This document shows, piece by piece, positions 1 to 64,000 of a stretch of 64,000 nt of DNA. This DNA is from Paracoccaceae bacterium (GTDB lineage Bacteria; Pseudomonadota; Alphaproteobacteria; Rhodobacterales; Rhodobacteraceae): contig JAQWQJ010000080.1 in assembly GCA_029244725.1 (NCBI GenBank), positions 1-64,000 of the forward strand, read 5' to 3'. Position numbers and translations under genes: made by a program. The notes beneath the pieces are model-generated. The model made no database searches. It saw only the letters and a list, made by a program, of their open reading frames with translations, and had not been told where the DNA came from. Each line of letters begins with the position of its first letter. Position 1 is the first letter of the stretch.

Positions 1-101
1 CATAAACTGGCCGCAGTTCGAGCCGTGGTTCCGGCAACAAAATGCTCGACCAGGCGACCCTGTTTATACTTACTTAAGCGACTCTTCCGCATGCTTCCCA
101 T
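1..101 (-). CDS. IS1595-family transposase, N-terminal fragment
   Basis: Only about 33 codons are inside the window. The translation starts MGSMRKSRLSKYKQGRLVEH and goes on FVAGTTARTAAS, the typical beginning of IS1595-type transposases: a basic N-terminus followed by a helix-turn-helix-like segment that precedes the zinc-binding and DDE/ISXO2 catalytic domains. Start codons at 101 and 92 (MRKS) are both possible; 92 fits the family better. Whether the element is intact cannot be judged, because the catalytic part lies off the left edge. Confidence 0.6.
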   Translation of the reverse strand, partial: MGSMRKSRLSKYKQGRLVEHFVAGTTARTAASL

Positions 102-136
102 GATAACACCTTTTTCGCGTTATCTGGGTCAGCCCC
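1..136 (-). mobile_element. IS1595-family insertion sequence, 5' end (runs off the window)
   Basis: The upstream end of an insertion sequence that continues beyond the left edge. Read on the minus strand it starts with GGGGCTGACCCAGATAACG at about 136-117, which looks like the terminal inverted repeat of the IS1595/IS1016 group, followed by the transposase start. The 8 bases just outside (137-144, CCTAACAA on the minus strand) would be the target duplication, since this family makes 8-bp duplications; the other copy lies outside the window. The family call rests on remembered sequence likeness of the transposase N-terminus and the end sequence. Confidence 0.65.
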
Positions 137-212
137 TTGTTAGGTTGTAATCTGCATATGCAGTCGTCGCGGCAACAGCCAGGGCGGCTGCGCTAGTCAT
201 TAATCGTAACAT
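137..212 (-). pseudogene. Secreted protein gene interrupted by the IS (signal peptide remnant)
   Basis: On the minus strand, an AGGGGACC Shine-Dalgarno-like stretch precedes an ATG at 212. The codons read MLRLMTSAAALAVAATTAYA, then DYNLT, and after that the reading frame enters the IS end and stops at 129-131. This is a clean Sec signal peptide: short basic start, Ala-rich core, AYA cleavage site. Beginnings of the type ADY-x-LTILHTND are known from periplasmic 5'-nucleotidases/metallophosphatases of roseobacters, and the first base after LT here is A, as an Ile codon needs. That identity is inference only; the body of the gene lies beyond the IS, outside the window. Confidence 0.55.
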
Positions 213-360
213 AGTTGGTCCCCTGAAGTGTGCTTTTTTGAATAGCTCAGCGTGAGTCCGATGACCCTGCTGAGTCAACATTTGCGTGAACTTGACGTCG
301 AGGCGTCTTAGACCCCTCGCAGGACTTGATCTTTTGACCGACCCACGTCATCACGCAATC

Positions 361-699
361 ATGCTTATTTACAAGATTTTCCGCGCCGACGAATGGCAGA
401 CCTTGCAAGATCAAGGCGAAACAACCGGTGCCCCGATTGATGTGGCGGACGGCTACATCCACTTCTCAACGGCCGAAACTGTACGCGAAACCGCTGCGAA
501 GCACTTCGCAGGCGAGGAAGACTTGGTAATCCTTGCATGTGAAACCGGAACTCTAGGCAGCGACTTGAAGTGGGAGGTATCCCGAGGGGACTCGCTGTTC
601 CCGCATCTCTACCGTTCCTTAAATCTAGACGACGTGATTTGGGAAGATAACCTGCCTTTGATCGACGGTGTCCATGAATTCCCTGAGGACGTTGAATGA
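361..699 (+). CDS. DUF952 family protein
   Basis: A 112-residue protein starting [12 protein letters not shown]. It carries the usual DUF952 features: a YKI start, the central [19 protein letters not shown] segment and the closing FPHLYRSL element. The function of the family is not established; the fold has been compared with ADP-ribosyltransferases and tRNA 2'-phosphotransferase-like proteins. An upstream in-frame ATG at 286 would add 25 residues with no family counterpart, so 361 was chosen. The stop codon overlaps the pyrD start (ATGA at 696), so the two genes are probably translationally coupled. Confidence 0.85.
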
Positions 700-1757
700 G
701 CCTCTATGAGACTTTGGGCATGCGCGCCCTTCGCTGTGTGGATCCGGAAGCAGCACACGGTCTTGCACTGAAGGCGCTGAAACTTGGGCTAGTACCCTCA
801 CCGGGGGAACTAACTTCAAGTCGGCTAAAGACGACGCTTGCAGGCATGGAGCTTGCGAATCCGCTTGGTTTGGCCGCCGGATTTGACAAGAACGCCGACG
901 TTTTGCACCCGCTGTCCAAAAGTGGTTTTGGTTTCGTCGAGGTGGGCGCGATCACCCCCCGCCCGCAGCCGGGCAATCTAAAACCGCGCTTGTTTCGCCT
1001 GACCGAAGACAAAGCTGCGATCAATCGCTTTGGTTTCAATAATCTTGGAATGTCGATTGCAGCTTCAAAGCTGGCCGCCCGTCCGACGACTGGCGTCATT
1101 GGCCTAAACCTTGGTGCGAATAAAGACAGCGACGATAGGGCCGCTGACTTTGCAACAGTTTTGGCTGAATGTGGTCCGCATCTAAATTTTGCAACTGTGA
1201 ATGTCTCGTCGCCCAACACCGAAAAATTGCGGGATTTGCAGGGCAAAGCGGCGCTTTCTGGTCTTTTGGCGGGTGTCATGGATGTACGCGAGGGGATGGA
1301 TCGTAAAATTCCTGTCTTCCTGAAAATCGCCCCTGACTTGAACGATGAAGAATTGGCCGAAATTGCCGAGGTTGCTATCGAAACTGGTATCAGCGGGATT
1401 ATCGCAACGAATACAACGCTATCGCGTGACGGGTTAAAAAGCGCGCATCGCGACGAAAAAGGCGGGCTTTCAGGCGCGCCATTATTTGAGAAATCCACGC
1501 GGGTTTTGGCAAAACTCTCACAACTAACGTCTGAACATAGCCTTCCTCTTATCGGGGTCGGCGGCATTTCCAGCGCCGAGCAAGCCTACGCCAAGATCAA
1601 AGCCGGCGCGACAGCAGTCCAGATATACACCGCGCTTGTTTTTGGCGGCATGGGTTTGGTGAAGGATATCGTCGTTGGTCTAGATGCACTGCTTGAGCGC
1701 GACGGTTATACCAATGTGTCTGAGGCCGTAGGAACTGGACGAGGTGACTGGCTATGA
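696..1757 (+). CDS. pyrD: Dihydroorotate dehydrogenase (quinone), class 2
   Basis: Oxidises dihydroorotate to orotate in de novo pyrimidine synthesis and passes electrons to membrane quinones through FMN. The 353-residue length and the N-terminal extension of about 45 residues, which attaches class 2 enzymes to the membrane, fit the family. Visible motifs are [15 protein letters not shown] (about 55-69), INRFGFNN (about 109-116), the catalytic-serine segment [15 protein letters not shown] (about 170-184), ATNTTLSR and GVGGISS near the end. It overlaps the DUF952 gene upstream and the ArsC-like gene downstream by four bases each, which suggests one operon. Confidence 0.97.
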
Positions 1758-2095
1758 TCGAGATTTGGCACAACCCAAGATGCTCAAAATCCCGCCAAAC
1801 TTTGCAACTCTTAGTGGATAATGGCATCACGCCGGACGTTAGACTCTATCTTGTGGACGCGCCTGACGAGGCTACTTTGCGAGACGTTGCAGGCAAGCTC
1901 GAACTACGCCCCGTTGAAATGATGCGAATTAAGGAAAAGCTGTTTAAAGAGCTTGGCCTTTCGAAAAGCGACAACGACGAAACCTTGCTCGCGGCGATGT
2001 CGGCTAACCCGTCTTTGATTGAACGCCCAATCGTTGTGAACAGTGGAATAGCCGCAATCGGCCGCCCACCCGAGGCTGTGTTAGACATCCTTTAA
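1754..2095 (+). CDS. arsC: ArsC-like thioredoxin-fold reductase (arsenate reductase family)
   Basis: A 113-residue protein of the ArsC/Spx thioredoxin-like family. The catalytic cysteine is Cys10 in [10 protein letters not shown], and the conserved IERPIV segment sits near residues 90-95. Known members reduce arsenate to arsenite using glutaredoxin and glutathione. No arsenite pump or ArsR regulator lies nearby, so a housekeeping YffB-like role is equally possible. The ATG overlaps the pyrD stop codon. Confidence 0.85.
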
Positions 2096-2105
2096 GCTGT
2101 CCGAA

Positions 2106-3422
2106 CTAGGATCTAGCAATGCTGCGCTCTAGCGCAGGGTATCTAATCAGCAGCGTTGCTCCTCGTACGACAAAACTTATTAAAAGCGCCATCCACAGTC
2201 CGTGGTTGCCATAAGCCGGCACCAACACCCAAATCGCGACCAAGTAGACAGCAAAGCTGATCACCATCATGTTGCGCATGTCCTTGGTTCTTGTGGCCCC
2301 GATGAACACACCGTCAAGCATCCACGCAATCACGCCTACGAGCGGCGAAAACACCATGTAGATCAAGTAAACCCGTGCCTCGGCGCGAACCTCTGGCGCG
2401 GTGGTTAGATAGTCGATCAGCCAGCCGCCGCGAAACTGGAAAAACAGCGCAAGCGCGACGCAAAGCAGTAAGCCCCACAAGCTAGCCTTCAAAACGCCTG
2501 AGCGCAGATTGGCAACGTTTCGCGCGCCATATGCAGTGCCAACAAGCGCTTCTGCGGCAAAGGCAAACCCATCTAGCCCAAAGGCTGTTATCTCTAAGAA
2601 TTGGACCAAGTACTGGTTGGCGGCAAGCGTTACATCTCCGAAATCGGCGCCTAAAAATAGGAACATTACGAACATTGCCTGCAGCATCAGAGACCGTACA
2701 AGAATGTCGCTGTTCACGACGGCCATATGGATCAGACGCGCACGATCAAATATCCGTTCTGGCTGCCACCAAGTCGTGCCCTTCAACGCGGACCGACACA
2801 GCCACAAGCCCATTATTAGACCCGAATACTCGGCAATTACGGTTGCGATCGCTACACCTTCGACGCCCCAACCAAGTCCAAGTACGAACCACAAATCCAA
2901 TATGATATTCAGACCATTCATAAAGAACTGAATGACAAGCACCGACCGTGTGCGTTCAAGGGCTATCAACCACCCGTTCACGCCGTAAAGAGCGATAATC
3001 GCGGGTGCACTCCAAACGCGGATTTGGACGTAATCCTGCACCAAACTCTCGACTTCGGCAGACGCGGGTGCCAACTGCAAAGCGCCCCAAAACAGCGGCG
3101 CCTGCAATAGAATGACGGTCACGCCCCCAAGTCCCGCGATCAAAAATGACCGCATAAGCAACGCGGCAACTTCGGGCTGGTTTCCAGCACCATTCGCCTG
3201 ACTGGTAAGGCCGGTCGTTCCCATACGTAGAAAGCCAAACACCCAGTAGATCGCCGAAAGGATGACAGCACCCAATCCGACGGCCCCAATCGGCGCGGCC
3301 ACCCCCATCTGACCAATGACGCCTGTATCTACAATGCCAAGCAACGGCACCGTGATGTTGGACAGCACGATCGGAATGGCGATGTTTAATACACGCCGAT
3401 GAGTGATCGGAGCGTCAGTCAT
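2106..3422 (-). CDS. MATE family efflux transporter (DinF-like)
   Basis: A 438-residue inner-membrane protein with about twelve hydrophobic segments arranged as two MATE repeats. The start, HRRVLNIAIPIVLSNITVPLLGIVDTGVIGQ, is typical of the DinF branch. Such pumps export cationic or amphipathic compounds using a Na+ or H+ gradient; the substrate cannot be read from the sequence. The start codon lies 8 bases inside the end of the upstream thioesterase gene, so the three genes 4364-2106 probably form one transcript. Confidence 0.9.
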   Translation of the reverse strand: MTDAPITHRRVLNIAIPIVLSNITVPLLGIVDTGVIGQMGVAAPIGAVGLGAVILSAIYWVFGFLRMGTTGLTSQANGAGNQPEVAALLMRSFLIAGLGGVTVILLQAPLFWGALQLAPASAEVESLVQDYVQIRVWSAPAIIALYGVNGWLIALERTRSVLVIQFFMNGLNIILDLWFVLGLGWGVEGVAIATVIAEYSGLIMGLWLCRSALKGTTWWQPERIFDRARLIHMAVVNSDILVRSLMLQAMFVMFLFLGADFGDVTLAANQYLVQFLEITAFGLDGFAFAAEALVGTAYGARNVANLRSGVLKASLWGLLLCVALALFFQFRGGWLIDYLTTAPEVRAEARVYLIYMVFSPLVGVIAWMLDGVFIGATRTKDMRNMMVISFAVYLVAIWVLVPAYGNHGLWMALLISFVVRGATLLIRYPALERSIARS

Positions 3423-3924
3423 CCCGCTGCGGCATTAGAAAATGTCCATGCGCCTGGGCGAACGGTCGAGAGCGATTATCCTGCCAAGCTTCGGTTCGCA
3501 CAGATGCATAACGTCTGCCAGCGCGTGTCACGATTGCACGCGCATAGGCGTCCCTCGGAAGGCCGGACCGCAGATAGTCTATTGTGAAATCAATTGTTTT
3601 TGGCATTCGCGGCAACGCAGACGTGTCCGCTGGGTTGGCTTCTATCGCGCCGCTTTCCATATCCTGCCAGAGACTAGACCACGCAAGCCCGACAATCGCA
3701 GTGACTTCAAGCAAACCCGAAGTGACGCCTCCGTGCAATGCAGGCAACATTGGATTTCCAATCAGATTTTCCCGAAACGGCAATATGGCGGTCAGTTCGT
3801 CGCCGCGTCGATCAAAGGAAATACACATGTAGTTGATGTAAGGGATATTCTCGACCAGTGATTTAAGCATTTCGTCGCGACGTTGCTTGACCACTTGAAC
3901 CGGCTCGGGCGTTTTGCGGCTCAT
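3415..3924 (-). CDS. PaaI-like hotdog thioesterase
   Basis: A 169-residue hotdog-fold protein with the PaaI/YdiI-type segments NPMLPALHGGVTSGLLEVTA (the HGG motif) and TIDFTIDYLRSGLPRDAYARA. Family members hydrolyse acyl-CoA thioesters. The ATG at 3924 was chosen because it overlaps the stop of the next thioesterase gene as ATGA and starts MSRKTPEPV; the longer reading to 4035 lies inside that neighbour. Two adjacent, divergent thioesterases near acyl-CoA genes suggest CoA recycling, but the substrate is unknown. Confidence 0.85.
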   Translation of the reverse strand: MSRKTPEPVQVVKQRRDEMLKSLVENIPYINYMCISFDRRGDELTAILPFRENLIGNPMLPALHGGVTSGLLEVTAIVGLAWSSLWQDMESGAIEANPADTSALPRMPKTIDFTIDYLRSGLPRDAYARAIVTRAGRRYASVRTEAWQDNRSRPFAQAHGHFLMPQRDD

Positions 3925-4364
3925 TTTGATTTTCCGACCATGAATGTGCCAGTAGCTGTGGCAACCGGAGTGTTGCTGTTTGAATCTTCTGCCACCGCAC
4001 GAACAAAAGCAACGCTTCGGGTCACATGGTGGCATTCGGCGCGGGCAACGATTGTATCGCCGGGTTTTGCCGCCCGCATATAGTCTATTCGCAAATCAAT
4101 CGTTGCCGTTATCCCCATGACCTCAGGGTGGGACATGACCGACGCCCCGCAACACGTGTCCATTAGGGCCGATATTGGCCCCCCGTGAATAACACCGGTT
4201 TCAGGATCGCCAACAAAGCGTTTGTCATATGGCAAACCAAGCACAGCAGTGCCATCGCCCAGTTCGATAAGCTGCATACCCAGCGCTTTTCCATGGGGCA
4301 AAGCCTCCATAAACTGGATTGGATCTATTGATTTGCTATTATCCATCGGGTTTCCCGTTTTCAC
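3921..4364 (-). CDS. PaaI-like hotdog thioesterase
   Basis: A 147-residue hotdog thioesterase. The motif GVIHGGPISALMDTCCGASV (about 58-77) contains the HGG and the acidic residue of the PaaI family, followed by TIDLRIDYMRAAKPGD. The role is acyl-CoA thioester hydrolysis, substrate not determined. ATG codons at 4364 and 4346 (MDNSKS) are both possible starts. It is the first gene of the minus-strand trio and is divergent from the MerR gene at 4463, with the intergenic region between them. Confidence 0.87.
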   Translation of the reverse strand: MKTGNPMDNSKSIDPIQFMEALPHGKALGMQLIELGDGTAVLGLPYDKRFVGDPETGVIHGGPISALMDTCCGASVMSHPEVMGITATIDLRIDYMRAAKPGDTIVARAECHHVTRSVAFVRAVAEDSNSNTPVATATGTFMVGKSK

Positions 4365-4434
4365 TTCAACAAATTATGTCGTTTGAATTTGTGCACTGCA
4401 ATGGCGGTTGCAGTTGCCCTCCGAAAATCGCAGG

Positions 4435-4450
4435 CTTAACCTAACGTAAC
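4435..4450. promoter_or_regulatory. Degenerate MerR-type operator (weak)
   Basis: The sequence CTTAACCTAACGTAAC lies 13 bases before the first MerR start. Its right half AACGTAA is identical to the right half of the clear operator at 4892-4907, while the left half is degenerate. It may allow autoregulation, but a single half-site is weak evidence. Confidence 0.35.
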
Positions 4451-4462
4451 AAGGGAGAACGC

Positions 4463-4840
4463 ATGTCAGAGGAATTGCTCAGCTTCAAAGAAATGTGCGC
4501 AAAATTTGAAGTCACGCCAAGAACGCTACGCTATTACGAATATATCGAGCTTTTAAATCCAGATAGGCAGGGGCGATCCCGGTTTTATGGTGCAAGAGAA
4601 GTGGCACGCATGACCCTTATTTTACGAGGACGGAAGTTCGGCTTTCAACTTGAAGAGTTGCGCCAGTGGCTTTTGATGTACGACCGAGAAGGTACAACTG
4701 CGCAGTATCGTACGTTTACAGAAATGGCCGATCGCAAGCTTGTTGAGCTTACTGACCAACAAATTCAGCTAAAAGAAGCAATCAAAGATTTGCAAGAAGT
4801 CCGTGAGTTCACGTCCACTGCAATGTTGCGCGACGATTGA
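4463..4840 (+). CDS. MerR family transcriptional regulator (first of tandem pair)
   Basis: A 125-residue regulator with an N-terminal MerR winged helix (EMCAKFEVTPRTLRYYEYIELL, about 9-30; wing with GRSRFYGAREVARM) and a C-terminal dimerisation coiled coil (about 85-118). There are no effector-binding cysteines, so a metal sensor is unlikely. The protein is short like the LiuR/acyl-CoA-responsive MerR proteins. Shine-Dalgarno AAGGGAG lies 7-13 bases before the ATG. It is a paralogue of the gene at 4977, which it directly precedes, and likely controls the acyl-CoA cluster downstream. Confidence 0.88.
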   Translation: MSEELLSFKEMCAKFEVTPRTLRYYEYIELLNPDRQGRSRFYGAREVARMTLILRGRKFGFQLEELRQWLLMYDREGTTAQYRTFTEMADRKLVELTDQQIQLKEAIKDLQEVREFTSTAMLRDD

Positions 4841-4891
4841 ACTTCGACGTAGCGTCACTTTCCAATCACCAAAAGTTTACGTGACGAAAGG

Positions 4892-4907
4892 CTTACGTCA
4901 ACGTAAG
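4892..4907. promoter_or_regulatory. Palindromic MerR-type operator CTTACGT-CA-ACGTAAG
   Basis: An inverted repeat with perfect 7-base arms around CA, 70 bases upstream of the second MerR gene. A TATATT box follows at 4915-4920, so the palindrome lies where a MerR protein would sit over the -35/spacer region. A related degenerate copy, TTTACGTGACGAAAG, lies just upstream at 4876-4890. From memory, TTTACGT-nn-ACGTAAA is the type of site bound by LiuR-like MerR regulators of acyl-CoA catabolism. The regulator that binds here is inferred from position. Confidence 0.65.
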
Positions 4908-4976
4908 GATAGCCTATATTCGCTGTGAACAACATTCGTCACAGCTACTCTGAAACCGGAGAATTAGAGGAAGAGT

Positions 4977-5381
4977 ATGACAGAAGAAACCAAAACAATC
5001 CGTGAAATGTGCGAAGCATTTGAGGTTACACCTCGGACTTTGCGCTTTTATGAAGCGAAAGAATTGTTGTTCCCCATCCGTGAGGGTCAAAAACGGCTTT
5101 TCACAAAACGAGATGCAGCCCGACTAAAGCTTATCCTCCGTGGCAAGCGTTTCGGCTTTAGCCTCGAACAAATTCGCCAGTTACTGGACATGTACAAACG
5201 TGGTCCACAGCAACTTAACCAAATGTCAAAAACCTACGAAATTGCCCTGGACCGTCTGTCGGACATGGAACGCCAGCGAGATGAGCTGACGGAAGCCATC
5301 GATGAACTAAAAGAGCAAATTGAGTGGGGCGAAAAAACCATTGCGGAACTTCAAAACCAACCCCGTGATGGCAATTCCTAA
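4977..5381 (+). CDS. MerR family transcriptional regulator (second of tandem pair)
   Basis: A 134-residue MerR protein with the helix-turn-helix IREMCEAFEVTPRTLRFYEA (about 8-27), a wing with KRLFTKRDAARL and a long C-terminal coiled coil (about 80-130, ending EKTIAELQNQ). Like its neighbour it has no metal-binding cysteines. It is preceded by its own promoter region with the operator at 4892-4907. Only about 20 bases separate it from the acyl-CoA dehydrogenase, so it is probably co-transcribed with that gene and regulates it together with itself. Confidence 0.9.
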   Translation: MTEETKTIREMCEAFEVTPRTLRFYEAKELLFPIREGQKRLFTKRDAARLKLILRGKRFGFSLEQIRQLLDMYKRGPQQLNQMSKTYEIALDRLSDMERQRDELTEAIDELKEQIEWGEKTIAELQNQPRDGNS

Positions 5382-5402
5382 TTAGCCCAAGAGAACGAAT
5401 AA

Positions 5403-7181
5403 ATGCCTATGTACACCGCTCCGATCAAAGACATTCAATATGTCCTGCACGACGTGCTCGAAATCTCAAAGAAAGAGATTGTTGGCTACGACGAGTTGGA
5501 TCGTGACACGACCGGCGCCATCTTTGAAGAAGCCGGGAAATTGGCTGAACAAGTATTGGCACCCCTGAACCAAATCGGTGACACGCAGGGCTGCACTTTC
5601 GAAAATGGCATCATTACCACGCCCGATGGCTTTAAAGAGGCATTCGACACCGTCAAACAAGGTGGCTGGTCCGGTCTGGACTGCGATCCCGAATACGGTG
5701 GCCAAGGCATGCCCTACCTCGTTGGGTCCGTCGTGAATGAGCTCTTTAGTTCAAGCAACATGGCCTTTGCGATGTACTCTGGTCTGACGCACGGCGCGTA
5801 TTCCGCCATTCATGCACATGGCACCGACGCGCAGAAACAAACTTACCTGCCAAAGATGGTCAGCTGTGACTGGACTGGCACAATGAACTTGACCGAGCCG
5901 CATTGCGGCACGGATTTGGGTTTGTTGCGCACCAAAGCTGAACCGCAGGATGACGGCAGTTACAAGATTAGCGGTCAAAAGATCTTTATCTCCGCAGGCG
6001 ATCACGATCTTTCCGAAAACGTCATTCACCTGGTTCTCGCTAGAATTCCCGGTGGTCCTGAGGGTGTCAAAGGTATCTCACTATTCATCGTTCCGAAATT
6101 TGAAGTGCACGAGGACGGCACCTGTGGCGCACGTAATGGCGTTTCTGTCGGAAAAATCGAAGAGAAAATGGGCATCCATGGCAATGCCACATGTGTGATG
6201 AACTTCGACGAGGCCAGCGGCGTCCTTTTAGGTGAAGAACACAAAGGCATGCGCGCGATGTTCACGATGATGAACGAAGCGCGCAATGGCGTTGCAGTTC
6301 AAGGCCTATCCCAAGCCGTTCCAGCGTATCAGGAAGCCTTGCAATATGCGAAGGACCGTCTTCAAGGGCGCGACGTCACTGGCATTAAAAACCCTGATGG
6401 ACCCGCCGACCCGTTGATTGTCCACCCAGACATTCGCCGCATTTTGATGGACCAGAAAAGCTTTATTGAAGGCGCGCGTGCAACGGTGTGTTGGGCGGCA
6501 ACTCTCATCGATCAAGCGCGTCGTGAAGATGATGACGATGCAGAAGCGCTGGTCTCTCTGCTGACACCTGTCCTTAAAGGTTTTCTGACCGAACAAGGCT
6601 TTCAAATGACCGTCCAAGCCCAGCAAGTATTTGGCGGGCATGGTTACATCGAGGAATCCGGCGTTTCACAGTTTGTCCGCGATGCACGCATAACAATGAT
6701 TTATGAGGGTACGAACGGCGTCCAAGCGTTGGACCTTGTTGGTCGAAAACTCGGGTTGAATGGCGGAAAAACCGTGATGGGCCTATTCGATACCGTTAAG
6801 ACTTTCATCAAAGAGAACGAGAATGATGAAGCATTAAAGTCCGACTTCCTTGACCCACTAAAATCCGCCAGCAAAGACCTTCAAGCTGCTGCAATGTATT
6901 TCATGCAAAACGGAATGAAAAACCCCAACAACGCCCTTTCTGGTGCGACTGATTTTATGATGCTCTTTGGCCATGTCACGCTGGGTTTCATGTGGGCAAA
7001 AATGGCGAAAATTTCCTCTGACGCTCTGACATCAGGAACTTCTGACGCTGCGTTTCACCAGACAAAGGTAGCGACCGGCCGTTATTATATGGCACGTCAA
7101 CTTCCCGCTACCTGCATGCATTTAACTAGAATTCAAACAGGTGCTGACACCCTAATGGACCTGTCGGAAGGCCAGTTTTAA
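5403..7181 (+). CDS. Acyl-CoA dehydrogenase, large C-terminal-domain type (FadE/DmdC-like)
   Basis: A 592-residue FAD flavoenzyme that introduces a 2,3-double bond in an acyl-CoA. It has the N-terminal and middle ACAD domains ([15 protein letters not shown] about 157-171; [13 protein letters not shown]), the catalytic-base region [20 protein letters not shown] (about 432-451) and the extra C-terminal domain of about 130 residues found in the roughly 590-residue subfamily. That subfamily includes DmdC, the 3-methylmercaptopropionyl-CoA dehydrogenase of DMSP demethylation, so straight-chain acyl-CoA or MMPA-CoA are both possible substrates. It is the first enzyme gene after the MerR pair. Confidence 0.92.
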
Positions 7182-7194
7182 TCAGGAGAGGCAA

Positions 7195-7407
7195 ATGCCA
7201 AAACGTCTTCGAATGACGCGTCGCGTAAACCTTGCATTGACCGAGGACGCTTGGCGGCGTCTCAAACGCTTTGCGGCTGAGGCAGGACTGGACGAGGGCG
7301 AGGCGTTGTCATTTCTGTTTGAAAACTTCGATTCCGTCACGGACGAAGAAACACTTCCTCACAGATTGCGTCTCTTCAACGCCGAGCTGGAAGACCGAAA
7401 GCGCTAG
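7195..7407 (+). CDS. Small basic protein, possible ribbon-helix-helix
   Basis: A 70-residue protein lying 13 bases after the acyl-CoA dehydrogenase and 9 bases before the next one, with an AGGAGAGG Shine-Dalgarno. The pattern of a basic strand (RMTRRVNLALTEDAW) followed by two helices (RRLKRFAAEAGLDEGEALSFL) resembles a ribbon-helix-helix DNA-binding or antitoxin fold. No toxin partner is next to it. Its tight spacing in the operon suggests a regulatory or accessory role in acyl-CoA metabolism. The fold is inferred from pattern only. Confidence 0.7.
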   Translation: MPKRLRMTRRVNLALTEDAWRRLKRFAAEAGLDEGEALSFLFENFDSVTDEETLPHRLRLFNAELEDRKR

Positions 7408-7416
7408 GATAACGAA

Positions 7417-8571
7417 ATGAATTCAACCTGGATGACAGAGGACCACCAAATGGTGGCGGATATGACCGCTAAGTTCATTCAGGACGAGTGGGTTCCTCAG
7501 TATGATCGCTGGCGAAAACAAGGCGAAATGGACAAAAGCATATGGCAACGAGCCGGTGAACTAGGTCTTCTTTGCCCCTCGATCCCTGAGGAATACGGGG
7601 GCGCCGGTGGCAATTTCGGCCACGAAGCCGTCATCATGATGGAAGCCGCGCGTGCCAATCTGGCCAGCTGGGGCAACCCCATCCATTCTGGAATTGTTGC
7701 GCATTACATCCTTGCATACGGCACTGAAGAGCAAAAGCAACGCTGGTTGCCCAAAATGGTCACAGGTGAAATCGTCACCGCGTTGGCGATGACGGAACCG
7801 TCGGGTGGCTCTGACGTTCAAAACCTGAAAACCCGCGCAATCAAGGATGGGAACGCCTATCGATTGACTGGTCAAAAGACCTTTATCACCAACGGTCAGC
7901 ATGCCAATTTAATTGTAGTCGCTGCCAAATCTGATCCCAACGCAGGCTCTAAAGGGATGTCGTTGATGGTCGTCGAAACCGAAACTGCTGAGGGGTTTTC
8001 GCGTGGTCGCAATCTCGAAAAAATCGGACTTAAGGCTGCAGATACTTCCGAGCTTTTCTTCGACAATGTCGAGGTGCCGCCTGAAAACCTGCTGGGCGGC
8101 GAAGAGGGCCAAGGCTTCTACCAGATGATGATGCAGTTGCCTCAAGAACGCCTAATCATCGGTTGTGGAGCAGTAGGTGCCATTCAAGGCGGTGTGGAAC
8201 GAACCATAGCTTACTGTAACGAGCGCGAAGCCTTTGGCGGACCGATCATACATTTCCAAAACACGCGGTTTAAACTGGCTGAATTAAGCACCAAATTGGC
8301 CGTTGCCAAAGCGTTTCTCGACGAATGCATCACCGAGCACCTTGTGGGCAACCTTTCAGTCGAAAAAGCTGCAATGGCTAAATACTGGCTGACGGACACG
8401 CAGTGCGAAGTGCTGGACGAATGCGTTCAACTTCACGGTGGTTACGGCTTCATGCAAGAATACGATGTCGCCGAAATGTGGACGGACGCCCGGGTGCAAC
8501 GCATTTATGGCGGCACGAATGAGATCATGAAGGAACTTATCTCGCGTAGCCTCATCGACAAAAAACGCTGA
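7417..8571 (+). CDS. Acyl-CoA dehydrogenase (standard type)
   Basis: A 384-residue FAD-dependent acyl-CoA dehydrogenase of normal length. It shows [20 protein letters not shown] (about 125-144), [10 protein letters not shown] (FAD/substrate site, about 152-161), [14 protein letters not shown] and, at the C-terminus, [14 protein letters not shown]. In the last motif the Glu of the EGTN type is replaced by Gly, as in ACADs whose catalytic base lies elsewhere, such as the isovaleryl- and long-chain types. The substrate is open. Part of the plus-strand operon. Confidence 0.93.
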
Positions 8572-8584
8572 TGGTTCAGATTAT

Positions 8585-8607
8585 GAGTATTTTTTCAAAG
8601 ATAAAAT
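8585..8607 (-). repeat. REP-like dispersed repeat, left member of an inverted pair
   Basis: The sequence GAGTATTTTTTCAAAGATAAAAT is the reverse complement, with one mismatch, of 8743-8765. Read on the minus strand it carries the same core (TTTATCTT-n-AAATAC) as the repeats at 28083 and 56244. Confidence 0.75.
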
Positions 8608-8742
8608 ATAGGGATGCGCCCCACCTTTGCCGTGCACTTGGCGTGGGCAGGGCGACTTTACCTTTGGCGGTCATCGGCTCTCCAGCCTGTACCGCACAAT
8701 CAGACTTGAAGGACGAGGGTTAAAATCCCTTAAACACGACTG

Positions 8743-8799
8743 ATTTTATCTTTGAAGAAATACTCCGCGGGGGTGTGGGGGCGCGAAGCCCCCACCGCG
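8743..8799 (+). repeat. REP-like dispersed repeat with GC-rich hairpin
   Basis: The core, 8743-8765, starts ATTTTATCTTTGAAG and continues AAATACTC. It is followed by a strong hairpin GTGGGGGC-GCGAA-GCCCCCAC (8775-8795), itself bracketed by CGCGG/CCGCG. The core matches 28083-28106 and 56244-56268, while the hairpins differ in sequence. The hairpin could also act in transcription attenuation ahead of gst, whose AAGGAG Shine-Dalgarno lies at 8805-8810. Confidence 0.75.
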
Positions 8800-8817
8800 T
8801 AGCGAAGGAGACTAAAA

Positions 8818-9456
8818 ATGACGATCAAACTGCATTGCTTTGGTGAAAGCGGTCATTCTTACAAAGCGGCGCTTGCTCTCGAATTATCGGGGCTCGACTG
8901 GGAAGCCGTGAAAGTTGATTTTTTCAACGGCGAAACGCGCAGTGAGAATTACCGCACAAACGTCAATGAAATGGGCGAGGCGCCTGTCTTAATTGACGGT
9001 GAAACTTCGCTCACACAATCTGCAATCATCCAGCAATACGTGTCTGAAAAATCCAAAAAATTTGACGGAGCAAGTGCCGAAGACGCCCGCGAAATTTTGC
9101 GCTGGCAGCTGTGGGACAATCACAAACTATCGTCCTTTGCAGGAATATGCCGTTTCCTGATGCATTTCGTCCCCGAGGACAAACGGCCACAAGAAACCAT
9201 CGGTTTTTTGCAGGGCCGTCTGAAAGGTTCGTATGATATCTTGAATAAGCATCTCGAAGGTCGCGATTGGATCGTCGGAAATGCCGTATCCAATGCCGAC
9301 CTCACATGTTGCGGCTATCTTTTTTACGACGAACACTTTGGCTTTGATCGCGCTGATTGGCCTAACATCGACAAATGGTTGTCCAATATTCAAGCTTTGG
9401 ACGGCTGGAAACATCCTTATGACCTAATGCCCGGCAGCCCTGCCGACCGCGCCTGA
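8818..9456 (+). CDS. Glutathione S-transferase family protein
   Basis: A 212-residue cytosolic GST. The N-terminal thioredoxin-like domain (about 1-80) has FGESGHSYKAALALELSG at the position of the catalytic Ser/Tyr/Cys and the cis-proline segment EMGEAPVLIDGETSLTQSAII (about 45-65; the Pro and TQSAI contact glutathione). The C-terminal helical domain includes NAVSNADLTCCGYLF. The substrate is unknown. It lies 10 bases before the thiolase, so it probably works within the acyl-CoA cluster, for example in handling reactive enoyl or aldehyde products; this is inference. Confidence 0.88.
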   Translation: MTIKLHCFGESGHSYKAALALELSGLDWEAVKVDFFNGETRSENYRTNVNEMGEAPVLIDGETSLTQSAIIQQYVSEKSKKFDGASAEDAREILRWQLWDNHKLSSFAGICRFLMHFVPEDKRPQETIGFLQGRLKGSYDILNKHLEGRDWIVGNAVSNADLTCCGYLFYDEHFGFDRADWPNIDKWLSNIQALDGWKHPYDLMPGSPADRA

Positions 9457-9466
9457 GGAGGCAATT

Positions 9467-10678
9467 ATGAACGAAGCATATATTTACGATGCAGTGCGGA
9501 CACCGCGAGGCAAGGGCCGCAAAGATGGCTCTTTGCACGAAGTCTCTGCCGCTGGTCTTAGCGTCACCGCGTTAAACGCAATCAAAGACCGAAATGCCCT
9601 AGAGGGGCACGCGGTTGAGGACGTGATTTGGGGCAACGTGACCCAAGTCGCCGAGCAAGGCGCTTGCCTGGCGCGGACGGCCGTTCTGGCGTCTGAGCTA
9701 GACGAAAGCATCCCTGGCGTCTCAATCAATCGCTTCTGCGCAAGCGGGCTTGAGGCAGTCAATATGGCCGCCAACCAAGTGCGCGGCGGTGCGGGCAATG
9801 CCTATATCGCAGGCGGCGTGGAAAGTATGAGCCGCACACCGATGATGTCAGACGGCGGCGCAATCGCGGTTGATCCTTCGATCGCCATCGACAACTATTT
9901 TGTGCCTCAGGGCATCGGCGCGGACATTATTGCTAGCCGTTACGGCTTCACGCGCGATATGGCCGATGCGATGGCCGTGGAAAGCCAACGCCGCGCTAAG
10001 GCGGCTTGGGACGCCCATCGATTTGCCGGTACCATCGTGCCTGTGCGCGATATGAACGGTCTAACGATCCTTAATTACGACGAATTCATGCGCCCTGGTA
10101 CCGACATGCAATCGCTCGGCGCGCTAAAGCCAAGCTTTAAGGATCAGGGCGAAATCATGCCCGGTTTCGACAAAGTTGCACTACAGAAATACCCTGAGCT
10201 TGAGCGGGTGAACCACATTCACCACGCAGGTAATTCGTCAGGGATTGTCGACGGTGCGGCTGCCATTTTGATCGGCAGCAAAGAATTCGGCGTGCAATAC
10301 GGGCTGAAGCCACGTGCCCGCATTAAAGCCACTGCAAAGATCGGCACTGATCCGACGATCATGCTGACCGGACCAGTGCCCGTAACGCGCAAAATCCTTG
10401 CGGATAACGGCATGAACATCGGCGACATTGATCTGTTTGAGGTCAACGAAGCCTTTGCCTCGGTCGTGATGCTGTTCGAACAGGCCTTTGACGTCGACCA
10501 CGCCAAGGTCAACGTTAACGGCGGCTCTATCGCTATGGGCCATCCCCTTGGCGCAACGGGCGCAATCATCCTTGGGACGCTGCTGGACGAGCTTGAGCGA
10601 ACCGATAAAGAAATCGGCCTTGCGACGCTTTGCATCGGGTCCGGTATGGGTGCAGCCACGATTATTGAGAGAGTCTGA
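9467..10678 (+). CDS. fadA: Acetyl-CoA C-acyltransferase (thiolase)
   Basis: A 403-residue thiolase that splits 3-ketoacyl-CoA with CoA to give acetyl-CoA and a shortened acyl-CoA. The nucleophilic Cys is in INRFCASGLEAVNMAA (about 87-102), followed by HHAGNSSGIVDGAA, VNEAFASV, NGGSIAMGHPLGATGA (catalytic His) and LCIGSGMGAAT (second catalytic Cys). The position between gst and the FadB-like gene, with an overlap onto the cupin gene, supports the degradative fadA role over a biosynthetic one. Confidence 0.92.
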   Translation: MNEAYIYDAVRTPRGKGRKDGSLHEVSAAGLSVTALNAIKDRNALEGHAVEDVIWGNVTQVAEQGACLARTAVLASELDESIPGVSINRFCASGLEAVNMAANQVRGGAGNAYIAGGVESMSRTPMMSDGGAIAVDPSIAIDNYFVPQGIGADIIASRYGFTRDMADAMAVESQRRAKAAWDAHRFAGTIVPVRDMNGLTILNYDEFMRPGTDMQSLGALKPSFKDQGEIMPGFDKVALQKYPELERVNHIHHAGNSSGIVDGAAAILIGSKEFGVQYGLKPRARIKATAKIGTDPTIMLTGPVPVTRKILADNGMNIGDIDLFEVNEAFASVVMLFEQAFDVDHAKVNVNGGSIAMGHPLGATGAIILGTLLDELERTDKEIGLATLCIGSGMGAATIIERV

Positions 10679-11151
10679 TGCCCAAAATTAATTTAGAATC
10701 TCTACCGGTTAGAACAGGTTCGACCTATCCGGCGCCATTCGACAGAGAAGTCATTGGTCGTAGTTCCCTACGCGTTGGCGACGCAGGCGGGTTGACCCAA
10801 TTTGGGGCAAATATCGTAACCTTGGCCCCCGGATCCAAATCTTCGATGCGTCACTGGCACGTAACCGAGGACGAATTTGTGATGATGATCGCTGGGGAAT
10901 GTACACTGATTGAGGACGGCGGACCGACGGTCATGCGCGCAGGTGACTGTGCGACGTTCAAAGCCGGCGATGAGAACGGCCACCATTTCATCAATGAAAC
11001 CGAAACAGACGCGCAGTTTCTAGTGGTTGGTACGTCCAACCCAAACGAGATCGCCTACTACAGTGACTTTGACGTGAAAGTTGAGCTGCATGACAAAGGG
11101 GCCTCGTTCACAAAACGCGACGGATCGCCCCTGGACGGAGAAGAGCAATGA
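10678..11151 (+). CDS. Cupin domain protein
   Basis: A 157-residue single-domain cupin. The metal-binding motif starts at RHWHVTEDEFVMM (about 59-71) and the second half includes GDCATFKAGDENGHHFIN. It may bind a small acid or metal; no enzyme activity can be assigned. It starts in the stop of the thiolase (TGATG) and overlaps the start of the next gene (ATGA), so it is translated as part of the beta-oxidation operon. Confidence 0.82.
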   Translation: MPKINLESLPVRTGSTYPAPFDREVIGRSSLRVGDAGGLTQFGANIVTLAPGSKSSMRHWHVTEDEFVMMIAGECTLIEDGGPTVMRAGDCATFKAGDENGHHFINETETDAQFLVVGTSNPNEIAYYSDFDVKVELHDKGASFTKRDGSPLDGEEQ

Positions 11152-13343
11152 CTGACTTTACCTTAGCAAAACACGACGATGGCGTTGCCGTCATCACATG
11201 GGATTGCCCAAATAAATCAATGAATGTCGCAAATTTCGAAGCCTTCGAAGAGCTTGAGATCTGCATAGATCAAGTGATCGCAGACGATGACATCAAGGGC
11301 GCGATTATCACTTCAAGCAAGCCAGATTTTGCAGGCGGTATGGACTTGAACGTTCTTGCCAAACTGCGCGACGACGGCGGCGATGATCCGGCTGAGAACA
11401 TCTTTAACGGCATCATGAGAATGCATGCTTTGTTGCGCAAAATCGAGCGTGCCGGCATGGACCCCAAGACCAACAAAGGTGGCAAACCGATCGCCTCGGC
11501 CCTGCCGGGCACTGCGATGGGGATCGGGCTTGAGCTTCCTTTGGCGACGCATCGCATCTTTGCTGCGAACAACCCGAAGGCCAAGATTGGTCTTCCTGAA
11601 ATCCTAGTCGGGCTATTCCCTGGCGCTGGTGGCACCACCCGCGTTGTCCGCAAAGTTGGTGCAATGGCCGCGGCGCCTATCTTGTTGGAAGGCAAGGCCG
11701 GTAGCCCTAAGCAGATGAAATTGCAAAAGATTGTCGATGAAGTGGTGGATGATCCCATCGCGGCTGCCCGCGAATGGGTGCTGAACGCAACCGACGCTGA
11801 TATCGTCAAACCATGGGACGCCAAAGGCTACAAAATGCCCGGCGGCGCACCCTATCATCCTGCTGGTTTCATGACTTTTGTGGGGGCGTCGGCGATGGTC
11901 AGCGGCAACACGCAAGGCGTCTACCCAGCCGCCAAGGCCATGCTTTCGGCGATTTATGAAGGCGCGTTGGTGCCATTCGACACAGCCCTTAAGATTGAGG
12001 CACGTTGGTTCACCAAAGTGATAATGGACCCCGTTTCGTCAAACATGATCCGCTCACTGTTCATCAACAAACAGGCGCTTGAAAAAGGCGCTAACCGTCC
12101 GGCAGTTTCGGACGAACGCGTGAAAAAAGTTGGCGTATTGGGCGCTGGCATGATGGGTGCGGGCATCGCTTTGGTGTCGGCCCGTGCAGGCATCGAAGTT
12201 ATCCTTGTGGATCAGAACATCGAGGCAGCCGAGCGCGGCAAAGCCTATTCATCTACTTACATGGACAAGGGCATCAAACGCGGTAAAGCTACGGCCGAGA
12301 AAAAAGAAGCGCTGTTGGCTCAGATCACCGCGTCCGCGGATGTGAATGATTTGGCTGGCTGCGATTTGATCGTCGAGGCGGTTTTTGAAGACCCTGCCGT
12401 CAAAGCCGAGATGACGCAGCGGGTCGAAGCCGTTATCCCCAAAGATTGCATCTTCGCCTCAAACACTTCGACCCTGCCGATCACCGAGCTGGCTAAGGCC
12501 TCTAGCCGCCCTGAACAGTTTATCGGCATTCACTTTTTCTCACCTGTTGAGAAAATGATGTTGGTCGAAATCATCAAAGGCAAAGAAACTGGTGACCGTG
12601 CTGTAGCTAAAGCGCTCGATTTTGTACGCCAAATCCGCAAAACGCCGATTGTTGTGAACGACGCACGGTTCTTCTATGCGAACCGCTGTATCATCCCATA
12701 CATCAACGAAGGCATTCGCATGGTTGGCGAAGGCGTCAATCCAGCGTTGATCGAAAACGCGGCGCGTCAATTGGGCTTCCCTGTGGGTCCGTTGCAATTG
12801 GTCGATGAGACATCGATTGAACTGGGCGTAAAGATCGCCAAAGCCACCAAAGCGGCGATGGGCGACGCTTATCCTGACGGCGCTGTGGACGAGGTATTGT
12901 TCGCGATGGCTGATTTGGGACGCATGGGTCGCAAGACGGCATCAGGGTTCTATGATTATGATGAAAAAGGCAAGCGTACAGGCCTTTGGGTAGATTTAAG
13001 CTCAAAGCTCCCAGTCTCGGATAATCAGCCAGATTTCATCGATGTGCAGCATCGCCTGATGTTCTCACAAACATTAGAGGCTGTTCGGGCATTGGAAGAA
13101 GGCGTCCTAGAAGACATTCGCGAAGGAGACGTTGGCGCGATCCTCGGATGGGGTTTTGCCCCATGGTCCGGCGGTCCATTTAGCTGGCTCGATATGCTGG
13201 GCGCACCTTATGCCGCTGAGCGTTGCGATCAATTGACCGAAGCGTTTGGCGCACGCTTTAAGTGCCCAGAATTGCTGAGAGAAATGGCTGGCAAAAGCCA
13301 GAGTTTCTACAAGCGGTTTGGTGAAAACGCGAAAGCAGCTTAG
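11148..13343 (+). CDS. fadB: FadB-like bifunctional enoyl-CoA hydratase / 3-hydroxyacyl-CoA dehydrogenase
   Basis: A 731-residue two-domain enzyme carrying out hydration of enoyl-CoA and NAD-dependent oxidation of 3-hydroxyacyl-CoA. N-terminal crotonase domain (about 1-290): DFAGGMDLNVL and ALPGTAMGIGLELPLATH form the oxyanion hole. Then the NAD-binding domain with GAGMMGAGIALVSARAG (about 330-346), HFFSPVEKMMLVEII (about 463-477) and the C-terminal hydroxyacyl dehydrogenase half with NRCIIPYINEGIRM. It works with the thiolase upstream; probably the last gene of the operon, as a strong hairpin follows. Confidence 0.93.
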   Translation: MTDFTLAKHDDGVAVITWDCPNKSMNVANFEAFEELEICIDQVIADDDIKGAIITSSKPDFAGGMDLNVLAKLRDDGGDDPAENIFNGIMRMHALLRKIERAGMDPKTNKGGKPIASALPGTAMGIGLELPLATHRIFAANNPKAKIGLPEILVGLFPGAGGTTRVVRKVGAMAAAPILLEGKAGSPKQMKLQKIVDEVVDDPIAAAREWVLNATDADIVKPWDAKGYKMPGGAPYHPAGFMTFVGASAMVSGNTQGVYPAAKAMLSAIYEGALVPFDTALKIEARWFTKVIMDPVSSNMIRSLFINKQALEKGANRPAVSDERVKKVGVLGAGMMGAGIALVSARAGIEVILVDQNIEAAERGKAYSSTYMDKGIKRGKATAEKKEALLAQITASADVNDLAGCDLIVEAVFEDPAVKAEMTQRVEAVIPKDCIFASNTSTLPITELAKASSRPEQFIGIHFFSPVEKMMLVEIIKGKETGDRAVAKALDFVRQIRKTPIVVNDARFFYANRCIIPYINEGIRMVGEGVNPALIENAARQLGFPVGPLQLVDETSIELGVKIAKATKAAMGDAYPDGAVDEVLFAMADLGRMGRKTASGFYDYDEKGKRTGLWVDLSSKLPVSDNQPDFIDVQHRLMFSQTLEAVRALEEGVLEDIREGDVGAILGWGFAPWSGGPFSWLDMLGAPYAAERCDQLTEAFGARFKCPELLREMAGKSQSFYKRFGENAKAA

Positions 13344-13350
13344 TTATCTG

Positions 13351-13379
13351 ATAGGGTGCGCAATGAATGCGCGCCCTAT
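13351..13379. terminator. Hairpin between convergent genes (bidirectional terminator candidate)
   Basis: ATAGGGTGCGC-AATGAAT-GCGCGCCCTAT forms an 11-bp stem with one G-U pair in the 38-base gap between the fadB-like gene and the convergent sulfotransferase gene. No clear U-run follows, so termination strength is uncertain. Confidence 0.6.
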
Positions 13380-13381
13380 GC

Positions 13382-14014
13382 CTAAAACTTGTAGCCAAAC
13401 CGGCGAATGTCCTCGGCGTACATCTGCCCGACCAAAGCTGTGTCAGCTTCGTTGTAATATCCGTGCCAGTCTACATTTCGCCGCGAGCGGTTTACATGCG
13501 GCACGTCCAATTTGAACCCAAGGTGGGTCTCGAACGGTCGAATATCCTCGGCCAAATTTTCAATGCGCACAAAGCACACATCAACGTCTTTGGTAGACAT
13601 CGAAACATAGCCGCCATACGTCTCAGCCGTTTGCGATGCCACGGTGTCAGGATGGTTCAAAAATCCTGAAAAGTCGTGTGCGTTGGCCAGATCTACTGCA
13701 CGATGATCAAAGCTTTGATCCTTTAGCCAGTGATAATAACTGACCATCCGGTCCCAAGGGTTGCGCACTAAGGTCACGACAAAGAAATCCTCAATAGCCA
13801 CTAAGCCATCCACGTCAGATAAGGTCGAATGCTTGCGCAATTTGCGATCTCCGGCCCAAGCTTTGGCCTTGGCGCGGCGTTTCACCGCTTTAGGTGTATC
13901 GCCGATCAGGATATCGTCCGCCATAGCCCGATCTTCTAACGCCAGACTAAGCGCTGTCCCCCCCGTTTTGGGAATGTGAACGAAGATATATTTGCGGCCA
14001 AGCGAAATGATCAT
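13382..14014 (-). CDS. Sulfotransferase family protein
   Basis: A 210-residue protein with the PAPS-binding signatures of the sulfotransferase family: the 5'-phosphosulfate loop FVHIPKTGGTALSLAL (about 11-26) and the 3'-phosphate motif VTLVRNPWDRMVSYYHW (about 79-95). Members sulfate carbohydrates, lipids or small molecules in the cytoplasm, and the acceptor is unknown. It lies 15 bases after the DMT transporter gene on the same strand, so the two may be co-transcribed. Confidence 0.82.
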   Translation of the reverse strand: MIISLGRKYIFVHIPKTGGTALSLALEDRAMADDILIGDTPKAVKRRAKAKAWAGDRKLRKHSTLSDVDGLVAIEDFFVVTLVRNPWDRMVSYYHWLKDQSFDHRAVDLANAHDFSGFLNHPDTVASQTAETYGGYVSMSTKDVDVCFVRIENLAEDIRPFETHLGFKLDVPHVNRSRRNVDWHGYYNEADTALVGQMYAEDIRRFGYKF

Positions 14015-14029
14015 ACGCTTGAAGCTACC

Positions 14030-14944
14030 CTAGGCAGTCGGCGAGCGGAAGGCGATGATGATCCCAGCAAGGGCAATCAAGACGATCCCCACAACCTCGG
14101 ACCCAGAAACACCCTGCCCCCACAGCATGAATGCAAACAGCGGGCCAAATATAAAGACCGAGTATTCAAATACGGCGGCATAGGTCGCCTCGGCTACTTG
14201 ATACGCCTTAACAATGAAGAAGACACCAATAGTCGATCCAACAGTCAGGGCGACAATAATCCATATCACCGGCGACAAATCCCAAACCCAACCACGCAAT
14301 AAAAATCCGCCCGACCCTAAGGGCACGATAGGATCAACGATCCACAGCGCAATCATCGCTATCACCGCGTAGACGCCCTGCATGACATACATGCTCCAAA
14401 CCATCGTTAACGTGGATTCTTCCTCACACAATTCGCGCGTTGCAACGACGCCAAAGGCATAAAACACCCCTGCTGCCAACGGTAGCAAGCTGGCCCAGCC
14501 CATCGCCGAGAAGCTAGCACCTGTCACCACGACAATACCGACAAATCCAACGAGAACAGCTATGATCCGCCATTTCCCTACTGGCTTCTTTAGCAAAAAA
14601 ACCGAAATCAGCAGCACGAAAATCGGTGATGTAAAAAGCCCAGCTAAGGCCTGCGAAATTGGCAGAAACGCAAGTGATCCAAAGTAGAACACCATCGCCA
14701 TGGCAACCAACGCACCGCGGGTCATCACGCGCCATAGCTGTTTAGGGTAAATCGTTCCCAATCCGATCCGCGACATCAGATAAATCAACGGAAACGTCAT
14801 GAACATACGAACAAGAAAGAACTGCCACAGCCCCACGTGATCTGCCATATGACCAACGAAGTTGTCGACCAGCCCGATGACGATCATCCCGATCAACATC
14901 CACTGTCCGGCAAGTAGGGGATTATTCTGCTGCTGCGGTCTCAT
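14030..14944 (-). CDS. DMT/EamA family transporter
   Basis: A 304-residue inner-membrane protein with ten hydrophobic segments in two EamA repeats, typical of the drug/metabolite transporter superfamily. It shows the conserved LAFLPISQALAGLFTSPIFV and YAAVFEYSVFIFGPLFAFML stretches. Members export amino acids, purines or other metabolites; no substrate can be assigned. It is divergent from the acyl-CoA ligase gene. Confidence 0.88.
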   Translation of the reverse strand: MRPQQQNNPLLAGQWMLIGMIVIGLVDNFVGHMADHVGLWQFFLVRMFMTFPLIYLMSRIGLGTIYPKQLWRVMTRGALVAMAMVFYFGSLAFLPISQALAGLFTSPIFVLLISVFLLKKPVGKWRIIAVLVGFVGIVVVTGASFSAMGWASLLPLAAGVFYAFGVVATRELCEEESTLTMVWSMYVMQGVYAVIAMIALWIVDPIVPLGSGGFLLRGWVWDLSPVIWIIVALTVGSTIGVFFIVKAYQVAEATYAAVFEYSVFIFGPLFAFMLWGQGVSGSEVVGIVLIALAGIIIAFRSPTA

Positions 14945-15037
14945 TATGATCGTCCAATGCCGTATTTACACGGACTTGTTCTGTCTTCTTAGCGACACTA
15001 AAAGAAAATTATGTTGCCGTTTTGGGAGGATGCGCAA

Positions 15038-16663
15038 ATGGGATGGATGGCTGACGAAACTGGCCTTGGCAAAAACGACGCGAACTTTGTTTCGCTGACA
15101 CCTCTATCCTATCTGCAAAGGGCTGCCTTGGTCTTTCCTGACCAATTGGCCGTCGTTTACGGCGACCACCGCAAAACATACGGCGAGTATCACGCGCGCG
15201 TTAGCCGGCTAGCGTCAGGCTTACAAAAGATCGGCGTTCAGTCTGGCGATGTTGTGGCCACATTAATCCCGAACCTTCCCCCACAAGCCGAGGCGCATTT
15301 TGGCGTGCCAGCATGCGGCGCAGTTTTGAACACCATCAACACGCGCCTTGATGTTGATACGGTTACCTACATTTTCAGCCACGGCGAAGCGAAGGTCGTC
15401 ATGGCCGACCCGCAGTTCCTGCAGCTTGCCAAAGATGCCATTTCGCAGATGGACGGCCCTACCCCGATCTTGATCGAAGTCGCTGATGACTTTGCAGGCT
15501 TCCCTGCCTCGGGCGAGCATATGACCTACGAACAGCTTTTGGCCTCAGGTGATCCCAAATTCGAATGGATCATGCCACGGGATGAATGGGAAAGCTTGGC
15601 GCTGAACTACACATCTGGCACGACGGGGCGTCCCAAGGGCGTGGTCTACCACCACCGTGGTGCCTATCTGATGACCATGGGCACGGTCGTTAGTTGGCGC
15701 ATGGTCATGAACCCTGTTTATTTGGCTATCGTTCCGCTGTTCCATTGCAACAACTGGAACCACACGTGGCTTATGCCACTGATCGGCGGAACTTGGGTTG
15801 GCTGCAGGGACGTGTCTGCGGCGAACATCTACAATGCTATCGCAAACGAAAGCGTCACCCATTTTGGCGGTGCACCCATCGTCCTTAATTTGCTGGTCAA
15901 CGCAACCGACGAAGAGCGTTGCGACCTAACCAAAACGATCGAGGTTTTCACCGCAGGCGCCCCGCCCGCCCCCGCGACGCTAGAGAAAATGGGAAAGCTA
16001 GGTTTCAACGTTACACAGGTTTATGGCCTGACTGAAACCTATGGTCACATCACTGAATGCCTCTGGAACGACGACTGGAACGACCTGCCCGCCGATGAAC
16101 AATCCGCGATCAAAGCCCAACAGGGCGTTGCGATGCCAATGATGGAGCATTGCACGGTCATGGACGAAGCCATGGTTCAAACGCCAATGGACGGCAAAAC
16201 CCAAGGCGAGATCGTTGTGCGCGGCAACACGGTGATGAAGGGCTACCTCAAGAACCCTGAGGCCACGGCCGAGTCCTTTAAGGGCGGATATTTCCACTCT
16301 GGCGACATAGCGATCCAGCACCCCAACGGCTATATCCAGATCGCCGACCGCGCCAAAGATATCATCATCTCAGGTGGTGAAAACATCTCGTCGGTTGAAG
16401 TAGAGGGCGTACTAATGGCGCATCCAGACATAAACCTCTGTGCTGTGGTCGCAAAGCCCGATGAAAAATGGGGCGAAGTGCCTTGTGCATTTGTCGAGCT
16501 GAAGGCCGGTATAACCCCTGACGGCGACGCGCTGATCGCTTTTGCGCGCACCAAATTGGCCGGATTTAAAACCCCCAAGCAAGTGGTGTTTCAAGAGCTG
16601 CCAAAGACATCGACGGGAAAAATTCAAAAATTCGAACTGCGTACGATCGCCAAGGGTCTTTAG
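15038..16663 (+). CDS. Acyl-CoA synthetase (AMP-forming; DmdB-like/FadD-like)
   Basis: A 541-residue AMP-forming ligase that activates a carboxylic acid to its CoA thioester. ATP-binding motif YTSGTTGRPKGVVYHH (about 197-212), GLTETYGH motif and the adenylate site GYFHSGDIA, then DRAKDIIISGGENISS and the C-terminal lysine in PKTSTGKIQKF. The start at 15038 has a GGGAGGA Shine-Dalgarno 8 bases upstream; the longer reading from 15011 has none. Length and class match DmdB (methylmercaptopropionate-CoA ligase) and medium-chain ligases alike, so the substrate is open. Confidence 0.9.
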   Translation: MGWMADETGLGKNDANFVSLTPLSYLQRAALVFPDQLAVVYGDHRKTYGEYHARVSRLASGLQKIGVQSGDVVATLIPNLPPQAEAHFGVPACGAVLNTINTRLDVDTVTYIFSHGEAKVVMADPQFLQLAKDAISQMDGPTPILIEVADDFAGFPASGEHMTYEQLLASGDPKFEWIMPRDEWESLALNYTSGTTGRPKGVVYHHRGAYLMTMGTVVSWRMVMNPVYLAIVPLFHCNNWNHTWLMPLIGGTWVGCRDVSAANIYNAIANESVTHFGGAPIVLNLLVNATDEERCDLTKTIEVFTAGAPPAPATLEKMGKLGFNVTQVYGLTETYGHITECLWNDDWNDLPADEQSAIKAQQGVAMPMMEHCTVMDEAMVQTPMDGKTQGEIVVRGNTVMKGYLKNPEATAESFKGGYFHSGDIAIQHPNGYIQIADRAKDIIISGGENISSVEVEGVLMAHPDINLCAVVAKPDEKWGEVPCAFVELKAGITPDGDALIAFARTKLAGFKTPKQVVFQELPKTSTGKIQKFELRTIAKGL

Positions 16664-16738
16664 ACGCATACAAGAATTGTTCCATCCCCAGCTCCGTGGT
16701 AATTGTCACGAAACAATAATGGCAGAGCAGCCGAACGC

Positions 16739-17764
16739 ATGACCGCGCTAAAAGAATTTGCAAAGATCGAAGCCGTTGGCATCTGGCGCGCGGATGCCGA
16801 AGCCCAACGCCGTGATGTGATTGTCACGTTGGGTGATGCGTCGTTGACGATCTTTGACATGAAAGACCGCGTGCTGGCGCATTGGTCAATTCCCGCCATA
16901 GCCCGTGAAAATCCAGGGGTTATGCCTGCGATTTATCATCCCGACGGCGATCCCAACGAAACGCTTGAATTGGGCGACGAGTCCGACGTCATGGTTGAAG
17001 CCATTGATAAACTGCGTAAAGCCGTTGCCCGACGCCGCCCGCATCCCGGGCGCCTACGTCTGACCTCGGCTGCGGCGATTACCGCATCTGTTGTTGCCTT
17101 AGGCGTATTCTGGTTGCCCGATGCCGTGCGCAACCAAACCCTGACCGCGCTACCTGAAATCAAACAACGGCAAATCGGCGCGCAAATCACGAAAGCAGCC
17201 GAACGTTTCACGTCGACGGCCTGCCACGCGCCATCGCCTGATCGCGCGCTAGGTAAGATTGCAAACCGTCTATTTCCCGGGACTTCAACGGCGATTTTTG
17301 TGGTGGCTGACGGCCTGACGGATGCCCTTGCTCTTCCCGGCAACCATTATCTCGTCGGCAAGGCTTTGGTTGAAGATTATGAAACACCAGAGGTTTTGGC
17401 AGGTTATCTTCTGGCAGCCGCGGCGGTGTCAGGCGGACAAGACACTCTCATTCAGGCAGTCCTGACCGAGGCGAAACTGCTCGAAAACCTTAAGCTGCTA
17501 ACCAGCGGAGACCTGCCCCAGGCTGTTGCTGACAGATACGCCGAAGCATCTTTGGCAACCGAGCGATCACCCATGACCCAAGACGCATTGTTGGAATATT
17601 TTGACACAGCCGATGTTTCGTCACGTGCGTACGCGCTGGCTGTTGATGTCACCGGCGAGACAACTTTGGGGCTGATCGAGGCTGATCCTCTGGCCGGCAA
17701 AAACCCACCCGCGATCCTAACGGATGGCGAATGGGTTGCATTGCAAAGTATTTGCGAAAATTAA
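16739..17764 (+). CDS. Membrane protein with degenerate M48-peptidase-like domain
   Basis: A 341-residue protein (353 from an alternative ATG at 16703; neither start has a good Shine-Dalgarno). N-terminal cytoplasmic part of about 100 residues, a transmembrane helix (SAAAITASVVALGVFWL, about 110-126), then a C-terminal domain. In that domain the segment DALALPGNHYLVGKALVEDY aligns by eye with the NAFALPGG-x-I/V-GL element of M48 metallopeptidases. The expected HExxH motif is absent; at that place the sequence reads LAGYLLAAAAVSGG. It would therefore be an inactive relative. It may be co-transcribed with the ligase upstream. Confidence 0.75.
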   Translation: MTALKEFAKIEAVGIWRADAEAQRRDVIVTLGDASLTIFDMKDRVLAHWSIPAIARENPGVMPAIYHPDGDPNETLELGDESDVMVEAIDKLRKAVARRRPHPGRLRLTSAAAITASVVALGVFWLPDAVRNQTLTALPEIKQRQIGAQITKAAERFTSTACHAPSPDRALGKIANRLFPGTSTAIFVVADGLTDALALPGNHYLVGKALVEDYETPEVLAGYLLAAAAVSGGQDTLIQAVLTEAKLLENLKLLTSGDLPQAVADRYAEASLATERSPMTQDALLEYFDTADVSSRAYALAVDVTGETTLGLIEADPLAGKNPPAILTDGEWVALQSICEN

Positions 17765-17767
17765 AGC

Positions 17768-18865
17768 CTAGCGAATAAACGCGTCTGAGTAACCGCTGCT
17801 GCGCAGGTGGTTAAGTGCTGAGCGCGCATCAGATCCCGAGAACGGCCCAGCTAGGATAACCTGCACGGATCCAGCATCCTGAACGACCGCGCCCATGCCC
17901 ATCTGACTTAGCAGAGATAGGTTTTTGCTGACGTTGTCGGCACTACCAAACGCTCCGATTTGGATGAATGCACCGGCGCTACCAGGTGCTACGTCCTTTG
18001 AGGACATCCAAGGGATCACATTGCGGATCGAGTTACCAAAGCCGCCGGAAACACGCTGTGCTCGCGACGAGCCCGCAACCAACTGCCGCGGAATAGTCTG
18101 CGTCCACACTTGGTTCATCGACGCATCACCCGACGAAGATTGCGGTCCACGTTGCATGTTAATGCGACCATCATCCCAAGCTTGCTTATAGCCACCTGGA
18201 ACGCCATTGCGAGAGTTTGGGATACCAATCGATAGCGCCGGAGACGTACCTGTGGTGCGCACATAGTTCGTCGCATTAGTGCCTGTCGAATACGACGGCG
18301 AAACCGAAGTCGAAGCTGTGGTCGCAGCAAAGCCACCGTTGCCGACGTAAATATCGTTCACAACTTGACCGGGCACATTGCGCGGTACTGAAGTTGACGA
18401 GGAGCCGCCTGTAGAAACATAGCCGGTCGTACCAGAGGAAGCATAATTGGTGCTACCACCCACAAAAATGTCGTTCACCACATTGGGGTCGCTCGACGCT
18501 GTAACTGTTCTGGCTGAACTTGCAGCCGGCATCGGCGCAGGTGTTGGTTCCACCATCACCATTGGTTCAATCACGGTTGGTTCCGCAACTGGTGCGTTCA
18601 GCGCGGCCAGTTGCTGAGTTGTAAATGTCGGCTCAAATCCACAAACTGGGTTTCTGTCTCGTGTTACGCGGGGTACCCAGTTGGTTGCACCATCTACTCC
18701 AGCTCGGATGAAAACACATCCTTTGCTGTCCACATACTCACGTCCCTCAAAAGGCACCGGAGGATACTCAGCTGGTTCGATCAGCATAGACTGACCAACT
18801 GCACTAATTGCCCAAACTCCTGCTAACGCAAGAAGACCACCGGCGACGACTGCTCTGGTTTTCAT
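17768..18865 (-). CDS. SPOR domain-containing exported protein
   Basis: A 365-residue protein with an N-terminal signal anchor (MKTRAVVAGGLLALAGVWAI), a long Ser/Thr/Gly-rich linker with repeated VVNDI(F/Y)VG elements (about 130-190), and a C-terminal SPOR domain (about 295-365, FIQIGAFGSADNVSKNL and VQVILAGPFSG). SPOR domains bind denuded glycan strands of peptidoglycan at division sites. The ATG at 18865 starts a proper signal sequence; an ATG 6 codons earlier also exists. It is convergent with the M48-like gene. Confidence 0.85.
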   Translation of the reverse strand: MKTRAVVAGGLLALAGVWAISAVGQSMLIEPAEYPPVPFEGREYVDSKGCVFIRAGVDGATNWVPRVTRDRNPVCGFEPTFTTQQLAALNAPVAEPTVIEPMVMVEPTPAPMPAASSARTVTASSDPNVVNDIFVGGSTNYASSGTTGYVSTGGSSSTSVPRNVPGQVVNDIYVGNGGFAATTASTSVSPSYSTGTNATNYVRTTGTSPALSIGIPNSRNGVPGGYKQAWDDGRINMQRGPQSSSGDASMNQVWTQTIPRQLVAGSSRAQRVSGGFGNSIRNVIPWMSSKDVAPGSAGAFIQIGAFGSADNVSKNLSLLSQMGMGAVVQDAGSVQVILAGPFSGSDARSALNHLRSSGYSDAFIR

Positions 18866-18894
18866 TATTGTTCGTCCCCACAATATATGGGGGT

Positions 18895-18932
18895 AAAATG
18901 CCTTAATTAGCTGAAAATGCCTTAATTAGCTG
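18895..18932. repeat. 19-bp perfect tandem repeat (2 copies)
   Basis: AAAATGCCTTAATTAGCTG occurs twice back to back, immediately upstream of the SPOR gene start on the minus strand. Each unit contains the palindromic element TTAATTAA-like CTTAATTAG. It may be a duplicated regulator site or a slippage duplication. Confidence 0.7.
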
Positions 18933-18952
18933 AATCTGTAAAGAGTCTTGCC

Positions 18953-19585
18953 CTATGTGGTGCCGTAAATGCGATCACCTGCATCACCAAGGCCCGGAAC
19001 GATGTATCCGACATCGTTCAAACACTCATCAATTGACCCCGTAACGATGGCCACATCAGGGTGTGCCTCTTGCATTCTGGCGATCCCTTCGGGGGCCGCC
19101 AACAGGCACATAAAGCGGATATTCTTTGCACCCGATTTTTTGAGCAAATCAATAGCTGCAACCGACGAATTTCCCGTCGCAAGCATAGGGTCAACGGCAA
19201 TGACCAAACGCTCTTCAAGTGCCTTTGGGACCTTATAATAATACTCAACCGGCTTCAGAGTCTCTTCGTCGCGGTACAACCCTACGAACCCAACACGCGC
19301 AGTCGGGATCAGTTCTAGGACGCCGTCCATCAAGCCATTTCCGGCCCGCAAAATCGAGATCAAAGCAAGTTTGCGCCCCTCAAGAATTGGCGCTTCCATA
19401 CCACCCATCGGCGTCTCAATATGATGCGTCGTTAGCGGCATTTCACGCGTGATTTCATAAGCAAGCAATTGACTGATCTCTTTCAGCAACTGCCGGAACA
19501 ACGGCGTCGGAGTCGATTTGTCGCGCATGATGCTTAGCTTATGTTGCACAAGTGGGTGAGTTACTTCGATCACTGGGGCCGTCAT
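18953..19585 (-). CDS. upp: Uracil phosphoribosyltransferase
   Basis: A 210-residue enzyme making UMP from uracil and PRPP. Signature segments are [18 protein letters not shown] (about 17-34), the PRPP loop [21 protein letters not shown] (about 127-147) and the uracil-binding [16 protein letters not shown] at the C-terminus. It is the last gene of the cdd-deoA-deoB-add-upp operon and overlaps add by four bases. The uracil it salvages can come from cytidine or uridine breakdown by the upstream enzymes. Confidence 0.97.
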
Positions 19586-20565
19586 TGGGCATCAATCCTT
19601 TTCAATAATTCCGCGCGGGTATCAACATCACAAAACGCTGCATTGGCCGAGGTTCGGGCAAGTTCCAAGAACCGCTCTTCGTCCCATCCAAAAGTCTTCG
19701 CTAGGCCTTCGTATTCACTGGTCATAGTCGAATGAAAAAATGGTGGGTCATCCGTAGAAACGGTAACGGCCACGCCAGCTTCTGCCAAGCGGTGCAAAGG
19801 GTGCTCTGACAACGAAGGATATACACCCAAAGTCACGTTTGAGCCTGGGCAAACCTCAAGCACAGTTCCGCGCGCAACCAATTCTTTCACCAACTCTGGA
19901 TCGCTTGCACATCGTACGCCATGTCCAATCCGTTCCGCACCAAGCGCGATAGCGTCGCGCACTTCCTGAGGTCCCCGCCATTCGCCAGCATGTGTTGTTA
20001 AACGCAGGCCAGCCTCTTTTGCCATGTCGAAACTATAGGCGTAGTCACTTTGGTGACCGACGTTTTCGTCTCCGCCCATACCAAACCCGACAATCCAATC
20101 ACCTGCGGTTTCAGCAGCGCAATGGGCGGCCTTCTTAGCCTGATCTGGCCCCATGTGTCGGATACAAGTTACGATGCCACGCATCTTTATCCCATGCTCA
20201 ACCTCAGCCCGCTCTGCTCCGTCTTGCATTGCGTGCAGATATTCGCGCCATGCCCCCAGATCGGCACCACCGCAAAAATCAGGCGAAATGAACATTTCCG
20301 TGTAGATCACACCGTGGCTGGCACTTTCAGCCAAAACGGCTTCGATCAATCGGCGAAAATCATCAGGTGATTTCAGAACCTCAGTTGCGGCTTCATAGAC
20401 CCGTAGGAAATCTACGAAATCATTGAAGATATAGTTTCCGTCCTCGCTAAACACGCCACTAAGATTGACGTCTTTTTCCTGTCCAAGACGACGGATAAAC
20501 GCCGGAGGGGCTGCCCCTTCAAGGTGAAGATGTAATTCCACCTTCGGCAATTGTTGCAAGTTCAT
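19582..20565 (-). CDS. add: Adenosine deaminase
   Basis: A 327-residue zinc enzyme deaminating adenosine (and deoxyadenosine) to inosine. Metal ligands are visible in [11 protein letters not shown] (the HxH, about 8-18), the TTHAGE motif (His about 190) and VSTDDPPFF (Asp near 270-271). Also GHGVRC, the catalytic His region. Overlaps deoB upstream and upp downstream by four bases each (ATGA), so all are translationally coupled in the nucleoside salvage operon. Confidence 0.95.
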
Positions 20566-21770
20566 AGAAAATTCCTTCCCGAGCCTTGAGCGGGTACGCC
20601 CAAATGCGCCGCAATGCCTGCAGCTACATCCGAAAACCCGATAAGACCACCGCTACCAGTTCCTGCGCCATGAACCAAGACAGGTACACGCTCTCGCGTG
20701 TGATCCGTTCCGGTCCAAGTGGGGTCGTTGCCGTGATCCGCTGTGACGACCAATAGATCACCTGCGCGCAAATCGGCTAAAATGCCACCGAGCTCGCGAT
20801 CAAACCACTCTAGCGCGCGGGCATATCCGCTGACGTCCCGCCGATGGCCGTATTCACTGTCAAATTCGACAAAGTTGGCGAATATCAAACTGCCGTCTTC
20901 GGCTTTTGAAACACAGGTTTTCAAAGCCTTCATCAACGCCTCATCGCGCCCCTTGACCACATTTGTGATCCCCCGTCCCGAGAATATGTCGCCGATTTTT
21001 CCAATCGCGTGCACCTTGCGCCCCGCATCATGCGCCCAGTCGCAAAGCGTTGGCGACGGCGGATCAATGGCAAAATCCTTGCGGTTTGCAGTGCGGTTGA
21101 ATGCGCCAGCCTTGCCCGTGAATGGTCTCGCGATCACACGACCAACCTTCATTTCATGCAGCAGCGGCGCAACGGCTTTGCATAGGTCCAACAGACGTTC
21201 CAGCCCGAACGCCTCTTCATGCGCGGCAATCTGCAAAACCGAGTCCACTGACGTGTAACAAATTGGATAGCCTGTTCTTAGATGCTCGGCGCCTAGGCGT
21301 TCAATCACTTCTGTCCCCGAGGCATGCTCGTTGCCCAAAATATCATCAGTACCTGCTGCCTTGCACAACGCTTCGGTCACAAATTTCGGAAATGAAGGCG
21401 TCGTCTTCGGGAAATAGTGCCAATCCCATGGGACCGGTACGCCTGCCAACTCCCAGTGGCCGGAAGGCGTGTCTTTGCCCATGCTGATCTCAGTTGCTGC
21501 AGACCAATGGCCGGTAGGATCGGCATGGGTATCTGGCATAATGTCGTCACTGGCCAAAGAGACCGCATTCGCCAATCCTAAACTAACAAGATTTGGCACT
21601 TTTAAAGCACCATTGCGTCCTTCCTCGGCCAGCCCATCCGCGCAAGCCTGCGCGATGTGGGCAACGGTATTCGCGCCAGTATCGGGCCGATCGCCGTTGA
21701 AAAAGTCTGCGGCATCAGGCGCACCTCCGATGCCAACTGAATCCATCACAACCAAAAACGCTCGTGCCAT
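20562..21770 (-). CDS. deoB: Phosphopentomutase
   Basis: A 402-residue alkaline-phosphatase-superfamily enzyme interconverting (deoxy)ribose 1-phosphate and 5-phosphate. Metal-binding elements are VVMDSVGIGGAPDAADF (about 7-23; the Asp), KDTPSGHWELAG with the phospho-Thr, DHGNDPTWTGTDHTRE (about 346-361) near the end, and FVEFDSEYGHRRD. It acts after DeoA in nucleoside degradation, feeding pentose phosphate into central metabolism. Fully overlapping context in the operon. Confidence 0.96.
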   Translation of the reverse strand: MARAFLVVMDSVGIGGAPDAADFFNGDRPDTGANTVAHIAQACADGLAEEGRNGALKVPNLVSLGLANAVSLASDDIMPDTHADPTGHWSAATEISMGKDTPSGHWELAGVPVPWDWHYFPKTTPSFPKFVTEALCKAAGTDDILGNEHASGTEVIERLGAEHLRTGYPICYTSVDSVLQIAAHEEAFGLERLLDLCKAVAPLLHEMKVGRVIARPFTGKAGAFNRTANRKDFAIDPPSPTLCDWAHDAGRKVHAIGKIGDIFSGRGITNVVKGRDEALMKALKTCVSKAEDGSLIFANFVEFDSEYGHRRDVSGYARALEWFDRELGGILADLRAGDLLVVTADHGNDPTWTGTDHTRERVPVLVHGAGTGSGGLIGFSDVAAGIAAHLGVPAQGSGRNFL

Positions 21771-23065
21771 TACTCGACCTTTTCCAAGACAAGCGGTTGA
21801 GGCTCAGCGCCGCCCTCGTCAATAATCACATTCGCGCGCAGTACAGCTTCGGCACGGCTGGCTGACGCTTCATCCGCAGCGTGGATCATGCAGATCGGCT
21901 GACCTTTTTCGACACGTTGGCCAAGTGACAGAAAATCAGACAAACCAACCGACGGATCAACTTGGTCTGTCTCAACATTTCGTCCGCCACCCATCTCGAC
22001 AACGGCAAAACCAACGGCAATCCCATCGATAGACTGAAGGCTACCGGTATGTTCGCTCACAAACGCACGCTCAATCGGTGCCTTTGGCAATGCCGCTGCA
22101 TTCAAGGCATCCTTTGCCCCCAATGCCGCACACATCCGTGCAAAAACCTCGGCCGCGTGTCCGCTTGCAATCGCGTCACGTACACGTTTGGCCCCTTCAT
22201 TCACTGTCTCGGATATCCCGCCAGCCACAAGTGCTTGCCCTGCCAGCTCAACCGTCAGTTCCAGCAGGCGCCCTTGCTTATTGTCACAGAGTACCGAGAG
22301 AACTTCGCGTACTTCCAACGCGTTCCCCAGCGAGTGCGCCAACGGCTGATCCATATCCGTGATAAGCGCAGTCGTCCGGCATCCCGCCAAATTTGCCGTA
22401 TCCACCAAGGCCCGTGCTAGTTTGCGCGCGTCAGATACCGTCCGCATGAACGCCCCGGATCCGCACTTGACGTCCAACACCAGTGCCTCAAGTCCCTCAG
22501 CCAGTTTCTTGCTTAGGATTGATGCGGTAATCAGATCAACTGACTCAACGGTCGCTGATACATCTCTGATTGCGTAAAGTCGGCGATCCGCGGGCGCTAT
22601 ATCGCCTGTGGCGCTGACAATTGCACAGCCAACATCTTCTACAACCTTTCGAAAAGCATCTTCGGACTGTTTGGTTTGATACCCTATGATTGCCTCAAGT
22701 TTATCGAGCGTCCCACCTGTGTGCCCCAGCCCACGCCCCGAGACCATCGGAACATAGGCCCCGCAAGCGGCCAAAGCAGGCGCAAGGACCAGCGAAACAC
22801 AATCGCCCAAACCACCGGTAGAATGCTTGTCGACAATCGGGCCGTTCAAATCCCACGCCAACACATCGCCACTGTCGCGCATTCCAAGCGTCAAGTGCGC
22901 GCGACCTTCGTCACCCAGCCCGTTCAGGCAAACTGCCATGGCAAACGCGCCAGCCTGCGCATCGCTGACCGCTCCGGTCGCTAACCCCCGAGAGAACCAG
23001 CGAAGTTTGTCCTCGGAAAGCACTTCGCCGTTGCGAAGGCTTGCGATTATAGCACGCGCATCCAT
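21770..23065 (-). CDS. deoA: Thymidine phosphorylase
   Basis: A 431-residue enzyme that phosphorolyses thymidine or deoxyuridine. It contains the family signature SGRGLGHTGGTLDKLEAI (about 108-125), VDKHSTGGLGD (phosphate binding) and the C-terminal biotinyl-lipoyl-like domain with DFLSLGQRVEKGQPI. ATG at 23065 was chosen: the codon at 23068 is TTG, and 23065 overlaps the cdd stop (ATGA). Member of the cdd-deoA-deoB-add-upp operon. Confidence 0.96.
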   Translation of the reverse strand: MDARAIIASLRNGEVLSEDKLRWFSRGLATGAVSDAQAGAFAMAVCLNGLGDEGRAHLTLGMRDSGDVLAWDLNGPIVDKHSTGGLGDCVSLVLAPALAACGAYVPMVSGRGLGHTGGTLDKLEAIIGYQTKQSEDAFRKVVEDVGCAIVSATGDIAPADRRLYAIRDVSATVESVDLITASILSKKLAEGLEALVLDVKCGSGAFMRTVSDARKLARALVDTANLAGCRTTALITDMDQPLAHSLGNALEVREVLSVLCDNKQGRLLELTVELAGQALVAGGISETVNEGAKRVRDAIASGHAAEVFARMCAALGAKDALNAAALPKAPIERAFVSEHTGSLQSIDGIAVGFAVVEMGGGRNVETDQVDPSVGLSDFLSLGQRVEKGQPICMIHAADEASASRAEAVLRANVIIDEGGAEPQPLVLEKVE

Positions 23066-23457
23066 CAAACTGTCTTCATATGCTCCGGCGTAAATGCACC
23101 GGGCAACAAATCACGCACTGTCACCGTCACCGCCATACCCTCGAGGTTGGACATCGTCACTGCGACGTCTCCTTTAGAAAACTCGGCCAATTTCTGACGA
23201 CACCCACCGCAAGGTGTCACAGGTTCTGGACTGTCCGCGATCACGTAAACCTCAACGATTTCGCCTTCGCCTGCTGCGACCATCGCTGCGATTGCGCCAG
23301 CCTCTGCGCAGGTCCCTTCCGGATAAGCAACGTTTTCTACATTGCATCCCGAGAACACGGTGCCGTTTGAACTTTTGATCGCAGCCCCGACCTTGAAGTT
23401 AGAATAAGGTGCGTAGGCTCTCTCTCGTACATCGCGTGCTGATTTCGCTAAATCCAT
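23065..23457 (-). CDS. cdd: Cytidine deaminase
   Basis: A 130-residue zinc enzyme of the homotetrameric type, converting cytidine and deoxycytidine to uridine and deoxyuridine. Zinc ligands are the Cys of SGCNVENVAYPEGTCAEAGAI (the xAE motif has CAE here; about 36-56) and the PCGGCRQ motif (about 81-87). It is the first gene of the nucleoside salvage operon and is divergent from maeB, with 171 bases between the two start codons that must hold the promoters of both. Confidence 0.95.
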   Translation of the reverse strand: MDLAKSARDVRERAYAPYSNFKVGAAIKSSNGTVFSGCNVENVAYPEGTCAEAGAIAAMVAAGEGEIVEVYVIADSPEPVTPCGGCRQKLAEFSKGDVAVTMSNLEGMAVTVTVRDLLPGAFTPEHMKTV

Positions 23458-23590
23458 GGATGAAACCCTTTCTCAGTTTCTGACACTCTTGCCGTGCTTT
23501 GCAATGGACGCAAGACATACGCAGTGGCACCCTGTAAAAGACATCTTCAAAACATTTGTGAAAAAGCTTAGGGTTTTGCAATTGCGAAAA

Positions 23591-23610
23591 ATAGTTTAAC
23601 GCTAAACTAT
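23591..23610. promoter_or_regulatory. Palindromic operator ATAGTTTA-ACGC-TAAACTAT upstream of maeB
   Basis: A perfect 8-base inverted repeat with a 4-base spacer, ending 18 bases before the maeB ATG. It overlaps the likely -10 region (TATATT at 23608-23613) and so is well placed for repression. The regulator is not identifiable from the window; the layout suits MarR-, TetR- or LysR-type dimers. Confidence 0.6.
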
Positions 23611-23628
23611 ATTATTTTGGAGCCTTCG

Positions 23629-25905
23629 ATGTCGGAAAATCAGAACGAAACTTTGCGCCAATCTGCGTTGTTTTATCACGAACATCCAAAGCCCGGAAAA
23701 CTTGAAATTCGTGCAACCAAACCAATGGATAACGGCCGTGACTTATCGCGTGCCTATTCACCCGGCGTTGCAGAAGCGTGCCTCGAAATCAAAGAAGACC
23801 CTGAAAACGCTGCGAAATACACCACGCGTGGCAATCTTGTCGCTGTCGTGTCGAACGGTACAGCGGTACTTGGGCTTGGCAACATCGGCGCTCTGGCGTC
23901 GAAACCTGTGATGGAAGGCAAGGCAGTCTTATTCAAGAAATTTGCCGACATCGATTGCTTCGACATTGAAGTAAATGAAAGCGATCCTGAGAAACTTGCT
24001 GACATCGTTTGCGCACTAGAACCGACATTCGGTGCGATAAACCTTGAAGACATCAAAGCCCCTGATTGTTTTATCGTCGAAAAAATATGCCGCGAGCGGA
24101 TGAATATTCCGGTCTTCCACGACGATCAACACGGCACCGCTATTGTCGTTGGGGCTGCGGCGAGGAACGCTTTGCACGTGGCCGGCAAGGCATTCGAGGA
24201 CATCAAGATCGTCTCAACCGGCGGCGGTGCTGCGGGTATAGCCTGCCTCAACATGCTGCTGAAATTGGGTGTGAAACGCGAAAACGTCTGGCTTTGCGAT
24301 GTTCATGGCCTCGTTTACCAAGGCCGTGAGTTGGACATGAACCCACAGAAGGCAGCCTTTGCACAAGCCACGGATCTTCGCACGCTAGACGACGTAATCG
24401 ACAATGCGGATATGTTCCTTGGTCTTTCTGGTCCAAACGTGCTGAAACCCGAAATGGTGTCCAAGATGACCACGCAGCCGATTATCTTTGCGCTCGCCAA
24501 TCCAAACCCCGAAATCATGCCCGAAATTGCGCGAAACGTTGCGCCCGATGCGATCATCGCCACAGGGCGCAGTGATTTTCCGAACCAAGTGAACAATGTC
24601 CTTTGTTTCCCGTTTATATTCCGAGGCGCTCTTGATGTTGGCGCGACGGAAATCAACGACGCAATGCAAATCGCTTGTGTAGAAGGCATTGCCGAACTCG
24701 CGCGCGCCACCACCAGCGCCGAGGCCGCCGCGGCCTATCAAGGTGAACGCCTGACATTCGGTGTCGACTATCTGATCCCCAAACCCTTCGATCCCCGTCT
24801 ATCCGGCGTTGTCGCAACCGCCGTAGCCAAAGCCGCCATCGAAAGTGGCGTTGCCAAACGCCCGGTCAAAAACATTGCAGAGTATAAATCTACCCTTGAG
24901 GCCTCAGTCTACAAATCCGCTCTGTTAATGCGGCCAGTGTTTGAGTCCGCGAAAAAGGCCAGCCGTCGCATCGTTTTTGCCGAAGGCGAGGATGAACGCG
25001 TGTTGCGCGCAGCCCAAGCAGTCTTGGAAGAAACCACCGAAACCCCTATCTTGATCGGGCGGCCGGACGTCATCCAAAAGCGCTGTGTTCGCTTGGGCCT
25101 GAACATCCGACCCGATCAGGATTTCAGTATCGTAAACCCCGAAAACGACCCGCGTTACCGCGATTACTGGGGCAGCTATCATGAAATCATGTGTCGCCGC
25201 GGCGTAACCCCCGATCTCGCACAAACGATCATGCGGACCAACACCACGGCGATTGCCTCAATAATGGTTCACAGAGGCGAAGCCGACAGCATGATTTGTG
25301 GAACGTTCGGTGAATATCGCTGGCATTTAAACTACATTAGCCAAGTGCTGGGCACGCCTGATCACAGTCCACAGGGCGCCCTAACTTTAATGATCCTAGA
25401 GGACGGGCCGCTTTTCATCGCGGATACCCACGTGCATGAATTGCCCAACGCCGAGCAGTTGGCCCAAACCGCATGTGGTGCTGCACGTCATATTCGCCGC
25501 TTTGGTGTTGAACCAAATATCGCTTTTTGCTCACAGTCCCAATTTGGCAACCACGCAGAAGGTTCAGGCAAACGCCTTCGCGGCGCGATTTCTATACTCG
25601 ACGAACAACAGCGGGATTTTTGCTACGAGGGCGAAATGAACGTCGACGCGGCCATGGACCCCGAATTGCGCGACCGCTTGCTACCCGGCAACCGCATGAA
25701 AGGCGCAGCAAACACGTTGATCTTTGGTCACGCAGATGCGGCCTCGGCTGTGCGCAACATTCTTAAGGTGCGTGGCGCATTGGCTGTCGGTCCAATCTTG
25801 ATGGGTATGGGCAACCGCGCCCACATCGTAACCCCCTCAATCACCGCCCGCGGCTTGCTAAATATGGCGGCTATCGCGGGAACGCCAGTTAACGAATACG
25901 GCTGA
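23629..25905 (+). CDS. maeB: NADP-dependent malic enzyme with PTA-like C-terminal domain
   Basis: A 758-residue enzyme that oxidatively decarboxylates malate to pyruvate with NADP. The N-terminal malic domain has the YSPGVAEAC motif and [12 protein letters not shown], the NAD-binding domain has [14 protein letters not shown] (about 180-195), and the C-terminal 330 residues form the phosphotransacetylase-like domain ([17 protein letters not shown], about 443-459) known as regulatory in MaeB. ATG at 23629 has TTGGAG as Shine-Dalgarno. It supplies pyruvate and NADPH when cells grow on acyl-CoA-derived C4 acids. Confidence 0.95.
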
Positions 25906-25923
25906 TCAAACGTCATACTTTGT

Positions 25924-25957
25924 AGCGGGGTAGCCGATATTATAAGGCCACCCTGCT
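25924..25957 (+). terminator. Hairpin downstream of maeB
   Basis: AGCGGGGTAGCC and GGCCACCCTGCT form a 12-bp stem with one mismatch and a G-U pair around a 10-base loop. There is no clear U-run, so it could be a terminator or an mRNA-stabilising structure. Confidence 0.45.
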
Positions 25958-25966
25958 GATTGTGAG

Positions 25967-26033
25967 TTTGCAAAGTCGTCTTCGTTTATCAACAATACAT
26001 ACATACATTCACGAATTTGCAAATATTTGCAGC
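25967..26033. promoter_or_regulatory. TTTGCAAA sites (ScfR/PccR-like) upstream of prpE
   Basis: TTTGCAAA occurs at 25967-25974 and 26016-26023, followed by TTTGCAGC at 26026-26033 and weaker copies (TCTGCAAA at 26051-26058). From memory, TTTGCAAA pairs are the recognition sequence of ScfR-family regulators (PccR in Rhodobacter sphaeroides, RamB-like), which respond to short-chain acyl-CoA. Regulation of propionate activation would fit. The spacing of 2 bases differs from the published 4, and the regulator gene is not in the window. Confidence 0.5.
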
Positions 26034-26151
26034 CAATTTTCGCGAATTTCTGCAAATGTCTTGCGATATTCTGCCACCCCCACCGCTCGGGGCTTGTCAC
26101 AGCGCTCAAGTCACGCCTAACTCCCATTCAAATGAGATGAAGGAACGTGAT

Positions 26152-28041
26152 ATGGCATATAAAGACGTCTACGAAGGCTGGAAAACCGACCCCGAATCCC
26201 ACTGGATGAAAGCGGCCGAGGCCATTTCATGGGACCGCGCTCCTACCAAAGCTCTTTTTGACGACAACGCACCAATCTACGAATGGTACAGCGATGCGAT
26301 GGTCAACACCTGCTACAACGCCGTAGATCGCCACGTCGAAAATGGCCGCGCAGATCAAACCGCGATCATTTATGACAGTCCTATCACCGGCAAGAAAGAC
26401 AAAATCTCTTACGCCGAACTTAAAGACAAAGTTGCTGGCGTCGCTGGTGTCCTCGCGGCCAAAGGTGTTGCAAAAGGTGATCGTGTTATCATCTACATGC
26501 CCATGGTCCCCGAAGCTTTGATTGCCATGCTTGCCTGTTCTCGCATCGGTGCAGTGCACTCGGTCGTGTTCGGCGGTTTCGCTTCAAATGAATTGGCCGT
26601 TCGAATTGACGACGCAACCCCCAAGGCCATCATCGCAGCCTCTTGCGGTCTAGAGCCGGGCCGCGTTGTTCAATACAAACCACTGATCGACGGGGCGATT
26701 GAGCTTTCTAACCATAAGCCCGATTTCACTCTAATCCTCCAACGAGAAGAGCACACATGTGAACTTATCGAAGGTCGTGATTTCGATTGGAACTTAGCAC
26801 AGGAAGGTGTTGCACCCGCCGATTGCGTATCGGTCGAAGGCAATCATCCCGCCTATATCCTCTATACTTCAGGCACAACCGGACAGCCAAAGGGCGTCAT
26901 CCGTGCAACAGCAGGTCACTTGGTTGCCCTAAACTGGACGATGAAAAACATCTACAACGTCGATCCCGGCGATGTTTTCTGGGCAGCTTCCGACGTAGGC
27001 TGGGTCGTTGGACACAGCTACATATGCTACGGTCCGTTGATACACGGCAATACTACGGTCGTTTTCGAAGGCAAACCCATAGGAACCCCCGATGCAGGTA
27101 CCTTTTGGCGCGTCATCGAAGAACACAACGTGCGTTCATTTTTCACCGCGCCAACTGCATTCCGTGCCATCAAACGCGAAGACCCAAAAGGCGAATTCGT
27201 CAAAAAATACGACATCTCCGGTCTCAGCGCCCTTTATCTTGCTGGCGAACGCGCGGATCCCGACACCATTATCTGGGCACAAAACCAATTGGGCGTGCCA
27301 GTAATTGACCATTGGTGGCAGACCGAACTTGGTTACGCCGCAGTCTGCAACCCTGCTGGCATCGAACTTCTTGATGTCAAAATCGGCTCGCCATCGGTTT
27401 CGATGCCCGGTTACGACTTTAAAATTGTCGACGACGAAGGCAATGAATTGCCTCGCGGCGAACTTGGTGCCATTGTCACTCCCCTACCCCTTCCACCGGG
27501 TACTTTCCCGAACCTTTGGAACGCCGAAGACCGCTTCAAGAAAAGCTATCTCAACACCTTTCCAGGCTACTACGAAACAGGCGATGCCGGCATCATCGAC
27601 GATGATGGGTATCTCTACATCATGGCTCGAACCGATGACGTCATCAACGTAGCCGGCCACCGCCTCTCTACCGGTGCGATGGAGGAAGTTCTTGCCAACC
27701 ATCCCGACGTTGCAGAGTGCGCCGTTATTGGTGTGACTGATGAGCTCAAAGGCCAATTGCCGATGGGATTCCTCTGTCTGACCAGCGGCGTTGATCGCCC
27801 CCACAACGAAATCGTTGCCGAATGCATCAAAATGATGCGCAATGACATCGGGCCGGTTGCCGCGTTCAAACTGGCAGTCGTAGTCGATCGCCTGCCAAAG
27901 ACCCGTTCCGGCAAGATCCTTCGCGCGACGATGGTGAAAATCGCGGATAGCGAAGAATTCAAAATGCCCGCAACAATCGACGATCCTGCCATTCTGGACG
28001 AGATCAAAGAAGCGTTGCAATCCATCGGCTATGCCAAATAA
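26152..28041 (+). CDS. prpE: Propionyl-CoA synthetase
   Basis: A 629-residue AMP-forming ligase that activates propionate (and probably acetate) to CoA thioesters. Motifs: SRIGAVHSVVFGGFA (about 131-145), ATP loop YTSGTTGQPKGVIRAT, DHWWQTELG (acyl pocket Trp, close to ACS), and the C-terminal RSGKILRATM with the acetylatable Lys. The start at 26152 (MAYKDVYEGWK) matches the family and follows GAAGGAACG; the longer reading from 26017 is only promoter DNA. Upstream TTTGCAAA sites suggest control by short-chain acyl-CoA. A terminator follows. Confidence 0.93.
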   Translation: MAYKDVYEGWKTDPESHWMKAAEAISWDRAPTKALFDDNAPIYEWYSDAMVNTCYNAVDRHVENGRADQTAIIYDSPITGKKDKISYAELKDKVAGVAGVLAAKGVAKGDRVIIYMPMVPEALIAMLACSRIGAVHSVVFGGFASNELAVRIDDATPKAIIAASCGLEPGRVVQYKPLIDGAIELSNHKPDFTLILQREEHTCELIEGRDFDWNLAQEGVAPADCVSVEGNHPAYILYTSGTTGQPKGVIRATAGHLVALNWTMKNIYNVDPGDVFWAASDVGWVVGHSYICYGPLIHGNTTVVFEGKPIGTPDAGTFWRVIEEHNVRSFFTAPTAFRAIKREDPKGEFVKKYDISGLSALYLAGERADPDTIIWAQNQLGVPVIDHWWQTELGYAAVCNPAGIELLDVKIGSPSVSMPGYDFKIVDDEGNELPRGELGAIVTPLPLPPGTFPNLWNAEDRFKKSYLNTFPGYYETGDAGIIDDDGYLYIMARTDDVINVAGHRLSTGAMEEVLANHPDVAECAVIGVTDELKGQLPMGFLCLTSGVDRPHNEIVAECIKMMRNDIGPVAAFKLAVVVDRLPKTRSGKILRATMVKIADSEEFKMPATIDDPAILDEIKEALQSIGYAK

Positions 28042-28049
28042 TCCATAAC

Positions 28050-28074
28050 AAGGGCGGCTTCGGTCGCCTTTTTC
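28050..28074 (+). terminator. Rho-independent terminator of prpE
   Basis: AAGGGCGGC-TTCG-GTCGCCTTTTT forms a 9-bp stem (two G-U pairs) capped by a UUCG tetraloop and followed by a T run, 8 bases after the prpE stop codon. Confidence 0.8.
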
Positions 28075-28082
28075 AACCCTCC

Positions 28083-28126
28083 TTTATCTTGCTTAAAATA
28101 CCTCGGAGCGCGAGGTAGAGCCTCGC
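28083..28126 (+). repeat. REP-like dispersed repeat with hairpin
   Basis: TTTATCTTGCTTAAAATACC plus TCGG matches the core at 56244 at all but a few positions, and the core at 8743 less closely. It is followed by GCGAGG-TAGAG-CCTCGC (28110-28126). It lies between the prpE terminator and the helicase gene. Confidence 0.75.
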
Positions 28127-28189
28127 TTGTTTCCTTAGCTACCACGCAAAAGGTTTCCATTTTGTTCTCATGCGCCGTAAATTGGCGAA

Positions 28190-30586
28190 ATGAATCACCT
28201 ACCCCCGCAAATCGCTGATTGGTTCACCGCCAAAGGCTGGTCACCGCACCCGCACCAGCTTGATTTGTTGGCGCAAAAAGACTTGCCTGCGCAGCTTCTT
28301 ATTGCGCCCACTGGTGGGGGCAAAACGCTTGCGGGCTTTCTGCCAACGCTCACCGAACTTACTGAACAACATACAGGGCTGCACACCCTCTACATTTCCC
28401 CGCTAAAGGCCCTTGCTGCTGATATCGGGCGTAACTTGCAGACCCCGATTGACGAAATCGGCCTGAATATCCGCGTTGAGGACCGCACAGGCGACACTTC
28501 AGCAACCAAAAAGAAGCGTCAGCGCGCCGACCCTCCGCACATCTTGTTGACCACGCCGGAATCCCTTGCCCTTTTGCTTAGCTACGAAGACGCCCCTCAT
28601 ATTTTCAAAGGCCTTCAGCGCGTCATTGTTGATGAAATTCATGCACTTGCTGAATCAAAACGCGGGGATCAATTATTCTTGGCTCTATCGCGCCTTCAAA
28701 CGCTTTGCCCAAATCTTCGTCGCGTAGGATTGTCGGCAACTGTTGATGACCCAAAAGCCATTGCGCAACTTCTTGCCAAAAACCCTGATCCTTGCCCTAT
28801 CCTACATGCCGACCCCGGCCCAAAGCCGTTCATTCGCATGCTGGGAACCGAAGTCGCGCCACCTTGGTCTGGCGGTGGTGCCAAGTTTTCAATTGAGGCT
28901 GTACTAGACCAAGTACGCAATCACAGAACCACCCTGATATTTCACAATACGCGCGCACAGGCCGAGATCTTTTTCCACAACCTTTGGCTTCAAAACCACG
29001 AGGCTTTGCCGATCGGCATCCACCATGGCAGTCTTTCACGCGAACAACGCGAACGGGTTGAGAGCGCGATGATCAACGGCGAACTTCGCGCCATTGTTTG
29101 CACAGGCTCGCTTGATCTTGGGATTGACTGGGGCGACGTCGATCTGGTTATCCAAATCGGCGCCCCTAAGAACGTCAAACGTTTGGTCCAACGCATTGGA
29201 CGCGCCAACCACCGTTACAACACACCCTCTAAAGCGCTGCTTGTGCCTGCGAACCGGTTCGAAGTCGTCGAATGTATCGCTGCCCTTGATGCCGTCAAAG
29301 AAAACGACCTAGACGGCGACCCCCGCGGCCCGGGTCCGTTAGACGTTCTTTGCCAGCACATCCTGATCCGCGCTTGCTCTGGGCCCTTCTTAGCGGACGA
29401 GCTTTACCAAGAGGTTAAGACTTGCGGGGCCTACACTGACCTTACGCGTGTCGACTTTGATCGTTGCCTCGATTTTACGGCAACCGGCGGTTACGCGTTA
29501 CGCGCCTACGATCAATGGAAGCGTTTGATCAACCGAGACGGCCATTGGCATCTTCGCGATCCCCGCAGCACGCAACGTATCCGCATGAACATTGGCACCA
29601 TCCAAGATCGCGACCTGCTTAAGGTTCGCCTTCGCGGACGCGGAGGGCGGCCATTGGGCGAGGTTGAGGAATCTTTTGCCGCCGGCTTGAACCAAGGCGA
29701 CACGTTTCTGATCGGCGGTCAGATCGTTGCTTATGAAGGCCTGCGTGAAATGACAGTAGAAGTCAGCCGTAATGCCGCCAAAAAACCGAAAATCGCGGTG
29801 TTTGGTGGCACCAAATTTGCGACCTCGACCAAGCTTTCCCACCGCATCCTTCGCATGTTCCAGCAAAAGGCATGGTCGGATTTGCCCGCCCACACTGCCG
29901 CTTGGCTACACCTACAACGTCAGGTGTCTCAGCTACCTGAGCCCAACCGCTTGCTGGTTGAAACCTTTCCATACGACGGCAATCACCACCTTTGCGCGTA
30001 TGGCTTTGCAGGTAAAAACGCGCAGCAAACGCTAGGCCTGTTGCTGACAAAACGTATGGAGGAGGCAGGCCTTCACCCCCTCGGCTTTGTGTCCACGGAT
30101 TACGCAACTCTTATCTGGGGCCTTGATCCCGTCACTGATCCAGCCCCGTTGTTTGACCCAGCAAGTCTGAAAGACGGGCTAGACGGATGGCTGGCAGGTA
30201 ACGCCGTCATGAAGCGGACATTTCGAACATCGGCAACCATAGCTGGTCTGATCGAACGAAACCTACCATCGAAGCGCAAGACGGGGCGGCAAGCGACATT
30301 TTCGTCCGATATTCTCTACGACACGCTACACAAATACGATCCCGATCACTTGATGCTCGACATCACCCACCGCGAGGCCATGAAGGGTCTGGTTGATTTT
30401 AACCGAATTGAGGAAATGTTGACCCGTATCGACGGTCGCATAGATCATGTCACGCTTGACCGCGTCAGCCCCTTGTCTGCGCCAATGTTTCTTGAGATCG
30501 GCAAAGTGCCGATCCACGGTTCGGCAGATGAAGCACTGTTGGATCGTTATGAGGACGCAGCATTGCAAGAGGCCGGTATCACATGA
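28190..30586 (+). CDS. Ligase-associated DEXH-box DNA helicase (Lhr-like)
   Basis: A 798-residue superfamily 2 helicase of the Lhr-core type. Walker A in IAPTGGGKTLAGFLP (about 37-51), DEXH motif in VIVDEIHALAESKRGDQL (about 146-163), GLSATVDD (motif III), then SLDLGIDWGDVDLVIQIG and QRIGRANHRYN (motifs V/VI). The C-terminal part is a winged-helix/Lhr-specific domain. This family is usually found with the nuclease PdeM, an ATP-dependent DNA ligase and an exonuclease in DNA damage response clusters. Here only PdeM follows (overlap of four bases). Confidence 0.9.
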   Translation: MNHLPPQIADWFTAKGWSPHPHQLDLLAQKDLPAQLLIAPTGGGKTLAGFLPTLTELTEQHTGLHTLYISPLKALAADIGRNLQTPIDEIGLNIRVEDRTGDTSATKKKRQRADPPHILLTTPESLALLLSYEDAPHIFKGLQRVIVDEIHALAESKRGDQLFLALSRLQTLCPNLRRVGLSATVDDPKAIAQLLAKNPDPCPILHADPGPKPFIRMLGTEVAPPWSGGGAKFSIEAVLDQVRNHRTTLIFHNTRAQAEIFFHNLWLQNHEALPIGIHHGSLSREQRERVESAMINGELRAIVCTGSLDLGIDWGDVDLVIQIGAPKNVKRLVQRIGRANHRYNTPSKALLVPANRFEVVECIAALDAVKENDLDGDPRGPGPLDVLCQHILIRACSGPFLADELYQEVKTCGAYTDLTRVDFDRCLDFTATGGYALRAYDQWKRLINRDGHWHLRDPRSTQRIRMNIGTIQDRDLLKVRLRGRGGRPLGEVEESFAAGLNQGDTFLIGGQIVAYEGLREMTVEVSRNAAKKPKIAVFGGTKFATSTKLSHRILRMFQQKAWSDLPAHTAAWLHLQRQVSQLPEPNRLLVETFPYDGNHHLCAYGFAGKNAQQTLGLLLTKRMEEAGLHPLGFVSTDYATLIWGLDPVTDPAPLFDPASLKDGLDGWLAGNAVMKRTFRTSATIAGLIERNLPSKRKTGRQATFSSDILYDTLHKYDPDHLMLDITHREAMKGLVDFNRIEEMLTRIDGRIDHVTLDRVSPLSAPMFLEIGKVPIHGSADEALLDRYEDAALQEAGIT

Positions 30587-31284
30587 GCAGCGTTGCCTTG
30601 ACTCTAGAGGGTGAAACCATAAACGCCCGCGCTTCTGGCGCATTGTTTTGGCCCGCGCGGTCTGTGCTCTGCGTTTCTGATCTGCACCTTGGTCGCAGCG
30701 AACGCATCGCGCGTGAGGGTGGTCATATCATTCCGCCCTATGAAAATACCGATACGCTTCAACGACTTGAAGATGAAATTCGCGCTCTATCACCAGCCAC
30801 TATCATCTGTTTGGGGGATAGTTTTGACGATCTTGCCGCGACGAAATCACTGACCGAGATTGAAACCGATTGGATCACACGACTGCAAGCAGGTTGCGAA
30901 TGGATATGGATCGAGGGTAACCACGACCCTGCCCCGCTTGACTTGGGTGGTACACATCGCGAAACGCTGCGCATCGGTGCGCTTACATTTCGCCACATTG
31001 CGGATGGTCAAACGACAGGTGAGATTTCAGGCCATTATCATCCAAAAGCATCTATCCAAACACGATCTAGAACCGTCTCTCGTGCGTGCTTTTTGTTCGA
31101 TACGAGCCGCCTGATCATGCCAGCGTTCGGCACGTACACAGGTGGCATGAAAACCTCAAAACCGCCGCTTTCTACGATGTTTGGAAAAGATGCTCAGGTC
31201 GTATTGACGGGAAAGTCAGCACGGCGCTTTGACCTTCACCCTTCCAAACGATCAAGCAAACCAGCCGCTTCTAGATCAGGCTGA
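30583..31284 (+). CDS. pdeM: Ligase-associated DNA damage response endonuclease PdeM
   Basis: A 233-residue calcineurin-like metallophosphoesterase. Metal-binding motifs are SDLHLGRSERIA (about 31-42), GDSFDDL (about 69-75), EGNHDPAP (about 112-119) and GHYHPKA (about 147-153). PdeM proteins cut DNA or phosphodiesters and work with the Lhr-type helicase encoded just upstream. The ATG overlaps the helicase stop, so the two are coupled. The last 49 bases overlap the convergent LytTR gene. Confidence 0.88.
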   Translation: MSSVALTLEGETINARASGALFWPARSVLCVSDLHLGRSERIAREGGHIIPPYENTDTLQRLEDEIRALSPATIICLGDSFDDLAATKSLTEIETDWITRLQAGCEWIWIEGNHDPAPLDLGGTHRETLRIGALTFRHIADGQTTGEISGHYHPKASIQTRSRTVSRACFLFDTSRLIMPAFGTYTGGMKTSKPPLSTMFGKDAQVVLTGKSARRFDLHPSKRSSKPAASRSG

Positions 31285-32048
31285 TATTTTCGGCTAACTG
31301 GAATATCTTCGCCATTCACCAACTGCAAACGCCAAGATGTATTCGCCTTAATCGCGGTTTTAACGGCATCCCGACTGACCCAATGGGACCGATGCGAGTA
31401 GTAGCCCTCAACGCCCTCCATTTCATCTATGGCATCCTTAAAACGCAACCGAATGCGATGCGTGGCTTCAAGCATATGCACGTCAACAAAGTGATCGTCG
31501 GCAGTCAGATAAAGGACTGGCCCCGATAGATTATCAGGCAAACGACGCATCAAACGCGGCGCTTCGTCGGCCACCGCAATGGACGTCTCCAGAACTTCTG
31601 CGTCGGGCTTTGCTTTGACGCTGACCGTGTGGAATAAAAACGCCCGCAACCAAAGGAAAGATCCGCAGACGATGGCAAGATAGAGAAGCTGTAGCCCCTG
31701 CGAAGGCAGTGTTTGTGGCGCGTTGGTCGCCCCGACCAGATACGATGACCAAAAAACCAGAGGAAGGCCGCAGATGGCAGTGAAAAACACCACTGTTGCC
31801 AACTCGACCCAACCTTTTGCGACATGTGGCCAGCGCAATCTTAGATAAATTCGGATAAACAGGGAAATGCTGCCGCCGACGACAAAAATCGGTATCCAGA
31901 ACAGCAACCTCATGAGTGGCGAAAATGCCTGCAGGGTGCCAAACGGACCGGAAATCATGCAGATGATGGCCGCTGCTAAGAAGATCGCCGCGGTCATCGG
32001 GTGCGCTATACATTTGCGCCAATGACGAATTGCTTCTTGCACCTGCAT
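31236..32048 (-). CDS. Membrane-bound LytTR-type transcriptional regulator
   Basis: A 270-residue protein (ATG at 32048; a longer TTG-start reading to 32144 exists and the true start is uncertain). About four transmembrane segments (roughly 18-150) are followed by a C-terminal LytTR DNA-binding domain (VLYLTADDHFVDVHMLEATHRIRLRFKDAI, HRSHWVSRDAV). Such membrane LytTR proteins act as one-component sensors; the signal is unknown. Its 3' end overlaps pdeM by 49 bases in opposite orientation. It has no histidine kinase partner nearby. Confidence 0.8.
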   Translation of the reverse strand: MQVQEAIRHWRKCIAHPMTAAIFLAAAIICMISGPFGTLQAFSPLMRLLFWIPIFVVGGSISLFIRIYLRLRWPHVAKGWVELATVVFFTAICGLPLVFWSSYLVGATNAPQTLPSQGLQLLYLAIVCGSFLWLRAFLFHTVSVKAKPDAEVLETSIAVADEAPRLMRRLPDNLSGPVLYLTADDHFVDVHMLEATHRIRLRFKDAIDEMEGVEGYYSHRSHWVSRDAVKTAIKANTSWRLQLVNGEDIPVSRKYQPDLEAAGLLDRLEG

Positions 32049-32160
32049 TCCCTTTGCCGAAGTCTCAATTACGTCTATATCCAACGAGATGCTGCGACCG
32101 CAACATCTCAGAGTTTCCCTCACAGTTCCGTGAAGGAAACGCAACTAAATGAGGATCATC

Positions 32161-32574
32161 ATGCATAGCCGAATTGAAACAAGCTTCAACCAACAGGCTA
32201 TGATGTCAACACTTGGTGCAAAGCTGACAGATGTTAGTGCAGGCCGCGTTATTATCACCGCCCCAATCTTGCCAACCAGCACTCAACAACAGGGCTTTGG
32301 GCACGCTGGTCTGACGTTTTCTATAGGGGATTCTGCCGCCGGTTATTCTGCGCTTACAATGATGGCCGAAGGACAAGAGGTCCTGACGACTGAAATGAAG
32401 ATTAACCTGCTAGCGCCAGCTAAGGGCGACTATCTGCGTGCTACGGGTAAAGTGGTCAAAGCGGGAAAACGCCTTGTCATTGTCACAGCCGAGGTTGAGG
32501 CAATCATTGGCGACCAAGCCACCACTATTGCCATCCTCCAAGGAACCATGGTTCCGGTTAATCTTCAGTCGTAA
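32161..32574 (+). CDS. PaaI-like hotdog thioesterase
   Basis: A 137-residue hotdog protein starting MHSRIETSF at 32161, with GAGG 7-10 bases before the ATG. It has the pattern QGFGHAGLTFSIGDSAAGYSALTMMAEGQEVLTTEMKINLLAPAKGD: a PaaI-type core in which the usual HGG is GHAG. Predicted acyl-CoA thioesterase of unknown substrate. The last 17 bases overlap the convergent CDGSH gene. Confidence 0.82.
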   Translation: MHSRIETSFNQQAMMSTLGAKLTDVSAGRVIITAPILPTSTQQQGFGHAGLTFSIGDSAAGYSALTMMAEGQEVLTTEMKINLLAPAKGDYLRATGKVVKAGKRLVIVTAEVEAIIGDQATTIAILQGTMVPVNLQS

Positions 32575-33193
32575 AGCCCGCGGCCTTGTGGCTGCCATCA
32601 CAAAACGGTTTCTTGTTTGATTGACCACACCGGCACAATCGAACGGCATTGGTTCGCGCAATTCTACGCCCGTTGCCGTTTATAACCTCAAGGTTACCAT
32701 CAAACTTTAACGATCCGTTGGGGTTCTCAGTTATTTCGACCGTACCATCCAACCCTTCGGCGCTGTCGCGATCGGTCACATCACATTCGCCCGTTGCGCG
32801 AAAATGCCCCTTTAGATGCGAATTGTCGCAAAACGGTTTGTTCTTGGACAACCCACATCTGCACAGCGTCGCACGCGTGATTGTCTGATCGCCAAAGCGA
32901 AAATCGCCCTTTAGCTTGATCGGCCCGTTCTCAGAAATCTGGGCGATGTTTGTTCCACTGGGAACCTCATCAAGACCACCATCTTTACGCTCAAACTGCA
33001 AAGCGCCCGACGGGCATGTCCGCACCATTGCCGCTATCTCATCGGCTGAACCGTTGTCCGGCAAGACCCACGGTCGACGGGACGGGTCAAACACTTGCGG
33101 CAAAGCCAACCAACATTTGCGCGAATGAACACACACCTGAAGATCAAAGGTTACTGCAATGTTTTCGCCTTCGTACCGCTTATTGCGTGCCAT
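32558..33193 (-). CDS. CDGSH iron-sulfur protein with N-terminal cluster-binding domain
   Basis: A 211-residue redox protein. The N-terminal domain (about 1-65) carries cysteines in CVHSRKCWLALP and RTCPSGAL, typical of the (4Fe-4S) mono-cluster domain found before CDGSH proteins. Two CDGSH repeats follow: CRCGLSKNKPFCDNSH, with all four ligands kept but N in place of G, and CRCGQSNKKPFCDGSH. The start MARNKRYEG at 33193 is preferred to the longer reading at 33226. The electron partner is unknown. Confidence 0.87.
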   Translation of the reverse strand: MARNKRYEGENIAVTFDLQVCVHSRKCWLALPQVFDPSRRPWVLPDNGSADEIAAMVRTCPSGALQFERKDGGLDEVPSGTNIAQISENGPIKLKGDFRFGDQTITRATLCRCGLSKNKPFCDNSHLKGHFRATGECDVTDRDSAEGLDGTVEITENPNGSLKFDGNLEVINGNGRRIARTNAVRLCRCGQSNKKPFCDGSHKAAGFTTED

Positions 33194-33278
33194 GAAGTTC
33201 CCTTTCGCTGCGCTGTTACCAGTCAACGTGAGGGTGCCTATGGGGTCAAGCCCAAAGCGGCTTTCAAAAAGCGCAGGA

Positions 33279-33761
33279 CTATCGCTTTAGGCGTTTCTCA
33301 ATTTGGCGGCGTTCCCAGTCGGCGCCCAAGGTGCCGTTTACGCCAAACACTGTGATCGCATGGATCGCAAGTCCCATGCCCCAGCCAACAAGGGCCCATA
33401 TCGCCCACAGGTATCCAGGGCTGGTCATTAAATTGATGATGAAGATGCCAATCATACCGACGACGAATGTCGCGGCGTGTGTATAAAACGCTTTCAGCTC
33501 ACCGACATACTCGATAGCTTCGCGTTCCTCGTCGGTAAGGCTGCTTCGTGTTGGGGTTTGGGAAGTACTCGTTTGCATGGCCGTTTCCTCTCTTAGGTCC
33601 TCAAATTGCAGATCAAGAGCAGAAGCCAGACACTTCAATGATTCAACGCTCGGGGTCGCACCGCGCTCAATGCGCTGCAATGTCCGAGGGCTGATACCCG
33701 CTATATATGCCAGTTGTTCCTGTGATAGACCGCGGTCCAACCGGATATCTCGAATGATCAC
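33279..33761 (-). CDS. XRE-family helix-turn-helix protein with 2TM domain
   Basis: A 160-residue protein with an N-terminal XRE helix-turn-helix (RDIRLDRGLSQEQLAYIAGISPRTLQRIERG, about 4-34) and a C-terminal membrane region with two hydrophobic segments (VVGMIGIFIINLM and WAIWALVGWGMGLAIHAI), typical of 2TM-domain proteins. The start is a GTG at 33761 with AGGAGA about 9 bases upstream; there is no ATG that keeps the HTH intact without a Cys-rich extension. Such membrane-tethered XRE proteins are common; target genes unknown. Confidence 0.82.
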   Translation of the reverse strand: MIIRDIRLDRGLSQEQLAYIAGISPRTLQRIERGATPSVESLKCLASALDLQFEDLREETAMQTSTSQTPTRSSLTDEEREAIEYVGELKAFYTHAATFVVGMIGIFIINLMTSPGYLWAIWALVGWGMGLAIHAITVFGVNGTLGADWERRQIEKRLKR

Positions 33762-33913
33762 TTTGCCTAATCTCCTGTCTTGTCCGGCATATGGGCAGGG
33801 ACGCGAAACAGCGCAACGACACGTGTCCGTCACGCCACGACATATACACGACATGGGACGGACACGCATTGTTTACAAGGCGATTTTGGCACGGCGAGGC
33901 GCCAAATCAGTGG

Positions 33914-34816
33914 TTAAGCAGTTAGACCTTCAGGCTCATCCAAGCCATTTGCGCGGCAGCAGGCTGTAACTGTGTTGGCCAAAAGACAAGCGATGGTCAT
34001 TGGCCCAACGCCGCCGGGTACGGGTGTGATTGCACCAGCAACCTCAGAGCAGCTTGCGAAATCTGCGTCGCCAACCAAGCGGGTTTTGCCTTCGCCTTTT
34101 TCAGGCGCGTCGATCCGGTTGATGCCAACGTCGATCACAGTCGCGCCCGGTTTAATCCAGTCGCCGGTCACCATTTCGGGGCGACCAACGGCCGCCACAA
34201 CGATGTCAGCACGACGTACAACGTCTTGGATGTCCTTGGTCCGCGAATGGGCGATGGTCACCGTGCAACTGTCCTTCAGCAACAGGTTCGCCATTGGCTT
34301 GCCAACAATGTTTGAGCGACCAACAACAACAGCGTTCATGCCTGAGATAGAGCCATGATAGTCACGTAGCATCATCAAACATCCAAGAGGCGTGCAAGGC
34401 ACCATCGACTTTTGACCGGTTCCAAGCAGACCAACATTCGAAATGTGGAACCCGTCGACATCCTTTGCCGGATCAATCGAATTGATCACAAGGTCTTCGT
34501 TTAGATGACCAGGCAATGGCAACTGCACCAGAATACCATGCACCGCCGGATCGTTGTTCAACTGGTCAATCAACGCCAACAGCACGTCTTCTGACGTGTC
34601 AACGTCCAGTTTGTGCTCATAGGAATTCATGCCGACTTCGGTGGTTTGCTTGCCCTTTGAGCGCACATAAACCTGAGACGCAGGGTCCTCGCCCACCAGC
34701 ACAACCGCCAAACCTGGGGTGATACCGTTTTCTTCTTTCAAACGCGTGACGTGGCCAGCCACTTTTTCGCGTACAGTTGCAGCAAAAGCTTTGCCGTCGA
34801 TGATATTTGCGGTCAT
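33914..34816 (-). CDS. folD: Bifunctional methylene-THF dehydrogenase / methenyl-THF cyclohydrolase (canonical FolD)
   Basis: A 300-residue enzyme interconverting 5,10-methylene-, methenyl- and 10-formyl-tetrahydrofolate with NADP. It keeps all expected residues: Tyr50 and Lys54 in YVRSKGK (catalytic Lys, Lys54 of E. coli), Gln in GILVQLPLP and Asp121 in KDVDGFH, plus the NADP loop [13 protein letters not shown]. It lies downstream of an exported protein gene and a second, altered folD. Its ATG overlaps the end of the exported protein gene. Confidence 0.95.
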
Positions 34817-35385
34817 TCGCTAATCCTTCCCAGATGTCGATCAATTGCGGTTTGGGCTGCAATCAGCCCTCGTAGTGAAAATACGGCCTGCCCAGCTTCG
34901 TGGGTGACCGTTAGAAAAAATCCGCGACGCATGGCCTCGACTGCGGGGGCCGCTGTAACCGGATCAACAATGCTCAGTGTTTGGGCAATGCGTATCCCGT
35001 CATGCGTTATGTCGCTCCAGGCCGCTGGATCGATATCCAAGGCTTGCCCATCGACCGACAGCGCAAACGGCGTTTGAACATCTAGCGGCAGATCGATGTC
35101 CCATAGCTCAAGCGTCCAGCCATCGTCCAAACGGTGTAGTGCTAAACGTTGTTTGCCATAGAAACTATCACCGGCCACCAGCACGTGATTGACAGTCCGA
35201 CATGCACCCTGCCCTTCGTCGGAACAGACATTCAGAAAGTCACCGTGATAGCTGCGCAATTCGCCAAACGGATGCATAAACCAACCAGTGTCAGCCTGCG
35301 TCGTCCCTGGCAGGACGAGCAGAAATGCCAACGCAAGTTGTTGTATCCGTATTCTCAAACCAGCCTCATTCGTCCGTTTTCGCAA
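34813..35385 (-). CDS. Exported protein of unknown function (weak IalB-like pattern)
   Basis: A 190-residue protein with a signal peptide ([19 protein letters not shown], about 13-31) and two cysteines spaced like those of IalB proteins ([12 protein letters not shown]). The C-terminal [19 protein letters not shown] is also reminiscent of that family. The resemblance is weak and the call is hypothetical. It lies between the two folD genes, overlapping the canonical one by four bases (ATGA) and the altered one by 20 bases, so it is co-transcribed with the one-carbon genes, but its role there is unclear. Confidence 0.7.
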
Positions 35386-36247
35386 ACGCTTTGCGATAGT
35401 GGTCCATCTGCATTCGTGTTGCGAGAACCGCGTTCTTCATCAGCGTCGCAACGGTCACAGGTCCTACCCCGCCCGGCACAGGTGTAATCCAACCTGCAAC
35501 ATCCGAACAGCTGTCAAAATCTACATCGCCAACGGTTTTTCCGTCCACGCGGTTGATACCAATGTCGATCACAGCCGCACCCGGCTTCAACATGTCGCCT
35601 GTAACTAGGCCCGCCTTGCCGACAGCCACAAACACGGCGTCGGCTGCTCGGCTGTGCATTGGAACCGAACGTGTCATGTGATGGCAAACGGTCACTGTGG
35701 CGCCCAAGCCCATCATAAGAAACGCAATTGGCTTACCCACGATTTCAGAGTGACCGATAACAGTGACGTTCAAACCCTCCATCGGCAATGGCAGAGTTTT
35801 AAGGATTTCCACGGCAGCAACAGCCGTACATGGACCTAAAGCGAGGTCGTTATATACAATGTTACCGATAGAGGCCGGATGCATGCCCTCAACGTCTTTC
35901 AACGGATGCACTGCTTTTTGCAAAACTTTTACAGGTATATGATCAGGCAAAGGGCGCTGGATGATGATACCGTTCACGCGCGGATCTGCGTTCAAACCTT
36001 GAACAATTCCAATCAACTGCTCAAGCGATGTTTCAGAAGGATAAGACCGCGCTTCAAACGTCACGCCCGCACTTTCTGCAGATTTTTGCTGATTGCGTAC
36101 ATAGAGTTCTGAGGCCGCTTCATCGCCAACTGACACAGAAACCAAATGAGGTTGCCAGCCAGCTTCGGCCAATTGACCGGCCTCGATTGCGATCTCTGCA
36201 CGCATTTTTGCGCCGATGGCTTTGCCGTCAATTACTTGCGCTCGCAA
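35366..36247 (-). CDS. FolD paralogue with substituted catalytic residues
   Basis: A 293-residue FolD-type protein. The NADP-binding half (VIGHSEIVGKPIAFLMM) and the end ([16 protein letters not shown]) are intact. In the active site the Tyr49 is kept but the catalytic Lys of YVxxK is Gln53 (YVRNQQK), and the usual KDVDG Asp is Glu120 (KDVEGMHP). Gln97 in IIIQRPLP remains. In other FolD proteins the Lys is needed for the cyclohydrolase step, so this protein may act only as methylene-THF dehydrogenase. It lies directly downstream of fhs, with a terminator between. Confidence 0.85.
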   Translation of the reverse strand: MRAQVIDGKAIGAKMRAEIAIEAGQLAEAGWQPHLVSVSVGDEAASELYVRNQQKSAESAGVTFEARSYPSETSLEQLIGIVQGLNADPRVNGIIIQRPLPDHIPVKVLQKAVHPLKDVEGMHPASIGNIVYNDLALGPCTAVAAVEILKTLPLPMEGLNVTVIGHSEIVGKPIAFLMMGLGATVTVCHHMTRSVPMHSRAADAVFVAVGKAGLVTGDMLKPGAAVIDIGINRVDGKTVGDVDFDSCSDVAGWITPVPGGVGPVTVATLMKNAVLATRMQMDHYRKAFAKTDE

Positions 36248-36301
36248 ATCAATATTCCTTCAATCATTGAATTGTATACCGTTGCATGCAAACTATATCA
36301 A

Positions 36302-36328
36302 AAAGGGCGGATATTAAACCCGCCCTTT
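36302..36328 (-). terminator. Rho-independent terminator of fhs
   Basis: On the minus strand AAAGGGCGG-GTTTAATAT-CCGCCCTTT is followed by TTGATAT. It lies 11 bases after the fhs stop and upstream of the altered folD, so folD would need read-through or its own promoter. Confidence 0.75.
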
Positions 36329-36338
36329 CGAAATTTCT

Positions 36339-38015
36339 TTAGAACAAGCCTTCGATTTGGCCATCATCGTTCAGATGGATCGTCTCGGATGCTGGCTTGC
36401 GCGGAAGACCCGGCATGGTCATGATCTGACCGCAGACGACGACGACGAAACCAGCGCCAGCGCTAAGACGTACTTCGCGAACTGGAACCGAGTGACCTGT
36501 TGGCGCGCCGCGCAGAGATGGGTCAGTTGAGAACGAATACTGAGTTTTCGCCATGCAGACCGGCAAGTTGCCATAGCCCTGATCTTCCCAAGACTTAAGC
36601 TGATCGCGGATTGATTTGTCAGCCAGAACTTCGTCAGCGCGGTAGATCCGTTTGGCCACAGTCTCGATTTTCTCAAACAGAGGCATGTCATCAGGATAGA
36701 TAGGCGCGAAGTTACCTGTATCTGCGTCTGCAATTTCTGCCACGCGGATCGCAAGAGCCTCAGAACCTTTCGAACCGAATTCCCAGTGCTGCGATACAAT
36801 CGCTTCTGCACCGTGATCGGCAACGTAGTCTTTGATCGCTTGAACTTCTGCGTCCGTATCTGTGACGAAGTGGTTGATCGCAACAACAACTGGCACGCCG
36901 AACGACTTGAGGTTTTCGATGTGGCGCCCAAGGTTTGGACAACCAGCTTCAACAGCCTCTACGTTCTCTGGTCCGAGGTCCGCTTTCGCAACGCCACCGT
37001 TCATTTTCATCGCTCGGACAGTTGCCACACAGACAACTACCGATGGCGCAAGGCCAGCCTTACGGCATTTGATGTTCATGAACTTCTCAGCGCCGAGATC
37101 AGCACCAAAGCCAGCTTCTGTCACAACATAGTCAGTCAGCTTTAAAGCGGTTGATGTTGCGATAACCGAGTTACAACCGTGTGCGATGTTCGCGAATGGG
37201 CCGCCATGAACGAACGCTGGGTTGTTTTCCAGAGTCTGAACGAGGTTTGGCTGCATCGCGTCTTTCAATAGAACAGTCATCGCGCCTTCAGCTTTGATGT
37301 CACGGCAGAACACAGGCGTTTTGTCACGACGATAAGCAACGATAATGTCGCCAAGGCGTTTCTCAAGGTCCTTCAGATCTTTTGCTAGGCAAAGGATCGC
37401 CATAACTTCAGATGCCACTGTGATGTCGAAACCAGCTTCGCGTGGGTAACCGTTCGCAACGCCACCAAGCGACGCTGTGATTTGGCGCAGCGCGCGGTCA
37501 TTCATGTCTACAACGCGGCGTAGTGCAACGCGGCGGATGTCGATTTCTTGCTCGTTACCCCAATAGATGTGGTTGTCGAGCATCGCAGCCAACAGCGAAT
37601 GTGCAGACGTGATTGCGTGGAAATCGCCGGTGAAGTGAAGGTTCATATCCTCCATCGGAACAACCTGAGCGTAACCACCACCTGCAGCGCCACCCTTCAT
37701 GCCGAAGTTTGGACCGAGCGAAGCTTCGCGAATACAGATCATCGCGTTCTTACCGATTTTGTTCAGACCATCGCCGAGACCAACAGTCGTGGTCGTCTTG
37801 CCTTCGCCAGCAGGGGTAGGGTTGATCGCGGTAACAAGGATAAGTTTGCCATCTTTACGGTCTTGAACCGAATTGATGAAGTCTTGGCCGATCTTTGCTT
37901 TGTCATGGCCGTACGGCAACAGGTTCTCGTAAGGGATGCCCAGACGGTCGCCAATATCTTTGATTGGCTTCTTCTGTGCTTCGCGGGCAATCTCGATATC
38001 GGTCTTATAGCTCAT
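36339..38015 (-). CDS. fhs: Formate-tetrahydrofolate ligase
   Basis: A 558-residue ATP-dependent enzyme that joins formate to tetrahydrofolate as 10-formyl-THF, or runs in reverse. It has the P-loop [18 protein letters not shown] (about 67-84), [19 protein letters not shown] and [13 protein letters not shown]. With the FolD proteins it completes the link between formate and methylene-THF used in one-carbon oxidation or assimilation. The start at 38015 follows AGGATT. A promoter-like pair lies at 38199-38171 and a 5' leader with two hairpins precedes the gene. Confidence 0.96.
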
Positions 38016-38092
38016 GGCATAAATCCTGTTTGAGTGTGTCGATGTTATCTAAAACATTTATTATGTTGGACACGACACAGGGATATGCTGGA

Positions 38093-38115
38093 TTCCGACA
38101 TTTAGTCTGTCGGAA
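38093..38115 (-). promoter_or_regulatory. Hairpin in the fhs leader
   Basis: TTCCGACA-TTTAGTC-TGTCGGAA, a perfect 8-bp inverted repeat about 80 bases before the fhs start. A second hairpin (CGATAG...CTATCG, 38143-38166) lies further upstream. Read on the minus strand, both would be in the 5' untranslated mRNA, if transcription starts from the -35/-10 pair TTGATA-17-AAATAT at 38199-38171. Confidence 0.5.
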
Positions 38116-38170
38116 CCGTCTGTGAGTACTAAAGTATGCCTCCGATAGGAAACAAATCTTCTATCGCCGC

Positions 38171-38199
38171 ATATTTTATTGATCGAAATATTCTATCAA
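38171..38199 (-). promoter_or_regulatory. Putative sigma-70 promoter of fhs
   Basis: On the minus strand TTGATA (38199-38194), a 17-base spacer and AAATAT (38176-38171) form a credible promoter. The -35 box overlaps the last bases of the MOSC gene. Transcription would start near 38164, giving a leader of about 150 bases. Confidence 0.5.
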
Positions 38200-38786
38200 A
38201 CGGGTGGTATATTCCATGAACGCTGGTCGGGAACATGCAGTCGCAACCGATCGCCGATGCTTAGACCACCAGGTCTTTCAACCCAAGCGGTTACACCGCG
38301 CAAGCCCTTTGCAGCGGCTTTGAATGGCTTTCCATGCCCAGGTAAATCAGCTTCGATTTCACGGGCTGGATAGAGGCACGGGCGGTTTTGCATATCGACC
38401 ACCAGCGTCGTGCCATTCTCAGACTGAAGCCGCGACGAAGGCGGCACGTGACTAAAATCGCCGATACCCTCAATCACGACAGAGGCACCCAGAAATTCAG
38501 GGGCAAGATTGTCCAACCCACAGGTCTCGGCAATCTGCGCAATCTCTTCAGCGGCCATAACCGACACCTGCCGCGCGTTGGCAATTTCTGTGTCACGTTC
38601 AGGGTGCTGCGAAAGAACCCGGCTGCACGATGGGCGGGTCATGCCTTCGTGGCGTTCACCGGATATTCCGGCGAAAGTCAGATCAAGGTTTTCACGCGCC
38701 ACTGAGCGGATACTATCGCTGTCTGCTGGAACGGTCCCCAGCCAAGTGATCGTTGCATAATAGTCAGTAGGGACAAGAGCAGGCAT
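38196..38786 (-). CDS. MOSC domain-containing protein
   Basis: A 196-residue protein with the MOSC fold seen in molybdenum-cofactor sulfurase C-termini and in YiiM-like proteins. Typical features are GERHEGMTRPSCSRVLSQHPERDTEIANARQV with the single conserved Cys (Cys53), and FSHVPPSSRLQ. Such proteins bind or transfer a sulfur species to molybdenum-containing enzymes or reduce N-hydroxylated bases. The exact role is unknown. It lies between ftsH and fhs on the same strand. Confidence 0.83.
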   Translation of the reverse strand: MPALVPTDYYATITWLGTVPADSDSIRSVARENLDLTFAGISGERHEGMTRPSCSRVLSQHPERDTEIANARQVSVMAAEEIAQIAETCGLDNLAPEFLGASVVIEGIGDFSHVPPSSRLQSENGTTLVVDMQNRPCLYPAREIEADLPGHGKPFKAAAKGLRGVTAWVERPGGLSIGDRLRLHVPDQRSWNIPPV

Positions 38787-38861
38787 GTAGGATTCCTATA
38801 TGTAACTTTTCTCAGGGCGTAGCTTTCAAATGCTATCAAACCCATCTTGACCCAAAAAGAA

Positions 38862-38886
38862 AACCCGCCAGAGGGTCTGACGGGTT
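38862..38886 (-). terminator. Rho-independent terminator of ftsH
   Basis: On the minus strand AACCCGTCAGA-CCC-TCTGGCGGGTT is followed by TTCTTTTT, 22 bases after the ftsH stop codon. Confidence 0.85.
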
Positions 38887-38908
38887 CACTTAATCTTTCA
38901 CATCTGAC

Positions 38909-40828
38909 TTAGGCCGATGCTTCAGGCTCCATCCCGCCGCCGCCCGAAGGCTTTTTTGCACGGGTTTTTGGAATGGCCATAACGCTTGGTTTATCCGACG
39001 CTTCGGCACTTCCGCCGTCGTCATCAGGATCAACATGCGGTGGCTCGCCACGCATAACACGGGCAATTTCTTCACCGGTCAGAGTTTCATACTCAAGCAG
39101 ACCTTGGGCCAGACGCTCAAACTCTTCCTCGTTTTCCGAGATGATTTTGCGCGCTAACTCATAACCGTCTTGAATGAACTTCTGCACTTCTTGCTCGACC
39201 AATTCTTTGGTGTTTGCAGAGACCGAGAAACCGGCCGTTGCGCCTTGGTAACCTTGGGCCGCTTCGGAGTAGTCGATGTTGCCGACTTTGTCCGACATGC
39301 CCCATTGCAGAACCATCGCACGCGCCAAACCTGACGCCTGCTGAATGTCACCTGCAGGACCGTTGGAAACCGAGTCTTCGCCATACTTAAGGATTTCAGC
39401 CGCTTTACCAGCCATAGTCATGGCTAGGCGTTGGTGACATTCATCCTTGAACATATTGAGACGGTCAATCTCAGGCAGGCTCATCACCATGCCCAATGCA
39501 CCACCACGAGGAATGATCGTGGCTTTGTAAACCGGATCGCACTTCGGCAGTTTAGTACCGACCAAAGCGTGACCAGCTTCGTGATAGGCGGTCATTTCTT
39601 TTTGCTCAGGTGTCATCACCATCGAACGGCGCTCTGGACCCATCATGACTTTGTCTTTGGCGGATTCAAAGTCCTCCATCGTTACAAACCGACGACCAAC
39701 ACGCGCAGCCGTCAAAGCCGCCTCGTTCACAAGGTTCGCCAGATCAGCACCCGAGAAACCAGGGGTACCCCGTGCAATGATCCGCAGATCAACGTCGGGG
39801 CCCAGTGGAGTCTTACGCGCATGTACGCCGAGGATCTTTTCACGGCCCTTGATGTCGGGGTTGCCAACAGTCACCTGACGGTCAAAACGACCAGGGCGCA
39901 GCAAAGCAGGGTCGAGAACATCTTTACGGTTTGTCGCCGCGATGATGATCACACCTTCGTTTGACTCAAAGCCGTCCATTTCGACAAGCAATTGGTTGAG
40001 TGTTTGTTCACGCTCATCATTACCGCCGCCATAACCGGCACCACGATGCCGACCTACGGCGTCAATTTCGTCGATGAATACGATACAAGGCGCGTTTTTC
40101 TTGGCCTGTTCAAACATGTCGCGAACACGGCTTGCGCCAACGCCAACGAACATTTCAACGAAGTCAGAACCTGAAATGGTAAAGAATGGCACACCAGCCT
40201 CACCTGCAATGGCGCGGGCTAGAAGTGTTTTACCAGTACCCGGAGGGCCCACAAGCAGCGCGCCCTTAGGAATTTTACCGCCAAGGCGCGAGAATTTCTG
40301 AGGGTTGCGAAGGAACTCAACGATTTCCTCAAGCTCTTCTTTTGCCTCATCGATGCCGGCCACGTCTTCGAACGTCACCCGGCCGGATTTCTCGGTTAGC
40401 ATCTTAGCTTTGGATTTTCCAAAGCCCATTGCCCCACCTTTGCCGCCACCTTGCATACGGTTCATGAAATAGATCCACACACCGACCAACAACAGGAAGG
40501 GCAGAAGCGAAAGCAGGAACGCTTGAAGACCCGAGGTCTCTTGGCTTTCAACCGTGAACGGGACGTCAGCTGCAATTAGCATAGCGCTGATTTCTGCGTC
40601 ATTTGGTTTTATCGTCTGAAAATCGCCGCCGCTGGATGATTGAAAGCGTACGCTTTCACCATCAAGCGTCACAGCAGCCACATTGCCGCTTTCAACATTT
40701 TCTACGAACTGGGAATAGCTAACCTGTTGACTGGATACTGTAGACCCATTGCCGTTGAACAGATTGAACAGGGCAAGGACCAGTAAAAACAGGACGACCC
40801 AAAATGCGACATTTCTCGCGTTACCCAA
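38909..40828 (-). CDS. ftsH: ATP-dependent zinc metalloprotease FtsH (TTG start)
   Basis: A 639-residue membrane-anchored AAA+ protease degrading membrane and short-lived regulatory proteins. Two N-terminal transmembrane segments (about 5-22 and 105-122), Walker [15 protein letters not shown] (about 194-207), Walker [11 protein letters not shown], the SRH motif, and the zinc site HEAGHALVG (about 418-426). The start codon is TTG at 40828, with AGGAGAACTTCC directly upstream and no nearby ATG in frame; the family start LGNARN supports it. Last gene of the tol-tilS-ftsH run. Confidence 0.96.
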
Positions 40829-40910
40829 GGAAGTTCTCCTAAACTTGTTTTCCGCACTCGTTACGCGGGGATAGACTTAAAATAGACATGCAGCCAGAAG
40901 GTTCAATGTC

Positions 40911-42152
40911 TCACGGCGCAAGAAAAAAATTTTCCGCGCCAAAAAGCATTTCCGCCGACCAATCAGCACTTTGCGCGACCAATGGGGCAGCAATTAGGCG
41001 CTCACCTTGCCATATTGAGGGCGACGCCAGCATTGCAGGGCGCGGCAAACCTGCGTCGCGCCAATCTGGAAAGCATTTTAGACCCTCTTCACCCAAAGCA
41101 CGAATCACCAAATTGTGTTCACTCAAAGGACCCTTCACCCGCCATTTTCCATCCCAGTGGGCTTCAACCTCAGATTCCAAAGCTTTGACTGCGTTGGGTT
41201 CACGTACAATCCAGATAGCGTCGGGCTTGAACAAAACGAGGCATCCCGAGAGACTGGCATCTTTTGCATCTGGATCAATGAGCAACGGTTTAAGTGCTTC
41301 CCTACGGGGGGCGGCGGCATTTGGCGCGACGTACCGAAGACAATCTACCACCAACCGCCGTTTGATTTCCTCGGGCTGTGCTAGAAACAACTTCCTATTC
41401 AGCCGAACGGCCCCAGAAATTGGTGTGCAAATATCGCGCTTGGCTGACTGTGTGACCTCTCGCAAAGCTGATTGAACCGATTGCATGTTCTGAGCGACAG
41501 CCGACATTGCATCCGCTGATAGTCCAAGCATACCCAATTCATCCTTGGCGTTGCGCATTCGGACACGCTCATAGGCCGTGTCTTCGTTCGTTGGATCCTC
41601 GATCCATTTTTGATCCGCTTCGGTAAGATAGCTCCGAAGTGTTGAACGTGACACATCAAGTAGCGGTCTGATCCAATTCACACCGTGGTCGGCTTTGCAC
41701 CTTGGCATACCGGCCAGCCCGTCCACCCCCGAACGCCGCGTCAGCGCCATAAGAAACGTCTCGGCCTGATCGTCTTGGGTGTGGCCCAGTGCTATCGTTT
41801 TAACGCCGTCCTCGTTTGCGGCTTCGGCAATCAAACGATACCGGGCACGGCGGGCTTCTTGCGGCAAGTTCCCTGCCCCGTCCCAGCCAGTCCAGTTTAG
41901 AACTTTGTGTGTCACGCCAAGCTGCCTGCATAGATCACCGACAAACGCAGCTTCAGTGGCGGCTTCTGGCCTTAGCCCGTGATCTACGGTGTAAACAAAC
42001 ACCTTAGCCGACTGCTGCGAGGCCCAATCAACGGCCAAATGCAGCAAAGCGAGTGAGTCCCCACCGCCCGACACGGCGAGGCCAAGCTTGCCGGAAACAT
42101 CACAACCCAGCCCCTCGAACGAGCCGAGAGCCAAGTCATGTTTAGGTGTCAC
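40911..42152 (-). CDS. tilS: tRNA(Ile)-lysidine synthetase
   Basis: A 413-residue PP-loop ATPase that converts C34 of tRNA-Ile2 to lysidine. The PP-loop SGGGDSLALLHLAVDW lies at about 29-44. Then HGLRPEAATEA and the TilS motif GHTQDDQAETFLM (about 152-164). The start codon is GTG at 42152, overlapping the cpoB stop. It lies 82 bases upstream of ftsH on the same strand. Confidence 0.95.
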   Translation of the reverse strand: MTPKHDLALGSFEGLGCDVSGKLGLAVSGGGDSLALLHLAVDWASQQSAKVFVYTVDHGLRPEAATEAAFVGDLCRQLGVTHKVLNWTGWDGAGNLPQEARRARYRLIAEAANEDGVKTIALGHTQDDQAETFLMALTRRSGVDGLAGMPRCKADHGVNWIRPLLDVSRSTLRSYLTEADQKWIEDPTNEDTAYERVRMRNAKDELGMLGLSADAMSAVAQNMQSVQSALREVTQSAKRDICTPISGAVRLNRKLFLAQPEEIKRRLVVDCLRYVAPNAAAPRREALKPLLIDPDAKDASLSGCLVLFKPDAIWIVREPNAVKALESEVEAHWDGKWRVKGPLSEHNLVIRALGEEGLKCFPDWRDAGLPRPAMLASPSIWQGERLIAAPLVAQSADWSAEMLFGAENFFLAP

Positions 42153-42967
42153 GGGCAGTTCAAGCTGACGAGGGTCGATGCTGCATTTATCGCAGGCTCT
42201 GTCAGCGGGAAGCGTCTTCCGACCTCGCCAAGCATGATGCAGGACTCGTCGAACTGACCAAAGGCAGCCAGCATTTTGCCAAGCTGCAACAAGGCCTCGG
42301 GTGCCAATGGGCCAGAATTATCCAACGAAAACGCCGCCAGATACGCCCGCGCTGCCTCGCGTGGTTCACCAAGAAGCTCTAATGCCTTACCCCGACCCAT
42401 TTGCGCTTGGATGCCCAAAGGTCCACCGGGGTACGTTTCAACAAATTGCTCAAACAGATCGGCAGCGGCTTGATAGCGCTCTTCCTCTAGGGCGACTTTT
42501 GCAGCTTCAAAGTCGTTCTTTTCAGACACGGCCAACTGCTCACCCTCGGGTACCTCTAAATTGCCAAACCCGCTGGATATCGCAGGCGCATCGCCCCCGC
42601 CTATCGTTGGGGTTTCGCCCAACTCACCGATGTCGCAGGTCGCATCAATTTCACAGACACGAAACTCGAGATCGCCGATCCGGTTGGTGGCATCCGCCAC
42701 AACGCGTCCGATTTGGAACTCAAGCTCTTCAGTGCGGGCCGTCAGAGTTTGCAGGCTTTGTTCAATAGAAACCACACGTTCAAGCGTGCTATCGCTGAGC
42801 GACGTGCCAAACCGCAAGCCAGTTGGGTCCAACTGCTGCTTGAGCGACAGAATTTCAACGTACAGAAGCGAAAGCTCTGAGCGAATATCAGTCAAAGTAG
42901 ACTTATCCTGAGCCGAGACGGGAAGTGCCAGCGACACAGCAACAGCAAAAACAGCAAACAATCGCAT
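42149..42967 (-). CDS. cpoB: Tol-Pal system protein CpoB/YbgF
   Basis: A 272-residue periplasmic protein, start ATG at 42967 ([20 protein letters not shown] signal peptide). A coiled-coil N-terminus (about 22-100) precedes three TPR-like repeats (FEAAKVALEEERYQAAADLFEQFVETY; AYLAAFSLD; LLQLGKMLAAFGQFDES). CpoB couples peptidoglycan synthesis and outer-membrane constriction through TolA. It is last in the tol-pal order and is followed directly by tilS with an overlapping stop/start. Confidence 0.9.
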   Translation of the reverse strand: MRLFAVFAVAVSLALPVSAQDKSTLTDIRSELSLLYVEILSLKQQLDPTGLRFGTSLSDSTLERVVSIEQSLQTLTARTEELEFQIGRVVADATNRIGDLEFRVCEIDATCDIGELGETPTIGGGDAPAISSGFGNLEVPEGEQLAVSEKNDFEAAKVALEEERYQAAADLFEQFVETYPGGPLGIQAQMGRGKALELLGEPREAARAYLAAFSLDNSGPLAPEALLQLGKMLAAFGQFDESCIMLGEVGRRFPLTEPAINAASTLVSLNCP

Positions 42968-42991
42968 CAACAACACTCCGGTCCTAAACGC

Positions 42992-43504
42992 TTACTGACC
43001 CGCAACCAAAACGGTCACAGCACGGCGGTTCTGCGAATAACAGCTTTCGTCGCTGCAAAGCTGCGCGGGGCGTTCTTTGCCGTAGCTGACGGTTTTTACG
43101 CGACCTGCGTTCACACCAAGGGACAACAGATAATCGCGCGCCGAGTTAGCACGACGATCGCCAAGAGCGAGGTTGTATTCACGTGTTCCGCGTTCATCCG
43201 AATGCCCTTGAACGATTGCATCGTAATCTGGGTTGTCGATCAGCCATTCAGCTTGCTGTCCAAGCGCAGACCGTGCGCCCGCATCCAATGTGTAGGCATC
43301 CACTAGGAAGGTTACGCTATCGCCAACAAACTGACGGAAATATTCAGGCGTCGTCGGATTGTCAGCCGAGGCCAACCCCGAGCTGGCGAAATCATCTGCG
43401 CCCGTTCCAACACCGCCAAGCGGGTTGTCAAAGCGGGAGTCCTGATCACAGGCTGCAAGGAAAAGCGCACCGGCGATAAGCGCCGTTTTTGTAAAATACT
43501 TCAT
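42992..43504 (-). CDS. pal: Peptidoglycan-associated lipoprotein Pal
   Basis: A 170-residue outer-membrane lipoprotein. Start ATG at 43504 (MKYFTKTALIAGALFLAACDQ): a lipobox LAAC with the acylated Cys near residue 19. The OmpA-like domain has the peptidoglycan-binding pattern IVQGHSDERGTREYNLALGDRRANSARDYLLSLGV (about 100-135), then VSYGKERPA. It anchors the outer membrane to the cell wall and interacts with TolB. The longer reading to 43567 was discarded. Confidence 0.95.
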   Translation of the reverse strand: MKYFTKTALIAGALFLAACDQDSRFDNPLGGVGTGADDFASSGLASADNPTTPEYFRQFVGDSVTFLVDAYTLDAGARSALGQQAEWLIDNPDYDAIVQGHSDERGTREYNLALGDRRANSARDYLLSLGVNAGRVKTVSYGKERPAQLCSDESCYSQNRRAVTVLVAGQ

Positions 43505-43570
43505 CTGTCTGCTCTCATTATCCTGTTTTCGCCACTCTATCACGCTGCGGCGCTTTTGAAAATGCAACCG

Positions 43571-44887
43571 CTACTGAAGCGGACTCCACGCGGGATCGGA
43601 CGCACCGTAAGGGGTACGAATACGCTGCAAGTTTCGACCGGTAATGTCGACTGAGTAGAGCGATGCCTGACCCGTCGCGCCTTGGGTTTCACGGGTGAAC
43701 ATGATCACACGGCCGTTCGGAGACCAGCTTGGACCCTCATCAAGGAAGCTTGCCGTCAGCAAGCGTTCCTCCGACCCGTCCGTGCGCATCACGCCGATGT
43801 GAAAACGGCCCTTATGCTGCTTGGTAAAAGCAATGAGGTCACCACGCGGCGACCAAACCGGCGTGCCGTACCGCCCAGCGCCAAAACTGATGCGTTTTGC
43901 CTGACCGCCGGTGGCTGGCATAATATAAAGCTGCTGGCTTCCTGAGCGGTCACTTTCAAACACAATTTGGCTGCCGTCCGGCGAAAAACTAGGGGCCGTA
44001 TCAATCGCAGGCGAGCTGGTTAACCGCACTCGGCCAGTTCCAGTGATGTCCATGCGGAAAAGATCCGTATTGCCGTTGGTGGCAAGCGAATAGACCACCG
44101 TATTGCCGTCCGGCCCAAACCGAGGCGCAAAGCTGATACTTCCTGGTTGTTCTTCCAGCACGCGTCGGCTGGCACTGCCTACGTCCAGCAAATAGATGCG
44201 CGGGAAACCGGTTTCGTAGCTTGTATAAAGAACGCGGTCCCCTGTGGGCGAGAAACGCGGCGCTAGAACCAGATCATTGTCATCTGTCAGCATCTGCACA
44301 TTCGCGCCATCATAGTCCATGATCGCCAAGGATTTCTGACGGGCGCCTTTATTGCCGCGCTCGGATACAAAGACGATCCGACTGTCGAAATACCCACTTT
44401 CGCCGGTGATCCGACTGTAAACGGCATCCGCAACCTTGTGCGCCATACGACGCCAGCCGTCGGTCGTGCCCGCAAACTGCAATCCATTGCCAAGCTCTTG
44501 CCCCGAGAACACGTCATACACGCGGAACTGGATCACAAGCTTGCTGCCGTTGGTGCTGATCTGGCCGGTTATCAAAGCCTGCGCATTGATCGCCTTCCAG
44601 TCGGCAAATTCCACCGGAGACGTAAAGCTTGTGATCCCGCTGATAAACGACGTGGACTGAATTTGGCGGAACAAACCAGTGCTCACCAAATCGGCGGCCA
44701 CAACTGATGCAATGTCTTCTCCGACGTCTTTGGCATCCGCGTTGACGGGAACAAATGCTGGCGCTGCGAATGGCAGCGGCTCAATCACACCCTCGGTGAT
44801 TTCTATCCGTAACGGGCCTTGCTGCGCCGAGACCGGCAGGGCCAGCGCGATAAGGGCAAGGAATAGTGTAAACAGACGTGTCATCAT
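43571..44887 (-). CDS. tolB: Tol-Pal system beta-propeller protein TolB
   Basis: A 438-residue periplasmic protein with a signal peptide ([20 protein letters not shown]) and a C-terminal six-bladed beta-propeller recognisable by repeated PxFSPDG / [10 protein letters not shown] / [11 protein letters not shown] / [12 protein letters not shown] elements. It binds Pal and moves between TolA and Pal during envelope constriction. Two ATG codons (44887 and 44884) overlap the tolA stop; either may be used. Confidence 0.95.
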
Positions 44888-46011
44888 TTGATCCGCATCT
44901 TCTCTGGGTTAAATGTCATTTCAATATCGCGCCACTGGCCAAACTTCTCTTGTGGAAGGTCATAGCCCTTTGCGCCGCATCTGAGAATAGCCCTTCTGGC
45001 CGCCTCATACGCTTGTGTAATCGCGTCGCCGTCGCCGCCGGTGCTTGAAACCAGTCGAATGGTGGTTGAAACGGGCTTGCCAGTTTCAGCCATCTGCACG
45101 CCGACAACAACAGTCACCCGCAGCGCCGCCGAAGAAAGTGAGCCGGTGTTCCAGCATCCCGACACCGCAACGCGAAGGGATTCCTGTTCGGCCAAAGTCA
45201 TCGGTGGCCCTAGCGGGATTTGGGGCTCTTCTGCTGCCGCCGGTTCGTCGTTTACGGCTTCCGCCTCAGCCAATGCAGCCGCCAACGCTGAGGATGTAGT
45301 GTCTGGCTTGGGCGTTTCTGGCGATGGTTCCGGCGCGGCCACGTCAACCTTTGGCTGCGGTCGTAGCTTTGGTACGGGCACCGAAGTCGGTGCGCCGGCT
45401 GGCTTTTCGGCCTCGGTCACAATCTCAGTCGTGGCCTCTTCTGGTGCGGCGTCTTGGGATTCCTCAACCACGACCTCTGGCGCTTCAACTTCCGCAGCGG
45501 CTTGCGTGACCGCATTGTCGACAGCCACATCCTGATCAGGGCGCAAAAACGGTACCGGAGCAACGCGCGGTGCGTCACGAGGTTTGCTCTCGGGATTGTT
45601 GTCGATCTTGATATCCGGACCTGCATCAAACGACGGCATCGCCATTGTCGGAACATCCAACGAAACCTCGGCATCCGGCAAAACCTGCAAGCCGGTCACA
45701 TCCGGCATGGTCTCTTGTTCCTGCGGCAAGTCTGGGTCTGCTATATCCGTTAGTTCTGGCGCAACGTCCTGCGACAACTGGATTGGCTGATCCAAAACAT
45801 CCTCGGCCGGAGGCGCTGGCATTTGTGCCAGATTAATATCAATCTCAGGCGCTGCTGAGGATGCAAACATCGCATCAAACTCCGTTGCACTTATTACAGA
45901 CACATCCGTCACCTCTGGTTCGGGTGCGTCCGAACGAAACACGTCCCCCACCAAAAGCCAGCCGATCAGTCCGATATGGACCGCGCCCGAGATATACGTG
46001 CCCGCTGTCAC
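44884..46011 (-). CDS. tolA: TolA-type cell envelope integrity protein (GTG start)
   Basis: A 375-residue protein with a single N-terminal transmembrane anchor (about 4-23), a long Pro/Glu/Ala/Val-rich linker (about 45-270) and a C-terminal TonB/TolA-like domain ([32 protein letters not shown]). It bridges inner-membrane TolQR and outer-membrane Pal/TolB. The start is a GTG 9 bases after the tolR stop; there is no suitable ATG. It is less repetitive than the Lys/Ala-rich TolA of enterobacteria, as usual in alphaproteobacteria. Confidence 0.88.
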
Positions 46012-46020
46012 CGCGGTCGC

Positions 46021-46494
46021 CTAGCCGTCAGACCCGTCGAGCGCGGGGCCTCCGATATCTGTCACAAGGCCGATATCATCAAAACCACCCGCATTCAGCG
46101 CACCCATCACCTTAACCACCTGCTCATATGGTACAGACCCGTCAGCCCGCAAATAAACCTTCGTGCTGGCGCGTTCGGTCGCAATTGCGCGCAGCTTGGC
46201 GATCAACTCATTCCGATCAGTTTCGGTTTTTTGGATCATCACGAGACCGTCTGCAGTGATCGTCACTGTCAAAGGCTCCTCTTGATCCGTTGCCAAAGCT
46301 TTTGCGGCCGTTTTCGGTAACTCAACCGGAACGCCCACCGTCAACAACGGCGCCGCGACCATGAAGATAATCAGCAACACCAGCATTACGTCGACAAAAG
46401 GCGTGACGTTGATTTCGGCCATAGGCCGTGATCTGCGACGCCTGCGTCGACGGCTGTTTTTGCCGCCACTACTGTCCATCACACCCGCACCCAT
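46021..46494 (-). CDS. tolR: Tol-Pal system protein TolR
   Basis: A 157-residue ExbD/TolR family protein. A very Arg-rich N-terminus (NSRRRRRRRSRPMAEINVTPFVDVMLVLLIIFMVAAP) leads into the single transmembrane helix containing the proton-pathway Asp. The rest is periplasmic. It forms the proton-driven motor with TolQ. The gap to the tolQ stop is 3 bases. Confidence 0.95.
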   Translation of the reverse strand: MGAGVMDSSGGKNSRRRRRRRSRPMAEINVTPFVDVMLVLLIIFMVAAPLLTVGVPVELPKTAAKALATDQEEPLTVTITADGLVMIQKTETDRNELIAKLRAIATERASTKVYLRADGSVPYEQVVKVMGALNAGGFDDIGLVTDIGGPALDGSDG

Positions 46495-46497
46495 CGC

Positions 46498-47193
46498 TTA
46501 GGCGTCCAACTGACGGCTGAGAAGAGTCGAAAACTCGTCCGCGAAGGCCTCATAGCCGCCAACGATCCGGTCGCTATCAGCGCTCAGTTTGTTGTAGAAA
46601 ATCACCGCTGGAATGGCCGCCAGTAGACCCAAGGCCGTCGCCATCAAAGCCTCGGCAATGCCGGGCGCAACGACTGCAAGATTGGTATTCTGTTGCGCTG
46701 CAATTTCAACGAAGGCGTTCATGATGCCCCAAACCGTGCCGAATAACCCGACGAATGGCGCTGCTGACCCGATAGTGGCAAGCACTGTCAGGCCCTTTTG
46801 CAGCTTGTCGGCCTCTTTCGCGATGGCTACATCCATCGAGCGATCAATCCGCGAATGCGCCCCCGCAATCAAAGCGCCGTCAGTTTTGTGACTTCGCTTC
46901 CACTCAATCATGCCAGCCGCAAAGATTTTCTCGGGTCGTCCTTCTGGCTTATTGCCTACACTTTCAAACAAATCTTCAAGCGGCTCGCCTGACCAAAAAG
47001 CACGATCAAACTTTGCCGCCTCGCGCCGGGCTCCCTGAAAATTCATCGACTTCTGAATGATGATCGACCACGACCAAAACGACGAGACGATCAGCAACAA
47101 CACCACAAGTTTTACAGTCAATGTCGCGCGCGCAAATAGCGCCCACATGGAGAAATCAATCTCCTGCGCTAGGGCAAGGGTTTCCGTTTCCAT
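46498..47193 (-). CDS. tolQ: Tol-Pal system proton channel TolQ
   Basis: A 231-residue inner-membrane MotA/TolQ/ExbB protein with three transmembrane segments (about 20-40, 130-150, 170-195). The conserved IGSAAPFVGLFGTVWGIMNAF and ALMATALGLLAAIPAVIFYNKL segments are present. Uses the proton gradient to energise TolA. First of the tolQRAB-pal-cpoB set, with ybgC 107 bases downstream of it in the opposite reading direction of the map but on the same strand (upstream in transcription). Confidence 0.95.
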   Translation of the reverse strand: METETLALAQEIDFSMWALFARATLTVKLVVLLLIVSSFWSWSIIIQKSMNFQGARREAAKFDRAFWSGEPLEDLFESVGNKPEGRPEKIFAAGMIEWKRSHKTDGALIAGAHSRIDRSMDVAIAKEADKLQKGLTVLATIGSAAPFVGLFGTVWGIMNAFVEIAAQQNTNLAVVAPGIAEALMATALGLLAAIPAVIFYNKLSADSDRIVGGYEAFADEFSTLLSRQLDA

Positions 47194-47300
47194 CAGCCTG
47201 TTCTTTCTGCTTTCCGCAAATGCGGTTCTTTTCCGCGCAAGCTAGCTGAAATCGGCGGCAACGCCAACAGATATAGGATAACAACGCCCTAAGCGGCGGA

Positions 47301-47690
47301 TCAATGCAACATTAGCCGCAGGTTTGCAGGCAATCGCACGGGTTGACCTGTGTCAGACAGCGCCACAAGCGTCACCTGAGAGGTAAAGACGACCTCACTA
47401 TCGCGCGTGACGTCCTGTTGCAGAACGATCCGCGCACCGGTGACTTGAACGGTCGAGGTTTCAACAACCAGTTCATCGTCAAACACCGCAGAATTCAGAT
47501 AGTCCGCCTCAACCCGACGCACGGCAAACACGATGCCTTCGTCTTGTTTCAAGGCTGTCTGGTCGATGCCCATGCCCCGAACCCACTCGGTTCGCGCGCG
47601 TTCAATGAACTTGAGGTAATTGGCATAATAGACGATCCCAGCCAGATCGGTGTCTTCGTAATACACATGAACAGGAAACTTATGGCTCAT
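47301..47690 (-). CDS. ybgC: Acyl-CoA thioesterase YbgC (tol-pal associated)
   Basis: A 129-residue hotdog thioesterase with the YbgC pattern YYEDTDLAGIVYYANYLKFIERARTEW (about 9-35), where the Asp of DTDLAG is catalytic. It sits in its usual place directly before tolQ. It hydrolyses short-chain or phospholipid-derived acyl-CoA or acyl-ACP. The start ATG overlaps the stop of the preceding unknown gene. Confidence 0.94.
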   Translation of the reverse strand: MSHKFPVHVYYEDTDLAGIVYYANYLKFIERARTEWVRGMGIDQTALKQDEGIVFAVRRVEADYLNSAVFDDELVVETSTVQVTGARIVLQQDVTRDSEVVFTSQVTLVALSDTGQPVRLPANLRLMLH

Positions 47691-48313
47691 TTCGCTGTCT
47701 CCAAGCGGGCAAACAAGCGCAGCGCATGGCTTGTGTCATTTGCGACCGCAGGCATCACCGGATCGTAGGCGGCATTAATTATGCCTGCGACATCCGGTCG
47801 AAGGATCGTCTTGCCGCTTTCAGTGCGACCCAAGGGCGACTGTTCGCGAAATGCATCCTTGCCCCAAAGCAACATCACTTGCACGATTTGTTGCAATGCC
47901 AGAACCTCTGCTGGAATATCCGCCAAGGCGTCGTCCATCTTCAAAAACACAAAAGCAGCCTTAATCGCCCCCGCATCATCAAAGCGGAATAGACGGTATT
48001 GGTTTGCACCACCGGACTTTAGCTTGCTGACGAGCAGCGCCATTTCGGGGATCATTTTGTCCAGATCAGGCACATCCAAAAGTTCGTCCCATTCACTGAA
48101 AAAGAAGAACATCATATTCGACCCGAACTCTGGGTCTGTTTCTACCAATTGATGCCCTGCTAACTGTACAACAGCCTGCAAAGCGCCCTTCACAACCTCA
48201 AGCGACTTATCCTCGACGCCAAAAACAATCGGCGCAATGGGCCGTCCCCACCGCGCAAAAGCGTATTTTCCGTCGGGTTGGGTGAAATAGGTTTCAATAT
48301 CCTGAGGCGTCAT
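47687..48313 (-). CDS. Conserved protein of unknown function
   Basis: A 208-residue soluble protein without signal peptide or membrane segments. No family was recognised. It has hydrophobic-acidic patterns (MMFFFFSEWDELLDVPDLDKMIPEM, about 67-91) and a C-terminus ANDTSHALRLFARLETAK. Its stop overlaps the ybgC start (ATGA), so it is coupled to ybgC and the tol genes, which suggests an envelope- or lipid-related role, but nothing in the sequence proves this. Confidence 0.75.
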   Translation of the reverse strand: MTPQDIETYFTQPDGKYAFARWGRPIAPIVFGVEDKSLEVVKGALQAVVQLAGHQLVETDPEFGSNMMFFFFSEWDELLDVPDLDKMIPEMALLVSKLKSGGANQYRLFRFDDAGAIKAAFVFLKMDDALADIPAEVLALQQIVQVMLLWGKDAFREQSPLGRTESGKTILRPDVAGIINAAYDPVMPAVANDTSHALRLFARLETAK

Positions 48314-48401
48314 GGTCTCTCCTGCACTTGGTCCCTTCTGACTCAGCGCCTTAAAAAACTCAATGCTGCTTTAGCTTTGTAAAAAATACTCAATCCCGAA
48401 A

Positions 48402-49232
48402 TCACGGAGCGCGCAATGCATGCTGAACAAGCGCAGGCGGCATGTCTTCACCTTCAACCAAGCCGAGTGTCACGTCACCTTCATCGTATATCCGAACAAA
48501 GGGTTGGCCGTCCGAAACTCTGATCGCGACCACCGCATTTTGCGCATCGCACAGATATTTTATACACCCATCAGCAACCAGAAACCCATCACGGATTTTT
48601 GCCGGACTGCGAAAACTCATGAACCAACTTAGTCGTTCAAAATCTTCTTCCGAGATCACCCGTAGCAGCCGGTTCTGCTCAACAGGGTCTTTTAGCATCT
48701 CAAACGGGTCAGCCCCGTCCCAGCGGGCCACCATTTCACCACCCTCGGGCTCGGGCACTTCATCGCGGGGAATCGCGATCTCGCCAACAGACATCGCGTA
48801 GCCGTTCCATACGTAGGATTTCGCGTAGCTGCGCGTGTCGTAGCGCCAAGTCAAAATAAGGTTTGCATCCGGAACAACCGACATCAAAGCCTCGCATTCA
48901 GCAAAAACTTCAGGTCGCTCACTATCGGGTTCAATTGTGCGGAACTGCCCTGTCACGCGGTTGATTAATCGAAAACTATAAGGGCAAGCGTTCCCGCCAT
49001 TTGCAATCTCAACAAGGATACCTGCCGCGCCCGCGTCTACCAATTCGATCTGCATTTCCTCGATCAGCACTTCGCCGTCGAGCATCAATTCAGTTGCATA
49101 GTCACCTTGACCAGTCGTCAAGCGGCGCCCATCTTCCAGAACGACCTCTTGAACATAATTGAACGCATCAAGATCAACGTCAGCAGCCACGGATGTCGCC
49201 GTCAATGCCAATCCGATAAATAAATGGCGCAT
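48402..49232 (-). CDS. Exported protein of unknown function
   Basis: A 276-residue protein with a short signal peptide (MRHLFIGLALTATSVAADV, about 1-18). The mature part is acidic and holds four cysteines (ACPYS, AECEA and the pair in GCIKYLCDAQ), which may form periplasmic disulfides. The family was not recognised. It lies between ruvB and the 47687 gene on the same strand, 11 bases after the ruvB stop. Confidence 0.75.
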   Translation of the reverse strand: MRHLFIGLALTATSVAADVDLDAFNYVQEVVLEDGRRLTTGQGDYATELMLDGEVLIEEMQIELVDAGAAGILVEIANGGNACPYSFRLINRVTGQFRTIEPDSERPEVFAECEALMSVVPDANLILTWRYDTRSYAKSYVWNGYAMSVGEIAIPRDEVPEPEGGEMVARWDGADPFEMLKDPVEQNRLLRVISEEDFERLSWFMSFRSPAKIRDGFLVADGCIKYLCDAQNAVVAIRVSDGQPFVRIYDEGDVTLGLVEGEDMPPALVQHALRAP

Positions 49233-49243
49233 GAACGTCTCGC

Positions 49244-50272
49244 CTATCCTGGGAACATTTCACTCTGACCGGGCGCTTTGGGGGCCGCCATTCCAAGATG
49301 GGTCCAGCCTTTTTGTGCCAACATCCTACCACGAGGCGTTCGTTGAATCAGCCCCTGTTGCAAAAGGAACGGCTCGATAACCTCTTCCAGCGCATCGCGG
49401 CTTTCGCTTAGGGCCGCTGCAATGGTTTCGATCCCGACCGGTCCGCCTGCGTAGTTTTCGGCGATCAGTTTGAGGTAACGCCGGTCAGCGCCATCTAGCC
49501 CAAGGTGATCGACCCCAAGCCGTGTCAACGCATTGTCGGCCAGTGCTTTCGTCACCCTGCCGTCGCCTTCGACCACCGCAAAATCCACCACGCGCCGCAG
49601 CAGTCGCCCAGCAATTCTGGGCGTCCCACGCGATCTGCGCGCAATCTCGCGCGCGCCGCCTTCGTCAGCGGGCGCGCCCAGTTTATGAGCATTTCGGCTA
49701 ACGATCTGATGCAGCTCGTCCTCGGTATAAAACTGAAGACGCGTCGGAATGCCGAAACGATCCCTTAAAGGCGTCGTCAGCAATCCCAAACGTGTTGTCG
49801 CGCCAACAAGCGTAAAGGGCTGCAATTCGATCCGCACGGTGCGCGCGGCAGGGCCTTCACCGATCACGAGATCCAGTTCAAAATCCTCCATCGCTGGATA
49901 GAGAATTTCTTCCACGACGGGATTGAGTCGGTGAATTTCGTCAATGAACAACACATCGCGTTCTTCAAGATTGGTCAGGATCGCAGCCAAGTCGCCCGCT
50001 TTGGCCAAAACCGGCCCAGAGGTCATGCGAAAGTTCACGCCCAACTCTCGGCTCATGATTTGGGCCAGCGTCGTTTTACCCAAACCGGGTGGGCCGTAGA
50101 ACAACGTGTGATCCATCGCCTCACCGCGTTGACGAGCCGATTGGATAAAGATCTTTAGATTGGCGCGACTTTCGGCCTGCCCGATGAAATCATCCAGCTT
50201 CTGGGGTCGTAATGCGCGATCTACATCCTCAGGCAAAGGATCGGGGCGCAGGGTTGGATCAGGTTCATGCAT
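49244..50272 (-). CDS. ruvB: Holliday junction branch migration ATPase RuvB
   Basis: A 342-residue AAA+ motor that drives branch migration with RuvA. Walker [15 protein letters not shown] (about 60-73), Walker [11 protein letters not shown] (about 109-118), the Arg-finger region [18 protein letters not shown] and the C-terminal winged helix with [21 protein letters not shown]. Part of ruvCAB, transcribed ruvC-ruvA-ruvB. Confidence 0.97.
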
Positions 50273-50278
50273 CGCTCA

Positions 50279-50947
50279 TCACCCTTTTGGAGCCAGCAGC
50301 TTTAGCGCTTCACGGATCAATCCGCCGGTTTCAAGCTCGGGTTGATCGCCCAACGCTTGCATAACGGCCGCCGCCGCATCGCCTGGACCGTAACCGAGGT
50401 TGCCGAGCGCCGACAAAGCCTCGGCCTGGGCTGATGCATTCGTTACAGATGCACTTGGCCTTGCGGCCGGAGTCGGGGTTTCGATCACCTCGGCGTCGGG
50501 CACGTCCACAGGCTCGGGCGCTGCACCGGACGACATTGCCATGACCTTGGGCGCCTTGTCTTTTAGTTCGTTCACGACCCGCTGGGCCGTTTTGGGGCCG
50601 ATCCCCTTAGCTGCCTTGACCGCGTTCCAGTCGCCCAATGCAATCGCGCGGCTGACACCATCCGGCCCCAACGTCCCGAGGATCGCCATTGACGCCTTTG
50701 CGCCAACACCCTGTACGGACATCAACAGACGGTGCCATTCTTTTTCGACCAACGAGGTAAAGCCAAACAGTTGCAATAAGTCCTCGCGCACCAAAAGTTC
50801 GGTATAAAGCGCAACAGCCTCACCCGCAGCTGGCAGTGACATTAACGTTCGCTCGGAACAATAGACCAGAAAACCGACCCCGCGCACATCCAGCAAAACG
50901 TGGTCGTCGCCGCGATAGTCGATACGTCCTGAAAGTTTGCCGATCAT
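50279..50947 (-). CDS. ruvA: Holliday junction DNA-binding protein RuvA
   Basis: A 222-residue protein, start ATG at 50947 ([15 protein letters not shown]), overlapping the ruvC stop. An OB-fold domain (about 1-65), helix-hairpin-helix motifs ([35 protein letters not shown]), a variable linker (about 140-175) and the C-terminal RuvB-binding helices ([18 protein letters not shown]). The longer reading from 51004 runs into ruvC and was discarded. Confidence 0.96.
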
Positions 50948-51444
50948 ACGCCTACCTTTACCCGTTTGAGGACAGAATTCGAACGCGCAAAATGGCCGTG
51001 ACAAAGTGCTATCGCCAAAGCATCCGCAGCATCCGCACCGTTCAACTTTGTGCCCGGCAACTGCATCTTTACCATATGCTGAATTTGGCCCTTGTCGGCA
51101 TGCCCGACACCAACAACAGTTTTCTTCACCTGATTGGGGGCATATTCGCCGACCGGCACACCGTATTGCGCTGGCACCAGCATCGCGATCCCGCGCGCCT
51201 GACCAAGCTTCAGCGTCCCAGCGCCATCTTTGTTAACGAAAGTATGCTCAACGGCTGCCTGATCCGGTTGATGGGTCAAAAACACATCCGTCAGCTGCTG
51301 GTGAAGCATCAGCAACCGCTCAGCCAAGTCTTTTCCAGTACTGTGACAGACGCCATTTGCAACGTGACTGATTCGGGAACCGTCGAAATCTACGACGCCC
51401 CAGCCCATATTTCGCAGTCCGGGATCAATTCCCAATACCCGCAT
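50944..51444 (-). CDS. ruvC: Crossover junction endodeoxyribonuclease RuvC
   Basis: A 166-residue Holliday junction resolvase of the RNase H fold. Catalytic acidic residues lie in [13 protein letters not shown] (Asp7), [11 protein letters not shown] (Glu near 65) and the C-terminal [12 protein letters not shown] (Asp near 137-140). First gene of ruvCAB, divergent from the DUF1127 gene. Confidence 0.96.
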
Positions 51445-51752
51445 ATCACTCGCCCGTTATTGTTTTCTTTTTGGGTAGCACGAAACGAGAACATTTGCCA
51501 AGTGGAACAATTTTAGTCGCTTTTGAACCCGCGCAATCTGAATGCGACGCTTTTCATTCGAATTGCCAGATTTTCGCCACATTTCAACGGCCGTTTCGGC
51601 CTTATAAAAAAGGTCGTTTTCGACCTTTTTAGTCTGTTTTCGACCTATGCAAAAAACGCATACGAGGAATGATTTTTTGGCATTTGTAAGTCCTATATGC
51701 CGGGCGTACATGCGTTTTAGAAATTCAACACAATCCAGAAAGGATTAAGCAA
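51445..51752. other. Divergent promoter region between ruvC and DUF1127 gene, with A/T-rich hairpin
   Basis: 308 bases without a convincing gene. AAAAAGGTCG-TTTT-CGACCTTTTT (51607-51630) is a perfect 10-bp hairpin ending in a T-run; a further copy of GTTTTCGACCT follows at 51637-51647. The hairpin resembles a bidirectional terminator, which is odd between two divergent genes and could mark the end of a small RNA. AAAGGATTA before 51753 is the Shine-Dalgarno of the DUF1127 gene. The short minus-strand frame at 51457-51711 has no support. Confidence 0.55.
51607..51630. terminator. Terminator-like hairpin in the ruvC/DUF1127 intergenic region
   Basis: A 10-bp perfect stem with a 4-base T loop, A-run on the left and T-run on the right. 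On either strand it reads as a rho-independent terminator, but no known gene ends here. Confidence 0.5.
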
Positions 51753-51968
51753 ATGGCTGCATTTGATATCTACCGCGCGAACACCCTCACAGCTGCGAAA
51801 AGTGGCCTGAGCTTCAACGTCCTGTCTATGGCGATTGCCTCATTCGTTGCTTGGAACGATGAGCGCGTAACACGCAAAACTCTGAATAGCCTCACCAACC
51901 GTGAGCTTGAAGATATCGGGCTCGTTCGTGGCGACATCGACGGAATTGCGCGCCAATCAACACACTGA
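51753..51968 (+). CDS. DUF1127 domain small protein
   Basis: A 71-residue protein whose C-terminal half carries the DUF1127 motif (SLTNRELEDIGLVRGDIDGIAR, about 47-68), here at the end of a longer N-terminus (AFDIYRANTLTAAKSGLSF). Small DUF1127 proteins with Arg-rich motifs bind RNA or respond to stress and phosphate limitation in alphaproteobacteria (e.g. CcaF1 of Rhodobacter). A strong terminator follows, so it is probably monocistronic and possibly highly expressed. Confidence 0.85.
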   Translation: MAAFDIYRANTLTAAKSGLSFNVLSMAIASFVAWNDERVTRKTLNSLTNRELEDIGLVRGDIDGIARQSTH

Positions 51969-51991
51969 TTGAGCCGCTACTAACTAAAAAT

Positions 51992-52029
51992 AAAGCCGGT
52001 ACCTATCGAAAGTAGGTACCGGCTTTTTT
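51992..52029 (+). terminator. Rho-independent terminator of DUF1127 gene
   Basis: AAAGCCGGTACCTA-TCGAAAG-TAGGTACCGGCTTT forms a perfect 14-bp stem followed by TTT, 23 bases after the stop. It is the strongest terminator in the window. Confidence 0.92.
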
Positions 52030-52053
52030 GTTCAACGGTGCGTATTTAACTCG

Positions 52054-52383
52054 TTAGAAAAACACTGATAACACATTGCTCAGCACAGCGGTTATTGGAT
52101 CGATATCAAGCAGACGCCCGCCGATTTGTTCCACGCTTGTGCCATTCATAAACATTTCTACCCGACCGGCATAACTTTCGGTTCCGTAGACCGAAAGCAA
52201 AACAACTTTTACCAGAAAAAACACAACAATTGCCAACGTGAGAAAGTGAAAAGAAAAGATTTCACGTGGACGGATGCCGGGGAGAGTAATGCTGCCTGCC
52301 CGTTGATCGCGCTGCATCGTGAATGCTTGCGCACCAGATTTCCTCAGCGGATTTTGGGCAGATTTAGGAGCCACTTTTAACAT
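52054..52383 (-). CDS. Small membrane protein of unknown function
   Basis: A 109-residue protein, start ATG at 52383 (MLKVAPKSAQ) with TAAGG upstream. A basic N-terminus (about 1-40) leads into one transmembrane helix (FHFLTLAIVVFFLVKVVLL, about 49-67); the C-terminus has GGRLLDIDPITAVLSNVLSVFF. No family was recognised. It lies between the DUF1127 gene and prmA and is on the same strand as prmA, 104 bases downstream. Confidence 0.65.
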   Translation of the reverse strand: MLKVAPKSAQNPLRKSGAQAFTMQRDQRAGSITLPGIRPREIFSFHFLTLAIVVFFLVKVVLLSVYGTESYAGRVEMFMNGTSVEQIGGRLLDIDPITAVLSNVLSVFF

Positions 52384-52487
52384 TACAGACCTTACACAGT
52401 TGGCCCCCACCAACTGAGACCTTGATGCAGCCGAAATGCGGCAAAAGCAAGGCACTAAGGCAAAATCAGGGCGAAAAGTGCCGAAAA

Positions 52488-53360
52488 TCAGGCAACACGT
52501 TGGAGGATTAGCGTCGCCCAGTCACCAATGTCATCCCGTCGGTATAGATTGATGCCAGATCGTGCATAAGCGTCAATAACGTCTTCTGCTTGATGGACCA
52601 GAATCCCTGACAGAATCGCATAACCCTGGTCTTGAAGATTCGCCGCCATATCAGGCGCAAGGTCGATAAGCGGGCCTTTTAGGATGTTCGCGAACACCAA
52701 ATCGAACGGTCCGGCAGCTTTTAGGTCTTCGTGATCAAAACCAGTTGCTTCAAGACAGTGCACGCGACCGATCAGGTCGTTTGCCTTGACGTTGGCCACA
52801 GCGACGTCCACCGCAACCTCGTCAATGTCGCTTGCCATAACGTCGTCCGGCCAAATGCGTGCCGCGCCCATCGCAAGAACAGCCGTACCGCAACCCACAT
52901 CGACAACTTTTTTGCCGACAAAGCCATTGTTGGCCAAATGATCCAACGCGCGCAAGCATCCAAGCGTCGTTCCGTGGTGCCCAGTGCCAAACGCCATTGC
53001 CGCTTCGATTAGAAGGGGCTCGGATCCTTCAGGGATTTTGTCAGCGTCGTGACTGCCATAAACGAAGAAGCGACCAGCCGCGACCGGTGCAAGTACTCGT
53101 TTCACTTTGGCGACCCAGTCGGTATCGGGCAATTCGGACACGGCGAACGGTCTCGCGCCATGCATCGTGGCTAGCAAGGCCAGACCAGCTTGATCCGGTG
53201 CTTCGGTGAAATAGCCGCCGATTTCCCAAAGACCGCTGTCATCTTCAAGTTCGAACACGCCAACGCCGGTCGGTTCAGGAATGAGACGTTCCATCGCTGC
53301 GCTCAGGGCTTCTGCTGGGTCTTTTCCGGGAAGGGTCGTCAGGGCAGTAAAAGTTGGCAT
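52488..53360 (-). CDS. prmA: Ribosomal protein L11 methyltransferase
   Basis: A 290-residue SAM-dependent enzyme trimethylating ribosomal protein L11. The N-terminal substrate-binding region (about 1-110) precedes the Rossmann domain with AMAFGTGHHGTTLGCLRAL (about 121-139), VVDVGCGTAVLAMGAA (SAM loop) and FANILKGPLIDLAPDM. Followed within one base by the MATE gene upstream on the same strand. Confidence 0.94.
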   Translation of the reverse strand: MPTFTALTTLPGKDPAEALSAAMERLIPEPTGVGVFELEDDSGLWEIGGYFTEAPDQAGLALLATMHGARPFAVSELPDTDWVAKVKRVLAPVAAGRFFVYGSHDADKIPEGSEPLLIEAAMAFGTGHHGTTLGCLRALDHLANNGFVGKKVVDVGCGTAVLAMGAARIWPDDVMASDIDEVAVDVAVANVKANDLIGRVHCLEATGFDHEDLKAAGPFDLVFANILKGPLIDLAPDMAANLQDQGYAILSGILVHQAEDVIDAYARSGINLYRRDDIGDWATLILQRVA

Positions 53361-54758
53361 TTAACGTCTCCGAAATCTATTCAGATCGCGGTATCCCCGC
53401 CGTGGGTCCACGTCAAGCGCTGCCTCGCCGCCTTTGGCAACCTTAAGAACGAACATTCCGGCCCAAACGGCCGCCAACACCCCGACCAGCGACCCCGCCA
53501 TGGCCTGCCCATAAAGAACACCTGGGGCACCCCATATATTTGCAGCCCAATATGCAGCGGGCAACATCAGCAAACCATCGCGGCTCCAATTCACCACCAT
53601 AGACCGTCCGGGCCGTCCAAGCGTATTAAAGGCAGCGTTGGTCACATAGACCATTCCCATGATAGCCTGCGCCGCGCCGGTGGTGATGGTGAACGCCCGC
53701 AATACCTGTGCCGCTGTACCGGACAGACCAAAGCTGTCGATTATCAGCGGTGTTGCAATGACCAACAGAACCCAAACGCTTAGGGCGTAGACCGCGCAGA
53801 AAATAAGCGCGTCGCGATAGGTTGTCCAAAGACGTTGGTGCAAACCTGCACCAAAATTTTGACCAAAAATGCCACCAATGGCCCCGCTGAGCGCAAAAAT
53901 ACCGCCAAAGGCCATGACGTAAAGACGGTTCGCGACGGCCCATGCAGCAACTGCAGAGTCCCCAAACTGCGCCATGACACCCGTAAGCAGGTAACTGCCA
54001 AACGGGGTGCTTAATTGGGCAATCATGGCTGGCATGGCAATCTTCAAGAACGGTCGGGCGTTTTCCTTCAACGCGGACAGCGATGGCCACGCCAATAGAT
54101 CATGCGTTACAATTGCGAACTTCAACGCCATACCTGACAGAACAACCCGCGAGATATTTAGCGCGATCGCCGCACCGTCCAAGCCAAGGTCAGCCCAAAT
54201 GATCAACGCAGGATCAACCACCATAGACACCATGCCGGACGTGAGCGTTACAAACATTGCCCGCTTGCCATCCCCCTTCGCCCGCAAAGACGCCGAGGCG
54301 ATTAGGCCAATCGCCATCAACGCCAACGACGGCACCGTGAGCAACAAATACCGCGCGGCAAGGTCTCGGGTTTCGCCCTCTGCCCCGACAAGATCGAGCA
54401 TGTCCCAGCGAAACAGTATAACCAACAGCGCGATCACAGCTTGGATCAGGATCGTCAGGATCATCGAGGACGTCGCCTCGTGTCGTGCACCTTGGGGATC
54501 GCCAGACCCGATCTTTCGCGAGATCAAAGCCGTCGCAGCAATCATTAAGCCGACGCCGCTTGAGACCGACAGAAACTGGATCGCAAAGGCAAAACCGATG
54601 GCGGCCACCAAACGTGGCTCGCCTAGCTGTGAAATCCAAAACAGGTTCGCCGCATCAACCAGAAACACAAACGATATGCCCGCCGCGCCGGTCATGGTCA
54701 TGCGCACCACATGCCCCATCGTCGATCCGGTCAGAAAGCGTGCCCCCGGATCGGACAT
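53361..54758 (-). CDS. MATE family efflux transporter
   Basis: A 465-residue inner-membrane exporter with about twelve transmembrane segments in two repeats. The first half starts GHVVRMTMTGAAGISFVFLVDAANLFWISQLG. It is distinct from the MATE protein at 2106-3422. Substrate unknown. It lies between prmA and an MFS gene with 0-2-base gaps, so the three genes form a tight minus-strand run. Confidence 0.9.
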   Translation of the reverse strand: MSDPGARFLTGSTMGHVVRMTMTGAAGISFVFLVDAANLFWISQLGEPRLVAAIGFAFAIQFLSVSSGVGLMIAATALISRKIGSGDPQGARHEATSSMILTILIQAVIALLVILFRWDMLDLVGAEGETRDLAARYLLLTVPSLALMAIGLIASASLRAKGDGKRAMFVTLTSGMVSMVVDPALIIWADLGLDGAAIALNISRVVLSGMALKFAIVTHDLLAWPSLSALKENARPFLKIAMPAMIAQLSTPFGSYLLTGVMAQFGDSAVAAWAVANRLYVMAFGGIFALSGAIGGIFGQNFGAGLHQRLWTTYRDALIFCAVYALSVWVLLVIATPLIIDSFGLSGTAAQVLRAFTITTGAAQAIMGMVYVTNAAFNTLGRPGRSMVVNWSRDGLLMLPAAYWAANIWGAPGVLYGQAMAGSLVGVLAAVWAGMFVLKVAKGGEAALDVDPRRGYRDLNRFRRR

Positions 54759-54760
54759 GA

Positions 54761-55993
54761 CTAAGCCACCGCTGGAAAGTTCAAGCGCGCAAAGACGGTC
54801 TCATTACCCTTCTCGGGATGACGCGGGATCAGCAAGCTTAGAAAAAGCGATCCGGCGGCCATACAGGCAGCCACCACAAACACTGCGCTAGGCGACACAA
54901 GCCAGAGGTACCCCAAGCCCGCAGGCAAAAACACCGCTGCAATGTGGTTGATTGTAAAAGCCACCGCCGCTGTGGGCGCAATATCTTTTGGATCAGCGAT
55001 TTTCTGAAAGTAGGTCTTTAGGGCCAACGCCAATGCAAACAACATGTGATCAATGACGTAAAGCGCACTCGCCAACACAACACCCCAGCCAAACCAATAA
55101 AGCCCGCCATACATCAAGAATACGATCACCAGACCGGTGTACTCGAAAATCAATGCGCGACGCTCGCCCCACATAGTGACGGCCTTACCGATCAACGGTG
55201 CCGCGATGATGTTTATCACCAAATTGATAAGATAAAGCGACGTCACTTCATGCACTTCGAACCCGAATTTCTCGACCATCATAAAGGCGGCGAACACCAT
55301 GAATATCTGGCGCCGAGCGCCTGCCATGAATTGCAGCGCATAATAGAGCCAGTATCGCTTGCGCAAAATCATCTTTTTGATCTGGGGCGTAGGAGATTCA
55401 AAGGACGGATAGGCAAACAGACAGAACAGCGCAATTAAAGCCGTTAGCCCGCCGCCAACCATATAAACGACCGAATACGTCAGGTTGAGACGCTCCCAAA
55501 GAACCACGATTAGCAGATAGGCAACGAAGGTGACGGCCGACCCTGCCGCCATCAACCACCCCAAAATCTGAGGTGCTTTTTCCTTGGACAACCATTGCAG
55601 CTGCAGTGATTGGTTCACAGTCTCGTAATAATGAAACCCGATTGAGCTGAGCATCGTAATGGTCAGAATGCCCGCCATAGATGGGAAATAGGCGGTCACC
55701 ATCGTCGCCACCCCCAACAGGATCAGCGACACCATTCCCAAGACCTGCTCGCGAATAAAAATGATGATTGCAATCACGCCGACAGCCAAAAACCCTGGGA
55801 TTTCACGCACCGTATGCAGCCAACCATTGTCCGACCCGTCAAAGCCGCCGACCTCGATCACAAAGTTATTCAGCAACGCAGACCACGTATTGAACGCAAT
55901 CGGCATCGCCAATGCCATCATGAACAACAACGTGATCGGCCTGCGCCAAAAAGGTAATTCATGCGCATTTTCGAGGGGAAATATCTTGGTCAT
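54761..55993 (-). CDS. MFS transporter
   Basis: A 410-residue protein with about twelve transmembrane helices. Start ATG at 55993 (MTKIFPLENAHELPFWRRP) fits the first helix; the longer reading to 56113 has a charged extension without family support. Features include FVIEVGGFDGSDNGWLHTVREIPGF and RRQIFMVFAAFMMVEKFGFEV. Substrate unknown. First of the MFS-MATE-prmA run. Confidence 0.85.
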   Translation of the reverse strand: MTKIFPLENAHELPFWRRPITLLFMMALAMPIAFNTWSALLNNFVIEVGGFDGSDNGWLHTVREIPGFLAVGVIAIIIFIREQVLGMVSLILLGVATMVTAYFPSMAGILTITMLSSIGFHYYETVNQSLQLQWLSKEKAPQILGWLMAAGSAVTFVAYLLIVVLWERLNLTYSVVYMVGGGLTALIALFCLFAYPSFESPTPQIKKMILRKRYWLYYALQFMAGARRQIFMVFAAFMMVEKFGFEVHEVTSLYLINLVINIIAAPLIGKAVTMWGERRALIFEYTGLVIVFLMYGGLYWFGWGVVLASALYVIDHMLFALALALKTYFQKIADPKDIAPTAAVAFTINHIAAVFLPAGLGYLWLVSPSAVFVVAACMAAGSLFLSLLIPRHPEKGNETVFARLNFPAVA

Positions 55994-56332
55994 ACTGCCC
56001 TTTACGCGCTTCCTGAGTTCAGAAACAGCGAATTTGCGACATTCCCTTCGAAACGGGCCTATATCAATTTGATCGCAGACTCGTCGCTGTCGCGGGTAAG
56101 GTACGATACCCACGCCAAACTGGGTATCCTCTGGCAGTCAAAAATTCCCTAAATTCCGATTAATTTTCGATTGGTCATTTTAGCCCCGACCTCAAAACCA
56201 AGATCCCCCTTGGCGACCGTCAGGACTTGCACTGTACTGATACTTTATCTTGCCCAAAATACCTCGGGAGAGCGCGAGAGGGCAGCGCCCTCTCGCCTAG
56301 GTCGGAGCGTCCACGCTCCGACACAAAGCCGT
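55994..56332. other. Intergenic region between MFS gene and priA with REP-like repeat and two hairpins
   Basis: 339 bases with no supported gene. Near the MFS start the region should contain its promoter. The part at 56244-56322 holds the REP-like core and two strong hairpins downstream of priA. No reading frame has homology-like features. Confidence 0.6.
56244..56322 (+). repeat. REP-like dispersed repeat with two hairpins, downstream of priA
   Basis: The core TTTATCTTGCCCAAAATACC plus TCGGG matches the copies at 28083 and, more loosely, 8743. It is followed by GCGAGAGGGC-AGC-GCCCTCTCGC (56274-56296) and GTCGGAGCG-TCCA-CGCTCCGAC (56301-56322). On the minus strand these hairpins lie 11 bases after the priA stop, so they may also act in its termination. 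Confidence 0.75.
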
Positions 56333-58534
56333 TTAGTAAAAACTCTGCGGATCAATATCGACCGCCAGCCGCAAATCACCTTTGGGCTGGAATTGCCCAA
56401 CCCATTCAGAAATTGCCCGCTGCAAGGCCACACCTTTGCCGGCCTTTACCAACAACCGCACGCGATGCCGCCCGCGCACCCTGGCTATTGGTGCTGGGGC
56501 CGGACCAAACACTTGGCCTCCAACGGAACGCACCGCGCCATCAGACCGTGCAAGCGCCATGCCCAGCTCCATCACCTGATGCGCATCCGATCCGCTGATC
56601 ACGATGCCAGCCAATCGTCCGAACGGAGGCATTCCCGCCGCCTCTCGCTGTGCTGCTTCGGCCTTCCAAAAACCTTCCTCATCCCCTGCCAAAATTGCAC
56701 GGATCACAGGGTGTTCGGGTTGATAGGTCTGCATCACGGCTTCGCCCGGTGTTTCGGATCGTCCCGCACGCCCTGAGACCTGACGCATCAATTGAAACGT
56801 CCGCTCAGACGCCCTCAGGTCCGAGCCATGCAGCCCAAGGTCCGCATCAATTACACCGACTAACGTCAACAGCGGAAAGTTATGCCCCTTCGCCACCAGT
56901 TGTGTACCGACAATGATGTCGCAACCTCCTGCAGCGATCGCTTCGATCTCAGCCTTCAAAGCCCGCGCTGACCCAAAGCGGTCTGACGACAACACAGCGA
57001 CGCGCGCTTGGGGAAACAGCGCCATGGCTTCTTCGGCCAACCTTTCAACCCCCGGTCCGATGGGGGCCATGCGATCCTCGGCCTCACAGGATGGGCATTG
57101 CGTCGGGATTGGTTTGCTCTCACCGCATTGGTGGCAGATAAGGCGTTTTTGAAATCTGTGTTCAACCATGCGGCTGTCGCATTGATCGCAGCCGATCTGG
57201 TGCCCACAAGCGCGACACATTGTGATCGGCGCATAGCCGCGACGGTTGATGAACAGCAGCGATTGTTCGCCTAACTCTAACCTGCGCTCGACCCGTTTTT
57301 TCAACTCTTCTGACACCCAGCGCGACGACGGCAACGCCTCGGCGCGCATGTCTATTGTGCCCATACGGGGCATCACGGCCGCGCCATATCGACTGGTTAG
57401 TTCTATCTTGTCGTATTTGCCGGCCTCGGCGTTGGCCCAGCTTTCAAGGCTCGGGGTTGCTGACGCCAACACCACCTGCGATCCGCAGATTGAGGCCCGA
57501 AGCACCGCCATGTCCCGCGCATTATAAAGAACACCGTCTTCTTGTTTATAGCTGGTGTCATGTTCCTCATCGACGATGATTAGCCCTAGATCTTGGTAGG
57601 GCAAAAACAACGCCGACCGCGCTCCAATCACCATCTGAGCGCCGCCCTGCCCGACCATTTTCCACGTGCGCCGCCGTTCAGTCATCGTAACGCCCGAGTG
57701 CCACTCGGCAGGCTTAGCACCAAAACGTGCCTGAACGCGGGAAAGAAACTCAGCCGTCAACGCGATCTCGGGCAGCAGCACAAGCGCCTGACGTCCTTGC
57801 CGCAGACATTCGGCCACGGCCTCAAGATATACTTCGGTTTTGCCCGATCCCGTGACACCGCGCAGCAAGGTCGTTCCGTAGTCTCCAGTTTTCGCGCGCT
57901 GACGTAAATGTTCAGCCGCCAATGTTTGGTCCTCGGTCAACTCTTTACTTCCCCACTCGGGATCTAAGCGCTGAAAAGGCGTGTCCCTCGGGGTTGCCAC
58001 CTCGGCCACTGCGCCAAGTTTGACCATGCCCTTTACGACCGAACTTGACGTTCCAGCCATCTCGGCCAATTCGCGCAGGGTGAATGACAAACCGCCGTAT
58101 TCTTCGAACACAGCCAAAACCCGCTTGCGAGCATCTGTCATGCGCTCGGGCAATGTGTCTCCTGGCCGATAGACTTTGCGCATCGACAAGGGATCGCCCA
58201 ATCCGGGCGCGCGGGTCGCAAGGCGCAGCATGGCGGGCATCGATGTCAGGGTATAGGCGGCGGCCTTTTCTAGGAACAACCGCATTTCTTCGCGCATAGG
58301 GGCCACGTCCAACACACGCACAACAGAGCGAATTTTGGATAGATCGAAATCGCCCTTCCCAACGCCCCATACCACGCCCAGAACTTTACGGGGTCCCAAA
58401 GGCACTTCGACAAACGCACCGACAAAACACCCGCCTTCAGGTGCCTTGTAGTCTAGCGTCCGGTCAAGCGGTTGGGTGGTCATCACAGCCACCAAAGCAC
58501 CTTCGTCAAAAAAGTCCTGATCCATGTCTCTCAT
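56333..58534 (-). CDS. priA: Primosomal replication protein N' (PriA helicase)
   Basis: A 733-residue DNA helicase that restarts stalled forks. N-terminal 3'-end-binding domain, Walker A GVTGSGKTEVYLEAV (about 222-236), DEEH in LIIVDEEHDTSYKQEDG (about 318-334) and eight zinc cysteines in CRACGHQIGCDQCDSRM and CHQCGESKPIPTQCPSCEAED. The start at 58534 (MRDMDQDFF) fits the family; an in-frame upstream region reaching 59065 lies inside fsa and is not real. Confidence 0.94.
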   Translation of the reverse strand: MRDMDQDFFDEGALVAVMTTQPLDRTLDYKAPEGGCFVGAFVEVPLGPRKVLGVVWGVGKGDFDLSKIRSVVRVLDVAPMREEMRLFLEKAAAYTLTSMPAMLRLATRAPGLGDPLSMRKVYRPGDTLPERMTDARKRVLAVFEEYGGLSFTLRELAEMAGTSSSVVKGMVKLGAVAEVATPRDTPFQRLDPEWGSKELTEDQTLAAEHLRQRAKTGDYGTTLLRGVTGSGKTEVYLEAVAECLRQGRQALVLLPEIALTAEFLSRVQARFGAKPAEWHSGVTMTERRRTWKMVGQGGAQMVIGARSALFLPYQDLGLIIVDEEHDTSYKQEDGVLYNARDMAVLRASICGSQVVLASATPSLESWANAEAGKYDKIELTSRYGAAVMPRMGTIDMRAEALPSSRWVSEELKKRVERRLELGEQSLLFINRRGYAPITMCRACGHQIGCDQCDSRMVEHRFQKRLICHQCGESKPIPTQCPSCEAEDRMAPIGPGVERLAEEAMALFPQARVAVLSSDRFGSARALKAEIEAIAAGGCDIIVGTQLVAKGHNFPLLTLVGVIDADLGLHGSDLRASERTFQLMRQVSGRAGRSETPGEAVMQTYQPEHPVIRAILAGDEEGFWKAEAAQREAAGMPPFGRLAGIVISGSDAHQVMELGMALARSDGAVRSVGGQVFGPAPAPIARVRGRHRVRLLVKAGKGVALQRAISEWVGQFQPKGDLRLAVDIDPQSFY

Positions 58535-58616
58535 TCGATGTCTGGGCTTTTGGCCCCTGTGCTTCTGAGGTAAGGAACCGCCAAGCAAAAGCCAAGCATA
58601 CCAGAGGATGCCCGCC

Positions 58617-59270
58617 ATGAAATTTTTTGTCGATACTGCAGACGTTGCGGCCATCGCCGAGCTGAACGAAACGGGTATGGTGGATGGGGTGACAACCAAT
58701 CCGTCGCTGATCAAGAAATCCGGTCGTGATATTCTCGAAGTGACGCGTGAAATCTGCTCAATCGTTTCCGGTCCAGTTTCAGCCGAAGTCACGGCGACCG
58801 ACGCCGAGACAATGGTCGCCGAAGGGCGCAAGCTGGTCGAGATCGCAGGCAATATCGCTGTTAAGGTTCCGCTAACTTGGGACGGGTTGAAAGCTTGCAA
58901 AGTATTGTCGGCTGAAGGCCACATGGTCAACGTCACCCTATGCTTTTCGGCCAACCAAGCGTTGCTGGCAGCCAAGGCTGGCGCGACGTTTATTTCTCCG
59001 TTCATAGGCAGGCTTGACGATATCAACCTTGATGGGATGGAGTTGATCCAAGACATCCGCACCATTTACGACAACTACGGCTTCGAGACTCAAATTCTTG
59101 CGGCTTCAATCCGCACAGCCAATCATATCGTTGACTGCGCCCGCATCGGTGCGGACGTGATCACCGCCCCACCTGCTGTGATCAAAGCGATGGTGACCCA
59201 CCCGCTAACCGACAAAGGTCTTGAGGTTTTCCTAGCCGATATCAAAAGCGCTGGCATCAAAATCGTTTAA
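58617..59270 (+). CDS. fsa: Fructose-6-phosphate aldolase / transaldolase-like protein
   Basis: A 217-residue aldolase of the transaldolase family, type Fsa/TalC, starting [10 protein letters not shown] at 58617 with AGAGGA about 9 bases upstream. Schiff-base Lys83 in [12 protein letters not shown], the [12 protein letters not shown] motif (about 25-36) and [16 protein letters not shown]. It catalyses reversible aldol cleavage of fructose 6-phosphate or transaldolase-like transfer. Divergent from priA. Confidence 0.92.
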
Positions 59271-59407
59271 CCAAATGCGATAGCATGCCGGTTGATCGCC
59301 TAGGTCGCGATGCGCTTTTTGCGCGTACCTGCGAAAAACGTTTGCGAAATTCTGTCTTCTGCGTGTTATAAGGCAAAAAAAACAAAAACATAAAACCGAG
59401 GCAGGTT

Positions 59408-60115
59408 ATGAGCAGCACCGCAGAGCTCGAAGAGGTGCTACGTGAGAAAATTCTCGCGGAGCCCAATACTATTTTAGATGATCATGACGTCATGACCGCG
59501 CTTGTGCGCGCGAATGAAAAGGTCATGGGCGAAAACATCGTCGACCTTCGTGGCATCGCCATGAATCGACTTGAAGCGCGTTTGGGCAAGCTAGAAAGCA
59601 CCCATCGAAGCGTGATCGCCGCCGCCTATGAAAATCTGGCTGGCACCAATCAGATCCACCGCGCCATTTTGCGGCTGCTGGATCCGACCGATTTTGAGAC
59701 GTTTTTATCCGATCTTGGCACCGAGGTCGCAGATATCCTTCGGGTCGACGCTATGCGCTTGGTTCTTGAAACCGCCCAATCCGAGACCAGTCCTGCGATA
59801 CAGCAGATGGGCGACGTTCTCAGTACGGCTGAACCGGGATTTGTAGACGAGTTCCTGTCGCGTGGTCGCAATACGACGATCCGGCAGGTCACACTTCGCC
59901 AAATCAGTGCTGGCGCGGAAAGTGTCTACGGCAATGCTGCAGATCACATCCGTTCCGAAGCTTGCATCAAGCTAAACCTCGGCGAAGGCCGATTGCCCGG
60001 AGTGTTGGTGATGGGATCGGAAGACCCCCACCAATTCAACCCGCAGCAAGGTACAGACCTTCTGGGGTTCTATGCGGCGGTGTTTGAACGATTGATGCGC
60101 CGCTGGCTGTCATGA
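59408..60115 (+). CDS. DUF484 family protein
   Basis: A 235-residue cytosolic protein. DUF484 proteins are GAF-like and commonly precede xerC, as here. Sections such as RRGLMSSTAELE... are not motif-bearing, but the pattern LVRANEKVMGENIVDLRGIAMNRLEARLGKLE and the closing GTDLLGFYAAVFERLMRRWL fit the family. The function is unknown. The stop overlaps the xerC ATG (ATGA), so they are coupled. Confidence 0.85.
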   Translation: MSSTAELEEVLREKILAEPNTILDDHDVMTALVRANEKVMGENIVDLRGIAMNRLEARLGKLESTHRSVIAAAYENLAGTNQIHRAILRLLDPTDFETFLSDLGTEVADILRVDAMRLVLETAQSETSPAIQQMGDVLSTAEPGFVDEFLSRGRNTTIRQVTLRQISAGAESVYGNAADHIRSEACIKLNLGEGRLPGVLVMGSEDPHQFNPQQGTDLLGFYAAVFERLMRRWLS

Positions 60116-61032
60116 GCCTGATTTCCCCTGCCGCGCTGGATCGGATGCAAGATTGGCTTGCCTCTGAAAAAGCGCTGAAGGGGGCATCGGACAATACGCT
60201 AAAAGCTTACCAAGCAGACGTTCTCGGGTTTGTCAGTTTCATGACGTTGCACAAGGGCGAGCCTCAGGGCCTAAAGCCGTTGGCAAAGATCACAGTGTCA
60301 GACATGCGCTCTTGGATGGCAAGTGAGCGCGGGCGCGGGACTTCAGCCAGATCATTGGCGCGGGGGTTGTCCGCCGTTAAGACGTTCTATCGCTGGCTTG
60401 CATCTCGCGAAGGGTTTGAGCCGACATCGGTTTTATCGACCCGCGCACCGAAGTTTCAAAACAAGCTGCCCCGCCCGCTGACCGAAATCGCCGCAAAAGA
60501 CATGCTTGCGACTGTCGAGTTTCAATCCGAAGAGCCTTGGGTTGCTGCGCGCGATGCCGCGGTACTGACCTTGCTTTATGGTTGCGGTTTGCGAATATCC
60601 GAAGCGCTCGGATTGCTGGGTAAAAATTTACCATTGGGCGAAGTTCTGCGGATCAGCGGTAAAGGTGGCAAAGAACGCTTGGTGCCAGTGTTGCCTGCCG
60701 CACAGCAGGCGATGGAGGAATATCTTGCGCTTTGCCCTTATCACACGGATCCAGACACAACGGTTTTTCGAGGTGCGCGCGGGGGGGCATTGAACCCGCG
60801 CGCCATCCAAAAAGCAGTCGAGCGAACGCGCTTACAGCTTGGTTTGCCGGCCTCGGCCACGCCGCACGCGATGCGCCATAGCTTTGCGACGCATCTGCTT
60901 AGCGCGGGTGGTGATCTGAGGGCGATACAGGAATTGCTAGGTCATGCTTCGCTTTCGACAACCCAAGCCTACACGGCTGTGGATAACGCCCGTTTAATGG
61001 AAGTTTATAATAAGACTCATCCCCGCACCTGA
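60112..61032 (+). CDS. xerC: Tyrosine recombinase XerC
   Basis: A 306-residue site-specific recombinase resolving chromosome dimers at dif with XerD. N-terminal core-binding SAM-like domain (about 8-95), C-terminal catalytic domain with the R-K-H-R-H-Y set: Arg in YGCGLRISEALGL, His/Arg in HAMRHSFATHLL, His in LLGHASLSTTQAYT (Tyr nucleophile near the end of that motif). Confidence 0.94.
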   Translation: MSLISPAALDRMQDWLASEKALKGASDNTLKAYQADVLGFVSFMTLHKGEPQGLKPLAKITVSDMRSWMASERGRGTSARSLARGLSAVKTFYRWLASREGFEPTSVLSTRAPKFQNKLPRPLTEIAAKDMLATVEFQSEEPWVAARDAAVLTLLYGCGLRISEALGLLGKNLPLGEVLRISGKGGKERLVPVLPAAQQAMEEYLALCPYHTDPDTTVFRGARGGALNPRAIQKAVERTRLQLGLPASATPHAMRHSFATHLLSAGGDLRAIQELLGHASLSTTQAYTAVDNARLMEVYNKTHPRT

Positions 61033-61072
61033 TTTCATTGCTCTTTAATTCGAATTCAGTCATGAGGGTCGG

Positions 61073-61765
61073 ATGACGATACAAATGCGCGCCTTAATGG
61101 TTCACTTTCTCACTGCGACCGGCGCAGTTTTTGCAATGCTGGCTCTGCTGGCTGCGGTCGATGAAGAATGGAGCCTGATGTTCCTGTGGCTTGTTGTTGC
61201 TTTTGCGGTCGACGGGATCGACGGGCCATTGGCACGCAAATATGAGGTTCAAAAGAACGCACCTTTGTTTGATGGCGCTTTGCTTGATCTCATCATCGAC
61301 TACCTGACCTATGTCTTCATTCCGGCGTTTGCACTGTTCAAATCAGGGCTGCTTCCGGGCTGGACTGGCTGGATCGTGATCATCATCATAACATTCGCCT
61401 CGGCGCTCTATTTCGCAATTGCGACGATGAAAACGGCGGATAAATCCTTTCTCGGGTTTCCTGGTTGCTGGAATATGGTTGTTATCGTGCTCTTCGCCGT
61501 TGAGCCGAATTTCTGGGTGATCCTTGGTTTGGTGATCTTCCTTGCTGTGGCGATGTTTCTGCCGCTGCGATTTATTCACCCATCACGAACCAAGCGCTGG
61601 CGTGTAATTTCCCTGCCGATTTCTTTGGCGTGGGTGTTGTTTGCAGGTTGGGCAGCGTGGGTCGACTTTGACCCGCAAAGCTGGGCGCATTGGGGCCTTG
61701 TGGCCACGTCGCTTTATTTGGTCTCGGCCGGCATCTTGCAGCAGATCATCCCTGAAAAGGGCTAG
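61073..61765 (+). CDS. pcs: Phosphatidylcholine synthase
   Basis: A 230-residue membrane enzyme of the CDP-alcohol phosphatidyltransferase family. The catalytic signature DG-x2-AR-x8-G-x3-D-x3-D is visible in DGIDGPLARKYE...FDGALLDLIIDY (about 45-75). Several transmembrane helices follow (about 90-230). Pcs joins choline to CDP-diacylglycerol to form phosphatidylcholine, common in alphaproteobacteria. It follows xerC by 40 bases and has its own hairpin terminator candidate. Confidence 0.9.
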   Translation: MTIQMRALMVHFLTATGAVFAMLALLAAVDEEWSLMFLWLVVAFAVDGIDGPLARKYEVQKNAPLFDGALLDLIIDYLTYVFIPAFALFKSGLLPGWTGWIVIIIITFASALYFAIATMKTADKSFLGFPGCWNMVVIVLFAVEPNFWVILGLVIFLAVAMFLPLRFIHPSRTKRWRVISLPISLAWVLFAGWAAWVDFDPQSWAHWGLVATSLYLVSAGILQQIIPEKG

Positions 61766-62023
61766 GCCAGCAGAAACGCCCTGCACAGAGCATCTCTGGC
61801 AGGGAACATTTCTATTGATCGTAAAGGGTGGCGGGCCCGCCAATTGGTCGTGTTTACTCTGCCAAGAGGGGTGATGTTCCCCTCCACCAATCGAATTCTG
61901 AGGTGGTCTGGCCGGGGTCTCGGAATCCTAGCTTTCGCTATCCTACTTCCCGTTCGATCCACGATCTGCGCGCATGGGCAAGATGCGCGGTAAGGGTTAA
62001 AGAGGTGTATGACCTCCGTGCGC
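61766..62023. other. Hairpin-rich intergenic region between pcs and GNAT gene
   Basis: 258 bases with no gene. Hairpins: CCCTGC-A-CAGAG-CAT-CTCTG-GCAGGG (61779-61804), palindrome TGGCGGGCCCGCCA (61829-61842), GAGGGG-TGATGTT-CCCCTC (61866-61884), GAGGT-GTATG-ACCTC (62002-62016) and GCGCTT-A-AAGCGC over the GNAT stop. The first may terminate pcs; the rest has no assigned function. Confidence 0.55.
61779..61804. terminator. Hairpin downstream of pcs (terminator candidate)
   Basis: A 6+5-bp stem with a single bulged A and a 3-base loop, 13 bases after the pcs stop. The following AACATTTCT is a poor U-run. Confidence 0.5.
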
Positions 62024-62572
62024 TTAAAGCGCCAAACCCGTCGCGGCCAGCCAGTCCTGAGCCGTCATCGTGTAGCATTTCATATCGTTGGCACGCCCGC
62101 TGACGGTCAGCGTTCCGTCATAGGAAAACTGTGCGCCCAATCGGGTCGTAGCGATTTGCGACCGCTTGTTGTCGTGACCGATATGGAACCAAACCCGATC
62201 TTCGCTGGCCAGAATGTGCTGCACCATCAAATGTTTCATTTCGCGGTTCCAAACACCGCCCCAATTGGGCTTGCCAAGGAAGGTGAACCCTATTCCCCAT
62301 TCACCCGGATGCTCGGGGACGTCATAAAAACGAGAGCAACCGATGATCCCGCCCGTTACTTTTTCCCGCGCGACCAAAGTGCCACCCGCAGCAAGAAGGA
62401 AGTCAAAATAGGGATCGAATACCCCACGCTGATAGCGGTCGTTTGACGGATGTTGTGCCCAGACCTCTGGATCGCTGGCCTGCGTAAACAGACCCTCGCG
62501 ATCAGCTTCTTTTATCGGGTCAAGCCGAAGGTTTTCCCCGATCAGGCTAGGATTTTGATTGAACTCAGTCAT
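62024..62572 (-). CDS. GNAT family N-acetyltransferase (RimJ/RimL type)
   Basis: A 182-residue acetyltransferase. Features include LRLDPIKEADREGLF at the start, WGIGFTFLGKPNWGGVWNREMKHLMVQHIL (about 93-122, the CoA-binding region) and GHDNKRSQIATTRLGAQFS. Members acetylate ribosomal protein N-termini, aminoglycosides or small molecules; substrate unknown. It lies 12 bases after the ABC exporter gene on the same strand, possibly co-transcribed. Confidence 0.82.
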   Translation of the reverse strand: MTEFNQNPSLIGENLRLDPIKEADREGLFTQASDPEVWAQHPSNDRYQRGVFDPYFDFLLAAGGTLVAREKVTGGIIGCSRFYDVPEHPGEWGIGFTFLGKPNWGGVWNREMKHLMVQHILASEDRVWFHIGHDNKRSQIATTRLGAQFSYDGTLTVSGRANDMKCYTMTAQDWLAATGLAL

Positions 62573-62584
62573 TCGTCCTTCCCG

Positions 62585-64000
62585 CTAGCCCAAGAACCCG
62601 CCCGACTGCATCGACCAAAGTTCCGAGTATATCCCGCCCTTGGTCAGCAACTCGTCATGGCTGCCATCTTCGACGACTTTGCCTTGATCCATCACAACAA
62701 TCCGGTCCATCCGCGCAATCGTCGACAGACGGTGAGCAATGGCGATGACGGTTTTACCCTCCATCACCCCATAAAGCGTATCAAGGATCGCAGCCTCAAC
62801 TTCGCTATCAAGCGCCGAGGTCGCTTCGTCCAGAACAAGGATCGGTGCGTCTTTCAAAACCACCCGTGCAAGGGCAATCCGCTGACGTTGCCCGCCCGAC
62901 AGTTTCACACCCCGTTCGCCAACGTGGGCGTCGTAGCCGGTGCGCCCTTTCGGGTCTTCAAGATCACCAACAAAGGTGTTCGCCTCGGCCCGTTCGGTCG
63001 CCGCGATCATGTCCGCTTCGGTCGCGCCGGGTTTGCCAAACAAGATGTTCGCCCGCACTGAACGATGCAGTAGCGAGTTGTCCTGAGACACCATTCCGAT
63101 CTGTGAGCGCAGGCTATCCTGCGTGACCTTGGCCACATCCTGACCGTCGATCAGGATTTGACCCTGCTCGGCGTCACGAAACCGCAGCAACAGATTAACA
63201 AGGCTGGATTTGCCAGCGCCTGACCGTCCGACAAGACCGACCTTCTGGCCCGGTGCGATTTTCAGATCGACATGGTCAAGGCCGCCATAGCCCTTGCCGT
63301 AGTGATGGGTCACAGCGCGAAACTCAATCTCGCCCTTGTCAAAATCCAGAGACTTAGCGCCCTCGATATCTGTAACTTCATGAGGCACGGCAATAGAACG
63401 CAGACCCTCTTTGATCACGCCAGCATGCTCGAAAAGACGGATGGTCACCCACATAATCCACCCCGACATACCGTTCAGGCGGATCGTTAAGGCAGACGCC
63501 GCAGCAACCTCGCCCGCAGTCACGATCCCTTGGGTCCAGAGCCAAATAGCCGGCCCAAGCATGCCGGTGATCAGAATGCCATTGAGGATATTCAGCAGGA
63601 ACGACATTTCGGTCATCAGTCGCAGGAACCGTTGCAAACGGAACCGGTGACGTTTGAGGGCGTTCAGAACATAGCTTTCCTCTCGCTCGCCTGCCGAAAA
63701 CAGTTTGACCGTTTCAATATTGGCATAAGCGTCAACGATCCGACCGGTCAGCAAAGACCGAGCGTCTGACCACTTCTCTGAGGCTTTGGATACACGCACA
63801 GCCATGTTGATCGTGTAGAGTGCGTATAAAACCACCCAAATCATCAACGGCACCGTCAATCGCCAGTCGGTTTGACTGAGAATGATCATCGCCCCGATTA
63901 CATAAGCTATAGCGTACCAGATTGCCTCAAACACCATGTAGGTGCCGTCCTCGACCGCTTGACCCATCTGCATCACACGGTTCGACAGCCGCCCAGCAAA
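62585..64000 (-). CDS. ABC transporter, permease-ATPase fusion (truncated by the window edge)
   Basis: A half-exporter whose 5' end lies beyond the right edge; the visible 471 residues start FAGRLSNR. The C-terminal part of the ABC transmembrane domain (five or so helices) is followed by the ATPase with Walker A GLVGRSGAGKSSLVNL, Q-loop SQDNSLLHRS, signature LSGGQRQRIALARVV, Walker B ILVLDEATSALD and the H-loop IAHRLSTIARM. Exporters of this type move lipids, peptides or drugs; substrate unknown. The following GNAT gene may be in the same transcript. Confidence 0.93.
   Translation of the reverse strand, partial: FAGRLSNRVMQMGQAVEDGTYMVFEAIWYAIAYVIGAMIILSQTDWRLTVPLMIWVVLYALYTINMAVRVSKASEKWSDARSLLTGRIVDAYANIETVKLFSAGEREESYVLNALKRHRFRLQRFLRLMTEMSFLLNILNGILITGMLGPAIWLWTQGIVTAGEVAAASALTIRLNGMSGWIMWVTIRLFEHAGVIKEGLRSIAVPHEVTDIEGAKSLDFDKGEIEFRAVTHHYGKGYGGLDHVDLKIAPGQKVGLVGRSGAGKSSLVNLLLRFRDAEQGQILIDGQDVAKVTQDSLRSQIGMVSQDNSLLHRSVRANILFGKPGATEADMIAATERAEANTFVGDLEDPKGRTGYDAHVGERGVKLSGGQRQRIALARVVLKDAPILVLDEATSALDSEVEAAILDTLYGVMEGKTVIAIAHRLSTIARMDRIVVMDQGKVVEDGSHDELLTKGGIYSELWSMQSGGFLG

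Follow-up and report, generated by a model that had tools for sequence, protein, structure and literature searches.

A FolD subfamily of Alphaproteobacteria with Gln and Glu in place of the catalytic Lys and Asp: a candidate cyclohydrolase-deficient methylene-THF dehydrogenase

Introduction

In the window, the whole stretch of 64,000 nucleotides analysed here, fhs is followed by two folD genes in the same orientation, and one of them encodes Gln and Glu at the positions of a catalytic Lys and of Asp121. What does this second FolD (FolD2) do, and which protein would supply the cyclohydrolase if FolD2 catalyses a single step? Based on the sequence alone, the first-pass annotation had proposed a single-function methylene-THF dehydrogenase, or an enzyme of another folate, by which C1 flux from methylated sulfur or amine compounds could be directed.

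For the cyclohydrolase step, the Lys has been proposed to act as general acid/base, positioned by Gln98, while Asp121 holds the pterin (PMC3338484). This role of the Lys is itself unsettled, and the base of the cyclohydrolase could not be named for MTHFD2 (PMC9173628). In human MTHFD1, the K56E exchange gave the dehydrogenase a more than six-fold higher KM and a little-changed isotope effect (PMC9173628), and therefore dehydrogenase activity can survive loss of the Lys. Mutation of Asp121 reportedly affects dehydrogenase activity, and a single-function bacterial dehydrogenase, that of Peptostreptococcus productus, is also mentioned (PMC6443876). Papers on methyl oxidation treat FolD as bifunctional (PMC3160333, PMC3621897, PMC4543880). 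A text search of an evolutionary survey (PMC11064299) returned no mention of Alphaproteobacteria, and in the literature on methyl oxidation and FolD that was searched, a set that leaves out most subscription journals, no description of a FolD subfamily with Gln54 and Glu121 was found.

Results

FolD2 has the FolD fold and an altered active site

FolD2 (35366..36247, minus strand; 293 aa, TTG start) lies downstream of the gene for formate--THF ligase, fhs (36339..38015, minus strand), and upstream of the gene for a canonical FolD, FolD1 (33914..34816, minus strand). When FolD2 was aligned with the solved FolD proteins of P. aeruginosa, X. albilineans and E. coli, Gln53 (codon CAG, 36089..36091, minus strand) fell on Lys54 and Glu120 (GAG, 35888..35890, minus strand) on Asp121; the corresponding motifs are YVRNQ versus YVxxK and KDVEG versus KDVDG. 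Residue positions 54, 99, 121, 167 and 191 are given in E. coli FolD numbering from here on. The alignment thus confirmed the two substitutions that had been annotated in FolD2, as well as Lys54 and Asp121 in FolD1, which reaches 516.5 bits with the NCBIfam model NF010785 (cut-off 396). FolD2, tested against the same family of models, stays under the curated cut-off in all 25 listed of 30.

Both Pfam domains of the family are present in FolD2, PF00763 (THF_DHG_CYH) with 109.5 bits and PF02882 (THF_DHG_CYH_C) with 186.5 bits (cut-offs 32.8 and 27, respectively). An AlphaFold2 model (mean pLDDT 91.0, pTM 0.88) predicted an ordinary FolD fold, and in a structure comparison the 40 best rows all belonged to the FolD/MTHFD family, with Z scores of 24.9-39.5. 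The best match was FolD of H. pylori (Z 39.5, rmsd 1.8 over 282 residues). FolD2 is 36-44% identical to solved members. It shares with the bifunctional FolD/MTHFD proteins both domains, the predicted fold, Tyr50, Gln98 and the nicotinamide loop, but differs from them by the absence of Lys54 and Asp121, by Arg99 and His167/His191, and by its position in a separate clade.

Some minor features of the locus were also observed. A 190-codon ORF (34813..35385, minus strand) lies between folD2 and folD1 and overlaps each by a few bases. Its start resembles a signal peptide; no match was found in Pfam or NCBIfam at 1e-3 or in 80 relatives at 1e-8, and 15 of 77 relatives have a gap of ∼70-320 bases at the same place. 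On the other side, folD1 is adjoined by a gene for a helix-turn-helix domain fused to a 2TM domain (33279-33869, minus strand), and a protein with a Fer4_19 domain and CDGSH iron-sulfur motifs is encoded at 32558-33226 (minus strand). Elsewhere in the genome of the window, there is a weak third match to PF02882 (C130, 22 bits, under the cut-off).

The substitutions are fixed in FolD2 and absent from its partner

A scan of GTDB genomes yielded 557 stretches that encode a relative of FolD2, and the best 80 of the 557 were kept as close relatives; Sulfitobacter mediterraneus and Gemmobacter aquatilis are represented in this set. As the first-pass annotation had suggested, the substitutions were aligned across the paralogues. 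In the window and these 80 relatives, positions 54, 121, 99, 167 and 191 are Q, E, R, H and H in 81 of 81 proteins, and the FolD1 partners at the same loci have Lys54 and Asp121 in 78 of 78 cases. The same division was seen in a wider set, with Gln54/Glu121 in all 47 FolD2 rows and Lys/Asp in all 41 canonical rows. Because Gln54/Glu121 is found in 81 of 81 proteins, the substitutions are not the result of drift, and chance or a sequence error was ruled out.

Tyr50 and Gln98, which had been called intact, are kept in all 47 FolD2 rows, and the nicotinamide loop is invariant too. Sites that are fixed in the subfamily and differ from the canonical rows include K54Q, L99R, D121E, P143A, A/R167H, S/R191H and W255; besides L99R and P143A, F123M is a further change next to the folate site. 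Arg99 of the subfamily (Arg98 of FolD2, codon CGC, 35954..35956, minus strand; Leu99 in E. coli) adjoins the catalytic Gln98 and is invariant, both in the 47 FolD2 rows and in the window and its 80 close relatives. It could in principle stand in for the catalytic Lys and rescue the cyclohydrolase. Another Lys in the active site would have spoken against the first-pass reading: no new Lys is found at position 54, and Arg99 is a possible stand-in. A Lys elsewhere in the YxxxK helix was rejected for this role. At position 56 most rows carry a Lys or an Arg, but four do not (RAK pattern), and thus the helix has no constant basic residue.

Histidines occupy the 2'-phosphate positions of the cofactor site

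The NADP loop of FolD2 had been annotated as intact. This holds for the outline of the loop, in which GxSxxVGKP is kept, but not for the positions at which MTHFD2 has its 2'-phosphate arginines, R201 and R233, which hold the NADP 2'-phosphate or a phosphate ion (PMC9173628). A FolD2 member aligned to human MTHFD2 (5tc4) has His at both of these positions according to a motif-based mapping. They correspond to positions 167 and 191, that is, to His166 (codon 35750..35752, minus strand) and His190 (codon 35678..35680, minus strand) of FolD2. All 47 FolD2 rows have His/His here and none has an Arg at either position, whereas the pair is Arg/Ser in 36, Ala/Arg in three and Ala/Ser in two of the 41 canonical rows. 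FolD2 is possibly NAD-dependent, a use for which the His/His pair is suggestive but no proof.

FolD2 forms a single clade under purifying selection

FolD2-type genes occur in many Alphaproteobacteria, and the feature is wider than the first-pass annotation had assumed. Eight of the 142 genomes in a class sample encode a FolD2-type protein with 55-100% identity, and all other matches have at most 48%. In an order sample of 292 Rhodobacterales genomes the protein was found in 38, with at least 67% identity in 25 and 56-64% in 13; five of the 292 had no match of any kind at E ≤ 1e-40. Since most of the sampled Rhodobacterales (254 of 292) live without FolD2, its job is not a general one. A phylum sample of 397 genomes gave 27 matches at E ≤ 1e-75, of which 15 were FolD2-type by identity, all from the same class. 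The remaining 12 are 42-46% identical, and the five of them that were read all have Lys54. Those FolD2-type proteins of other lineages that were read carry the same Q/E/R/H/H signature.

A tree was calculated from 47 FolD2 rows, 41 canonical rows and one MtdA-like row; the 80 close relatives contributed 18 rows, and eight near-duplicates from other lineages were omitted. FolD2 is a single clade on a branch of length 3.17 with a support of 100/100, in a bootstrap that had not quite settled. A local duplication in Rhodobacteraceae was ruled out, as the subfamily spans several alphaproteobacterial families in this one deep clade. The MtdA-like row has a very long branch and joins near the canonical long branches and not FolD2.

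FolD2 and FolD1 are under equal purifying selection. For non-independent pairs with at least 88% identity, the median dN/dS was 0.068 for FolD2 (257 pairs) and 0.069 for FolD1 (246 pairs). As these values are so close, FolD2 is not decaying, and a decaying copy was ruled out.

A second candidate cyclohydrolase is present in nearly all genomes with FolD2

The genome of the window was searched for a separate cyclohydrolase, FchA, a check that the first pass had named. No match was found in the whole genome; therefore, FolD1 is its only candidate cyclohydrolase. The question was extended to 58 genomes with FolD2, made up of 38 from the order sample, six more from the class sample, nine more from the phylum sample and five more from the order of genome G015. 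All 38 from the order sample have at least two FolD matches, and a second FolD-family protein was found in five of the six added class-sample genomes and in all nine added phylum-sample genomes. In most of the 58 genomes this second protein is known by match alone. Lys54 and Asp121 were read in 13 of them, namely in the window, G022, G145, G157, G202, G257, G266, G398 and five class-sample genomes.

A search of 14 genomes from the order of G015 found FolD2 in six. A canonical FolD match is missing from five of the six, which carry FchA instead, always adjoining an MtdA-like gene, as at G015:C6:334500-351500 (L151). The sixth, G780, an assembly of 1190 contigs, has FolD2 and gave neither a second FolD match nor FchA. 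In total, 57 of the 58 genomes have another FolD-family protein, including the five with FchA and no canonical FolD; FolD2 without a candidate cyclohydrolase thus occurs once in 58, in a fragmented assembly. Even a genome of 1.2 Mb (G062) keeps both FolD2 and a canonical FolD.

FolD2 lies beside genes of C1 metabolism

In all 80 close relatives (the best 80 of 557) fhs lies upstream of folD2 on the same strand. In 77 of them folD1 lies downstream, and the other three loci end at a contig edge. The spacing between folD2 and folD1, measured between match ends, does not exceed 60 bases at 62 of these 77 loci. Two loci (L042 and L036) have additional or broken folD1 copies beside folD2, which are perhaps tandem duplications or assembly errors.

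The 33 FolD2 loci outside this set were queried by tblastn with a few C1 proteins; a locus can count twice. TMAO demethylase (Tdm) was found in ten, fhs with folD1 in five, formate dehydrogenase in two, sarcosine oxidase in one and a glutamine-synthetase-like protein in one, the latter being the locus from which the query was taken. At 18 of the 33 loci none of the queried genes was clear nearby; nine of these 18 have flanks of only 1.5 kb. The Tdm-like neighbour has DUF1989, GCV_T and GCV_T_C domains, and the neighbour of FolD2 in the 1.2-Mb genome has the architecture of sarcosine oxidase alpha. Some Tdm-linked loci carry an AraC-type gene, which may be a relative of TmaR, an AraC-type regulator of TMA catabolism (PMC13390433).

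At three loci (plasmid p-SCP4, L138 and L141) folD1 precedes folD2 in the reverse order fhs-folD1-folD2, and therefore two FolD2 branches joined fhs and folD1 in two orders. On p-SCP4 of Ponticoccus alexandrii (L170 4519-24825), formate dehydrogenase, fhs, folD1, folD2 and tdm are annotated, followed by serine-cycle-like genes (malate-CoA ligase, D-glycerate dehydrogenase and PEP carboxylase). This island resembles a methyl-oxidation pathway joined to a serine cycle. The FolD2 copy of Paracoccus aminovorans has no such C1 neighbour; choline genes lie 8 kb away. In the records of both species FolD2 is annotated as bifunctional.

In the genome of the window, 24 GCV_T matches exceed the cut-off, and 21 have E ≤ 4.3e-37. 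Ten of the 24 proteins were looked at; four are sarcosine oxidase alpha-like over most of their length and four have a SoxB-like oxidase part. The 24 matches form an unusually rich set of putative folate-dependent demethylases, and the genome therefore has many possible sources of methylene-THF. In Ruegeria pomeroyi, full use of the methyl groups of choline needs fhs (PMC4744692). The neighbouring TMAO demethylase and sarcosine oxidase genes support the amine part of the proposal that C1 flux from methylated compounds is handled here, but nothing was seen that would speak for the sulfur part.

Discussion

FolD2 is probably a cyclohydrolase-deficient methylene-THF dehydrogenase that accepts NAD+ at least as well as NADP+ and drains methylene-THF made by demethylases, with FolD1 or FchA carrying out the hydrolysis. 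Of the functions first considered, a single-function dehydrogenase is the best reading of the sequences, supported by the fixed substitutions, the lack of an FchA match in the genome of the window and the near-constant second candidate cyclohydrolase. Because dehydrogenase activity survives in K56E and because His takes the positions of R201 and R233 of MTHFD2, FolD2 is expected to oxidise methylene-THF, probably with NAD+. FolD2 would oxidise 5,10-methylene-THF to 5,10-methenyl-THF and release it; FolD1, or FchA where FolD1 is missing, would hydrolyse it to 10-formyl-THF. Fhs would take formate off 10-formyl-THF with a gain of ATP, and formate dehydrogenase would oxidise the formate. The methylene-THF would come from folate-dependent demethylases of sarcosine, dimethylglycine and TMAO. 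Since mutation of Asp121 reportedly affects the dehydrogenase, Glu121 might weaken the very step that FolD2 should keep.

A wider proposal is more tentative, at somewhat less than even confidence. It states that an unnamed, widespread alphaproteobacterial FolD subfamily is a NAD-linked, single-step catabolic dehydrogenase, part of a split module with FolD1 or FchA and Fhs that was assembled at least twice (fhs-folD2-folD1 and fhs-folD1-folD2) and is also carried by a plasmid, together with the genes for TMAO demethylase and formate dehydrogenase.

It is rather unlikely that FolD2 is still bifunctional, with Arg99 or a water held by Gln54/Glu121 replacing Lys54 and the other changes tuning cofactor, affinity or direction. 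Such a protein should sometimes have replaced FolD1, above all in the 1.2-Mb genome, but 57 of the 58 genomes have FchA or a further FolD-family protein, which argues against this reading, even though the invariance of Arg99 next to Gln98, the close fold match to the bifunctional H. pylori FolD and the undecided hydrolysis base of MTHFD2 (PMC9173628) all fit a retained cyclohydrolase. A changed substrate, which could be a different folate or pterin or a C1 unit bound to a carrier, would agree with the replacement of the pterin contact Asp121 (PMC3338484) by Glu and with the joint change of the folate-site neighbours in L99R, F123M and P143A. This is nevertheless quite improbable, as FolD2 adjoins enzymes that are known or expected to produce methylene-THF and, in fhs and folD1, the genes of two THF users.

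FolD enzymes work as dimers, and together with the constant operon pairing with FolD1 (77 of 80) this leaves a slight chance, the slimmest of those considered, that FolD2 serves FolD1 as an inactive or regulatory partner, for instance in mixed dimers. However, FolD2 has an invariant Tyr50, Gln98 and nicotinamide loop, its dN/dS equals that of FolD1, and in five genomes FolD2 occurs without FolD1, together with FchA and an MtdA-like gene.

As a cyclohydrolase-deficient dehydrogenase, FolD2 would resemble yeast MTD1 (1edz), a monofunctional NAD-dependent methylene-THF dehydrogenase (PMC11064299, PMC6443876), in expected behaviour, namely dehydrogenase activity without cyclohydrolase and the use of NAD. 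The two are related but distant in sequence (E 5.5e-19 over part of the profile), and in the fold comparison MTD1 (Z 29.3) ranks below bifunctional FolD proteins. In MtdA and FchA of methylotrophs the two steps are split over two proteins, as is proposed here, but FolD2 is derived from FolD and is usually partnered by a bifunctional FolD; the MtdA-like protein beside FchA in G015 shares 31% identity with FolD2 but not its signature. The folD of the chloromethane plasmid pCMU01 of Methylorubrum extorquens CM4 is dedicated to a methyl-oxidising pathway (PMC3621897), as is proposed for FolD2. Its product was not counted in the subfamily, being 43% identical to FolD2, in the range of canonical FolD.

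If the proposed function is correct, one FolD of many genomes bears the wrong name, bifunctional, and methyl oxidation in marine and other Alphaproteobacteria is modelled with the wrong cofactor and the wrong steps at the methylene-THF branch. The subfamily would also be a natural experiment on the residues of FolD bifunctionality, in which evolution has fixed the Lys-to-Gln change, and the reason for splitting the steps would be to keep catabolic NADH apart from biosynthetic NADPH.
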